Assembly: GCA_947561715.1 (NCBI GenBank)
Contig: OX387199.1
Location: forward strand, 3,477,001 to 3,541,000
Source: Ascidia mentula
Taxonomy: Eukaryota > Chordata > Ascidiacea > Phlebobranchia > Ascidiidae
Direction: 5' to 3'
Length of the DNA: 64,000 nt
Positions 1 through 64,000 of the stretch are shown in pieces. Both the position numbers and the translations under genes were made by a program. Position 1 is the first letter of the stretch. Every line of letters begins with the position of its first letter. Under the pieces are notes generated by a model that ran no database searches, was not told the DNA's origin, and was given only the letters and a program-made list of their open reading frames with translations.

Positions 1-5330
<5,330 letters not shown>

Positions 5331-6428
5331 GTTTAAACTTATTATTTAGACTTCGAGAGCCTTTTGATACTCCAGCTTTGAATTGTTAAATACTCTAGTC
5401 TGCATATAAAAGCAATGAACAATCAGTTTAATTTCGACGAAGTATGCTCAACACAACAAATCATGCGAAAACCGTACGACTTTTGTTTTGAATACAAGCA
5501 TTCAACTGACGACTGACAAACATTTGTTGATTCTGATATTCGGTCATGCGCGACGACGTTGTAGGCTGGGCCATCGCCCGAACAAATGCGCATTTTGAAG
5601 AATGTTGATCTGTGGTAATTCAGCTTTAACTAACCTCAAACAATAAATACCATTTTGGGTTGACATTATAATTTACAGTACGACTGGCAATACTATACAT
5701 CCTATCGAAGAATCTTTGTCTGCTAGGATTTATGCCTACTCAGTTGCCTGCTTTTACCTCAGCGCGCGCCTTGCTGCAACTTATTCCGAATTAGCACTGA
5801 TGATGAAAACGCAGTTGTGTTCGGATCGTCTGCTCAATGAGAAGCACAATAAATCAAATGTATTTTGCGCAAAAAGCAACTACACAGATGAACAGTACAC
5901 AACACATACAAAATGGCGTGGACACTAACAAACATAAGGTTATTAAGTCAGACGCCCATAATAGCTTTGGCATCTATATTCAGATTATTAACACCAAGTT
6001 TTCGCACCTAACCAAAGAAAATTAAAAAATACTTTTTTACAACCGAAACAAATTTGTTTTTGTTTTTTGGGATTTATAGGTCAAAAAAAATCTTGAAACC
6101 ACGACATGTGAAAATAAAACTTTAAACCAATTTGTTCCTTGATGATTGGATGATTATATCACAAACAAAAAATATTCGATACAAATTTAATAAAGTCACC
6201 GATGCGGAAAAACATTTCAATGGCCAATTGAAACCCGCTTTCCTTAGCAACCACCTAGCAACGTTGGCATCGGTAAAGAATTTCCCGCAACTTGAGTTAT
6301 TGGGTTTGACAAAGTTGTGTATTTAAGCTAAGAAGCACAAAACATAGCAAAAACCATAACGTAACGATAAGGCAATGCTTTAAAAACTAAACGGCGACTA
6401 TAAGATCAGTTTTACCCGAAAGTACAAA
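5331..6428. promoter_or_regulatory. Divergent intergenic region between copine and CCDC81
   Basis: This 1.1 kb separates the copine ATG (5330, minus) from the CCDC81 ATG (6429, plus) and must hold both promoters and 5' UTRs. No TATA box at a convincing distance and no conserved motif was recognised. The short plus-strand frames here have no coding character. Confidence 0.5.
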
Positions 6429-9400
6429 ATGCCGGAAGCGATGCACAGCTTAGTTTCCGAAGCAAAGAAAAATCGTTTTACGGCAATTCCTAACTTGTCT
6501 GAAGAAGGTAAGACATCTTTAATGTTGTCATTAATATCAAAAGAAATTAAAAACAACTTAATTTGACTTTGTGTGTTCAAACAAAGGAATTACTAGTGCG
6601 TTTTCGCCCGCAGATATCATTAGTGTTTGGGAAGCCCTTTCAGAATATGTGGAGGTTCAAATGTGTGCCCAAAAGGGCGTGCACATTCCTAACCTTGGAA
6701 CTTTTACCTTCACCCACAAGAAGATGGATATTGGCAATAACAAGTTCATTTTAATTCAGAGACCCGTCTTTGTTTTGTCAGAAAAGTTTGCGCAGACCCA
6801 TGCCCTTTACTACACAAAGCATCATACAACAGGTGAACATTTTAATGATTTTCGGAACTATTTCTGCAATTAGATGTTTTGTATGTGTATGCAAGCAGTT
6901 ATTATGGGAATCCTCATTCCATGAATAATTTGTTAATGGGGATAATTTCAATTTTTTTTTCTGTTGTAATTTAAGAACATACAGTAAAAATCATGACACA
7001 TGGAATTGTTTTTCTTATAATTTGTTTTCTTTTGCAGGTGAAATTCCAGTAGTTCAATTAAACTTCACTGCACTAGCAGTGGAAAGTCCCTTTGACAGAG
7101 ATACAGTGGAAACATGTGTTAGAGAAGTATTACAGGTGCAACATTTTACCATTTTGTAGATACAAGCTACCTTACAATGGTGGTTTCTTCATAATGATTT
7201 CTATTTTAGGCTTTATCAAGGGCTATTGCCAATCAACAAAATGTTGAATTCCTATTTCGGGGAATTGGGGTTTTGACCATTAAAGATTCCAAGGTTAAAA
7301 TGAAATTTTTCAAAGACTTTCTGAATTCAATGGATGGATCTGGAAACTTAGTAAAAGTCCTTGAAAATGTAAGAAACAATTTTTTTTACAATGCAGCAAA
7401 GCAATCATTTGTAGTTGATATAAATGATGCTGGAAGGCATAATCAATAAGCAGCTTTTTGAACACAAAATATTTTCCAAAATCATCTTCAAAGAGAGCAT
7501 CTGACAGACTAAATTTGACTTGATTTCAATATATGTTAGACTGTCATTTGAATCTCCTAGTTATGTTTTCATAGCAATGTATCTGTTAAAAATACAGGAA
7601 CTATTCTCTGGCAGTCCATCGCTTAGTGCAGATATTGCTAAAAGGTGTTATGGAAAGCTGCTGTTCAAGAGAAGTAAGGTATGGCTAAAAAAAACATTTA
7701 TAACAAAAGATTGATTAGGCCTGATTAGGATAGTTGAGTTGAAGCAAAGTCTAGATTTAGTTAAGCAAAGGAAAAAAGATGTAGACAACATAGTAAGAAA
7801 AAAGGTTAGGAGTCAAACACAGTTTATCAAACAACTAAAAGTTTTGTTCTTTGGCACAATTTCACCAGCTATTCAACTCGGCTTCATCATGGTAATGGAT
7901 GATTGTACCAGAAGAACACATTAATTGAAATACAGTACGCCTGCCAGCAACACTATTGTGTTTTCAACATTCAGCTGCATTTCATGAGACAAATATTTCC
8001 ACAGAGACCAGGAACTGCTGATTCTGTGATGTCAAACCAGACTACTCTCAGTGCCCAACGACGTCCAGGAACCAACACCTTCACATTGCCTAAGTAAGAC
8101 AATTTTTTTTAAATTGGTAACCCAGGATGAGTTTAATTCCAGACATGTACTGTGTAAACCCAGTTTTATGATACGATAAGAGCCCTGGAATATGACGATC
8201 TACAAAACGTACTTTAACCAGATAAAAACTGTCAAGGGTACCTCAAATAGTTTTGTGTTTTAGTGGTAGTTGAACCACAATGGTCGGTTGGACGGATGGT
8301 GTCACGCTGGTTTTTGTTTACATTTCACTTTTACGGCGCCGCTAGCAGTTACGTCGTTTTACTGCGGCCTTGAGCTGCAGAATGACGACAATCGCGAAAT
8401 GTGGAATTTATGACCACAGAGGTCAATATTAAAGTGTGCAATAAAATAGTTTGGAGTTTTCTGCACACTTCGCGATTAAATTGTTTCTTCACTCTGAAAG
8501 TTTGAACGTCCTATCGCACACTCTGATTAAATTGCATTACGATTAAATAAAAATTGTTTCAGGTTGAATGGAACGAACAACATACTGCCGCCCATCACAG
8601 AGAATGTCCAAGAGGAAGGAGACGGAGGTAACTGCATTTGATTTCCATCTGTTCGCGATTAACAAACAAAAAACGTGTTTTCACAAAAAAATTTGGGATA
8701 ACAATTGAAATTAGTAAGATTTGAAAGTTTTTCCACACTATAATCAGTAAAACAGGAATAAGCAATAATTGTCGGTGCTGTCTCCAATAGGAAAGTTGTG
8801 TCGGGTCCTGTATTGTATTGCAGTTGATGTAGATTTGTACAACACCACAAAAATGCACATATTTTCAACTGAAAATGCCTTTTTCCATTTATTTAATATA
8901 ACGTTTTGAAATGTCGCAGAACTGTTTTTATTTACACGAGGAAATCTATTTCTTGACGCAGAAAAAATCCCTCTGCCTCCGACCCGACTGTCGAACCGCG
9001 AAGTGGTCCACCCCCATCCCGTTGTTGGGGTCAACTTCACCCCGGAAGAACTAAGAGACGCTATGCCGGCCAGGGAAGGGGTTAGGGGATCTCCCGTCAG
9101 AAAGTAAGTCGAAGCATTTATTTTTAATTTTCGGCTCCGTATGGTTGTCGGTAGTTTTCGAGTTTCCAGTAAAAACCACGAAATAAATAAAATCTATGCC
9201 AAAAAACACTTTTTATGGAGTGCTATAATTCTCCATGGAAAATTTATCGCTTCAAATTGTTTAAGATCAAATGTGTTTGAAAAACACGGGGCCCGGGTTG
9301 CTATACAAACGTAGCCCAAGTATGTGAATTCATTCGTGAATTTTACGGGATGACGCAGATCGGGTGGTCATAACTTAAATGTCAGCACACCCACTTTTTC

Positions 9401-12400
9401 ATGGGACATGAATCCGGATAAAAACATGCTGTTTTATGACCCCCATATACGCACGCCCCCTTTTGTGTGACGACACACGCCTTGCTGCTTTCTAGGTCAA
9501 ATGGAAAATACAATGGGCTGTTATACCGTAGGGGGTCTTTTTGTGCACATTTTCAAGTTCTTCTGAAGGTTGAACAAAGGAGTTGCAGAACACTGGCAGT
9601 TGCAGATAAAGTGTTGAACCTCAGGAATTGGTTCTATCTTATCGTTATCCTGTACCAGAGCAAAAGAAGTTACTCCATAACACGCACAATGTCAATACTA
9701 GTTTCTTATCACTCCTATTGCTTCAATATATCAGTTAAAAAAGTGTTATTAGGTCGCCAAAACATGCATAGTTTTGGCGATGCTTTTCTTGCACTATTTC
9801 TTTTCCTTCTGGTAATAAGCTAAAATGTACTTGCTTTTACAAAACCGATCGAGACAAGGTAAATCACATACTTAGCGAAAGTCTTGAACCACGTCCCAGA
9901 CATACGAAAAGGCCACCTATGATATATTGGCATTCCTGGCAATTTGCCGTTGCCCTGTTTGCTCGCGTATTCATGCAAACACCTCAGAACACGTACTTGC
10001 TCCCATCTCAGCAAACAATTGCTCTCAACATGAGAAAAGCGGTCGCAGGATCGACCTTCGCGCGTATCATAGCGCAAGCACCGGTTATGTGCTATGTGAG
10101 GATGGTATTAGCAAGCCGATTACCACCAGACAAATAGCGACAGGCAACAAGAAAGGGACGATTATTACACGTTGAGGCGACGGTGATTGTCAGTTTCCCT
10201 CCTCCGTCGAGGACAAACAACGTTTTATTGCTCTGGCCCTTAGAGACAGTCGATGGAGCGGAGGCCGTTGCCAAGGCGTGTAGTGGGAAAAAGAGCCGGG
10301 GCGCCCAGAGTTCCGGTCATGAATGCCCGTTGGTATTTTCTCTTCCTTTACTGTTGGGAGAGAACGTCCAGTGGATGTGGTTATGTTGAAGTTCTTGCCA
10401 CTTTAGTGAGCTTTAGAGTTTTGTTGCCAGGCTAAGTCCCTTTTTGGAGTCATTAGCAGTGTGCAGTGGCGAAAGGTTCCATGATGTGTTAGACTTCGAT
10501 AGTTTTAATTAAATACAAATGGAATAGGGCGGGAGAAAGCATTGAAAACTAAGTTGACGGCACACGATTGGATCGTAGGAGTTGTAAAACGTCTTGGAAT
10601 TAAGAATTTAGTCTGACATTGCTATTTTTTTCGGTATTGCACGACCATCTCAAGAGTTTAGGCGTTCCGCGCATATGCCATTTTCAAGCATAAGGTTTTT
10701 ACAGTGTGTTCATTATTGTACGAATTGATAGTAACTGAGGTTAGGTGATAACAAAGCGATAGGAAAATGACACATTTTAAATGGGACCGAACCAGTTTAC
10801 CTGAAATCGGAAAATATAAAAAAGGGGCCAGACGGGAAGATTATTTACAGTGGTCTGCCGTGCCTCGGACCCCATACGCACTTTACCCCACATCCAATGA
10901 TATGAAAAGGTGAGCAGTAGAAAAAATGAGAAATTCTTGGCGGGTGAAACGCTCTTTTGGGATTTTGCTGATAAGCATTGTTGATTGTCTTGTTTTTGAG
11001 GCTAAACGACTTCCAGTGGCCTGCTTTCCGTCCTTAATAATTTTGAAAAGATAAAAGCGGTACTTAAAAATTAACTTAACTTCTTTATTTTGCCCCCGCG
11101 CACGATTTACACAAAAAAGACAAAAAAAACAGAAAAAACGTCCAACTATCTGTAAGCAACCTAACAAACACGAATCGAAGTCCATTCCCTAAGTCATGCA
11201 CTTACTCTTAAATATTCCACAGGATGTCAAGTCCGCCGAACTTGGCTCTGAAACCTCCCGGAAGTCCTCGTCCGCCTCGCAGCGAGACGGCAGGAAAGAT
11301 CCCGGAGACTCCCTGTCACGTGAAAGAAATGATTCAGGCGGAAACGAAAGTTGGTGAGTATTTTTTCCTATACGTAGTTTTGTGTGGACAGATTTCTGGA
11401 AGAATATCCAGCAGAGGGTGTCGTGTGTTTTGATTTTATTAATTAACACCACCCGTTCTTAAGTCCCCAGTTATTCTTCCACGTTACCACATCTATTACC
11501 ACCGCAATGTAATGCTGTAGCTGTATTTCACAAGAAATACCTGTCGCTATATTGCTACATATTGTGGCAGAAGAAATCAATCTTCAGCTTTGTATTCTGG
11601 CACAGAAATGTTTTTCTTTACATATACAAGGTCTTAATTTCTCTAATTGTTTGCTGTAAATAGAACCGAACCTTTTAAAAAAACTGTGTCAGTATCTGTT
11701 ACCTCTTGGTTTATACTTTACGTCACTATATTCGGAACAGGATAGTCTATATCCTCACCACATACGTGGTATTAATAGCACACAACGACAATAATCCAAT
11801 ACAGGTGAAAACAAGACTGAGGTGATGAAGGTGGAAGAGGATCAAGAGTCCCAACGTCCCGCATCCGTCCCCCTGCAGACTCCCGAACCTCCGTCTTCCC
11901 GCCACTTCCCGCGCAAATCTTCTCGCTGTAGCGAAATGGCGTCGGCTTGCAGCACTCCGCAGCATCATCACCACCGGGCCGGACAGGAGCTCTGCTATCT
12001 GTGCATGCAGAGGTCAATGCGGAATGTTCCGGTGTCCTTCGAGGAGGAACGGAGGCGCAAGGAGCTGGAGCAAGATGCTCTACTCCAGCAGTACCAGCAG
12101 ATGAAGGACCAGGAGGCTATTTTGCTTGAGCAGGTAAATGGGCCGTATTTTTTTGCTCAACGTAGTTATAATCGAAGCTTTACTTGGAATTGACGTCAGA
12201 ACTATTGTATGTCATCTCGGACCGTGTAATATTAGCAGTGACGACTTTGATGGAACATTTTCTGTTTCTTTTTGTTACGTATCAGGATTTTTCCTTCGAA
12301 TTTTTGTTCGGTTTTGATTGTTTTCTAAACTCAGTCGCAGATTCAACCTAAAAAGGAAGGATTTTACATAACTCTTACGTCACTTTTCACGCCTCGTTTT

Positions 12401-15400
12401 TTCTTATCACACGCAACAGTGATTGTTACAGTGAACAACTTGTTAGACTTTGCTAAAATTTTAGTACCTAATGGCGTGACTGTTGCCTGAGACACGAACC
12501 TATTACTTTTACATATCCAGTCTGCTTGACCAACTGAACGTCTACGAAGCCTGGCTGGATTTGACTTTTGCTTTGGATTAAATGTATTGTGTCATTTTCC
12601 AGGCAAACCACAACTCGATTCGTCAATCAAATCAGAAAGTTGCCGCGTTCAATCTCGGTGTCGCAGAATGTCTTCGTGACGAGAAGGGAAAACGAACCAC
12701 CGATTTCGTGGCAAGTATACTGTTTGTGGTTTCTTTGGGCATATAAAATAGTGAATTATTTGTGGCGATATTCTTCTATTTGGAATACGCGCCCTTATTT
12801 GTGTTATACTTTTTTGTCCGTAGTCAAAGTTTACGTTTTTGTAGCTGTTGTACTATTGGAACGTTTTCAGAAATTCACTACTATTTGTACACACTGTGCT
12901 GCATGTACGATTAATTTTTTTGTTTTGGACATACAAATTATCCGTCCAGTTTTTCAATCCTGTCGCGTCATTTTACCATAGTGAATAACAAACAGGAAAT
13001 CGTAAAGCGAAACTAATTGTGCCATAAAGTGATTTATCCAGCTTTCTTAGAAACCCTGGTACACAACAACAGTACACACCAAACCTGACCTCTGTTTTGC
13101 TTCCATGGCAGAATCCCAAAACCAATACACTTCTCTTACCACAGCGCAAAACCAATGTTTGCCATGACGCGCGCTTATTAAATTTTCCATGTTTGCTTTT
13201 ACGCAGAAGTCCTACGTCTTCCAAAATCGCCCGCTCACCCCGTTGAGGTTTTACAAACAGGAGGAATACAGCAAGGCACTGGAGGGCCAGGTGAGCCCAC
13301 TGTCTTGTGTATTTGAGATTGAACCTCGTAGATAAGATATTGGTATAGGATTATCTCCGGGCATATCTCAAGGGTCCTTCTAAATCTCGTCTCAATCTTG
13401 ATTAATGTATTACTGGTGTTCTATAGGTTAAAGGCACCATGCCTACGTTGGTTAGAGGTTTCCTAGGCTTATTAGCGTTTTTGTTCCCTTAAAATGCATT
13501 GTCAAATCACAAAGGAATGACACCAGTAAATCTTAACTATTTCCATACCCCCTTTGACATGGATGTAAATTATTAAGTATTAATATAACCAACCCTAATA
13601 TTCCAGCACCAAATCTTGCAGATCGCCTTTGGGGCCGGCCAAAAATCTATGAGTTTCACAGTGCATTAAACACTGCTTTAAATAGTACTTCCCCATTGAT
13701 AATTCCCAATTAGTATTCGTCACCCACACAGATTTCCAATAAAGATAAATGTAACCAAGTTCAAAAGCATTGAAATGCATGCGTTCAGTTTGTTCGCAAC
13801 GCGTTTTTCAACTTTGCAGGTGAAATTGCGCAAAACGAGAGACAGACATGAGAAACACGACCGTGAATTCCAGGAGAGATTGGAACAAGTTCAGTTGGCA
13901 GAAGAGTAAGTGGAAATTTATCCGTTTAAGTCATCAACGAACAAATTTCTTGGGAAAATTTTATTTACGAACGTTCACTTTGTTAGGACTTTCAAAGCGT
14001 TTCCAATTCCCATTGATCTTTAAATAACTCCGCTACAAAGCGGTATGTTGTATTAAAGACCTTTTGACGTAGTTTGTTGCTCACAAAACAACTAAATTTA
14101 AAATATTAAAGGCCATGAATACCCATAAATAAAACACGTTTTTCGGTAGTAAATTCGCACCCAACAATTCGCATCTGATATGTAATCAATATTTTATGTT
14201 TAGCTTCCTGTATGACGCTCATTGTATTGTTTGTTGACAGTTTGGCGGCTCAAAGGGAGCATTACCTGAAAGCAAAGGCGGATCAAATATCGCAATATCA
14301 AAGAGCTCTTTCGGCGCAGGTCGTATAAAGAATGAAATATTTGGCTGTTTTATTTCAACAACAAACGCGTGTCATAATTAATGACCTCTCCCACCCATTT
14401 AGCCGTCCAAGCCTTTTTAACTAACTATGTTTTGTTTTAATTGTCGCTGTTTTTTTCTCTAAATTTTACTAAACTTTATTATGTACCCACACACTATATA
14501 AGATATTTCTTGTACTTTCCATGTATGTTTGTCCCAATCCCCAGTCTCAAACAATCACAAAACAGGATCAGGTTTACTTTAAATCAGTAAAACTTCTCAG
14601 AAAAGCTACAGTAACGTGCCCCAAAGATAATTGCAGTCATTGAAACGAAAAAATAAGTTTCTTCTGGAGTGCAGTGCAGTGATTTACCTGAGAGTATATT
14701 GACCAATATATTGATCAGTACAGTGCCACCGAATATCAGATCGAGTAACAGATTACTAGCTCAGCTGTGTGCTGACAGATTCAGGTGCGCAAGAAGTTGA
14801 ACAGCCCTGTAGAAGGTGGAAGTTCGCGACGTCACCTTAGAATGCCGAAGCCACAAATGCTCAACCCGTTTGAGGCGTCCGACGCTGCAAGAAAAATGCG
14901 CTCGACGAAGGTATTTATCGGGCAAGCGAAATACCGGCAGTGTATTCGCACGGACACGTCCTGTACAGTTTATCTTAGCGCACTCAGGGGTCTTACGGAA
15001 AGTAGGTAGATTTTACATGTTGCAAACGGTTACGTCAGAAGCAGTGAATTAGTACCAGGTGATGCAAATAAGGAACAAGGGTTCGTGAGCACCAACTGTA
15101 TGTGTACTTAAAATGTAGGTCATACTTTGTAATAATTTACCTTTAATTCACATATCATCATGCAAACATCAACAGATTATACACATACCATTGCTCCACG
15201 CCCTTAGCCAATTTACCGCCTCCGTAAGCCATTTTAAGGCTAAAACTGAGCTTAACTATCTGTTTGCATTCCACCAACGCTGTCAGATTGTTTGTTTTGA
15301 TGACACATAGCCGACTTTCATTTGCTTCTGTATGCCTTTGCTGTATTTGTTTGTTTGCGCGAACGCAAACTCATCCCATAATGTTTGTCTTGCGGCGATA

Positions 15401-17036
15401 GATCAAGCGGAAGCCACTCCCACTCCCAAAAGCTGAGTCCGACTCGAAGGACCCGATCTTCGGCCGTTTCGATTCAACCAACGAGAAGCTTCTGGAACAA
15501 CGGGAGCGCGCCAAATCTCTTTTACGGTGATTCCCCCGAAGCGTTTCGTTTCCTCAGAGAAAACTTAATATGTATCACACAGTGATATACACAGAAGCGA
15601 TTCGCTGTGAGACCGTATTTGGGCGTGTGGTCTTGCGTCTATCGCAAGGCTACGTTGGAAACTTTTCCAATGGACATTGACTGCCCTTAATATTTTGTAG
15701 TTGAAAGCTTTTATACGAAAACGTAAAATTTGCAAAGACCGAAGCTTATGTAATCTGCCATGGTCGTAACTCAATGGTGGGAAGCGATTTAGAATATGAT
15801 GTCACCCAGCTTTGTGCTGGAGTGCATAGTGCCTCCTTATAGAGCCTAACTATCTTCCTTTTTCTTAGGAGCCAACTGGATATGGTGTCGGAGAAGAAGA
15901 AGAGCTCCATCTTGCATCATCTCACCAAACAGAAGGATGAAAGTGAGATGTTGGATCGGACAAAGAAAGAGTAAGTATCGGGGGGCAGGAGAACGTGTTT
16001 GAAGGGTGTTGGCAAATCAGGTGAATTAAACAGTTTGAGATGTAAACCGTGTGAGAAAACCACTTCGTAACTTTTGCTGGTGTGTAATTGCAATCAAGCC
16101 GAACATCCCGCATTCGTTGTCAAAATGAAGTCACCTGTTTAAAGTAATTATGATGTAATCCATTTATTGTTTTATGGGTTAACGACCACTGTCTTACCAT
16201 AAACAAATACCGTTTAACCTTTCTCTGATGTTTACACCGATGGTTTTAACTCACGTTTCTCCGTTAATGCTGGGTTCCAAATCTGGCCACACAACTTCAC
16301 GTTGCACAGTCGAATACATTGCGCCCTCTGCAGGTTGATCGAAGACCGTATTGGTGCTCACAAGAGGTCGTACGAGATGCGTCGCTCTCTGGAACAAAAT
16401 TGGCAATCTCATCACTACGATAAGCTTTCAAAGGAGCACGAGGAGCGTTTGCGCATGCGCACACCGGGAATGCTCCTCCTTCAGCAAACTGAGAAATACA
16501 AGTAAGTGGATGAGCTTAAGGAACATCAGTTTATTGGATGAGCCTTAGAATACGAATATTTTTTTTGAAAAAAATTAGTTTTATTTTCTCATTTTTCTTG
16601 CTGGCCCATTATTTTGATGAATTCATCATTCACAACTCATTACTTTAACCAACTTTGAATTTGATTATTGTAAACTTTTGTTCTGTTAGTAAACCTCCGA
16701 TAATCTTGAACATGACTAATTTTGCCCCAAACATGTCCTGCTTCGTACTGACATTGTTTATATGCATAGACCAGGCAAGCAAATTGCAATTTCGAAATAT
16801 GATTCAATAAAGTTGCGTGCTCCATTTTGTGGCATGCCGATCTGCGACTAGTTTTACTACCAGAAGAAATTGCACGACTAACTTTTAGTATGGTTTACCA
16901 CATGGTAAACACTCCTTACAAAGGTTGTATTTTTTGCAGGAGATGCGGCCAGTGTGAGCGTCGCACAGCCAACTGCGGGGAGTCCAACATATGGAGCGAA
17001 TCCCGTTACATTCCCGGATCACGTCTTATGGTTTAA
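6429..17036 (+). CDS. CCDC81: CCDC81 (HU-like domain and coiled-coil protein)
   Basis: CCDC81 proteins have two N-terminal HU-like domains and C-terminal coiled coils, and are linked to cilia and centrosomes in vertebrates. Exons: 6429-6507, 6587-6832, 7038-7135, 7210-7368, 7598-7678, 8005-8093, 8563-8627, 8962-9103, 10832-10909, 11223-11353, 11805-12133, 12603-12710, 13207-13290, 13820-13905, 14241-14319, 14785-14910, 15402-15526, 15869-15970, 16334-16501, 16940-17036. All phases agree, giving about 823 residues. Family signatures are VHIPNLGTFTFTHKKMDIGN, NKFILIQRPVFV, GEIPVVQLNFTALAVE, IGVLTIKDSKVKM, the cysteine motif ELCYLCMQRSMRNVPV, charged coiled-coil stretches (EEERRRKELEQDALL), FGRFDSTNEKLLEQRERA and the C-terminal RCGQCERRTANCGES. 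The least certain exon is 10832-10909. Its upstream AG lacks a pyrimidine tract, and the better-looking acceptor at 10850 breaks phase unless a small exon was missed (an open GC-rich stretch near 10253-10330 is a candidate). Intron 12 uses a GC donor. Confidence 0.95.
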
Positions 17037-17899
17037 ATCTAAAAACTCTTTCTAGAAGTCCTCTTGTCTGTGACCTGCATTATGTAGTTACATGTCTCGT
17101 CTACCACCATTTCTGTCCATGTCTATATTTAAACCTGTGTAGCCGGACGTTGCACTTTGTAGAAGCCTGTGTTCGTTTTCTGCCATGCCGTAGATGATGG
17201 TTGTTCTGAATTGTGCTCGAACGTGTCTGTTGAGATGATATATAATACGACATTAAAAATATCCTGTTAATAAAAGTGTACTTTTGCTTGTGGTGCATTT
17301 TGCATTATGTTGCATTTGTGCTAAAAAATAGGCGTGAAGATTGTGGAATCTGTGCTATAGGTAATGCCCAAAGTCACAAAAATAACCGGCGGAATTATAT
17401 CACGTACAAAATAACATGCAAGGCGAAATCGAGTATTGGCGGGCGAAAAGACGTGGCACTATGTTGACCCTGGCATTTTTTGTTAACACGTTGCACTGGT
17501 TCACGAGAAAATGAAACCAATGTTGCAATTCATTGTTAAATAGTATTGAAAAAAACCCAGTTTTTAAGAAAGCCAATCCAAACGCCATAATATGGTTGAG
17601 GCATTCGAAACAATGACATAGTCGAAAATCGCCTTCTAAATTAGCCCGCGCTCGTCATCGTCATGTGAGCGTTGTAAATGTTCAACTCGGGTTTAATTAT
17701 TGTTTTGCGTCTTGGGTTGCTCGCAGTATTTGTTTGGACTCGAGTCGTAAACGCTTGCTCACGTGAAAACCTGGCAACGAAGGTTTACCGTCCATTCAAA
17801 TTGCTGCTGTCGGGTTATTGCTCTTCAGTACTCAGCATAAACTAATTGTGGAACAAACAGCTCTTCTGACAGCAAAACTTGTACTGGATATTGGCAGCA
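17037..17899 (+). other. CCDC81 3' UTR and intergenic DNA up to the SPEC3/Stum-like gene
   Basis: It holds the CCDC81 3' UTR up to the AATAAA near 17269 and then about 600 bases with no recognised gene, which must include the promoter of the downstream gene. Confidence 0.6.
17269..17274 (+). terminator. Candidate CCDC81 polyadenylation signal AATAAA
   Basis: Canonical hexamer 233 bases after the CCDC81 stop codon, in the right orientation and the first one downstream. Confidence 0.5.
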
Positions 17900-19375
17900 A
17901 TGGACGCTGATAAGAGCATACTGGGAGATGTCGGTGTGACAGCTCAACCACCGCCATACACACCGAGCAACCACCAACAGGTATAAAGTTTAGATAGATT
18001 CGCATTAAAATACAAGAAGTTGTAATGTAATTAACAAAGACTATGAGCTTCATTTTATATGGTGCCAAAGAATGTAGATAATTATTGCTATTGAAACTAT
18101 TGCAAGGACTGTGGTCAGAACAATCGGTGGGATTTTGTAGAGACGTGCTTTCTTTTTTGCATAATTTGTTAGAATCGCGCATGAATAAAAGGGTTCTGTT
18201 TAGGAAATGCCGATGCCTCAGCCCGGTGGAGGGTACGAACACCCACAGCAGGTAACAATCGTGACCCAGACCACCAAGACTTCGTACTCGACTATGCAAA
18301 GTTCCATTCCCATAATGCCGATGTGGTGTGCAGTCACCCTGTGCTTTGTCAACTGGCTCATGCCAGGATTCGGTGAGTCAACGGATAGACTTGACAGGAG
18401 ATAAATGCGCACAAATGCAAATGACACGGCAAAAAACATATACAATAAAAGGTTTTGTTGTGCATTGCGTTGAAAGAAGACAAATTCAGATGGAATAACC
18501 TAAAAAAAGACGAGGCTTAATAGTAAATAACTACAACCAGGCTTACCGTTGTATCTAAGTCATATTCTTAAATGAAAGAAGTGAGTTTCGAAATTTCTAC
18601 ATAGCTTACCTCGTCAATTGCTTGGGTTGTATACTGTTTTGTTTTCGCATAACTTGGCATCATCAACATAATATATAGTCGTTCAGTATCCTGCAATCAT
18701 AAACCAGGATTCCACGCTTTTCAGTACCTTTTGTGTACATCCTAACATTTGAACCACATTTGGGCACACGTAACAATACCGAAACCCTGTGTACATTTAG
18801 GTACCATAATCGCATCCTTCACCATATTTTGCTGTGCTGTGGTGGAGGATCCCAAGCAGTCGAAGGGAAGTGTTTTCTGCATGAATATGGGCGTCGGCTG
18901 GCTCCAGTTCTTCACTTGTTGGGTGTTCCTCATCGGTTGGGTATGGAGCATCATATGGGGCTACGCTTTCATCACATACTCCGGTAAGTACGCACCAGTG
19001 CAGGCTTACGTGCCACCTGAACACCAAATGTGCGCTATGCCTTACCAGTATCATGCCACTGTTCTCAGAAAACGACAAATTACAAATTACGCTGAAAACA
19101 CTTTCTAATAAGTTTTGTCTATACCTCAGTGAAAGATTGTCCATTGAAAACTTCAAAATATCCGAAGCGTTGCAGACTGATGTTTTTGTATTTGTGAGTT
19201 TAGTATTTGTGTTTTTTCGTCAGCTCGCTACGAAGAGCGTCAGCGTATTCTTACCACGACAACGGTAACGCGAAGCGATCACGTGGCAGTTACCATCCCC
19301 CCACCGATAACTGGTGACGTCACGCAGGATACGTCATGTCACAACAGCGGTCAGAAGAATCCGAACTTCGAATAA
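17900..19375 (+). CDS. SPEC3/Stum-family membrane protein
   Basis: Four exons (17900-17980, 18204-18372, 18801-18983, 19224-19375) join in phase to give about 194 residues. The N-terminus is rich in Pro, Gln and Gly (TAQPPPYTPSNHQQ). It is followed by two hydrophobic segments, IPIMPMWCAVTLCFVNWLMP through GTIIASFTIFCCAVV and FFTCWVFLIGWVWSIIWGY. These are separated by a conserved Cys/Gly loop (GSVFCMNMGVGWLQ). The 'lumpy' aromatic pattern and PGFGTI motif match the SPEC3 family (sea urchin SPEC3, Drosophila Stum), whose members are linked to ciliated or mechanosensory cells. The cytoplasmic tail is short, polar and Thr-rich. The family call is from memory of the pattern. Function in this organism is not shown by the sequence. 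Confidence 0.85.
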
Positions 19376-20730
19376 ATTCGGGGTTATTTGTTGTTGTTCT
19401 GTTCTTTCAATATGTTTGTTACACTATACAAAGTCAATTTTATGCAGATAATAACTGTATTGATTTATTTTATCATCATTACTCATACGTATAAGCGCCA
19501 CGGTTGAGCAACTCAGCCAGACACCCTTTGTAATACATAGCTTAAAAACTTCGCTGATTTCTTTCAGTTGAAGGCGTTTCCCCTTTAGAATTAATAATTT
19601 TCACCAGAGAGTGCTTTTAATGGCGCTGAACCCATTTCGGGATAAAGATGTAAATTAATATTTGCATTAGAATATCGTCGAAGGTTGGAAAAAGTTTGTC
19701 TGATAAAAACCGTATAGTATTTGGTTACTGTGTTTAACATGTATTTAAACCTGACACCCTGCATAATCATCAAATGTGTACGTAAATGCTGTGCATTTGA
19801 AACAATTTTTGACTGTTTAAATAGAAGTGTCGCTTCATTAGCATTGCGTTTGCTGCGTGCCGTCAATAAAACTTCAGAACTCCGCGAATGTGATCGTTTA
19901 GTTAGTTGTGTTTGTTATCACGTGCCCACGGAAAATAAACAATCGGAACCACATGGCGGCACATTGGTGACCATAAACTGGCACGTATTTGAATAATGTT
20001 TAATCGGATTTTTTTTGACTTCTCGTGTACGGGAAGTGTTTATTCTGCACCAAACCGAACTGAAGTTATACATCGTATAAACCTCGAACTGATAATATGT
20101 TGCAGACATATATACATTAAAGGGTCATTACTACTTCTGTCGTTATTTTATTTCACGAGACTAAAAATGCAAGGGTTTATTGGTTCAATACGACGAGCCA
20201 GTAGCCATTTTTAACGTCTTGTGCAGTATACAGCATACAAAAGGTGCAAGTCAGTAAAGAGGGTTTACAGGGGGTGCAATATACACAGGCAGTACAGAGA
20301 GTGGAGAATAGCATGTGTCACATTTATGATTATTGAATATTGTGTGTTTTGCAACTCTCCAGTTGCAACCGTTTTTCTTCGACAGAAATCTTTCGTTCCA
20401 CTAGGCTCTCATAAACACCAGATCTTTACAGAACCTGGTATTTAACATCATTGGGTTGCATAAAGCTTGTGAAAGCGTGCGGGTTGGCCATCCCCTCCGG
20501 AGCCTGGTTGTTTAAACTGTCATTGTCAGTGGGTCCGCTTGTAACCTATGTGGAAACGGTGAAAAGGTTGTGCCTGTCTTCGTTTCGTTGCAAAATTGTT
20601 CAGTTATTTAGGTGCAGAAGGCTTGGATTTGAATACTTTGCTAGTTGATTTGTCATTTCTCGTACTGTATGTATTATGATATTAACGTTCCGAATACAGA
20701 ATATATACAAATCCCTAGAGCTTAATAAAG
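19376..20730. other. Intergenic: SPEC3/Stum-like 3' UTR and convergent spacer
   Basis: Lies between the stops of two convergent genes. A polyadenylation hexamer AATAAA at 19865-19870 is the likely end of the SPEC3/Stum-like transcript. No exon was recognised in the open frames here. Confidence 0.5.
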
Positions 20731-21978
20731 TTAAATATATACCGAGTTATCCGGTTCCCCGTTGTCCTTTGAGCCGATTCGAATCTCAAACTTGTCCACA
20801 TTATCCCCGCTCTTGCCCTCTCCGCCGACTGCGTAAACGTTTGGAGTTTGTCCGCCGGATGACGCTCTTTGAAACTTTTGACGTATCGCATGTCTGCCAA
20901 ACACACAAATGTGGAAGTTGAAACTGAGGGATTTTATCAACACAAAAATCTGGATAACAGAAAAAGTGTTTGAACGGTGAGTTTTAAAAACTGTCGTTGC
21001 CGTTGCGTTTATGGCATCAATCATATGTTGACAAACAGGTTATATTTGTACGTGAAATTACAAATAAAATTACAAAAAACGAAACAAGCAACTTACTTTT
21101 TGTAATACTTTGAAGCCTGGTAAAATCCCACACCAAGAAGGACTGTACCGATAGGAACAAATATGCAGATCAAGGCAATATCTGTAACGAGAGAAGTAGA
21201 ATTACATCGTGTCCAATGGCGACCATGTTATCTTCATTTACCTCCTGAGCTAAGACCACTCCCGCCTCCACTATTCGAAGCTGTAACAGATGGCGTAGGT
21301 TTGTTACCGAGTAGTATAAAAACATGATTAATCAATGAAATACGCTACTTGTATACAGTAAGAGGTTTGAGGAATTATAAAGTTTCCGTGCTTACTTGTT
21401 GTTTCGCTGTTGGGGCCATCGGTCATTGGAAATGTGGCGCTCCCCTCTAAAAACAACCTTAAAGTTAACTTCACAAACTTTACACCAAACAAGTGCGACA
21501 CCCCCCAAACTTTACTAATTTGAATTGTTCGGAAAACCAATTTCAATGACGATTGCGTCATCCAAAAATAATCCTGCGCATAAAAGGGGAATTACGTTGT
21601 TTGAATAGTTGACATTTACGTCATACCAGAGGGCGGAGAAAAGTGTTTGCGATTCACTTGAATGAAGACGACAAGTCTTTTAAATATTAACAGAGGTAAA
21701 TCAAATTCATCCCCGTCTCTTAAGCTATAGTGGTCATGTCATGAACACGATATATTTAATACAAGATAAGTTGAAAACAGTTAACTCTGTGGCCTTTTAG
21801 GTATAACCACGAAAGTGGTCTTGTTCTAACCACGAAAGTTATAACTGATCCTGATTGGAATACGATACACTTTTGTACACGAATAAGTGAAACACTTACC
21901 TTTGTCGTCAATTTGCCCCAACGCGCTTGTTGTGATGAAAGCTAGAATGGAAAAGACCCTTAGCCAAAAAAGAATCAT
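20731..21978 (-). CDS. Small type I membrane protein, unknown family
   Basis: Five exons in phase (21978-21900, 21446-21396, 21280-21242, 21181-21097, 20893-20731) encode about 138 residues. The N-terminus MILFWLRVFSILAFITTSAL is a clear signal peptide ending near ALG. A short extracellular part rich in Ser, Thr and Gly (NSGGGSGLSSGD) follows. Then comes one transmembrane helix (IALICIFVPIGTVLLGVGFY), a basic stop-transfer patch (KYYKKKHAIRQK) and a charged cytoplasmic tail ending DNSVYI. No catalytic or adhesion domain is visible. The gene is convergent with the SPEC3/Stum-like gene. I do not recognise the family. Confidence 0.75.
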
Positions 21979-23136
21979 TCTTTTTCAGTGAGAGAAAAAT
22001 ATCATTCAGACAACAGGAATCGGCTTATTCTCCTATCTATCTGTCCTATGCTTTTGTTCTTTTTCTAGCACAGAAACTGACGATGCTGTTATGTTAAAAT
22101 TAATATATCTGTGAAATTTTAAAACAAAAGATCGCAAGACCCTAATCGCCAATCACTTTTTGTGAGTTATTTTGGTTCTATTACAGTGCATTTATATGAT
22201 ATTATAAACTCGGCAGAATATCTAACTCACAGCGGGGCTCTAATCTAACTAAGTAGTAACCAACAACGTAAGAATATTTCAAGTAAAACTTTTCTTTCGT
22301 GCACACTCGTCTGCTTCAGGCTATTGTTTCAAGATGTGAACAAACGGTTTCTCGCTACACACCCTCTGGAAGATTGACTCCATGTAGTTAAACATTTACA
22401 AAGCGCGGAATACCAAATTTTGATGGACTTCGTGCGTAAAATGGTAGCAGAATATCCCAACCCTTGACCCCTGACCCCTGACACGACATACTACACACAA
22501 TAACGTCATGTCTTTTTGCATTTTACCTTAGGTTTACTTGTACTCAACAACACAACATCACTTTGTCGATCAAGAACACAGTAGTCCTACATGCTCTGCA
22601 GCAACGTAAGGCACCGCCCGCACCAGGAAACGATGTTGCTTGTTAAAAGCGATACTGTTTGCTCACATAGACGAATGATTCAAATATTTATGCTCGATTT
22701 TCGACAAATGAAAAGTGATTTACAATTTCATTCCCACCGATACTCTTGGGCGCTGATTTATTTGTGTCACAGACAACAAGTTTGTTTGCTTTTAGTGCTT
22801 GAATATTTGTTTGGGAAAGCGAGCGGTTGTATTTGTTCATAGCGAACGATCGGCTACACACACCTCACAGCTTCTGCGTGTTTCATAAGTTTGTGTATAA
22901 ACAGGTGCAGTTCTAATACTTTCAATGAAGGTTTATTTTTAGAAATCATTGCATAAAACTTTTTCATTTGTTGGCGATGAAAAAAACCTTGCGCCGATGA
23001 GAAGTTTTGTTAAGGATTGATGGTGACAGATTCAGGTCGGCATTCTCGAGTGGGGTTTTCTTTGTGTGACCTAAGTGCCAAATCAAAACTTTCGCCATGC
23101 GCGTTTGCTCAGAGATAGGCTTATTTTCCTCCTCAG

Positions 23137-23234
23137 GCCGTCAAAACCAGCAGTTGTTGTGGAGAATGTCAAAGGCTTTAGACGTGTTCAATGCAACGGC
23201 TGCACCTCCGCCTCGTGGGTCCTCCCCATTCTGA
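23137..23234 (+). CDS. Possible orphan terminal exon (low confidence)
   Basis: A pyrimidine-rich acceptor (TTTTCCTCCTCAG) opens a frame reading RQNQQLLWRMSKALDVFNA and then an Ala/Pro-rich end with a stop at 23232-23234. Base composition looks coding, but no upstream exon with matching phase was found. It could be the end of an unseen gene or chance. Confidence 0.2.
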
Positions 23235-23300
23235 AGAATGAAAAAAGACAATCCCGCAGACATGTCGGCTTGTTTAATTTGAAAAAAAGACGTCGCCCAT

Positions 23301-23343
23301 CTCTCTCTCTCTTTCTCTCTCTCTCCCTCCCTCTCTTCCTCTT
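23301..23343. repeat. CT-rich microsatellite
   Basis: A 43-base (CT)n tract with few interruptions on the plus strand. Confidence 0.9.
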
Positions 23344-24649
23344 AGCTTGGGTCGTTGATTTGTCGGAACCTGGAACTTGTGACATTGTGTGCTTTAACTA
23401 AATGATGATGTAGCGTCTCGTGTTGGTCGTTAAAAATTCCTTGTAGTAACCGCATATTGTTTAAAGTCGCCAATTTATTCAAACCGTTAGACTGTCCCCA
23501 CATAGTCGCCAAACCCCATTGCATGTATTGTGTATCGTTTTCTCGTCTTTTTACTACCCTTTTGTTTTCCAATCACCGAACTCGTACCTTCACCGCCAAT
23601 AACAACCACTGCTTGGAACCTCTAATAATTCGTTCTCTCTTCTGTTACACCTTCGTCCTTTATAAGCCGTCACATTCCCAATCTTAAAGTATGCTGAGAG
23701 ATATATATGTTGAGATATATATGTTGAAACAGATACGTTCATTGTCGTTGTGTTAACAACCTGATTACCGATGCTGATGCTTCAAAATACTCTGTATATT
23801 GTACGAATAAATCATCGCGGACTTTTAGTTACGTTAACCGGTGAGACGTATTGTATGCTGTAAAAAAGGTTAGCCGGCAAATACTTTGTGAAGAAATCTA
23901 CATTCATTTAAACTGGTAAGAAACAGACAATAATTTCGTACATATTTTGTTGCGCCTTATTTGGAGTCAGACTTTTCGTACATGAAGATTCGGTTCTTGT
24001 TGCTTTACTAGTATTGGATTATTTCTGAGTCAGATAGCGCATTTATATAATTAAGACAAGTAATCGAACGCTTCAATGACGTCAGGGTTTCTCATTATTT
24101 CCCTTTCATAACTATAACAAACTAAAGATTTCATCCTATAGGTTGTGACAATAATAAGTGACAAAAAATAAAATAGTGGCGGAAAAGACAACGGCAAATA
24201 ACATTAACCATTAGGTTTAAAGGTCTTTCTCTTCGTGTCAATACATTAGGTCAGATATGTACACTTCAGAACACATACTAGAAGTTATCTTCAGAAGACA
24301 ATAATTTAGAAAAAAATATAAACAGTCGCGATCATAATGCAGACAAAACAACAACATAAACACATCGGGGAGCTCATCCCCAACAGGAATGTAATTGATC
24401 ATAATAATATCAGATGATGTTCGTTGTATTCTTCATTAAATTCGAAACTCGACCCACGATTAAAGTAATTGAAATTTTGCCTGTTTCCTATCATTTCGCG
24501 TATAATGTCTCATTTGATCTCCTGGAAATCATGTGTGATGAAAAAGCAATGAAAAAGAGCGGTTGCACAACCATTCGGTTTCGGGCAAATGTCATATTTG
24601 CATTGCTGAATACTGCCCTTCTGGCAAACTTTATTTTATCCACGTTTCT

Positions 24650-24686
24650 CGACGTTTCGGCTGTTATGCAGCAGCCTTTATCAGGA
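24650..24686 (-). repeat. GCCGAAACGTC-type motif resembling a degenerate hammerhead core
   Basis: On the minus strand: CTGATAA, a perfect GGCTG/CAGCC stem, then GAAACGTCG. The core has CTGATAA instead of CTGATGA and one extra A. It is therefore at best a decayed hammerhead, or the stem-plus-GAAACG end motif seen in many retroelements. An identical copy sits in duplication unit 2 (30728-30764). Confidence 0.35.
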
Positions 24687-24940
24687 GGTAAGAAATGTAA
24701 GTTAAGCAATGTGGACAATGTTGAGGCACAGAAACAAAGAAAAAACGCTACAAAAGATTTGCATGCTATTTGTATTTTATTAGTTCTTCAGAAAAATGCA
24801 TTCTAAACGTCCTAAAATGTTGATGTTTTTTTACATTTAACACATCAAGGAGCTCTTCCCCACCAGGAAGCCGATTCGATGAAAATAATATCGGATGATG
24901 TTTGTTGTTATCATCATCAAATTCACTTCCTGGTTGAATG

Positions 24941-24947
24941 TATATAA
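24941..24947 (+). promoter_or_regulatory. TATA box of lipoxygenase copy 1
   Basis: TATATAA lies 83 bases upstream of the ATG at 25030. The same motif occurs at the same distance in copy 2. The spacing fits a core promoter with a short 5' UTR. Confidence 0.5.
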
Positions 24948-25029
24948 CTGATGAGATCCTGTTATGTCCATTGCACAATAAAGTGTTGTTTGTTGGCTGG
25001 AAAAAGACTTTAGTCACAGAACGCGCATA

Positions 25030-28000
25030 ATGGAAACTTACAGCGTGACTATCAAGGTATTTGCATGAATTGCTATGCTATTGTTTTTAATTCCAAACTC
25101 ATTTGTTTAAAATGCACCTATTTTTAATGTGCATAAGCGATTAAATATTTTCGCGGGGTGGTTGATTATGGCGCGAAAATACTTTTCGATTGAAAACCCG
25201 ACGCAATTCTTCGATAAACAATTTTGTTTCGCAGACTTGTGAGCGTCATTCTGATGCTGGAGCAGATGATTGGGTCGAGGTAAAGATTACAGGCGAGGGT
25301 GGAAACTCTACAGCTTGGATATCTCTCGATCATCCTGACGTAAGGGATTTTCAACCCGGCTCAGTGAGAGAATACGCAGTGACCAGTTCGGGAAACGTTG
25401 GAATTCCAGTTATATTAGCTTTCCGTAAGTAACCTAAACCTTTGTAAACAAATTTCGTAAGAAACCTGACTTTTTGTATGTAACTTTCGTAAGTAGCCAG
25501 CATTGTTTTTATTAACCGAAACGTCGTAATTAAACCCAATTTTAAGGCATGGTTGGTTGGGTCGCGAGTAAAAGCTGGTTGATCGACAGCGTGTCGATAA
25601 AGTACAAGGGAACTGTTTATTTCGTTCCTGTTTCGAGATGGGTTGCGGACAAGGAGGTGCCGATCGTTGTTGGCAAAGGTATGGCGAAAGTTTAGAACCA
25701 GAAATTGCTCATATAATCGAGACCACATTCTTTAAGCATCTTTGCCGCAAAGCGACACCAACGCTGCTGTGAAGGCGGTAAGAGCCAACGAAATCAAGAA
25801 GAACAAGGTCATACTGCCGTGGAACGACACACCCAAATCTAATGCCGATTTAGGCTGGGGTCTTGCTAGATACCTGAAAGTGGGTCCGAATGGGATTCCA
25901 CTGGTTTACAGCATACCGAAAGTTCAAATCGACCGCCTGAATTGCAGTGGAATTTCCTTTGTATTTGATTCCGCAAAAAAATTCTTTTCAAGTTAAGATC
26001 ATGCTTGTGGTCTAAAATTAACGATTGCTGTTTCTTTAAATAGAGATTTTTCAATTGTTAGATGCATATGCTCTCAATAACACCAAGGACTATCGTAAAT
26101 TGTATCAGACGGCATTGCTTAATAAAGAACCGCCATTTATTGACGAGTAAGTACTAAGAGGTTTCACATAAATTAAGGTTAACTAATTTACCAATATCCA
26201 TTTTTTTTTAACTTACTCGAAGGTAAATATATCGTTGTACGTATTTCGAGTATAAGGCGATAATGTATGTATTTGAATGACATTTTTTTGTTTCACATTT
26301 TTGAATAAGCGTCAACCCAATCTCGCGTGTATCTTTAGTTGGAAACTGGACGTGGAGTTCGGAAGGCAAGTTTTGACAGGAATTTCTCCCGTTGCATTCA
26401 AACGATGCACGGGAATTCCATCGAATTGCAACGTGACGCAGGCAACTGTCGCAGAATTGTTCGAAAGCGGAACATTGCAATCTGAAATACAAGTGGATGT
26501 GTACAATACTTGCGAACCCCGCAATAAAAACTAACTATCAAACCATTTTTGTTATAGGCGGGGAGAATATATATTGCAGATTACAGTTTTGCAGCGACCA
26601 TTCCGAGAAACTCTGATTTTTTCACCAACCTAAAGTTTGAATGTGCAAATTGTATCGGCATTTTCCACGCCACAGTTGGTGGAGACTTTCTCCCATTAGC
26701 AATACAACTGGTTCCCAATGATCCAGAGTCGGTTTTTACGCCTGCTGATACAGAATACGACTGGTTGCTGGCGAAGATCCAGTTTCGATGCGTTCAAACC
26801 AGTTTTCATGAGGTAGTTACAATTGACATTAGAAACCCTTCTACATGATGAAACGTTTTGCGCTAGTAAAGATTAACTTTAGGCCCTTGGTTAACATTAA
26901 AGAAAGACTAGTGCTTACAAACGGTGTTTGCTAAATATATTATGCAAAAAAAGTTCATGTTTGGACAATTTAAAATTTCTGTTAACATTTCTCTTGTACT
27001 TGCAGTGGGCTTACCATTTTTTGATGACTCACGGTTTGTCGGAAACATTCTCTGTTGCTACTTTCCGATGTTTGCCTCACTGTCATCCGATACACAAGCT
27101 GTTGAAACCTCATCTTACATCAGTTGTTGCCATCAACGAGAATGCAAGATCAGCTCTGTTACCAAACGATGCAGCGGGAAACAAAAACCATTGCTCTCAG
27201 TATGTTGCCATTTTCTTATAAGTTATGACCTGCTAAACGACAGTTTTGTTTCAAAAGGGGCTCTTGATACATGCCGATATTTTTTCAAGGATTTTAATAT
27301 GTCTATGGTGGATATCCCAGCAAGCATGAAAGCTCGAGGTTTGTCGCAGTTTAACTCTTTGCAATCAAAATTTATTGGGCCGTTTTTTAGCTTTTCAGGT
27401 CGAAACTTTTTTCCTTGGGCATAAGCAGATTTTATCCAAATCGAAAAATGTTTTTGTGACATTTTTCTTATCCTTATTATTGCTATTTTGAATACCTTTA
27501 ATGCATGTTTTACTGCTACAGAAATTTCATATGGTCAAAGCATTATAGGCTGGGTTTGTACGTTGGTTTGCCGAGTCAGGATATCCTTTACAAAAACGAG
27601 CAATTAATTCCTTCACAAAAAACGTTACGCTTATTCAAAGCATGTATCTGATATTGCCCTTTGCTATAAAAAGTCCTTACTTCTCATTTTTCGTCTGGCA
27701 AGTAATCGAGGACGCGTCAAATCGATAACGCACCCCTATAGAATAGAAATCAGCTTCGTATTTACATTTGAGTGATGTAGATTGGGGTGTAAAGGGCTAA
27801 AACGGGGATTCTAAGTCAAAAACTTGTGATCTTTTGACAGGTGTCGACGATAGGAATTTGTTGCAAAACTATCATTACCGAGATGATGCACTGGATGTGT
27901 GGACAGCACTCGAAACTTACGTCAGAAATGTAGTGACATTGTACTATACTTGCGATACTGTGAGTGGCCAGTTCTAACGTTTTTAAATTTCCATTGCCAT

Positions 28001-28799
28001 GATCAAATTATTAATTGTGTCGTATCAGTCTTATGTCTACAAACTGAATTTTCGTGGTTTGGAACTCTGACCATGATGGAATTTTGTAAATAGGACGTGA
28101 AGGCTGACTTCGAGCTCCAAGGCTGGGCATCTGATATAGCAAATACAGGATTCGCCTGGCAAGATGGAAACAAAAGAGGAATGCCTGAAAAAATTACAAC
28201 CGTCGCCGACTTGGTAAACGTTTAATTCTTCTTTATTCCACAATTACTTGGACTTTTGCTCTAAGGTTCGTATTTGCACGAGCATCATCTTCTCAAGCTC
28301 AGCCCAACACGCAGCAGTTAATTTTGGGCAAATGGAAACATATCAGTTTATACCAAATGCTCCACCGTCTCTTCGACAGCCTCCACACAAGCGCGGAGAT
28401 GTAAGAAAAAGTGTGTTTTCAATTCCCCCTACGTTTAACAATGGCTTGGGTGTTATAGGGCAGTTTTAGACTACTGATGGACACATTGCCTACGGCTCCC
28501 ACTTCTAATTTAATGTTGGCATTTTCCTATGTTCTGTCTCAATACACCACGGATGAGGTTTGGTGCTGTTTACTGGTGGCGGTGAAAACGATTGTGTATA
28601 ACGGTCTCTATTCCTACAGATTACTTTGGGTAATTACGCGGAGGAGTTGTTCGCTGAGTCCAAGGTTGTGAAAATGCAGAGAAGTTTCAGAGTAACTTTG
28701 GAGAAACTTACTCTAAAGTTCTACAATAGGAACAAGTCGCTGAAATACCCATACTGGTATCTCTTGCCTCATAAAATTCCTGTTGACATCAACATTTAG
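25030..28799 (+). pseudogene. PLAT-domain animal lipoxygenase, copy 1, frameshifted
   Basis: It has the same 14-exon structure as copy 2: 25030-25056, 25235-25424, 25547-25678, 25737-25991, 26044-26146, 26339-26492, 26558-26812, 27006-27199, 27258-27338, 27841-27959, 28094-28213, 28266-28400, 28459-28557, 28620-28799. Exon 8 holds five A residues near 27183-27188 where copy 2 has four. The shift changes phase so that the join to exon 9 reaches TGA after about 438 residues. A product ending there would keep the PLAT domain and the first His ligands ([11 protein letters not shown]) but lose the later iron ligands HAAVN and the C-terminal Ile. All other exons remain open and all splice sites are intact. 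It is therefore a very young pseudogene, an allele, or an assembly error in a short A run. Confidence 0.8.
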
Positions 28800-29787
28800 G
28801 TGTTGTGTTCCCGAAACTATTATCTGATGCAACTATATGTTACCAAGATGTACTCACTTTTACTGTTAAAACGTGTATTTATTGATAATTGCATACAGAG
28901 TGTTTAGAGTTTTTGTGTTTCTAAGATTATTAACTGGCGCAACTGCATATGTTACCACAACGTAATCACTTTTACTGTTAATCCGCGTGTTTATGAATAA
29001 ATGTACACAGAGTGTTTACACCTGCATAGAGTTTGCTTGTTATATTGCAGAGACGAAAATTTGGCCCTTATTATAAGCAAGCTCTTATTTGTGCATTACG
29101 CTTAGAGTTTCCTTGTTGACGAACAATTACGTCAGATTATAGGTATGGTTATTATCCAAAACTCTTTGTAAGGAGATACAATATGTGCCAGAGAAAGGCA
29201 CGATCGCCTGACAAACAATTTTAAAACAACCCTTCTGCCTTGCATGCAGCGTTTTGTTCCTCAGAGCTATGACTTGATGTAGTTAGAGAGTTCCCCTCCT
29301 GGGTGTGAAATATATAAAAATATCGCAGGCGGTAACTCCTTGTTCAACTGCACTCGTCGAAGAAGTAGACTCTAAGCCTATAGTGTAAGTTTTAGTTTAT
29401 TTCAGAAGAAATTTTACTGTAAAAATATATGATTATATATTTCTCAACTGCGGACAACCTAATATACCGTATTCGGTGGGACCCAAATCAGACTATTTAC
29501 ATTATCACCTAATGTCAACATGAAAAGGATCAATCGCAATAAGGCTAAGAAAACGCCCATCTAGTATTGCAAAACAAGTAGACCTAAATTTACGTGGCAA
29601 AGTATATTTCCATATCCTATTTTTAAAGATATTTGATTATCCAATCCCTTTTTGAAAGAAAGTTGGTGTCTAAACGTTGCAGTACCAAAAAAGAGGCTAC
29701 AAAACAACCATATCAATTCGGGAAACGTCAAAGTTTGCTCGTGCAGTTAAAGGTGGAAATATTATTTTTAGTATGATTTCGACAAGG
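28800..29787 (+). other. 3' flank of lipoxygenase copy 1
   Basis: 3' UTR and downstream DNA belonging to duplication unit 1. A polyadenylation hexamer lies at 28996-29001. No coding exon seen. Confidence 0.6.
28996..29001 (+). terminator. Candidate polyadenylation signal, lipoxygenase copy 1
   Basis: AATAAA 197 bases after the stop, conserved in copy 2 at 35082-35087. Confidence 0.5.
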
Positions 29788-29930
29788 CAAAAACACACAC
29801 CGCCGTGTTAGAAATACACATCAAGCGTGTTGTTTTCACTCGGTGCTTATAAAACAACACGTTTGACAACACAGAAGTGTGTCATTACAACACGTAGCAG
29901 TGTCAAAACAACACGTCTAATTTTCTAGTG
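29788..29930. repeat. 143-bp unique spacer with CGTGTTGTTTT hairpin between the duplicated units
   Basis: This is the only sequence between the two units. It contains a perfect 11-bp inverted repeat, CGTGTTGTTTT (29826-29836) and AAAACAACACG (29851-29861), with a 14-base loop. A further direct copy AAAACAACACG lies at 29905-29915, and more CAACACG motifs are present. No counterpart was seen right of unit 2. A small palindromic mobile element or its remnant is one reading. Confidence 0.7.
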
Positions 29931-30727
29931 TATTGTATGCTGTGGGAAAGGTTAGCCGGCAAATACTTTGTTAAGAGATGTACGTTCATTTAAACTGGTA
30001 AGAAACAGAGAATAATTTCGTACATATTTTGTTGTGCCTTATTTGGAGTCAGACTTTTAGTACATGAAGATTCGGTTCTTGTTGCTTTACTAGTATTGGA
30101 TTATTTCTGAGTCAGATAGCGCATTTATAATATTAAGACAAGTAATCGAAGGCTTCAATGACGTCAGGGTTTCTCATTACTTCCCTTTCATAAATATAAC
30201 AGACTAAAGATTTCATCCAATAGGTTGTGACAATAATAAGTGACAAAAAATAAAAAGTGGCGGAAAAGACAACGGCAAATAACATTAACCATTAGGTTTT
30301 AAGGTGTTTCTCTTCATGTCAATACATTAGGTCAGATATGTACACTTCAGAACACATACTAGAAGTTATCTTTAGAAGACAATAATTTAGAAAAAATATA
30401 CAGTCGTGATCATAATGCAGACAAAACAACAACATAAACACACCGGGGAGCTCATCCCCAACAGGAATGTAATTGATCATAATAATATCAGATGATGTTC
30501 GTTGTATTCTTCATTAAATTCGAAACTCGACCCACGATGAAAGTAATTGAAATTTTGCCTGTTTCCTATCATTTCGCGTATAATGTCTCATTTGATCTCC
30601 TGGAAATCATGTGTGATGAAAAAGCAATGAAAAAGAGCGGTTGCACAACCATTCGGTTTCGGGCAAATGTCATATTTGCATTGCCGAATACTGCCCTTCT
30701 GGCAAACTTTATTTTATCCACGTTTCT

Positions 30728-30764
30728 CGACGTTTCGGCTGTTATGCAGCAGCCTTTATCAGGA
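30728..30764 (-). repeat. Second copy of the GCCGAAACGTC-type stem motif
   Basis: Duplicate of 24650-24686 within unit 2, with the same sequence and strand. Confidence 0.35.
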
Positions 30765-31022
30765 GGTATGAAATGTAAGTTAAGCAATGTGGACAATGTT
30801 GAGGCATAAAAACAAAGAAAAAACGCTACAAAAAATTTGCATGCTATTTGTATTTTATTAGTTCCTTAGAAAAATGCATTCTAAACGTCCTAAAATATTG
30901 ATGTGTTTTTTTTTCCATTTAACACATCAAGGACCTCTTCCCCACCAGGAAGGGGATTCGATGCAAATAATATCGGATGATGTTCGTTGTTATCATCATC
31001 AAATTCACTTCCTGGTTGAATG

Positions 31023-31029
31023 TATATAA
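31023..31029 (+). promoter_or_regulatory. TATA box of lipoxygenase copy 2
   Basis: TATATAA 83 bases upstream of the ATG at 31112, identical in position to copy 1. Confidence 0.5.
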
Positions 31030-31111
31030 CTGATGAGATCCTGTTATGTCCATTGCACAATAAAGTGTTGTTTGTTGGCTGGAAAAAGACTTTAGTCACA
31101 GAACGCGCATA

Positions 31112-34100
31112 ATGGAAACTTACAGCCTGACTATCAAGGTATTTGCATGAATTGTTATGCTATTGTTTTTAATTCCAAATTCATTTGTTTAAAATGCACC
31201 TATTTTTAATGTGCATAAGCGATTAAATATTTTCGCGGGGTGGTTGATTATGGCGCGAAAATACTTTTCGATTGAAAACCCGACGCAATTCTTCGATAAA
31301 CAATTTTGTTTCGCAGACTTGTGAGCGTCATTCTGATGCTGGAGCAGATGATTGGGTCGAGGTAAAGATTACAGGCGAGGGTGGAAACTCTACAGCTTGG
31401 ATATCTCTCGATCATCCTGACGTAAGGGATTTTCAACCCGGCTCAGTGAGAGAATACGCAGTGACCAGTTCGGGAAACGTTGGAATTCCAGTTATATTAG
31501 CTTTCCGTAAGTAACCTAAACCTTTGTAAACAAATTTCGTAAGAAACCTGACTTTTTGTATGTAACTTTCGTAAGTAGCCAGCATTGTTTTTATTAACCG
31601 AAACGTCGTAATTAAACCCAATTTTAAGGCATGGTTGGTTGGGTCGCGAGTAAAAGCTGGTTGATCGACAGCGTGTCGATAAAGTACAAGGGAACTGTTT
31701 ATTTCGTTCCTGTTTCGAGATGGGTTGCGGACAAGGCGGTGCCGATCGTTGTTGGCAAAGGTATGGCGAAAGTTTAGAACCAGAAATTGCTCATATAATC
31801 GAGACCACATTCTTTAAGCATCTTTGCCGCAAAGCGACACCAACGCTGCTGTGAAGGCGGTAAGAGCCAACGAAATCAAGAAGAACAAGGTCATACTGCC
31901 GTGGAACGACACACCCAAATCTAATGCCGATTTAGGCTGGGGTCTTGCTAGATACCTGAAAGTGGGTCCGAATGGGATTCCACTGGTTTACAGCATACCG
32001 AAAGTTCAAATCGACCGCCTGAATTGCAGTGGAATTTCCTTTGTATTTGATTCCGCAAAAAAATTCTTTTCAAGTTAAGATCATGCTTGTGGTCTAAAAT
32101 TAACGATTGCTGTTTCTTTAAATAGAGATTTTTCAATTGTTAGATGCATATGCTCTCTATGACACCGAGGACTATCGTAAATTGTATCAGACGGCATTGC
32201 TTAACAAAGAACCGCCATTTATTGACGAGTAAGTACTAAGAGGTTTCACATAAATTAAGGTTAACTAATTTACCAATATCCATTTTTTTTTTAACTTACT
32301 CGAAAGTAAATATATCGTTGTACGTATTTCGAGTATAAGGCGATAATGTATGTATTTGAATGACATTCTTTCATTTCACATTTTTGAATAAGCGTCAACC
32401 CAATCTCGCGTGTATCTTTAGTTGGAAACTGGACGTGGAGTTCGGAAGGCAAGTTTTGACAGGAATTTCTCCCGTTGCATTCAAACGATGCACGGGAATT
32501 CCATCGAATTGCAACGTGACGCAGGCAACTGTCGCAGAATTGTTCGAAAGCGGAACATTGCAATCTGAAATACAAGTGGGTGTCTACAATACTTGCGAAC
32601 CCCGCAATAAAAACTAACTATCAAACCATTTTTGTTATAGGCGGGGAGAATATATATTGCAGATTACAGTTTTGCAGCGACCGTTCCGAGAAACTCTGAT
32701 TTTTTCACCAACCTAAAGTTTGAATGTGCAAATTGTATCGGCATTTTCCACGCCACAGTTGGTGGAGACTTTCTCCCATTAGCAATACAACTGGTTCCCA
32801 ATGATCCAGAGTCGGTTTTTACGCCTGCTGATACAGAATACGACTGGTTGCTGGCGAAGATCCAGTTTCGATGCGTTCAAACCAGTTTTCATGAGGTAGT
32901 TACAATTGACATTAGAAACCCTTCTACATGATGAAACGTTTTGCGCTAGTAAAGATTAACTTTAGGCCCTTGGTTAACATTAAAGAAAGACTAGTGCTTA
33001 TAAACGGTGCTTGCTAAATATATTATAAAAAAAGTTCATGTTTGGACAATTTAAAATTTCTGTTGACATTTCTCTTGTACTTGCAGTGGGCTTACCATTT
33101 TTTGATGACTCACGGTTTGTCGGAAACATTCTCTGTTGCTACTTTCCGATGTTTGCCTCACTGTCATCCGATACACAAGCTGTTGAAACCTCATCTTACA
33201 TCAGTTGTTGCCATCAACGAGAATGCAAGATCAGCTCTGTTACCAAACGATGCAGCGGGAAATAAAACCATTGCTCTCAGTATGTTGCCATTTTCTTATA
33301 AGTTATGACCTGCTAAACGACAGTTTTGTTTCAAAAGGGGCTCTTGATACATGCCGATATTTTTTCAAGGATTTTAATATGTCCATGGTGGATATCCCAG
33401 CAAGCATGAAAGCTCGAGGTTTGTCGCAGTTTAACCCTTTGCAATCAAAATTTATTGGGCCGTTTTTCAGCTTTTCAGGTCGAAACTTTTTTACGTGGGC
33501 ATAAGCAGATTTTATCCAAATCGAAAAATGTTTTTGTGACATTTTTCTTATCCTTATTATTGCTATTTTGAATACCTTTAATGCATGTTTTACTGCTACA
33601 GAAATTTCATATGGTCAAAGCATTATAGGCTGGGTTTGTACGTTTGTTTGCCGAGTCAGGATATCCTTTACAAAAACGAGCAATTAAATCCTTCACAAAA
33701 AACGTTACGCTCATTCAAAGCATGTATCTGATATTGCCCTTTGCTATAAAAAGTCCTTACTTCTCATTTTTCGTCTGGCAAGTAATCGAGGATGCGTCAA
33801 ATCGATAATGCACCCCTATAGAATAGAAATCAGCTTCGTATTTACATTTAAGTGATGTAGATTGGGGTGTAAAGGGCTAAAACGGGGATTCTAAGTCAAA
33901 AACTTGTGATCTTTTGACAGGTGTCGACGATAGGAATTTGTTGCAAAACTATCATTACCGAGATGATGCAATGGATGTGTGGACAGCACTCGAAACTTAC
34001 GTCAGAAATGTAGTGACATTGTACTATACTTGCGATACTGTGAGTGGCCAGTTCTTGTTCTAACGTTTTTAAATTTCCATTGCCATGATCAAATTATTAA

Positions 34101-34885
34101 TTGTGTCGTATCAGTCTTATGTCTACGAACTGAATTTTCGTGGTTTGGAATTCTGACCATGATGGAATTTTGTAAATAGGACGTGAAGGCTGACTTCGAG
34201 CTCCAAGGCTGGGCATCTGATATAGCAAATACAGGATTCGCCTGGCAAGATGGAAACAAAAGAGGAATGCCTGAAAAAATTACAACCGTCGCCGACTTGG
34301 TAAACGTTTAATTCTTCTTTATTCCACAATTACTTGGACTTTTGCTCTAAGGTTCGTATTTGCACGAGCATCATCTTCTCAAGCTCAGCCCAACACGCAG
34401 CAGTTAATTTTGGGCAAATGGAAACATATCAGTTTATACCAAATGCTCCACCGTCTCTTCGACAGCCTCCACACAAGCGCGGAGAAGTAAGAAAAAGTGT
34501 ATTTTCATTTCCCCCTACGTTTAACAATGGCTTGGGTGTTATAGGGCAGTTTTAGACTACTGATGGACACATTGCCTACGGCTCCCACTTCTAATTTAAT
34601 GTTGGCATTTTCCTATGTTCTGTCTCAATACACCACGGATGAGGTTTGGTGCTGTTTACTGGTGGCGGTGAAAACGATTGTGTGTAACGGTCTCTATTCT
34701 TACAGATTACTTTGGGTAATTACGCGGAGGAGTTGTTCGCTGAGTCCAAGGTTGTGAAAATGCAGAGAAGTTTCAGAGTAACTTTGGAGAAACTTACTCT
34801 AAAGTTCCACAATAGGAACAAGTCGCTGAAATACCCATACTGGTATCTCTTGCCTCATAAAATTCCTGTTGACATCAACATTTAG
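31112..34885 (+). CDS. PLAT-domain animal lipoxygenase, copy 2, intact
   Basis: Lipoxygenases add O2 to polyunsaturated fatty acids to make hydroperoxides. Fourteen exons join in phase to 680 residues, the usual animal length: 31112-31138, 31317-31506, 31629-31760, 31819-32073, 32126-32228, 32422-32575, 32641-32895, 33087-33279, 33338-33418, 33921-34039, 34180-34299, 34352-34486, 34545-34643, 34706-34885. Residues 1-115 form the PLAT domain ([37 protein letters not shown]). The catalytic part shows [27 protein letters not shown] and [13 protein letters not shown]. All five iron ligands of the family are present: His-x4-His-x4-His in [11 protein letters not shown], His and Asn in [11 protein letters not shown], and the terminal Ile of VDINI. 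It resembles the 5-LOX type. Substrate and position specificity cannot be read. No signal peptide, so probably cytosolic with membrane binding through PLAT. Confidence 0.95.
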
Positions 34886-36658
34886 GTGTTGTGTTCCAGA
34901 AACTATTATCTGATGCAACTATATGTTACCAAGATGTACTCACTTTTACTGTTAAAACGTGTATTTATTGATAATTGCATACAGGGTGTTTAGAGTTTTT
35001 GTGTTTCTAAGATTATTAACTGGCGCAACTGCATATGTTACCACAACGTAATCACTTTTACTGTTAATCCGCTTGTTTATGAATAAATGTATACAGAGTG
35101 TTTACACCTGCATAGAGTTTGCTTGTTATATTGCAGAGACGAAAATTTGGCCCTTATTATAAGCAAGCTCTTATTTGTGCATTACGCTTAGAGATTCCTT
35201 GTTGACGAACAATTACGTCAGATTATAGGTATGGTTATTATCCAAAACTCTTTGTAAGGAGATACAATATGTGCCAGAGAAAGGCACGATCGCCTGACAA
35301 ACAATTTTAAAACAACCCTTCTGCCTTGCATGCAGCGTTTTGTTTCTCAGAGCTATGACTTGATGTAGTTAGAGAGTTCCCCTCCTGGGTGTGAAATATA
35401 TAAAAAAATATCGCGGGCGGTAACTCCTTGTTCAACTGCACTCGTCAAAGAAGTAGACTCTAAGCCTATAGTGTAAGTTTTAGTTTATTTCAGAAGAAAT
35501 TTTACTGTAAAAATATATGATTATATATTTCTCAACTGCGGACAACCTAATTTACCGTATTCGGTGGGACCCAAATCAGACTATTTACATTATCACTGAA
35601 TGTCAACATGAAAAGGATCAATCGCAATAAGGCTAAGGAAACGCCCATCTATAGTATTGCAAAACAAGTAGACCTAAATTTACGTGGCAAAGTATATTTC
35701 CATATCCAATTTTTAAAGATATTTCATTATCCAATCCCTTTTTGAAAGAAAGTTGGTGTCTAAACGTTGCAGTACCAAAAAAGAGGCTACAAAACAACCA
35801 TATCAATTCAGGAAACGTCAAAGTTTGCTCATGCAGATAAAGGTGGAAATATTATTTTTAGTATGATTTGGACAAGGTCACATAAGCTATGCAGCCCACG
35901 AAGACCATATGATCCTGTCTGTAGCTCACTAAAGGCATTATTGGCTGTTTCTTGAGCGTGAAGATATTACTTTATTTACCTGCTTTCCCCAATAAAAACG
36001 CTGTTGATGACCGTATATTTATATTTCCACAGGCGGGAAATACCCACATCGTACTCTGTTGAGAACATGTGGCGCCACCATTGTCCTTCTGGCAGAATCG
36101 CAAAGCAAATTTTGGAGAAAGCGTTTCGCATTAATGAACAGAATTTCACGTAAAGGTTTTATGCCTTTAGGTTGTATTAAAATAAATTACGTTTTTGTAA
36201 TGAATAAAGCATGACATGACATCTTTTCAAGCTTATTCCTTGAGAAATGTTGTTACTTTTAATCAAGTGCTAATGTGATGGAATATTTGTATTTCTGTGG
36301 ATTTTGGTTACTTGCACGCTAATGAGCAGCACATTATTTTTGACAAATGCCGGTTTTGAAACAAAATAAATACGAGCACAATGTGCACATGCTACCCTAC
36401 AGGATCTGATTGTAAATTTTAATGACAACATTTTTTGAAAACGTTTTTTAATGACAAGGCAAAGCAATCGAAAATTGTTCAATAATTCAAATTATGCTGA
36501 AATGGTTTGAATTGCTAAAACAATCGAGTGCAATGCTGTTTGATTATGCGGAACGTCTTTGGTAACTTTTGACTTATCGATTCTGTTAGTCGCACTAGCA
36601 ATGCCTGCTTTGAAGTCGTTCGGATAACAAAACAGAGGTTGTTTTTCGGTTGCTCAAC
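34886..36658. other. 3' flank of lipoxygenase copy 2 and spacer before URB1
   Basis: Up to 35877 this is the duplicated 3' flank. From 35878 to 36658 the sequence is unique and shows no recognised exon. The URB1 promoter must lie in its right end. Confidence 0.55.
35082..35087 (+). terminator. Candidate polyadenylation signal, lipoxygenase copy 2
   Basis: AATAAA at the same offset from the stop as in copy 1. Confidence 0.5.
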
Positions 36659-39600
36659 ATGGGTAAACGCAAAAAGAAAGCTGGAAGTGAGAATGACACA
36701 AAACGACAAAAATCAAGCATGTCTGAAAGGACGGAATTTAAGGAAAATGAGACATTCACCTCCCTGGAGTTCACCCAAATGCTTACGGATACAGTGCTCT
36801 ATGTCAAAGGTAATACATCTGCCAGATTGGAAAGTTTGTGTTTTGCGCGGAGGATTTCGTTTCGGCGATCGTTAATTGCGCGGACGAGCGCAACGTTTTT
36901 TGCATTAGCTAATTGATATTGCGCGGATTATCGGCGAATTTTCGCAAAAGTGTTTTTTTCCAGTCTGGTACATCTGTTTTCTGATGCTCATAGAAGTTAA
37001 TATATGTGATGTGTGTCACTAAACCTTGATTTGAATAGGTTTGCAGCGCTTCTGTCAGGCAAGCAGACTTTACAAGGAGTCACACAACACTCATGATATT
37101 GTTAAGGCGTACATTTCCGTATCACCAGAATGTTCAGAAATATTTAAGTGCATTGAAAGAGGGAAGACATCACCAACAAATGTGAGCAAAACATTTTTTT
37201 TGTTTTAAACTAGTTTTTCGTGGTTCATTTTAGTTTCGTGTTACTAAATGTGAGTTGATATTGTTGGTTGTTTTTCGATGTAGCCAAATATTATGCCTTA
37301 CTGTATAAACTGACGTATGTTTTAAAGGTTTGTCTTGTGTTTGAGACACTGGTCACTATTTTGCTAAGAACTGGGAGTGATCTATCACTGGGATATGCAT
37401 CTGTTGGTGTTACAATTTGCAGGAGAATTTTGCAAGTAAGTCTGGGTATTTAAGTCATTCTGTTAGGGCCCTAAGTGCCAAAACACTATGGTTCTATCTG
37501 CAGCTACTTTATATAGCAACACTTTTGATTATTTATCCAATAACCACAACCATGTGTGTGTTTTTTTCTCACAATTCACTTTTAGGGTCATTTGCGAGAG
37601 TTGTATGGTGCTCTTAGCTTGAAAAACCCAGCAAGAGTAATAGTTCCTACCCTACGAATGTTAACTTCAATGGTTATGCAGGTATGTGTTAAAACAGTCA
37701 TTTTTTGCTTGCTGAATGCAGTTTTTTCTTATTACCTTTAGAATAAAGAGTGTGCAAATGATGTTGCCAACACTCTCGACCTAGGAGGAAAAATTCTAAC
37801 ATCTTTGGCCAAGTACCAAACAAGTACAGTGCCCTGTTCATTATTCATTGATTTTAAAGATGTCCATGCCATGAACAAAGATACATGAAATTGTTGGCAG
37901 TATATCTCTCTACAAAAAATTAATGCATTTTAGGTTCATATAAATAAATATTATTTGTAAATCCCCCCTAGCAATGTTTTCTTGAACATTCATTGTTCTA
38001 TAACACAGATTCAAAGCAAGGCAAACAAAAGGCATCAACGAACATAAGGTTGTGCTTAGTGCGATTTGTTTTGTCGTTTTTTATGAGTGATGACATTGAG
38101 ACAATGAAGCATGTGTTGGAAACCAGAGGTGAGTAGTTGCAACTATCTATAAGGGGGCTTATTAGAAAAAAAAATATCCCATACATTGTTTCAGGTTTTG
38201 TGGACGAAGTTTTTAGAGGACTTTCTTCAGATCCTGCGTCAGTTATTCAAATCTTTCTCATGGGCGTTCGTGACAAAGTGACAAAGAATCTTCTTATCCC
38301 GAAAACAAACAAAATTAAGCTTTTGGCCGCACGCGATGTGTTGAATAGTGTCGCTGAACTGTTTCACTGGGATGGATTATATGACATAGCTGTTGAAGAT
38401 GAGGTAAAACTGGATATTTAATTGATGTTTTGCTGTTGATATAAGTTGCTGTTGAAGTTTTTAACAAATTGTTCTATTTTAGACAAAAACAAATAACAGT
38501 ATTAAAATATTTTATAAGGTGCATGTGAAAGCATTGTCATTTATGGGATGTATTTCATTAAAAGTTTAACTGCCTTAACAAAATGTATTTGCCATCGTTT
38601 TGCACTTGAAAGTTTCAGTTATATTTGTAAATATTGTGTAACAAACTTTTTACAGACTATAGAAGGACAAGAAAAAATTGAAGGAAAAAACAGTATACAG
38701 CTGCTGGCTTATGACTTTTTATTTCATTGTTGCTGTCCCCACAAATACGGAATTAATTTCAGAGATAAAGAATATGGAACAGCCTCAAGGTGTGTGCATT
38801 TTTCTTCTGCTCATCAAGTGCGATAACAACTGAACTTGTGTTAATGTAGATCACAAAATCATGTTCTGTTGAAGTTTCTCGTTGATCTGAAAACTGCATC
38901 AAGTGACACTCTTGCACATCACCTGGTGGTGGAAATCCTTAAATCTTGTCCTGATCTTTTGCACAGTTATTTGACCACATGCAATTTGTCGTTTGATCCC
39001 AGACCAACAGAAAAGTGAGATGAGAATTTAGTTTAACAAAAACTCAACTTGACACAAATAGCTTGTGAATACATTGAACAGATTTTCTCAGAAAGAGAAC
39101 AAAAAGGCTGACATATAATCTGAAAACGTTCATTTAACTGATTGTGTTGAAATGTTCCAAAAAAATAAAACATGTTATAGAATGTTATTTGCATTATCAG
39201 TCAGCCGATTTGATCCCCAAAATAACAAGGTTCTTGCATTGAACTGCAGGTGGTTTAACAATTGCTCCCTGGTTGTGGACATTTTTAAAGCACAGCCTTC
39301 TGTTCCTCCTGCCATATGTGAAGTGGCCAAATCTTGTCAACTGCCTAAACCTGACATTGCCAAACTTGTTGCCATGGCGATTCCAGGGATTGTTCCCTCT
39401 GCTTTCAGGCGTGTTGTTCTAAAATCAGCTTTAAAGGTAATATTATTTCTCAAATAACTGAAAAATCTCTTTTACTTTAAAATTGTCTGTAGTCAGACAA
39501 CATCTGTCAAAATTTTAGATGATTATCACAAAATGTAGGCTGTAAATTGTCCAGTCAAGATTCAATAGTTGAAAACTTACTTTCCAAGTAATAGTTGAAA

Positions 39601-42600
39601 ACAAATATTTTTTATTTATTTATTTTTTACATAGTGTCCTGTTTTTGTTTCAGCATCCCAACTGCAGAGTTCAGTTGGAAGGTTGTAAAATCCTTAACAT
39701 GACACTGGAGAATTTACAGAAAACAATTGCATTTATTGAAACTGACCAAATCTGGATTAAAAGTAACTATTCTCAACAGGAAAGATGCAACCTTAAATCT
39801 CTCCTTTGTAGTGAAATTTCCAAGGTATAAGAAAAAATACAATAGTATCTATACTGGGAATCATTCCTTCATTGCTATTGTCAGTGATATCTCGTTACTA
39901 TACACACAAATATAAACAAGTAGACCAATTTTTAATACGCTGTACACTGTTTTATGGATTCATGTTATAGCAAGGGAATATTGCACATTACTTTGCTTCT
40001 GTGTACGATTTGCAGATACTTCCAGATATAGGCTCGCTCATTACAATCTGGTCAACATCTGCAGAAACAAAAGACTCTAAAAACAATGATGGATTTCAAG
40101 AAGAGATGCTGAAAATACTATCCATGTGTCAAGAGGTATGAGTCTTTCACCTGTTCAGCATTCCAACACATCAGGAGATTTTGTCACTACAAATTCCTAT
40201 ATGTTCGTTAGAACCTTCCGGAAGCTTTCTCACAATGCCAGTATGACTTCAGTCGTCTCTTGTTTGGCCTGGAAAGATTGTCAACATGTCCTAGCACTGT
40301 GCTTCATGCAGTTAAAATACTATCGCATGCGCCACACAAATACAAATGGTTCAAAAAGGTAATTTTATGAAAAAGACACAAATTTTATGCACAATTCACA
40401 CCTGCTTTAGCTGTGTAAAGTTAATCTTTTAATGATAAAATTTTTCAATAGATATGTGAGAAATTTATTTCTATCAATTTTTCTGTTTTCTTTGAAGGGC
40501 GACAACAAATGTACGTCGTTTTATCAACTTGTTAAGATTATTACTGACCTCACCATCTCTCAGAAACCACCAGCAACCAATGAAGTTTTAGACAAATCCC
40601 TCCATTTGTACAGACAGGTAATTGTTTCTATTAAACTTTTTGTCTTGTTCAGAACACAAATATTTTTCGAACAGTTTCCCAAACAATTTTTGCAACATGA
40701 CTATTAGTCTATGACGTATACATGCACAGATATAATTTGCACCAGAGTTACCTTTTTGTAACACACAATTTTGCTTCTAAGGTTTGCATCATGAACAACA
40801 TTATTGACCATGAGAAGAATGGTGAAGAGCTAGTATGGTTAAAATATTTCACCTCGAGCATGGCGGAATGTGACAAACAATTTTTGTTGTCATTTTTCGA
40901 GGAACTTTGTGCAGAAGTTGCAAAACGTCCTCATAGGTAAATAAAATTGTAATGGATATACAGCTTTGTCAGTAAGAAAAACATGCTTAAAAAGTATTGA
41001 TAAGCAATGTGGAGCCAATAATATGAAAAGTTTTGTAACCAACGGATGATGGTGATAGTTGAAGACTTTGCTTGGCCGTTTGGTCAGCAAAGTCGTCTGA
41101 TAGTCACACCAGCTGCACTGATGAGACCTTTTAGGTAGAAACATCTGTCTGCAGCTTATACACAATTAAAAAATATTGTTTAAATTTACATAAAACATAT
41201 AAAGTTAAGGCATGACACATTGCGTTAAAATGCCTGGTTGTTTTACGCAGCTTACTCGCTGTTCGTTTGATTATCTAAATCTCTAAAAATGCTAAAATGT
41301 TGTGCAGGTATTCTGAAAAGAACATGGCTTTCATGGTGGACACATCAGTTAGTGACCAACCCACCAGCAATATTACAGTTAACGAAGAATGGTGGCAAAA
41401 TTTGCCAGATGTTGAAATAAAAACTGTTGTTCCTTGTGAGTTGGTGACAACCCCAATATCAGATCCAGGTGAAACTATTTTCTTTTAATGTTTATACCTT
41501 ATCATGGGTGAAACTTTGGAGGTTATATCGGCACCCATGCCAATTTCCCCCAGTATATATTTATAGTTAATTTATGTTGCATTCAGTAGCTAATACGCAA
41601 AAAATTAAAATGGTTTAGTGCCAAAAAATGATTTGATTTGCATAAACAACATACATGTCAAAACACTATGTTACATTGGCTGCAAAATATATTTATGTAT
41701 TTATTTATTTCCATTACTTCATGTCATTAAATGTTTATTGGGTTATTTTCTTCTCCAACAGGCATAAAGGTAAACACTAATTGTGCAGCAGGACATCCTA
41801 TGTCATTGTTATTATGTGCTGCATTTGAATGGATAAATCGACCCGACATGACAACTAAAGTTGCAGATAATTTTCAGACTCTGGATAGGTAGGTGGCCAA
41901 ATACCTTAATGAATATGCTTTGGAATAACTAAATCCAAATAATTCCTAGAAGATGGTATTTTTTGTACGATGCATATTAAAATACGGTGTATGTTTCAAT
42001 GAGTATTAAATTTTACAAATATCAATTATTTTTCGAGGTACCTGGTTTCTGTTGTTATTGAGTTATATTACCACCACAGCTTGTCACAATCCTCGGACAT
42101 GTTTCTGTCAGTGTTGAAAAACCTGAACACTGAGGTAATTGATGTTATTTTACAAATACAGCTTATATTTAAATGAGATATGTTTAACTGTATCATCAAA
42201 CGTAGAAAGTATTTGTTTTGTCTTTGAGCCGCCTTTAGCTTTTAAAAATAAATTTTTAGCCACCTGAGCAGGTTAATGATTTGTCATTTTATTTTTTGTG
42301 TGTTGCAGTTGAATGTGAAAGACAAATTGCCAATGCTTCAAATGTTTTTGCAAAAAAATTGTCTTGCAAATGAAATTCTGGAATCTTCGGTGTTGAATCC
42401 AATTTTTGCCTCAGCCACTTGGTTTGATAAAGTGTATGAAGCATTGCAAGCTGTCAAAAATTCAAAACTGAGCAAAGTTAAAAAACATATTAGGAAACTA
42501 GAAAATGCAATTGCTACAACAACGGAAGTGGAACTGGTTTTAAATCCAGATGACCAGGAAGATTGTAGTGTATTTGGTCCATTGCAAAATCATACCTTTG

Positions 42601-45600
42601 AAACCCAAGTTGCACAACACATGGACTTTATGAATCGAACCTTGCCATTATGTTACGGGTCATCGTCTGACATTACAGCAGTGCTGGCCAAGTTACTACA
42701 GCACCTAATGGAATGCAGTGGTAAACTGATGGCAAAGTTAGATGAAAGAAGATTTATTGTGACATGTTCCGCAGCTTTAAGCAGTCAGATAGTTCAGCAT
42801 GCTTACTTGGACTTCAAGAACTGTGAAATTTCAGCTCTGGTCACAGAATATGTGAATAAATTGTTTTATAAATTGGATTTATTTGCGAAAAACAGCAACA
42901 ACGTAAAAGCTCAGAGTTCTGGTGTTTATCTGGAAAGAATGAGGACTTCTTCAAGTGAATTTTTGTGCAATCCTGATCTACACCAAAGCAATGAAATTCT
43001 GGCTTTGGTTTGGATGTCCTTTGATCAACTTTCAAATTTTCTTTCTGCTTCTGCTGTTCACAAGGTGGGTTTTTGTCAACCTTACTCTTCCAACCAATGG
43101 GCTATAGCAAGTGATTCATGTGAATGCACCTTTGAGTCTAATTATTAACATTATATCCCATGGGTGGACAAATTATCTCACTATAAGATTCATCTGTATG
43201 TAAAAACAAATATGACAGTAAAAAATTGCCACAGTACCTCATAGGCTATTAAAAATTAATCAACAAAAGTGGATCATATGGCCCTAATATAGCTGTGCAC
43301 AATTGCACTATTAACCATTGCACCAATGATTCATATTTAATTGTGCTTTAGTTGCTGATGGAAGCTATGGGTTGTCATTCACATCATGAAACTGATGAAA
43401 ACACCCACATTCAAATAATGGCAAGGTAAACTATTTACCTGAACGAAAATTTGTTATTAAAAGAACATATGAATACGATCAAAGCAATATTGTAAAGCGG
43501 AGAAGTTTGCTTTCAATTTTTAAAGAATGTGTGGACAAGAAAATATATTTAAACACTCTTAATCACTGCAATCCAAATGTTTCATTTTCTTAAATAGTTA
43601 AGATTGTCCGTTAGATCTAACATTTGATTCCAGGTGTCTTCAAATCTTGACCAAGACCTGCAATTCAAACCCACTAACTTCAAAAGAAAACAAATCCCTA
43701 CTTGCAGTTGTGGACTGTGGGAAACTCAATGAAGCAAAACTGAAATTGCTTCATGAAATTTCTGCATTTTGCACCAAGTTTCCATCCACAGTTTTGGAAA
43801 TGGATAAAACCTTGTTGGAATGGTGTTTGGATCACAGTGAAAATATTGACTTGTTAAACTTACTCAAGGTACTAACAGACACCTTCGCTATTACTTTTTT
43901 TTAGAGATTACAACATGAAAAATGGCATTTATTTGGTAACTTCTAGATGACAATCAAATTAAGATAGGAACTTAACTTACAGTTAGGACAAACAATTTAG
44001 ACCATATTCACATCCAATATATCAGCTATGTTGTTTGTCCTACAAATTAACATTAATTTTATGATACACTTTATTTGCATATTTACACCATTTAAAGTGT
44101 TTCCTATGATTTTTTCAGATCACCGTGCAACAAAACCTGGCCCTACAGTTCAGTTTTGTGCGTTGCATCATAAAGAGGAAAACCCTTTCAGTTGAGACAA
44201 TTATCCCTGCAGTTGCCATGGCAATAAAGTTACCAGTATTGCAGCCGTCCTCTGAATTTTTCTCCAATGACTTGTTTGCCAAGTTTAAGAAGTTTCTTGC
44301 AAGTTCTGCTATCTTGAAGTGCATGTTGTCGTTTGGCGAAGAAAGTATGCCTGGACACTTGGCAGATTCACATGGTAAAGAGTCGTATATCTTGGCATTC
44401 TGCTATTGCCAAATGCAATGAAATGTCACCCATTGAACGTTGTTTTTTTATGGATGGTCAAATATGATTTTTTTATTTATTCAAATCCCAGTGTGCTTAA
44501 ATGTGTGATTTTTAGCCTCTTTACTGAAGTGGGCGATTGAAACGGGATGTTTCCATGGCGACATGAAACGCCAGCTTGAGCAGAAAGTTCTGGAGGGTTT
44601 GGGTGTGAACAATTTTGTGACAAGGTAACTACAGCTAACATAAAACATAAGTATGTTCACAAAATATTGCTAAATAACACGCAAGACAAAATAGAGAAAA
44701 AAATTTGTGGTTTGGTAAAATTTGAACTGCAACAAACTTTTTTTTAGTAATCTGTTATGCTACAGGTGGAAGGTGGCTGCTGCTTTACTAAAAAATGTTG
44801 CTGATGAAACTGAAGACAATTTAACCGAATTCAGGTGCGTTTTCCTCTTCTCTGTTTGTTGTGGATACGAGCGGATTATTAAAAGAGTATTAAAACATTT
44901 ACTCAAATACCTTAGATCAAAACTTGTAAGCAAGGCTATGTCGTTGTCTTGCGACATTGTGAAGAGCAACCTAGTTGATCAAACTACGGCAATATCTCAT
45001 CTGTTGGAATCTATTTCCTCTGTGCTGGGCGTCGCCGATTCCAGTGTTTTGCTTCGCGACAACAACTTTCCAGAGAGTTGGAACAGTTTTGTAAAAAGTG
45101 CCTTAAAGTAAGTTTCTTGACTTGAAGTTTCGTCTACAAGAGAGTCTTCGGTCACCATGGCGACCAAATAGATCGAAGCAGCTTACTGATCATAATTGAC
45201 TCTATTGCTTTTAAATTATATTGTTGTTAAAATTAAAATTATAAGAAATATTTCGGTTTCTTTGAGATATAAAAAATAGTGGAAGTGCCAAATGCATCAA
45301 TGATTGTGGAACGCAATCTAAAGAATATAATATTTTCTGTAAAAGGTCGTTTAGCACTGCTTTTCAAGTGAGGAAGAGCTTTAAAATATCACTCCTATCA
45401 TATATGTTGAAATAGGCGTTACTGGCGTTGCCTGCGAAGGCAAAATGTATCTTTTCTGACGATACCGCCTTTTTAAGTATGATGCTACCTTTTCCAGTTG
45501 GTTGTTGTGTCCCGAATTTTGTGCAGGAATATCGACAAATAATCTTACGTGTGCTTGCAGGTACCAGATTGCCAATCCTAACGTATGCGAATTTCTTCGA

Positions 45601-48600
45601 AATCAGATCCTGCAAATGGAAACCGCCAATAGCCACAAACTGCTGAAGGCGACCACTCTCTTCAAGATGGTGACAAGTCATTCGAATTTCCTCGAGATTG
45701 TCTTGTCCACCACCGAAAGCGTAAGCACAAAATGTGCCAGAAATATTAAATTAAAGAAGAACAGATTAATTAAAATACTTTAAAGTACAGTGCACAGATC
45801 CGCCAACAAAACTAACTGTGTTTATTTTATTGCAGGAAAGTCTCTCAAAGACGAGTCTCCTTCGACTTCTGCTTAGTTTGGTTCAGCGTTGTGATCCCAG
45901 TGAATTCCACGTGTCTGATTATCACTATCTACTGGCTGCCTACAACGCCACGCTATCAGATGCCGACCAATGTATTCTGCAGGTCTGTGCTTTATACTGG
46001 TGTCGTTTAGTTGCTGCTCTACAGTATAGTAAAACAATCGAATAGTTTCTTCGTAACTTTGAGAAACTGTATTTTTACGGCCAGATTCTCCTTCTTTATG
46101 AAGCGAACGGCATATCGACCGCAGACTGCAGCCCTTTTCTTTGGGGAAACACTGCACTGGAGTCGTATCAGGCTCGAAAAAACATGGGGGAAACACTGTA
46201 CAAGAAACCGGCGCCAAACAAAGTACTCGGTATGTACATATATATCCACATTCATTTTTACTTTGGCTCAACTTACCTCTTTGTGTCTAGCTTGCATCGA
46301 TAGAGATGTAATGGCCAACTCGTTGCTACATTTTCCCATCAGGAGGCGTTTCATTCCCCTGGACAACGTGAAAGGTTGGTAAAGTGTCTAACTAGGCAAT
46401 CCTAATGTATAATAAACAGACAAAACAGCGTGGTAAATGTATTGGAATCATTTGAGATACACAAGTAGGCAAAGTGGCTTGCCAATGCTCTTCTGATACA
46501 ATCACATTTGAATTCGGTCCTGTCAAATATACCTCAATATATTAGCTGAACAGCGATTCTGAATTAGCACAAACCATTATGTCATTCCTAAATACTCAGT
46601 TTCTTGTTTTCAGAAAATCCAACCGCCATTTCCCTATACAGTGAAGACGAAGCTGGGGCAGAAATAGGTCCCCGCTACGACCCCCAGTTCCTTCTCTCCG
46701 TATTTTCCTCAATTCTCGTCCCGGAAAATCTCATCGACTGTCGTTCTATACTCCGCCAGGGGGCGCTCGCGTTCCTTCTGGTCTCCCTGTCTTCCCACTG
46801 TCCGATGATAAGGAGTTTGGCGGCGGGTTGCTTGGCAAGATACTACGAGCTCGCCGAACGTAAGGATCTTGATCGAAAACGAATATATACCCTGTGTATT
46901 ACATACGTGTGCGTTACTCTGCGGTGATTAGGTCTGCCGTTTGTCATGTGACATTTCGGATACTCATTCAGGCGTGACAGCTATGTTAAACTGCTATGAT
47001 TCCACCGTATTGTTGTAATCAATATCGAACAAACGCATTTGCAAACTATCCATAAGAGTCATAAGATTTATTGAGTTGCAGACATCAGTGCACGCTATTT
47101 CGACCCGTATGGTATTATCAGTGCAGCTGGCGACTGTAGCGGCAAACTTAGTATCTTGTCAAGCCCAGAATTTTCCAAGTTAATCCGTTGGGCAGCCAAA
47201 CTAGTTGACAAACAGAAACGAACCATGAGACCTCACAAGTCGAAACAGTGTGCACTACTGTCCGCAGCCATAATTTCATTTATAAACCGAATAAATCGCT
47301 ACTTTGGAAGGATTTTAGCACGAACAACAGAGGCAATAAGATAGCGAAAAACGTCTACTAGGTTCAAGATACAAACCGTTGTTTTGCAGCTCTGTGGTTT
47401 TCCGAAAAGAACCTCACCCTCTACTTGCTCAGATGCGTTCGGAACGCCGCCGAAATTGACAAAGGCTCGGTTAGAAAAATTTCCACCATAATGGGGTTGT
47501 ACCTCGCCAAGATGGCCGAAATCATGTGTCAGGTATGCAATTTTTATTTGATACTATACCCAAAGCGAAGTATGTATTCTGTGTAACTGAAACCTGTAAT
47601 GGCAAGGACTTTACAGTGGTGCGATTATGTATGTACTTTTTAAGCTTTTTCGTGTAAATGTATGTGAAATTTGTTCATATTAGGCAACTTCTTGAGGCAA
47701 AACTTCGTCCAAATATAATCCCATAATTGTGGCACACGGTTTTACTTTTTCAGCCGGCCGAGCATATGTACTTCGCGCTCAACCGGTTTTTACTGGTTAA
47801 ACCCGGTTTGGACCTACGTCACGTTCCCGAGTTCTACGTACTTTTCTTCAGCACAGATATGGAATATAAAACGGAGCGAGCCTGGATTCTTAATCTACTA
47901 GCGCAAGGTGCCAACATGTGTTTCTCGTCACCAAAACGTTAACAGACTACACGGTAGCTTGAAATTAATAACATCCTGTATTTTATCAACACAAATGCTA
48001 GTTTTTTTATGGGCAAGGACAGACTTTTAGTTTTTTTGCGTTTCACTGCCAATTCCCAGTCGACATGTATCTGTGGTGTAATTACAGGTGTTCGTGACAT
48101 GGGCGACTATCACGTGATCCAAAGCCGACAGCTTCTTCGCATTATGATGACGTATTACACATCACCGACCAGCGACAACAAGACCAGAGCGCAAGTGTTA
48201 AAGGTGAGAGGATAGTGTGTTAAAGTGTTAAATGATCCAAACTGCTTTAATTTCTAGGTACTTCTTCAAATTCCAGGTATTTCTCTTTAAATTCCAGGTA
48301 CTAGGAAACTGCTGTGTTATCCGAGGAGCTGCTTTCGACCTCGTTTACAACCTCGGGCTCCTGCCCTGGTTACTTGACGTTGTCATCCGACATTCAGACC
48401 GCAAGTGTACACAAGATGGCGGGAGCGACTCCTCCAAGCGCCGGGACCCAACCAGGGGAGTTGCGGGGGTTCTAAAGTCCCTGTGGGGCTCATTGGCCCC
48501 TAACATAACCCACCAGGTCCCGGAAATCGACGCGCGTCACCAACCAGCCCAAATGGAAGAAATTCAAGAGGAAAGTGGTATTGAAATTGCAAAGACGGAC

Positions 48601-49888
48601 GAGAGGACTGTAGAAGGGCGGGATGCAAGGAAACGGTTCATACCGGTATCTCTGCGTCTCGCCAGACAGCTCATCAACCTTTCCATGGAGTTACTCTCCA
48701 ACCTAATAAAAACATCAGTCCCTGAACACCCAGAATTTCAATGCGTTGACCTTGACGACGAAACTTCACAGTCACTTATCGACGTAATTTGCGTTTCTGG
48801 TGGCTGTTTGGACTACTTGCGGAAGCGATACGGCGATGACGTCATAGGTGATGACGTGGCGGTGAATAGTGTACAAGCGCGACTTGTGCAACACGTCGGT
48901 CTGTTGTTGAACCACAACGGACTGGAAGGATCTCTCGAATGCGTGAAGGTTTTGCTGGCCTGGAAACATCCAAATAGGTGACCTTATTTGTGGTTTGTAA
49001 AATTTACATTGTGGTAATGGTGTGCAAGAATCGTAGACATAACGTTTAAAAATCGCCAGACAAACACCTTTCAAGATAACCTTTCCCGCATTGTATAGAA
49101 AGGTATTTGTCAAATGTTAAGAATACGGTACATCTCGGTCGAGCTACGTCTTATGTTGTCTACTTTCAGTGACTACAACACGCTTGTTCAAAAATTAACC
49201 CTACTTTACTTTTTAGTTCGAAACCCTAAAGACGTTTCGTAAACTCCCAAAGTTTATTGTCCATATTTTGCAGGCATATATCGTCACTCCCCACTGAAGA
49301 CGTGGTTTCAATCTTGTCCTGGACAATGGAAGCAATTATGATGTCACAACACCTCGGTCATTTATTGAAACCTGCTCTACAGTGGCTGAAAGATTGGACT
49401 GCAGCAATATCTCAAGGTACTTTGTGGAGAAAATAATCTTCGGTACATGCGAAACTCTTGTAAACTTTTCAAAAGTGGTTTAAGGCGTCTCTTTATGTCG
49501 ATTTTATTTGTCGAAAGTTTGTCAAACACGACGTATTATTACATCTCAACAGCAAACGGCGCAACAAGTCGCCGCTGGGTGTCACTGGAGAGCGTCCTAC
49601 AGCGAACCGGGGAATATATTTTCACTCATTCGTCGGACATCGGTCACTTTGCAGGTAAATCCATCATTCGTGTTCAACGGAACACCTTCGTTCCGGTCAG
49701 CATCAACTATTCCTGCTTTGAACTCAAATAACCCCCCTTTTTTCGCAGAACTTTGTTTGCTTTTTTACGACGTTTCCGATAAGCGGGACTCTTTAACAGA
49801 GCCCACAGAAGGACAGTTGGAACTTTTCACGAGCATAGACGAACGCCGAAGGGTGATATTGAAGGAATGTCAAGATATTTCTGATTAA
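36659..49888 (+). CDS. URB1: URB1 (nucleolar pre-ribosomal-associated protein 1)
   Basis: URB1/Npa1 is a nucleolar factor for early 60S pre-ribosome assembly. Thirty-seven exons join in phase to about 2133 residues (human protein about 2270): 36659-36809, 37039-37181, 37328-37435, 37586-37681, 37742-37823, 38009-38128, 38195-38403, 38656-38789, 38850-39014, 39250-39436, 39654-39824, 40016-40135, 40212-40358, 40498-40617, 40782-40936, 41308-41468, 41762-41888, 42080-42134, 42309-43064, 43352-43425, 43634-43868, 44119-44374, 44516-44624, 44766-44834, 44916-45107, 45561-45720, 45836-45982, 46085-46229, 46291-46374, 46614-46859, 47390-47532, 47754-47907, 48088-48203, 48298-48977, 49274-49416, 49553-49654, 49749-49888. 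The start MGKRKKKAGSEND is basic and nucleolar-like. The Npa1 N-terminal domain (GHLRELYGALSLKNPARVIV, RLCLVRFVLSFFM) and the C-terminal block (EHMYFALNRFLLVKPGLDLR, VPEFYVLFFSTDMEYKTERA) are family hallmarks. Exon 34 has an alternative in-frame acceptor at 48276/48277. An open stretch at 47156-47344 was not used, because joining exon 30 straight to 31 keeps phase and family spacing. Confidence 0.95.
41111..41156 (+). ncRNA. Hammerhead-ribozyme-like fold in a URB1 intron, sense strand
   Basis: Inside the intron 40937-41307. Stem I strands AGCTGCA (41111-41117) and TGCAGCT (41150-41156) are perfect 7-bp complements. They enclose CTGATGA (41118-41124), a stem II of ACCT/AGGT with a TTT loop, GAAAC (41138-41142), a two-base-pair stem III (AC/GT, loop ATCT) and the cleavage triplet GTC (41147-41149). 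This is the exact type I hammerhead order, with the very short stem III known from Penelope-like-element hammerheads. The weak point is the stem II closing pair (41125 and 41137), which is G-A rather than the usual G-C. Confidence 0.65.
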
Positions 49889-50235
49889 ATGAAGTGCTTG
49901 CGGGATTCGTGCGTCGATATTCTTCCTATCGTCACAATACAAAAGCGGACAATTCCATTTTGTCATTTTTGTGTTGGTAAATGAAAATGATTTCATAATG
50001 ATGCGTGGTTTCACGGGTTCTATTGTTGCCAAGGTACGCTGGTGCGCAAACGCACAACTTGCCAGGCGACCTTCACATATGCAGGGGATCTCGACCAACG
50101 TGGTGCCGAACAGGGTCCCCAAAAAAATAATTACCGAATATGTTTTCTTTTAAGGCCTGCATTGTGGAATTTTTCTGCAGCTTTCTGTGATAAAACGTTC
50201 GCACATGGGACATGCGAGTTGCCAGTTAAATCATA

Positions 50236-50427
50236 TGATCAATAAACTTCAAGCCACGGAAAAGCTGCAGATACTCTGCCACTTGTGCGTTCAAATAAGT
50301 CTGCAAAGTTTTTTTGTCAATGCTTGGTCTTTTTTCACAACAAAAGCCTTCGCCGCCTCGTTGTAAATTTCATGATGGGTTCGAACAACGGCCGCTTCAG
50401 CCACAAAGGGATGAGACAAAAGAACAG
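50236..50427 (-). pseudogene. Adenylate-forming enzyme fragment, C-terminal part
   Basis: The minus strand reads a decayed version of the last ~65 codons of the intact genes, from the region before the HHETYNEAAKAF motif to the SGGLEFID-like stretch. Identity at DNA level to 54891-55085 is high, but the ends are cut and the frame is broken. Confidence 0.8.
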
Positions 50428-50579
50428 ATTGCCCCCTAGAATATTTTATAATGTTTTAATGGGTTCCGGAGCCAGACTAAAGGATTATCCAAGATTGATT
50501 TTTGATCATCACTATTGTGAGGTCCATTTGCGGGCTATCTGCGACCAAAAACGCCAAGATTAATTAATTATTGCGTCAC

Positions 50580-50793
50580 TGGAAAGCAATTCAAGCTTAA
50601 AAACAGATCCTTTAAACAGCAAAGGAAAGGTTAAAAGTGATAGCTACGTGTAACTGTTGAATCCCCGAAAGTTACTAAATTTCTTTTACTGTAAAAAAAC
50701 GCAACACCGCAGGGTATTCCAGGTATCCTTTGTCCAAATTTGTGACTTAAAGTTCTCGACGTTGAAAGTGTTGCCGAACTAGGCCCCGAAAAA
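50580..50793 (+). pseudogene. Adenylate-forming enzyme fragment, central part
   Basis: The plus strand matches the intact gene around 53107-53350 in patches: GGAAAGCAATTCAAGCTTAA, AGCAAAGGAAAGGTT and the region equal to CPNVQLKVLDVESGVELGP. It carries deletions and stops. It has opposite orientation to the fragment just left of it. Confidence 0.75.
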
Positions 50794-51795
50794 GAATAAT
50801 GACCGAATATGTTTTCTTTTTTGAAATGCGTGGTGCATCAGTAAGCCTGCATGTGCGAAATACATGTGGATTATCAAATCTTCTCAAAAAGGTAGGCTTT
50901 GTCGTTAATGTTAAACTTAGGCACAGGAATTACGACGATCTTGACCCAACACAGAGAGCTTGTCGATCATATATGAAAAAGGTCACAGGCAGGCAAATCA
51001 TTAATTTTTCAGCGTTGAGAGTCACCAGTCATCACCATCGTAGAAACTAGACATTAATAATTATAAACAGAAACCTGTTTCAGTTCCTTTGTGGATTTTT
51101 TTCCTACAGCTTGCTGTGATAAAACGTTCGCGCATGGGTTTTGTGAGTTGCCAGTTAATACAAGATCATTTAGCCCAACCTGCCTCATTATGATCGGATA
51201 TGGCATGTTTTCTGTACGGAGAAGTATTTTAGATAACTAAAGTTCCCCATATCAGCATGATATTGTCTAAATTTCGCATGACTGCAGATCCCGATATACA
51301 CACGCATGATCAGCCATCCGGTAGAGCTCACGTAACCCAGTCAACCACAACTTGTTGATTTTGTGCTGACTCAGACTTTACTTAGTGGTTTGAACAGAAT
51401 TCTAAGATACAGTAGAAAATAGGTCAGATTTCTCATTTCAACTTTTATCAACACACTCGCTTTGTTTCTATTTTCTTGACATAAGTGTAGATACGAGGTT
51501 TAAACATATGGACACAGGAATTGACCCAACACAGGAAGCTCGTCACTCAAGCATGAAAAAGGCTACATACATGCGAACTTTCAACTTATCAGCGTTGAGA
51601 GTCAACACCGTAGCACAAGAAAGGAATATCACAGGTGCAACTGCTAGGTATGCTGTCAGTTTGTGTTTGTAAACTGCAGATCACTTAGAAGGTACAACTG
51701 ACAACTCAAAGCAAATCTATGTTTAAAATAACTGAATTTAAATCTCGAACTTATACACGTTCGAATTCTTCAGTAAAATGTATCTTTTTTCGTAC

Positions 51796-52170
51796 ATTGA
51801 TTTAATATAACGCAGTAATATTACATGCAATGGCATGATAGGCAGGATCGCCCCACTGCGCAGGTCCTTGCTTGGCGATCACAGCTAACGTATCGCGATC
51901 ATGAGGTTTTCGGTCTTGGCAGCCCAGGCAATGCAGCCTAGCTGGATCAGGTGAAGATCCCCTACGTATATGTGAAGCCCGTGAAACCACTGAGTTCCTG
52001 TAGCTCAGTTGGTAGAGCGTTGGGCCTGGTTAGCCCAGGGTCGTGAGTTCAAACCTCACCGGGAGCTTGATTTTTCAAATCTCGCCCCGATTTGTCAGGA
52101 AAAAGTGGCTGATCCAGCAAGGCTGCATTGCCTGGGCTGCCAAGCCCGAAAACATGATTGATTTAATATA
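51796..52170 (+). mobile_element. tRNA-bearing SINE-like insertion with 14-bp target-site duplication
   Basis: A 14-bp direct repeat ATTGATTTAATATA (51796-51809 and 52157-52170) flanks a ~347-bp insert. Inside, two arms of about 47 bp (51901-51950 and 52109-52155) are inverted repeats with few mismatches. They enclose a tRNA-like segment. The left ~90 bp (51809-51900) recur at 63760-63851, so at least part of the element is dispersed. Confidence 0.7.
51994..52066 (+). tRNA. tRNA-like sequence (pseudo-tRNA or SINE head, anticodon loop reads GGT)
   Basis: It folds as a cloverleaf: acceptor GTTCCTG/CGGGAGC, D arm GCTC/GAGC, anticodon stem TGGGC/GCCCA with loop CTGGTTA, T arm GTGAG/CTCAC with loop TTCAAAC. 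A-box (TAGCTCAGTTGG) and B-box-like (GTTCAAACC) promoters are present and a T run follows at 52071. Two bases instead of one lie between the D and anticodon stems, and base 37 is T rather than a purine. A GGT (Thr) anticodon is unusual in eukaryotic nuclei. This points to a tRNA-derived element rather than a working tRNA. Confidence 0.7.
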
Positions 52171-52267
52171 ATCACAAAAATTAGAGCGGCATAAGCCACA
52201 ATGAAATTGTTATGGATAATCTGTTTGATCGCAGGAAGCTATTTTGTAGAATATTTAGATTGTTATC

Positions 52268-53809
52268 ATGGTGTTAAAAAGTGCATTGCCAGACATTGAA
52301 TGTCCCCAAATTCCCATCGCTCAGTTGGCCCTGGAGAAAATGAAAAGCTTTGGAAACAAGATTGCAGTAGTGGATCCCTACAAGGATCAATCGTGGGCAT
52401 TTACTCAACTCTACGAACAATCGATCGAGATGGCTCTTAAACTTCGTTCAATTGGCGTCAAAAAGAACGACTTCGTTGAATTGGTTCTTGATTTTCATCC
52501 CAAATCATTCCCAATATTAGTTGGTCTGGCATTGTGCAAAGCTGTAGCCGTCTGTGGCAATGTCAATGACAAAGCAAAATCTGCCGCAAAGCAAATCATT
52601 CAAGTCGGGGCCAAGTTTTGCATCTGCGAAAGTTCCCAATTAAAACAGGAGCTAATGTTAGAAGAAGATTTAAAGTTAGTTGAAATTTTCTCTTTGCTCG
52701 AAGTGCAGAACCTTGTTGCAAAACCAGGAAAACACGTGATAAAAGAACATTTGTCCTCCGAGGGTGTTGCTCTTTTTCAAGATACTCTGTATGTTACTTT
52801 TACAAGCGGTTCAACAGGCAAACCAAAAGGAGTTGAAAATACAAATGCCAATTTCCTGGAGGGAATCACATTATCATTGGAATGTTTCCTTTTCCAACCT
52901 GGTGATTGCTTTTTAACTTTGAGTATGCAGTTAAACACAGTTGGATACTTTAACTTTTTCGTGTGTTTAATCGCTGGCATTAAGCATGTCGCCACCACGA
53001 CTCTCTCGTCCGATCTATTTGGTCAATATGTAACTAAATACAATGTAAATGGAGCTGATATATGCGACTTCATAACAATGCGCCAACTGGCCTACGGGTG
53101 TAATTTGGAAAGCAATTCAAGCTTAAAGTTCATCATGACAAGTGGCTCTACAATGCCAACGAAGATCTTTCAAAGAGCAAAGGAAAGGTTGAATGTGATA
53201 GTAACACAAAACTACGGGCTCTCGGAATGTTTTTTTATATCCCTCACTGTTGCAATACAAACAACTCTCAACAGCTCAGGAATGCTTTGTCCAAATGTTC
53301 AACTTAAAGTTCTCGATGTTGAAAGTGGTGTCGAACTGGGCCCTGGAAAACATGGAGAACTCTGCGTCAAAAGTGAAAGTTGCTTTAAAGGATATTTACA
53401 CGACCAGAAAGCAACGGATGCAGTTATGGATGAATGCGGTTGGCTTCGAACAGGAGACGTGGGGTATTATGATGAGGATCGCTACGTTTATGTGATAGAT
53501 AGACTTAAAAATTCAATCAAGTCATTTGGCAATATGTCAATTTTTCCCTTGCAACTGGAAGCTGTTCTTTCATCTCATCCCGGTGTGGCTGAGGCGGCCG
53601 TTGTTCGAACCCATCATGAAACTTACAACGAGGCGGCGAAGGCCTTTGTTGTAAAAAAAGATCCGAGTTTGACTAAAGAATCTTTGCTTTGTTATTTCAA
53701 CGCGCAAGTGGCAGAATATCAGCAGCTTTCCGGTGGGTTGGAGTTTATTGATCAAATACCCAGAGTTCGTTTCGGAAAGCCAAATCGAAGAGCCCTAGAG
53801 AAACTGTAA
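52268..53809 (+). CDS. Intronless ANL-family adenylate-forming enzyme (acyl-CoA synthetase / 4CL-like), copy 1
   Basis: A single 513-residue open frame. ANL enzymes activate a carboxylate with ATP to an acyl-adenylate and usually pass it to CoA. The diagnostic motifs are in order: P-loop FTSGSTGKPKG (about residue 178), YGLSE (about 319) corresponding to the YGxTE aromatic/Glu motif, the TGDVG ATP-binding Asp (about 400), the hinge DRLKNSIKSFG (about 413-423), and a C-terminal FGKPNRR holding the catalytic Lys. The length is slightly short of 4-coumarate-CoA ligases or luciferases. No signal peptide and no SKL-type peroxisomal tail (ends LEKL). The lack of introns contrasts with every other gene in the window. 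It is convergent with copy 2, whose stop is 1.03 kb away. Substrate unknown. Confidence 0.92.
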   Translation: MVLKSALPDIECPQIPIAQLALEKMKSFGNKIAVVDPYKDQSWAFTQLYEQSIEMALKLRSIGVKKNDFVELVLDFHPKSFPILVGLALCKAVAVCGNVNDKAKSAAKQIIQVGAKFCICESSQLKQELMLEEDLKLVEIFSLLEVQNLVAKPGKHVIKEHLSSEGVALFQDTLYVTFTSGSTGKPKGVENTNANFLEGITLSLECFLFQPGDCFLTLSMQLNTVGYFNFFVCLIAGIKHVATTTLSSDLFGQYVTKYNVNGADICDFITMRQLAYGCNLESNSSLKFIMTSGSTMPTKIFQRAKERLNVIVTQNYGLSECFFISLTVAIQTTLNSSGMLCPNVQLKVLDVESGVELGPGKHGELCVKSESCFKGYLHDQKATDAVMDECGWLRTGDVGYYDEDRYVYVIDRLKNSIKSFGNMSIFPLQLEAVLSSHPGVAEAAVVRTHHETYNEAAKAFVVKKDPSLTKESLLCYFNAQVAEYQQLSGGLEFIDQIPRVRFGKPNRRALEKL

Positions 53810-54840
53810 TTATTTATTTGCATTTGTATTTTATTGGAAAAGTAATATTATTTCGTGATTTTTTCATGATGTTATTTGACACCACAAACGATACACAAGT
53901 TTCTTTTTTATCAAAATATTGCGTCGCTTTGATGGTATCATAGCAGGCTCGATATTACAAATGTCATGTTATTTTACATGAGACCCTGTATATGCATTTT
54001 CCACGAAATCATACATTACATATAAAAACTGCCTTGCGACCTCGTTGATATTCGAGTTCTTTGTTGTGTTTTGAGTGTCACAAATTATCCGCTTCTAACT
54101 TTATAATCCTGATCGATTTGTAACTTTCCTGATTTTGCATTGTGTTGTATGTATAGGCTTTGTGTGTGCATCCATCGAAGGAAACCTTCTTTATTAAGAG
54201 CATAGAATTGACTTCGGCAGATTTTGTCCTCGAAATAAATCTAGAACATATAATCATTCAAATTCGTGGAGCTAGAGCACTATTTTAAAAACATCCGTTT
54301 GGGGGAGCTAAAGTGTATTTAAAAGAAACATCCGTGTGGTGGAGCTGGAGGACTATTTTGAAAACCATCCGTGTGGTGGAGCTAGAGGTCCATTCTAATA
54401 AACATCCGTGTGATGGAGCTAGATAACTGTTTTGAAAAATATCCGTGTGGTAGATCTAGATGTCTATTTTTAAAAAACAAGTTCGTTCGGGCACCTAATT
54501 AATAGGTTGATTGTTTTTGAAACAAATTGTGATGACCTCTTAGACCTCTGCTCACTTTCTTAGTAATTGAATTGTTTCAGTCTTCCAAACGATATCTAAT
54601 TCTTTTCGTTTCAGGGGCTGTATTACGGGACACACGGCAGACATGCATCGATAAATTCATTGTTGTCACATAGTAATTGACGCATGCCAAATATAAAGAA
54701 CAGAATAAGATCGCGATTCGCAGCATGTATCTGTTAAACTTTTGTACCAGCCACACAAATAAAGTTAATGGATGTTGTTGTACCAACAGAAATAGCACAA
54801 AATACACGTGAATGCTATATAGATGCAAATCACAAAAATA
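53810..54840. other. Spacer between the convergent adenylate-forming enzyme genes
   Basis: Holds both 3' UTRs and a 37-bp minisatellite. The part 53860-54190 also occurs inverted at 59370-59700, beside the truncated pseudogene. Copy 1 was therefore duplicated together with its 3' flank. Confidence 0.8.
54262..54475. repeat. 37-bp minisatellite, about 5.8 copies
   Basis: The motif ATCCGTGTGGTGGAGCTAGA plus a T/A-rich half recurs with exact 37-base spacing. The ATCCG starts step from about 54293 by 37 to about 54441. Copies differ by a few bases. Confidence 0.92.
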
Positions 54841-56379
54841 TTAAAGTTGATTCAGCGCCTTTCTCTTCAGCTTTCCAAGACCAACCCTGGGTAATTGATC
54901 AATAAACTCCAACCCACCGAAAAGCTGCTGATATTCTGCCACTTGTGCGTTGAAATAAAACAGCAAAGACTCTTTCGACAAACTCGGATCTTTCTTTACA
55001 ACAAAAGCCTTCGCCGCCTCGTTGTAAGTTTCATGATGGGTTCGAACAACGGCCGCTTCAGCCACACCGGAATGAGATAAAAGAACAGCTTCCAGTTGGA
55101 CCGGATAAATTGACATGTTACCAAATGTCTTGATTACATTTTTAAGTCTATCTATTACATAAACGTAACCATCCTCATCATAATACCCCACGTCTCCTGT
55201 CCGAAGCCAACCGCAATTATCCATAACTGCATCCGTTGCTTTCTGGTCGTGTAAATACCCTTTAAAGCAGCTTTTACTTTTGACGCAGAGTTCTCCATGC
55301 TTTCCAGGTCCCAGTTCGACACCAGTTTCAACATCGAGAACTTTAAGTTGAACGTTTGGACAAAGCATTCCAGAGCTATCAAGAGGTGCTGGGTTTGTAA
55401 CAGTGAGAGATATGTAGTAACATTCCGAGAGCCCGTAGTTCTGTGTTACTATCACGTTCAACCTTTCATTTGCTGTTTGAAGGATATTCTTTGGCATTGG
55501 TGAGCCACCAAACATTATGAACCGCGGTGTTGTATTTCTTTCCAAATCACACTCGCAGGCTAGCCTGTTCATTGTAAGAAAATCGCATATATCAGCTCCG
55601 TTTACTCCGTATTTAGTTACACATTGGCTGAAAAATGTGGGCGAAAGAGTCGTAGTAATAATGTGCTTAGAGCCTGTGATTAATTGCTCGAAAAAGCCAA
55701 AGTACCCAGCAAGGTCTAACTGCATGCTCAAAGTTAACATACAGTCTCCTGCTTGCAAATGCAAACTTGCCAATTTTAACGTGATTCCTTCCATGAAATT
55801 GGCATTTGTATTTACAACTCCTTTTGGCTGACCGGTCGAACCACTTGTAAATGTGATGCACAGGTTATCTTTTGATAGATCAACCCCATCCGCAGAAATA
55901 ACTTCCTCAAGGACTTGTTTTTCTCCTTTTACCGCAAGGTTTTGCACTTCGAGCAAAGAGAAAATCTTGACAAACTGTAAATCCTCCTCCAGCAGATCCT
56001 GTTTTAGTTGCCATTTATCGCAGATGCAAAACTTTGCTTCAACTTGTTTAATTTGCTTTGCGATATCTTTACCTTTGTCATTTACATTGCCACAGACGGC
56101 TACAGCTTTGCACAATGCCAGGCCAACTAATATTGGGAATGATTTGGGATGAAAATCAAGAACCAATTCAACAAAGTCGTTCTTTTTGACGCCAATTGAA
56201 CGAAGTTTAAGAGCCATCTCGATCGATTGTTCGTAGAGTTGAGTAAAAGTCCACGATTGATCCTTGTAGGGATCCACTAAAGCAATCTTGTTTCCAAAGC
56301 TTTTCATTTTCTCCAGGGCCAACTGACCAATGGGTATATTTGGGCATTCCAAGGATGGAAACTGACTTTTCAGCACCAT
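54841..56379 (-). CDS. Intronless ANL-family adenylate-forming enzyme, copy 2
   Basis: A single 512-residue open frame, paralogue of copy 1 in inverted orientation. The motifs are retained: FTSGSTGQPKG, YGLSE, TGDVG, DRLKNVIKTFG and LGKLKRK with the catalytic Lys. Residues 13-100 are almost identical to copy 1 at protein and DNA level, and so are most of residues 330-500. Residues 110-310, which form much of the acyl-binding pocket in this superfamily, differ at many positions (FIMFGGSPMPKNILQTA against FIMTSGSTMPTKIFQRA). It ends LNQL, so no peroxisomal tail. It could use a different substrate from copy 1. That is inference. Confidence 0.92.
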   Translation of the reverse strand: MVLKSQFPSLECPNIPIGQLALEKMKSFGNKIALVDPYKDQSWTFTQLYEQSIEMALKLRSIGVKKNDFVELVLDFHPKSFPILVGLALCKAVAVCGNVNDKGKDIAKQIKQVEAKFCICDKWQLKQDLLEEDLQFVKIFSLLEVQNLAVKGEKQVLEEVISADGVDLSKDNLCITFTSGSTGQPKGVVNTNANFMEGITLKLASLHLQAGDCMLTLSMQLDLAGYFGFFEQLITGSKHIITTTLSPTFFSQCVTKYGVNGADICDFLTMNRLACECDLERNTTPRFIMFGGSPMPKNILQTANERLNVIVTQNYGLSECYYISLTVTNPAPLDSSGMLCPNVQLKVLDVETGVELGPGKHGELCVKSKSCFKGYLHDQKATDAVMDNCGWLRTGDVGYYDEDGYVYVIDRLKNVIKTFGNMSIYPVQLEAVLLSHSGVAEAAVVRTHHETYNEAAKAFVVKKDPSLSKESLLFYFNAQVAEYQQLFGGLEFIDQLPRVGLGKLKRKALNQL

Positions 56380-57834
56380 GCTAACTTAATTAATTAATGA
56401 ATTAATTAATTTCCTGGTAATTATATTAGATTACCACGGTGTTATTACAACATCAGTATTCACCAAATGATATAAACGCTGAGCTTATCATACAAATCAC
56501 ATTTTGAAGGATAAAAATACTCTGTGAAACAGATAGTCACTGTTTCGACCTTATGCAGCTCGTTGTGATTATAAATGGTCATGCCGGCTAAATGACCAGG
56601 CAACGATTTCCACTATGTGGCGACTAAGCGGAATTGTCACACCAAGCTGCACTGATGAAATTTTGTAGATCGAAACATTGGCAATATGTTTGGAGCTCAT
56701 AAAATTAATATTATTGGGTCTAAGCTTTCATGTGTGAAAAAATTACTTGACCGATTGAAATAAATTAACTCAACCTGGACGGCAAAGTCAACCTTTTAGT
56801 GTGTTGCTGTATAAATAAAAAAGATTTGATAATCCACCTGTCACAGTATTTAGCACATGCAGGCTTACTGATGCACTAAACTTCGTACCAGTGTCTGTGC
56901 AAACGCATGCAACCAGACTAACTCATGAAGTTTCGTGCTAGTTTTCCGTGTATGTGCAAACGCATACAACCAGGCGGGGTGCTTCAAGGTCAAGGGCAAA
57001 AATTGCCGACGAGCAGTCGCTGAAATCTTTTCTAAATTGTTCAACGCACATAACATTGCTCATTCTTACGATACCACTGAGTATTACACAATACCTTTGC
57101 CAACTTAACCTGAATATGATAAATCTGCTTCAGTTTATTGGCAATCATTCCAACACGCCGTTCAAACTTCAGCGAACACGCGAATGCCTGATCATTCATA
57201 AAAAAAAACATGTTGTAGTTTATCTGTTTTAGTAATTGTAGATGTTGTTGTCTACTGTTCATTTTACTATTTGAATCATTCAACAAGCAAACACGAAGAA
57301 GCACAGCTACGCAGTTGTTGGTGACGAGGTCGTAAACACGTGACTGAACGACTGCCGTTACGTACCAGTTCTGCTTGTCACGCAAAGCATAGTTTGAAGC
57401 ATTAAGAAAATACCTGACCGATTAAAATAAATTAACTCAACCTGAACGGCAAAGTCTACCTTTTAGTGTGTTGCTGTATAAATAAAAAAGATTTGATAAA
57501 GTCACCGTATTTGGCACATGCAGGCTTACCGATGCACTAAGCTTCGTGCCAGATTTCCTTGTGTTTGTAAACACATACAACCAGGCGAGGTTGTACACAG
57601 CAAAGGGTAAAGACGTCAACCAGTTGTGACAGCAGTCTTTTCAAAATTATTTAACGCACACACCATTCTCATTCTTGCGATAACACAAAGTATTACACAA
57701 TGCCTTTGCCAACTTAACTTGAAAATGTTAAATCTGTTCTAGGTGGTAATCGTTCCAACACGCCGTTCAAATTCACAGCGGATGCTTATATTCGTTTTGA
57801 AAAAGAAAACATATTCGGTAATTACTCTTTTTTC
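56380..57834. other. Repeat-rich intergenic region with a duplicated ~300-bp block
   Basis: No intact gene. A block beginning ATAAATTAACTCAACCT near 56760 and running past 56990 is repeated from about 57424 to 57660 in the same orientation. It carries the shared text TTTAGTGTGTTGCTGTATAA and a decayed second half. The left edge (56380-56410) is a TTAATTAA-rich palindromic tract just upstream of the copy 2 ATG. Confidence 0.7.
56645..56697 (+). ncRNA. Decayed hammerhead-like element related to the URB1-intron one
   Basis: It shares the text GTCACACCA(A)GCTGCACTGATGA with 41103-41124 and then has ATTT..AGAT as a weak stem II and GAAAC (56672-56676). The expected GTC cleavage triplet is replaced (GCA) and the 3' stem I strand is degraded. 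Best read as an inactive relative of the same dispersed element. Confidence 0.5.
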
Positions 57835-58019
57835 AGGACCCAGTTCGGCACCACTTTCAACATCGATAACTTTTTAAGTTGAACATTTGGACAATGGATA
57901 CCTGGGCTACTCTGAGGTGTTGCGTTTATAACAGTAAAATATATGTAGTAACATCTCGGGATTCAACAGTTACACGTAGCTATCACATTCAACGTTTCCG
58001 TTGCAGTTTGAAGGATCAC
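57835..58019 (-). pseudogene. Adenylate-forming enzyme fragment
   Basis: The minus strand matches 55308-55490 of copy 2 (the region around YGLSE to VQLKVLDVE) in diverged form with small indels, and has no open frame across it. Confidence 0.75.
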
Positions 58020-58566
58020 CATGCAATGATGGGTGACCTCTACAGCAATCTTGTTGCCCGCCTCTGTTTCCTCCCTTCTATGACCTCATCATAACTTTGC
58101 CCAAAAAGTGTTGTCTTCTCGCCAGTTTTGCTGCAATGTCTAAAGTATCATTAACAATGTAACGATGAAAATTAAAAAAATATATGACCGTATTGCTGAA
58201 CGTTAGGCAAAATCATCATTAATCCATCCAAGAATACGTAATCATATAATCAACCAACAATCTCTGTATTTTAATCATTTGTACCTGATATAAAACCTTA
58301 CACATTCAAATTGAAAATCTAGGTTACTCTGTTAAATTGAATTTTTCAGTTATAATTTTCTAAGCAGGCATGACTTAATTCTCAAGTTCGTGTTGACGTG
58401 TGATGTGGACACATAAAGCTATCGAAATAGTGTTTTAACAATACCTAATTGTGACGTAACTACTCGGTTCGAGGTATATCCGGTCTCCCCTGACTTGCTT
58501 TCACTTGCAAAATTAAAGATTAACCCTTAATCAGGCCATTTCTTTGCTCAGAGCTCAAGTACAGAT

Positions 58567-58677
58567 GTGTAGTGTAATGCTTCATTGGCTGTAACGCCCC
58601 AGTGAACACGACGTCATGTAAACTCGCTATACATGCGCGACTAATTCAAATGTGAGGTCTTGCCGCTTGTACCGCGA
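58567..58677 (+). repeat. Direct repeat, left copy (~110 bp)
   Basis: Matches 59186-59294 with about 10 differences (shared AATGCTTCATTGGCTGTA, CACGACGTCATGTAAACTC, GAGGTCTTGCCGCTTGTACC). Ends exactly where the integrase-like remnant starts. Confidence 0.85.
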
Positions 58678-58840
58678 GGATGCGCATCTAGCTTTGCAAC
58701 CGTACCGCGAGGATGCGCATCTAGCTTTGCAACCGTACCGTGCAATGCCATTGCAGAGTGGATGGTCTCCCGCAGAGTTGTGCATAGGAAAGCAGGTAAG
58801 GACAACCGTACCAACCCTCTCTTTTAACTTTGTCCCATGC
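58652..58840 (+). pseudogene. Ty3/gypsy-type integrase remnant
   Basis: The frame from 58652 reads LALQPYRAMPLQSGWSPAEL followed by CIGKQVRTTVPTL. This matches the C-terminal integrase pattern of Ty3/gypsy retroelements (YRxTPL...G.SPAELL.GR..RT..P). Just before it a 36-bp unit is tandemly doubled (YREDAHLALQP twice). Only about 50 codons remain and no reverse transcriptase or LTR pair was seen. Confidence 0.7.
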
Positions 58841-59185
58841 TGGTGTTACATGGACAGTTTTCGGTCATATAATAAGAGATTTAAAGGAGAAATAAAAGCG
58901 TAACTTTGACGCGCGTCATCGTGCACGAGATTTGCCCGGAATGTCCCCAGATACGTATGGCCGTATGCGTGGATCAACTTCGATAAGGCAGAGAAAAAAT
59001 GCAAGGTTTTGTCGCCACATAGAAATCTTCGGACCTATGTGCACCACAATGGTTGAAATGTACGAAGGAATCGTGCACTCATTGTTCCCTTTCCTCGTAT
59101 CATACAACGATCTGGACGGCGTGTCGTGCCTCCTACTCGTCTTGATCTGTGAAGTTTATGTTGTGTGTGGTGATTCGTAGCGGGG

Positions 59186-59294
59186 ATGTAGTATAATGCT
59201 TCATTGGCTGTAGCGCCCCAGCGAGCACGACGTCATGTAAACTCACTGTACATGAGCGTCTGATTTAAATGTGAGGTCTTGCCGCTTGTACCGA
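59186..59294 (+). repeat. Direct repeat, right copy (~110 bp)
   Basis: Second copy of 58567-58677. Together they flank about 510 bp. Confidence 0.85.
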
Positions 59295-59749
59295 TTACGA
59301 CAATACAATATGTAAACAATTATGGTCAACTACAGCATTTCTTGTTAAATTAGTATACAAAAGTAACAAAGAAGTTTTCCTTCGAATGGATACACATACA
59401 AAGCCTATATATATACAACACAATGTAATATCAAGCAAAGTTACAAATCGATCAACATTATTGAGTAAGAAGCAGTAAAGTTGACACTTTGTACAAAACA
59501 GAAACTCGAAATTCAAACGGGTCGCAATGCAGGATATGTAATGTATGATGTCGTGGAAAATGCATATACAGGGTCTCATGTAAAATTACATGACATATGT
59601 AATATCGAGCACGCATGGATGCCACCAAAGCGGCGCATTATTTTGATAAAAAAGAAACTAAACTTGTGTATCGTTTCTGGTGTCAAAAAACATTATGAAA
59701 AAAATACACAAAATAATATTACATTCTCAACAAACAATACAACAAAAAA

Positions 59750-60200
59750 CTACAGTTTCTCTAGGGCTCTTCTCTTTGGCTTTCCGAAACGAACTCTGGG
59801 TATTTGATCAATAAACTCCAACCCACCGAAAAGCTGCTGATATTCTGCCACTTGTGCGTTGAAATAACAAAGCAAAGATTCTTTCGTTAAAGCTTGGTCT
59901 TTTTTCACAACAAAAAATCGAACAACGGCCGCCTCAGCCACACCGGGATGAGATAAAAGAACAGCTTCCAGTTGGACCGGATAAATTGACACACTGCCAA
60001 ATGACTTGATTGAATTTTTAAGTCTATCAACAAGCCATCTCGATCGACTGTTCGTATAGTTGAGTTAATGTCCACGATTGATCCTTGTAGGGATCCACCA
60101 CTGCAATCTTTTTTTCACAGCTTTTCATTTTCTCCAGAGCCAACTGACCAATGGGTATTTGGGGACATTCAATGTCTGGTAATGCACTTTTTAACACCAT
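59750..60200 (-). pseudogene. Truncated adenylate-forming enzyme pseudogene
   Basis: It starts at ATG 60200 with the same opening as copy 1 and reads about 65 codons to the YEQSIEMA region. Then at about 60030 it jumps to the DRLKNSIKSFG hinge, losing about 350 codons and the frame. It continues to a C-terminal end ALEKL with stop at 59750. A second deletion removes the HHETYNEAAKA stretch. Both flanks match those of copy 1 in inverted orientation (5' 60201-60290, 3' 59370-59749), so it is a duplicated, internally deleted copy. Confidence 0.9.
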
Positions 60201-61091
60201 GGTAACAATCTAGATATTATACAAAATAACTTCCTGCGAAGTAGATGATCCATAACAATTCCATTGTAGCTTATGGCACTCTAGTTTTAATTGATTATAT
60301 TAAATAATTGTTCGAAAAATATCTGCAGTTTACTCAAGACTTCGAACGATTTTATGTTTCAGACTTATTTGATATTTTATGTTTATGCGACAAGTCTGTT
60401 GCCTTTTTCGTATTTGATCGACAAGCTCGATGTAATGGTTCAATTCCTGTGCCTTGTCTAAACCTAGCATCTCTGCTTATGTCAAGAAAATAGATATATA
60501 ACGATCCCAATGTTTTGCTGAGAGCTGAAACAAGAACTCAAGCAATAATTACAGAAACCTTAAGTTATTCGCCATAACTTCTTACACATAAGGATTTCTT
60601 TTGTAAATCCTAACCATTTATCATTGGAGCGATCCCGTAACAGTGAAATAAAAACGTTTTATTTTGGTTAAAACCGAGTAAATAAAAATAACCATACAGA
60701 ATTCATGTTTCCTGTACATCAACATAGCAATTTTAAACAGACAAAAATATTCCAAACGTTGCAATATACACAGTAGTGCAAACAGAGAACAATGAATGAA
60801 TGAACAGAAGCCGGGCTGTCACCAACCACTGTAGAGGCTCAGGTACGTGTTCCTCACGATTGTGTGCGGTCCTCTGAGTCGGGTTTCACTTACGGGTTTC
60901 CCCCTAAACACACACATAAAAGCAGTGGTATTTGCCATGCCATAATCTTTTTTACTAAATGTATAGCAAACTCTCACTGTGAAAAACACCGTTATATAAC
61001 CAACCAAAACGCTATTTATGAAGTGTGTATTGATATATCTAACTACACGCAACGTATGTATTGTATTTCTCATTATCTCCTTTAAGTATAA
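60201..61091. other. Intergenic region between the pseudogene and the two-TM protein gene
   Basis: The first ~90 bases are copied from the 5' flank of adenylate-forming gene copy 1. The rest shows no recognised gene. Confidence 0.5.
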
Positions 61092-62557
61092 TCATAAAAT
61101 AGACAGCACAATCGTTCGAAGCCAAATCAACATGCACAATATGATCCCATACCGAACTTTGCGTCTCCTTATCAACACAGAGGAAAGGACAACAGTTACA
61201 GCAACCACCAAGATTAGAAATGCCGACAATGCCAGAACAGTTTGCGCTGCAAGAGAAAGAAGAGTCTATTAGAGTTGTGTTGGTCTTGCTCTTGTTGTTC
61301 AATCTTCAAAAACTGCCATCTAATCACATTACCAGGTACTGATGTTTAATGTGCTATGCATTGACATACCAATGCTTGTTACTGTGCTAACGGTGTGGTT
61401 ATATTTTGTGCATGTGCAGTATTTTGTTATGAAATAGCCACTTGAGGTACAAGAAACACTCACCTTTCAAGCTGACAGCGAACAGGTCTTGAATCTTCCC
61501 TGAATGCCCTCTCTGTGTTGTTGATGTGGAAATGTGCGGCAGTTTTGGTGTTGTGTCTGCAGTCGAGACCAAGCTATCTTTGGCCGATAAACTCGATATT
61601 TGCGAGGCGGTAAAAGTGGTAAATGTCTTCATTTCCTCCTTACCTCTGAACGCTGTGTTCAGACTGGTTGTGATGAAAGCATGCAAAGAATGACTCGAAC
61701 GTTGTTGGGTTACAGACACACTGCGAGGTGATGTTGTTTGCAAAGCTGTGGTTCCTTGTGGGCTGTCGCGACGAGATGCGTTTGAAACTTCATCCAGATA
61801 ATCATAAGCAGCCGTAGATGTATCTTTTGTTGCGATCTCTGCGAATGATTTATAAAGCAGATGTTGTTGCGTGGTAGCAACGGAAACAGTTGGAACCGCA
61901 GAGGTCCCGGTCGGTGTCGACGATGGGATTTCCATCTTCTCTGTAAATTGGCAGTTAGACGCTAAGATAATGATGGATAATAGTTTTGTTTATGTTAAGG
62001 GGATATGGTTTGACGTCATTGCATATCAAATGTTTTGGTTGCAGCGGTATTGGCATTATGAGTGCAACCACCAGTCGCATTCGAATAGTCTTAAACAAAA
62101 GGTATATCTTTACAATTGGTATAACGCTTTAAGCGTCGTTGCAAAACGGATATCCGAAATAAGTACAATTTTACATTCTAATGCATAAACCAATTGGAGA
62201 CCAAGCTGAACCTACTTATTTTGATATCAGCACCTTCGAAAATGCTGTTCAGCATCGATTTGAGCTCGCTTTCTGACACGTTGGCAGCCAAACTGAAGCT
62301 TGCGAGCTAAAATCCAAATATTAAATCGGCTTTTGTAACGTTTTGATGTTATGATATTTTCACCCTCTTCTTCTTACCATGCTTTGCAAATCTCGACTCT
62401 TTCTCCTCGCATGCTGTCGCAATATTCTTTCCAGTGTGCCTGTATTGTGGCGCTGTGTGAATCGTCCCATCACGATAAAGCTTGCGAAAATTGCTAACGC
62501 AAACGTGCCGATTAAAAGTGCAGAAAGTACCACATGCTTCCGGACCAAGAAACGCAT
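61092..62557 (-). CDS. Ser/Thr-rich protein with N- and C-terminal membrane segments, unknown family
   Basis: Four exons in phase (62557-62378, 62306-62216, 61940-61464, 61246-61092) encode about 300 residues. The start MRFLVRKHVVLSALLIGTFA continues into a hydrophobic stretch to about residue 30, read as a signal anchor because basic residues precede it and no cleavage motif is clear. A short charged segment (LASFSLAANVSESELKSM) follows. Then comes about 160 residues rich in Ser and Thr (TTALQTTSPRSVSVTQQRSS), likely heavily O-glycosylated. A second transmembrane helix (ALSAFLILVVAVTVVLSSVL) ends in RRRK, with a short hydrophobic tail (RYGIILCMLIWLRTIVLSIL). It looks like a mucin-like surface protein. 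No known domain was seen. Confidence 0.7.
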
Positions 62558-63361
62558 TTTGAAGTTTGAACGTCACTTTACCCGTACACAGAGTTAATTA
62601 AATAGTAAAGATTTCCTGCCTGCTGCAATGCAGTGTCCATAAATGACCAATTAGTTTCTAGGTCGTTACATTTCTCTTCAGTCTTTTCCACACATTAGCC
62701 GTTGCATATGTATTCATTCTCGTCAAAGCAGCTCTATTTATATTACATAAACGAACTTGTCTGCGCAGCTCTAGTCTATCTGAAATGCAAAACTCTGGCC
62801 TGCGTTTTGTCATTAGTCTGAGGTGCTTTCGAAATTAGTCCCCGCCATTTCCGTTCGTATTCGATCATATCTGAGATCTGCTTTGGGGAAAGAAAAAAAT
62901 GAATCATACTCAATGGTATTACGTGCTCAACTTGTTATTGCTCTATCAATGTTGGAACATTTAGTTCGCCTTCTTTGCCGTAAACAACAACATTTGATTA
63001 AACCCCCAAACGTACAACGGTTAATGATACGAAAGTGCAAACAAGATTCAGAAAATTTCTGCACATAGATATTTTCTTGGGTGCTATTGCAGGGGTGTCA
63101 TTGTACGCCACCAATTTTTTTACATTCATGCAATTATTTTTGTCACACTCAGTGGCAAGATGTGACACTTACAGGTCAGTCGATTTAATGCTAGAATACT
63201 TGCTTGCTTTGACATTGTTAACAAACTTGTTACTCTGATGATTTCTTTTTATTCATACACACGGTTAGTTTTCCAACACTGTATTAATACACTTCCCTAC
63301 TGCAAAACCACTTTCTTTGCCCAAACCACATTTCAAATTTACAGTAAAGTAAGGCAACAAT
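62558..63361. other. Intergenic region
   Basis: No supported gene. Plus-strand frames at 62823-63238 are antisense to nothing recognised and have no family resemblance. The promoter of the two-TM gene should lie at its left end. Confidence 0.5.
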
Positions 63362-63626
63362 TTAAAACGATAAAATCTTTCGTTCGCAAATAAAAGAACA
63401 CAGCTTTCTTGAACCAGTGCACTGTCCTTCACCCCACTTTCCGCCCCTCACAAGACCGCAATCTTGAAGGAAAGCCCGGCCCGGCAGCCTCGGGCCCCAG
63501 TTGGCCCAGTGTTTGTCCACAGCCTCGCCATCCACCCACTTCCAAACTCCTTCCGCTTCGAGGTCGGTCATGCCGATCCACACACAGTGGTGACGGGCGG
63601 GGGCGATGAACGTGTGCCAAAGGTAC
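63362..63626 (-). CDS. C-type lectin-like domain protein, last exon only
   Basis: An acceptor TACGTCAG opens at 63626 and the frame runs 88 codons to TAA at 63362. It holds the second half of a C-type lectin-like fold: HHCVWIGMTDLEAEGVWKWV, HWANWGP, DCGLVRGGKWGEGQC and LCSFICER, with the Trp, Gly and Cys pattern of the family. The Ca2+-site motifs EPN/QPD and WND are not present (WGE at the WND position), so classical sugar binding is doubtful. The N-terminal half of the domain must be to the right, beyond the repeat or outside the window. Confidence 0.85.
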
Positions 63627-64000
63627 CTGACGTAAACGTACATTGTTTATTGCAAACATCGGAATTTCAATAGAATGGGATATCCTATAGTGGACATCGT
63701 ACTAGTCCTACGCGCCGTGAAATACCAAGAAGCACGGAATATTGTGAAGTTACACTACATAACGCATTAATGTTTCATGCAATGGAATGATTGACAGGAT
63801 CGCCCCGCTGCGCAGGTCCTTACATGGCAATCACAGCTATCGTATCAATAGCTGTGATTGCTTCAGATATTCAGATTTTTAACATACTGGAGTAACTTTT
63901 TATTATTTAAATTGTTTATTTTACCCCCAACCTGGGTGCGTTTTTGAAGAAGAGAGAAGTAGCTAAATTCAGCTTGAGAAAATTTGGGGTATTGACCGAT
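63627..64000. other. Intron or intergenic DNA with dispersed repeat copy
   Basis: 63760-63851 matches 51809-51900 (shared GACAGGATCGCCCC-like and CTGCGCAGGTCC). At 63828-63860 there is a perfect 13-bp hairpin, CAATCACAGCTAT and ATAGCTGTGATTG, with a seven-base loop. No exon was found. Confidence 0.7.

Follow-up and report, generated by a model that had tools for sequence, protein, structure and literature searches.

The URB1-like locus and its intronic insertion

The DNA analysed here, referred to as the window, is a 64,000-nt stretch of the Ascidia mentula genome (contig OX387199.1, positions 3,477,001 to 3,541,000 of the forward strand). Within it, a putative 371-nt intron at 40937-41307 joins two open frames of a URB1-like gene and holds a 166-bp insertion of fold-back type on the same strand as the gene. 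The sequence-only reading had placed a near-complete hammerhead ribozyme at this site, in a URB1 intron. The sense orientation relative to the gene was confirmed; the identity of the gene as URB1 is plausible, resting on a single plus-strand exon with a Pfam NopRA1 match below the cut-off (24.4 bits against 29.6). Pfam scans of six further putative gene pieces gave nothing, and comparison with solved structures returned no useful match to URB1. The location of the insertion within a URB1 intron is therefore plausible but not proven.

The features of the insertion and its host intron are as follows:

40937..41307, plus strand: phase-2 GT..AG intron of the URB1-like gene, 371 nt, holding the insertion (assigned by eye, ends checked)
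40987..40999, no strand: left target-site duplication, TTAAAAAGTATTG, AT-rich and 12/13 identical to the right copy (found by eye)
40998..41027, minus strand: inverted piece, unit positions 18-47, 100% identical, with the long (B, tailed) 3' end
41000..41165, plus strand: retrozyme-like insertion, 166 bp, fold-back type (alignment and border reading)
41028..41165, plus strand: sense piece, running from position 141 of one unit into the following one as far as position 16, with the short (A) 3' end (alignment)
41166..41178, no strand: right target-site duplication, TTAAAAAATATTG (compared with the left copy)

No pair among 20,000 random pairs of 13-mers from the window matched as well as the 12/13 identity of this duplication, while 36 of 2000 shuffles of the AT-rich flanks reached the same local duplication score. 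An automatic duplication scan missed the duplication, having set the right border 13 nt too far.

Elsewhere in the window, a tRNA-Thr (ggt) gene was observed at 51993-52068 (+). Frames resembling acyl-CoA synthetases and luciferases are clustered at 52259-53809 (+), 54841-56385 (-) and 59750-60064 (-), and one scanned frame of this cluster contains AMP-binding and AMP-binding_C domains.

The hammerhead motif is genuine by homology

Direct reading of the letters at 41103-41156 (+) confirmed the motif in every position first described, with its parts in type I order on the plus strand and a predicted cut after C41149. Its parts are:

41111..41117, plus strand: 5' strand of stem I, AGCTGCA, forming 7 bp with TGCAGCT at 41150-41156 (read from the letters)
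41118..41124, plus strand: conserved core CTGATGA (CUGAUGA) (read from the letters)
41125..41137, plus strand: stem II, ACCT/AGGT, 4 bp, behind a broken G10.1-C11.1 pair (G41125-A41137 mismatch)
41138..41142, plus strand: conserved GAAAC, with 7 nt of intact copies absent within it or just after it (alignment to an intact copy)
41141..41148, plus strand: remnant of stem III, AC/GT, 2 bp, with the 4-base loop ATCT (letters and alignment)
41149..41156, plus strand: C17 (predicted cut after C41149) and the 3' strand of stem I (read from the letters)

General-purpose tests did little to distinguish this motif. The Rfam covariance search proposed as a check by the sequence-only reading gave weak, sub-threshold hammerhead matches, and a scan of the whole window gave no hammerhead at the gathering threshold. 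With 501 bases, the type III hammerhead model scored 14.8 bits (E 3.6), ranking below SNORD25; with 78 bases, Hammerhead_1 scored 15.9 bits (E 0.13) against a gathering score of 34. An intact copy of the family described below reached only 20.8 bits with Hammerhead_1, likewise under the gathering score of 34, which indicates that Rfam under-scores this family of hammerheads. Rfam was therefore set aside as a test of the motif, being too weak for the family, intact copies included. Higher-ranked Rfam matches in the fetched loci (Wolbachia sRNA, mir-994, mir-3204 and others) were also rejected, as fold-back repeats that fit hairpin models at scores below gathering. The folding energy of the 54-nt motif was unremarkable (z -1.44; 23 of 200 shuffles equally good).

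These weak Rfam scores and the ordinary folding energy speak for a chance resemblance in AT-rich intronic DNA. Homology decides against it. A covariance model built from 27 relatives, with the window copy excluded, scored the window copy at 57.6 bits (E 1.4e-15, E-values being rough) and intact copies at 87 bits; the training rows include two other copies from the same window. In addition, the segment 41057-41178 can be aligned at 88% with a repeat unit dispersed in the genome, whose family numbers its exact hammerhead copies in the hundreds. The score from a model not trained on the window copy, together with this alignment, places the motif beyond chance, and the family alignment refutes a fortuitous origin to the point where it can practically be discounted.

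The motif belongs to a dispersed retrozyme-like family

The genome searched comprised 79 contigs totalling 195.8 Mb. With a query of 141 bases around the motif, at least 48 matching places were found in this genome when 40 of 1643 first-look candidates were scored. Intact copies read CCAGCTGCA CTGATGA GACCT TTT AGGTC GAAACAG TGGCCAT CTGTC TGCAGCT, with a stem I of 7 bp, a stem II of 5 bp and a stem III of 4 bp. A 27-nt core string had 731 exact genome copies (373 and 358 by strand) and the full 47-nt hammerhead 544 (279 and 265 by strand); the reversed patterns had none in either case. Copies occur singly, head to head, and in tandem at 285-bp intervals. Just beyond the long end of the unit there is a palindrome, ATCATATGAT.

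Further copies of the family were detected in the window itself with the covariance model, two of them in the training alignment (A1):

56644..56698, plus strand: second decayed hammerhead copy, 65.5 bits (in A1)
2730..2786, minus strand: third decayed copy, 34.5 bits (in A1)
47073..47129, minus strand: fourth decayed copy, 26.9 bits (outside the training alignment)
47225..47262, plus strand: partial hammerhead fragment, 23.3 bits
56529..56561, minus strand: partial hammerhead fragment, 19.3 bits

Intact copies contain the CUGANGA, GAAA and NUH elements of the core and three helices in type I order, and are predicted to cleave. Among relatives, 94.2% of helix cells were paired and two pairs showed changes on both sides, a level reached by 71 of 500 shuffles, so that covariation in the family does not convince. 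The hammerhead was more conserved than the rest of the unit in 8 of 10 diverged copies; with small differences and a local alignment that biases the comparison, this was given no weight. At the DNA level, the family has features by which retrozymes are defined: a type I hammerhead in tandem repeats, here of 285 bp (defining range 150-450 bp), in dispersed, multi-copy, non-coding elements with target-site duplications, the absence of a long ORF being read from one 285-bp unit. Collectively, we consider it highly probable (about 85%) that the window feature represents, in decayed genomic form, a non-autonomous, non-LTR retrozyme with a 285-bp unit, a type I hammerhead and the life cycle driven by Penelope-like elements (PLEs) that is proposed below.

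In the same assembly, the mitochondrial COX1 gene (contig C79) reads through when AGA and AGG are taken as glycine, with 18 AGR codons, as in the ascidian mitochondrial code. Several of these codons presumably fall at glycines conserved in COX1.

The window copy carries two lesions in its ribozyme

Relative to the intact unit, the 5' half of the window copy differs by a small number of substitutions and gaps; the remainder is identical save for a C11.1-to-A change and a 7-nt deletion. The G-A closing of stem II pointed out in the sequence-only reading is thus a real mismatch, and it represents a point change relative to intact copies. That reading had also likened the short stem III to those of Penelope-like elements. 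Minimal hammerheads do occur in such elements; here, comparison with the 4-bp stem III of intact copies shows that the 2-bp helix is the scar of the 7-nt deletion. The string spanning both lesions occurs once in the genome, with up to one mismatch allowed. Although the core strings are present, G41125 and A41137 are unpaired and stem III is cut to 2 bp, which leaves the window copy outside the type I hammerhead definition. Judged by its alignment, the motif is a type I hammerhead by descent and not a special URB1 ribozyme.

In folding predictions, adopting the hammerhead cost the window copy 6.0 kcal/mol relative to its predicted minimum-energy structure, in which the core bases GAUG pair with CAUC; the corresponding gap in the intact copy was 1.4 kcal/mol. 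For the intact 53 nt, the predicted minimum-energy fold was likewise not the hammerhead and the pair probability of stem III was 0.04-0.05; because stem III pairing is weakly predicted even in the intact copy, the gap in fold energy is a comparison and not proof. On this difference, efficient self-cleavage of the window copy is unlikely. By analogy with the minimal hammerheads of animal PLEs, for which little or no helix III is described (PMC7761336, PMC6155905, as far as covered), low residual activity is conceivable.

The proposal that a working hammerhead in the URB1-like intron cuts the pre-mRNA, perhaps kept for gene regulation, can draw on a perfect stem I, the sense orientation, the presence of every core position but the 10.1-11.1 pair and the use by PLEs of hammerheads with little helix III. 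It does not fit with a ribozyme that comes from a multi-copy element and carries two lesions, found jointly once genome-wide, with a hammerhead fold 6.0 kcal/mol over the predicted minimum or with insertion borders that are ordinary. We regard it as very improbable, and the suggestion of a near-complete ribozyme that likely cleaves the URB1 pre-mRNA is unsupported.

Two-ended family inserts nearly always pair a short with a tailed 3' end

Junctions were read from 64 clusters in 61 loci. The sample was not random: the first 20 loci had matched the window best in blast, and the 40 that followed were those listed first on a single contig. Fifty-four clusters were kept and 10 dropped, as duplicates (L014, L073, L078, L079) or as cut or complex (L024, L081, two L070 pieces, the L011 partial and one in L088). 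Across the 61 loci, 5' ends scattered, while 3' ends fell in two groups, at roughly unit positions 9-29 and 39-59, clustering near 16-19 and 42-50.

The two groups were paired within inserts. All but one of the 32 two-ended inserts combined one short 3' end with one roughly 30 nt longer (18 short-left, 13 short-right), and the remaining insert had two short ends. No shuffle of the end labels out of 200,000 reached 31/32. Four of these inserts (L090, L094, L095, L096) are two-ended solely through short extra pieces, that of L094 being marginal (score 21; 95% null 20, top of 100 shuffles 26); without these four, 27/28 are mixed. One identifiable 3' end was present in the other 22 of the 54 inserts (14 short, 8 long). 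When one-ended inserts were rechecked for tail pieces, no further convincing one was found in 22 of 27; L077 contains a short inverted piece from another part of the unit. In the exceptional insert (L012), one flank matches the reverse complement of the other for 70 nt or more, so that it is probably an inverted duplication. At L012 735-1269 with its flanks, this duplication would take in two retrozyme copies together with a minimum of 70 nt of adjoining DNA on either side.

The mean target-site duplication score was 8.87, compared with 5.03 (range 4.70-5.26) in 30 permutations of the flanks, and 27 of the 54 inserts scored at least 9. The family displays the features that define Penelope-type insertion, namely an optional 3' tail of 30-40 nt and inverted head-to-head copies. 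The link of the motif to retrozymes and Penelope-like elements made in the sequence-only reading was a fitting conjecture.

Autonomous PLEs of the same genome follow the same end rule

Matches to GIY-YIG numbered at least 121 in the genome, with 150 of 382 candidates scored, and all three ORFs scanned contained both RVT_1 (RT) and GIY-YIG. Twenty PLE regions were fetched, chosen partly for paired opposite matches, so the frequency of bipolar inserts among them is biased. Fifteen of these regions yielded 14 measurable head-to-head inserts (L049/L050, L051, L053-L057, L061, L062, L064-L068); L052, L058, L059, L060 and L063 were left out, having an anchor on one side or none. In all 14, which represent four families, one short and one long 3' end were found, 24-42 nt apart.

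No hammerhead with perfect stems turned up when the PLE loci were scanned for a strict motif; a looser scan gave hammerhead-like motifs upstream of or near PLE 3' ends, some of which are chance matches. The sampled loci (families P1-P4) had no detectable pLTR sequence in common with the retrozyme unit, and blast matches of the retrozyme at PLE loci look like separate sibling copies. Siblings with a longer stem III region and an altered stem II loop were observed at L048 686-748, L065 1215-1272, L051 8586-8651 and 8780-8845, and L061 4116-4179 and 4354-4417.

A unit of 285 bp has no room for RT and GIY-YIG, both of which lie in separate elements, and is thus not itself an autonomous PLE.

Proposed life cycle and alternative explanations

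In the proposed life cycle, multimeric RNA would be transcribed from tandem copies and cut by the hammerheads into unit-length RNA, which may be circularised. The RT-endonuclease of a PLE, acting in trans, would then copy the RNA into cDNA where an AT-rich target has been cut in staggered fashion; reverse transcription would begin at either of two internal positions, separated by some 30 nt and lying just downstream of the hammerhead. With both target strands extended, the outcome would be a head-to-head insert that has a short 3' end on one side, a tailed one on the other and a duplication of roughly 8-15 bp. One such insert would have landed in the URB1-like intron and subsequently lost its ribozyme through a point change and a 7-nt deletion. 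The insertion pattern of family copies suggests that they were moved by Penelope-type retrotransposons; another enzyme with like habits could in principle move the family. No partner was singled out among the sampled PLE loci, which have no detectable pLTR sequence in common with the unit.

We further propose, at roughly even odds, that animal retrozymes parasitise PLEs and that both insert through a common mechanism: a dimer of the PLE enzyme would cut both target strands and, where an insertion is two-ended, prime one cDNA from the near site and the other from the far site, so that the tail is one-sided. An asymmetric dimer of this kind would leave as its footprint the nearly invariable pairing of a short with a tailed end. 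A further part of this proposal is that sense copies in introns may be tolerated only once their ribozyme has been disrupted. For head-to-head inserts, an alternative to extending both target strands is self-priming on an antisense template, which the part of PMC3846280 covered proposes for rotifer PLEs; the palindrome just past the long end of the unit would suit such priming. Self-priming alone does not predict differing start sites at the outer ends, as found in 31/32 retrozyme and 14/14 PLE inserts, and we consider it fairly unlikely. Somewhat less probable still is that the 285-bp repeat derives from one autonomous PLE family, as a solo pLTR or by deletion, and is no independent retrozyme. 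In its favour, the PLEs of this genome likewise bear hammerhead-like motifs and have the same ends, and tandem units are typical of both; however, the unit is unlike the pLTRs of families P1-P4, and in the tandem arrays read the units follow one another head to tail and contain no RT frame. With 20 PLE regions fetched, an unsampled PLE with this pLTR is possible.

Significance

The window feature is a decayed member of an already known kind of element, and the intronic motif itself is ordinary, a single decayed copy of a mobile element; its value lies in the family to which it leads. The family is important because, in the portions of PMC7229834, PMC7761336 and PMC8969392 covered, the mover of animal retrozymes has the status of a candidate: PLEs are called 'strong' or 'likely' candidates in the first two, and in PMC8969392 animal retrozymes may rely on PLEs. 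The PLE tail signature at the junctions of 54 retrozyme inserts, under a rule common to PLEs of the same genome, is structural evidence for mobilisation by PLEs. The junction data also give genome-scale evidence on how PLEs start reverse transcription.

In the sections of PMC11167929 covered, a lizard PLE protein cuts and extends both strands, reverse transcription begins at either of two neighbouring internal sites, which accounts for the PLE tail of 30-40 bp, and the PLE hammerhead cut only when protein was added. In vitro, no strand-dependent choice of start site was seen; the asymmetry at the present junctions is thus not predicted by that work. One-sided PLE tails were already known from rotifer PLEs, reported in PMC3846280 (portions covered) with inverted pLTRs, duplications of 8-10 bp and a 31-bp tail optional on one pLTR, and the present counts extend them. 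The portions of PMC7229834 examined do not describe junction asymmetry, and word searches of its main text found no mention of tunicates. Among the titles and passages found on retrozymes, Penelope and the tail, none reports the tail rule for retrozymes; relevant earlier papers outside that coverage may state it.

Comparison with known systems

Nine type I hammerhead loci were detected by covariance search in another ascidian, Didemnum vexillum (PMC8704543, portions covered); they are of the same type as the hammerhead described here and are known as a count, with no element, unit or junction given.

The family resembles the metazoan non-LTR retrozymes (PMC7229834, Cervera and de la Pena 2020, portions covered) in its type I hammerhead, short tandem repeats (150-450 bp in those elements), many dispersed copies, lack of a visible ORF, duplications of more than 4 bp and co-existing PLEs. 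It differs in that its sequence is its own and that it is known from DNA, whereas RNA circles have been demonstrated for the retrozymes of that study. By our reading, stem I of the ascidian family has no obvious internal loop and in this respect is closer to minimal variants.

In contrast to PLEs, the 285-bp unit codes for neither RT nor endonuclease, has no detectable sequence in common with the sampled PLE pLTRs and, in intact copies, has a 4-bp stem III, which PLE hammerheads, as covered in the cited work, mostly lack. Like the Penelope/Poseidon PLEs of PMC11167929 and PMC3846280 (portions covered), the family combines two RT start sites, which delimit a 30-40 bp tail, with AT-rich targets, head-to-head inverted copies, tandem copies, short duplications and a hammerhead near the start sites.
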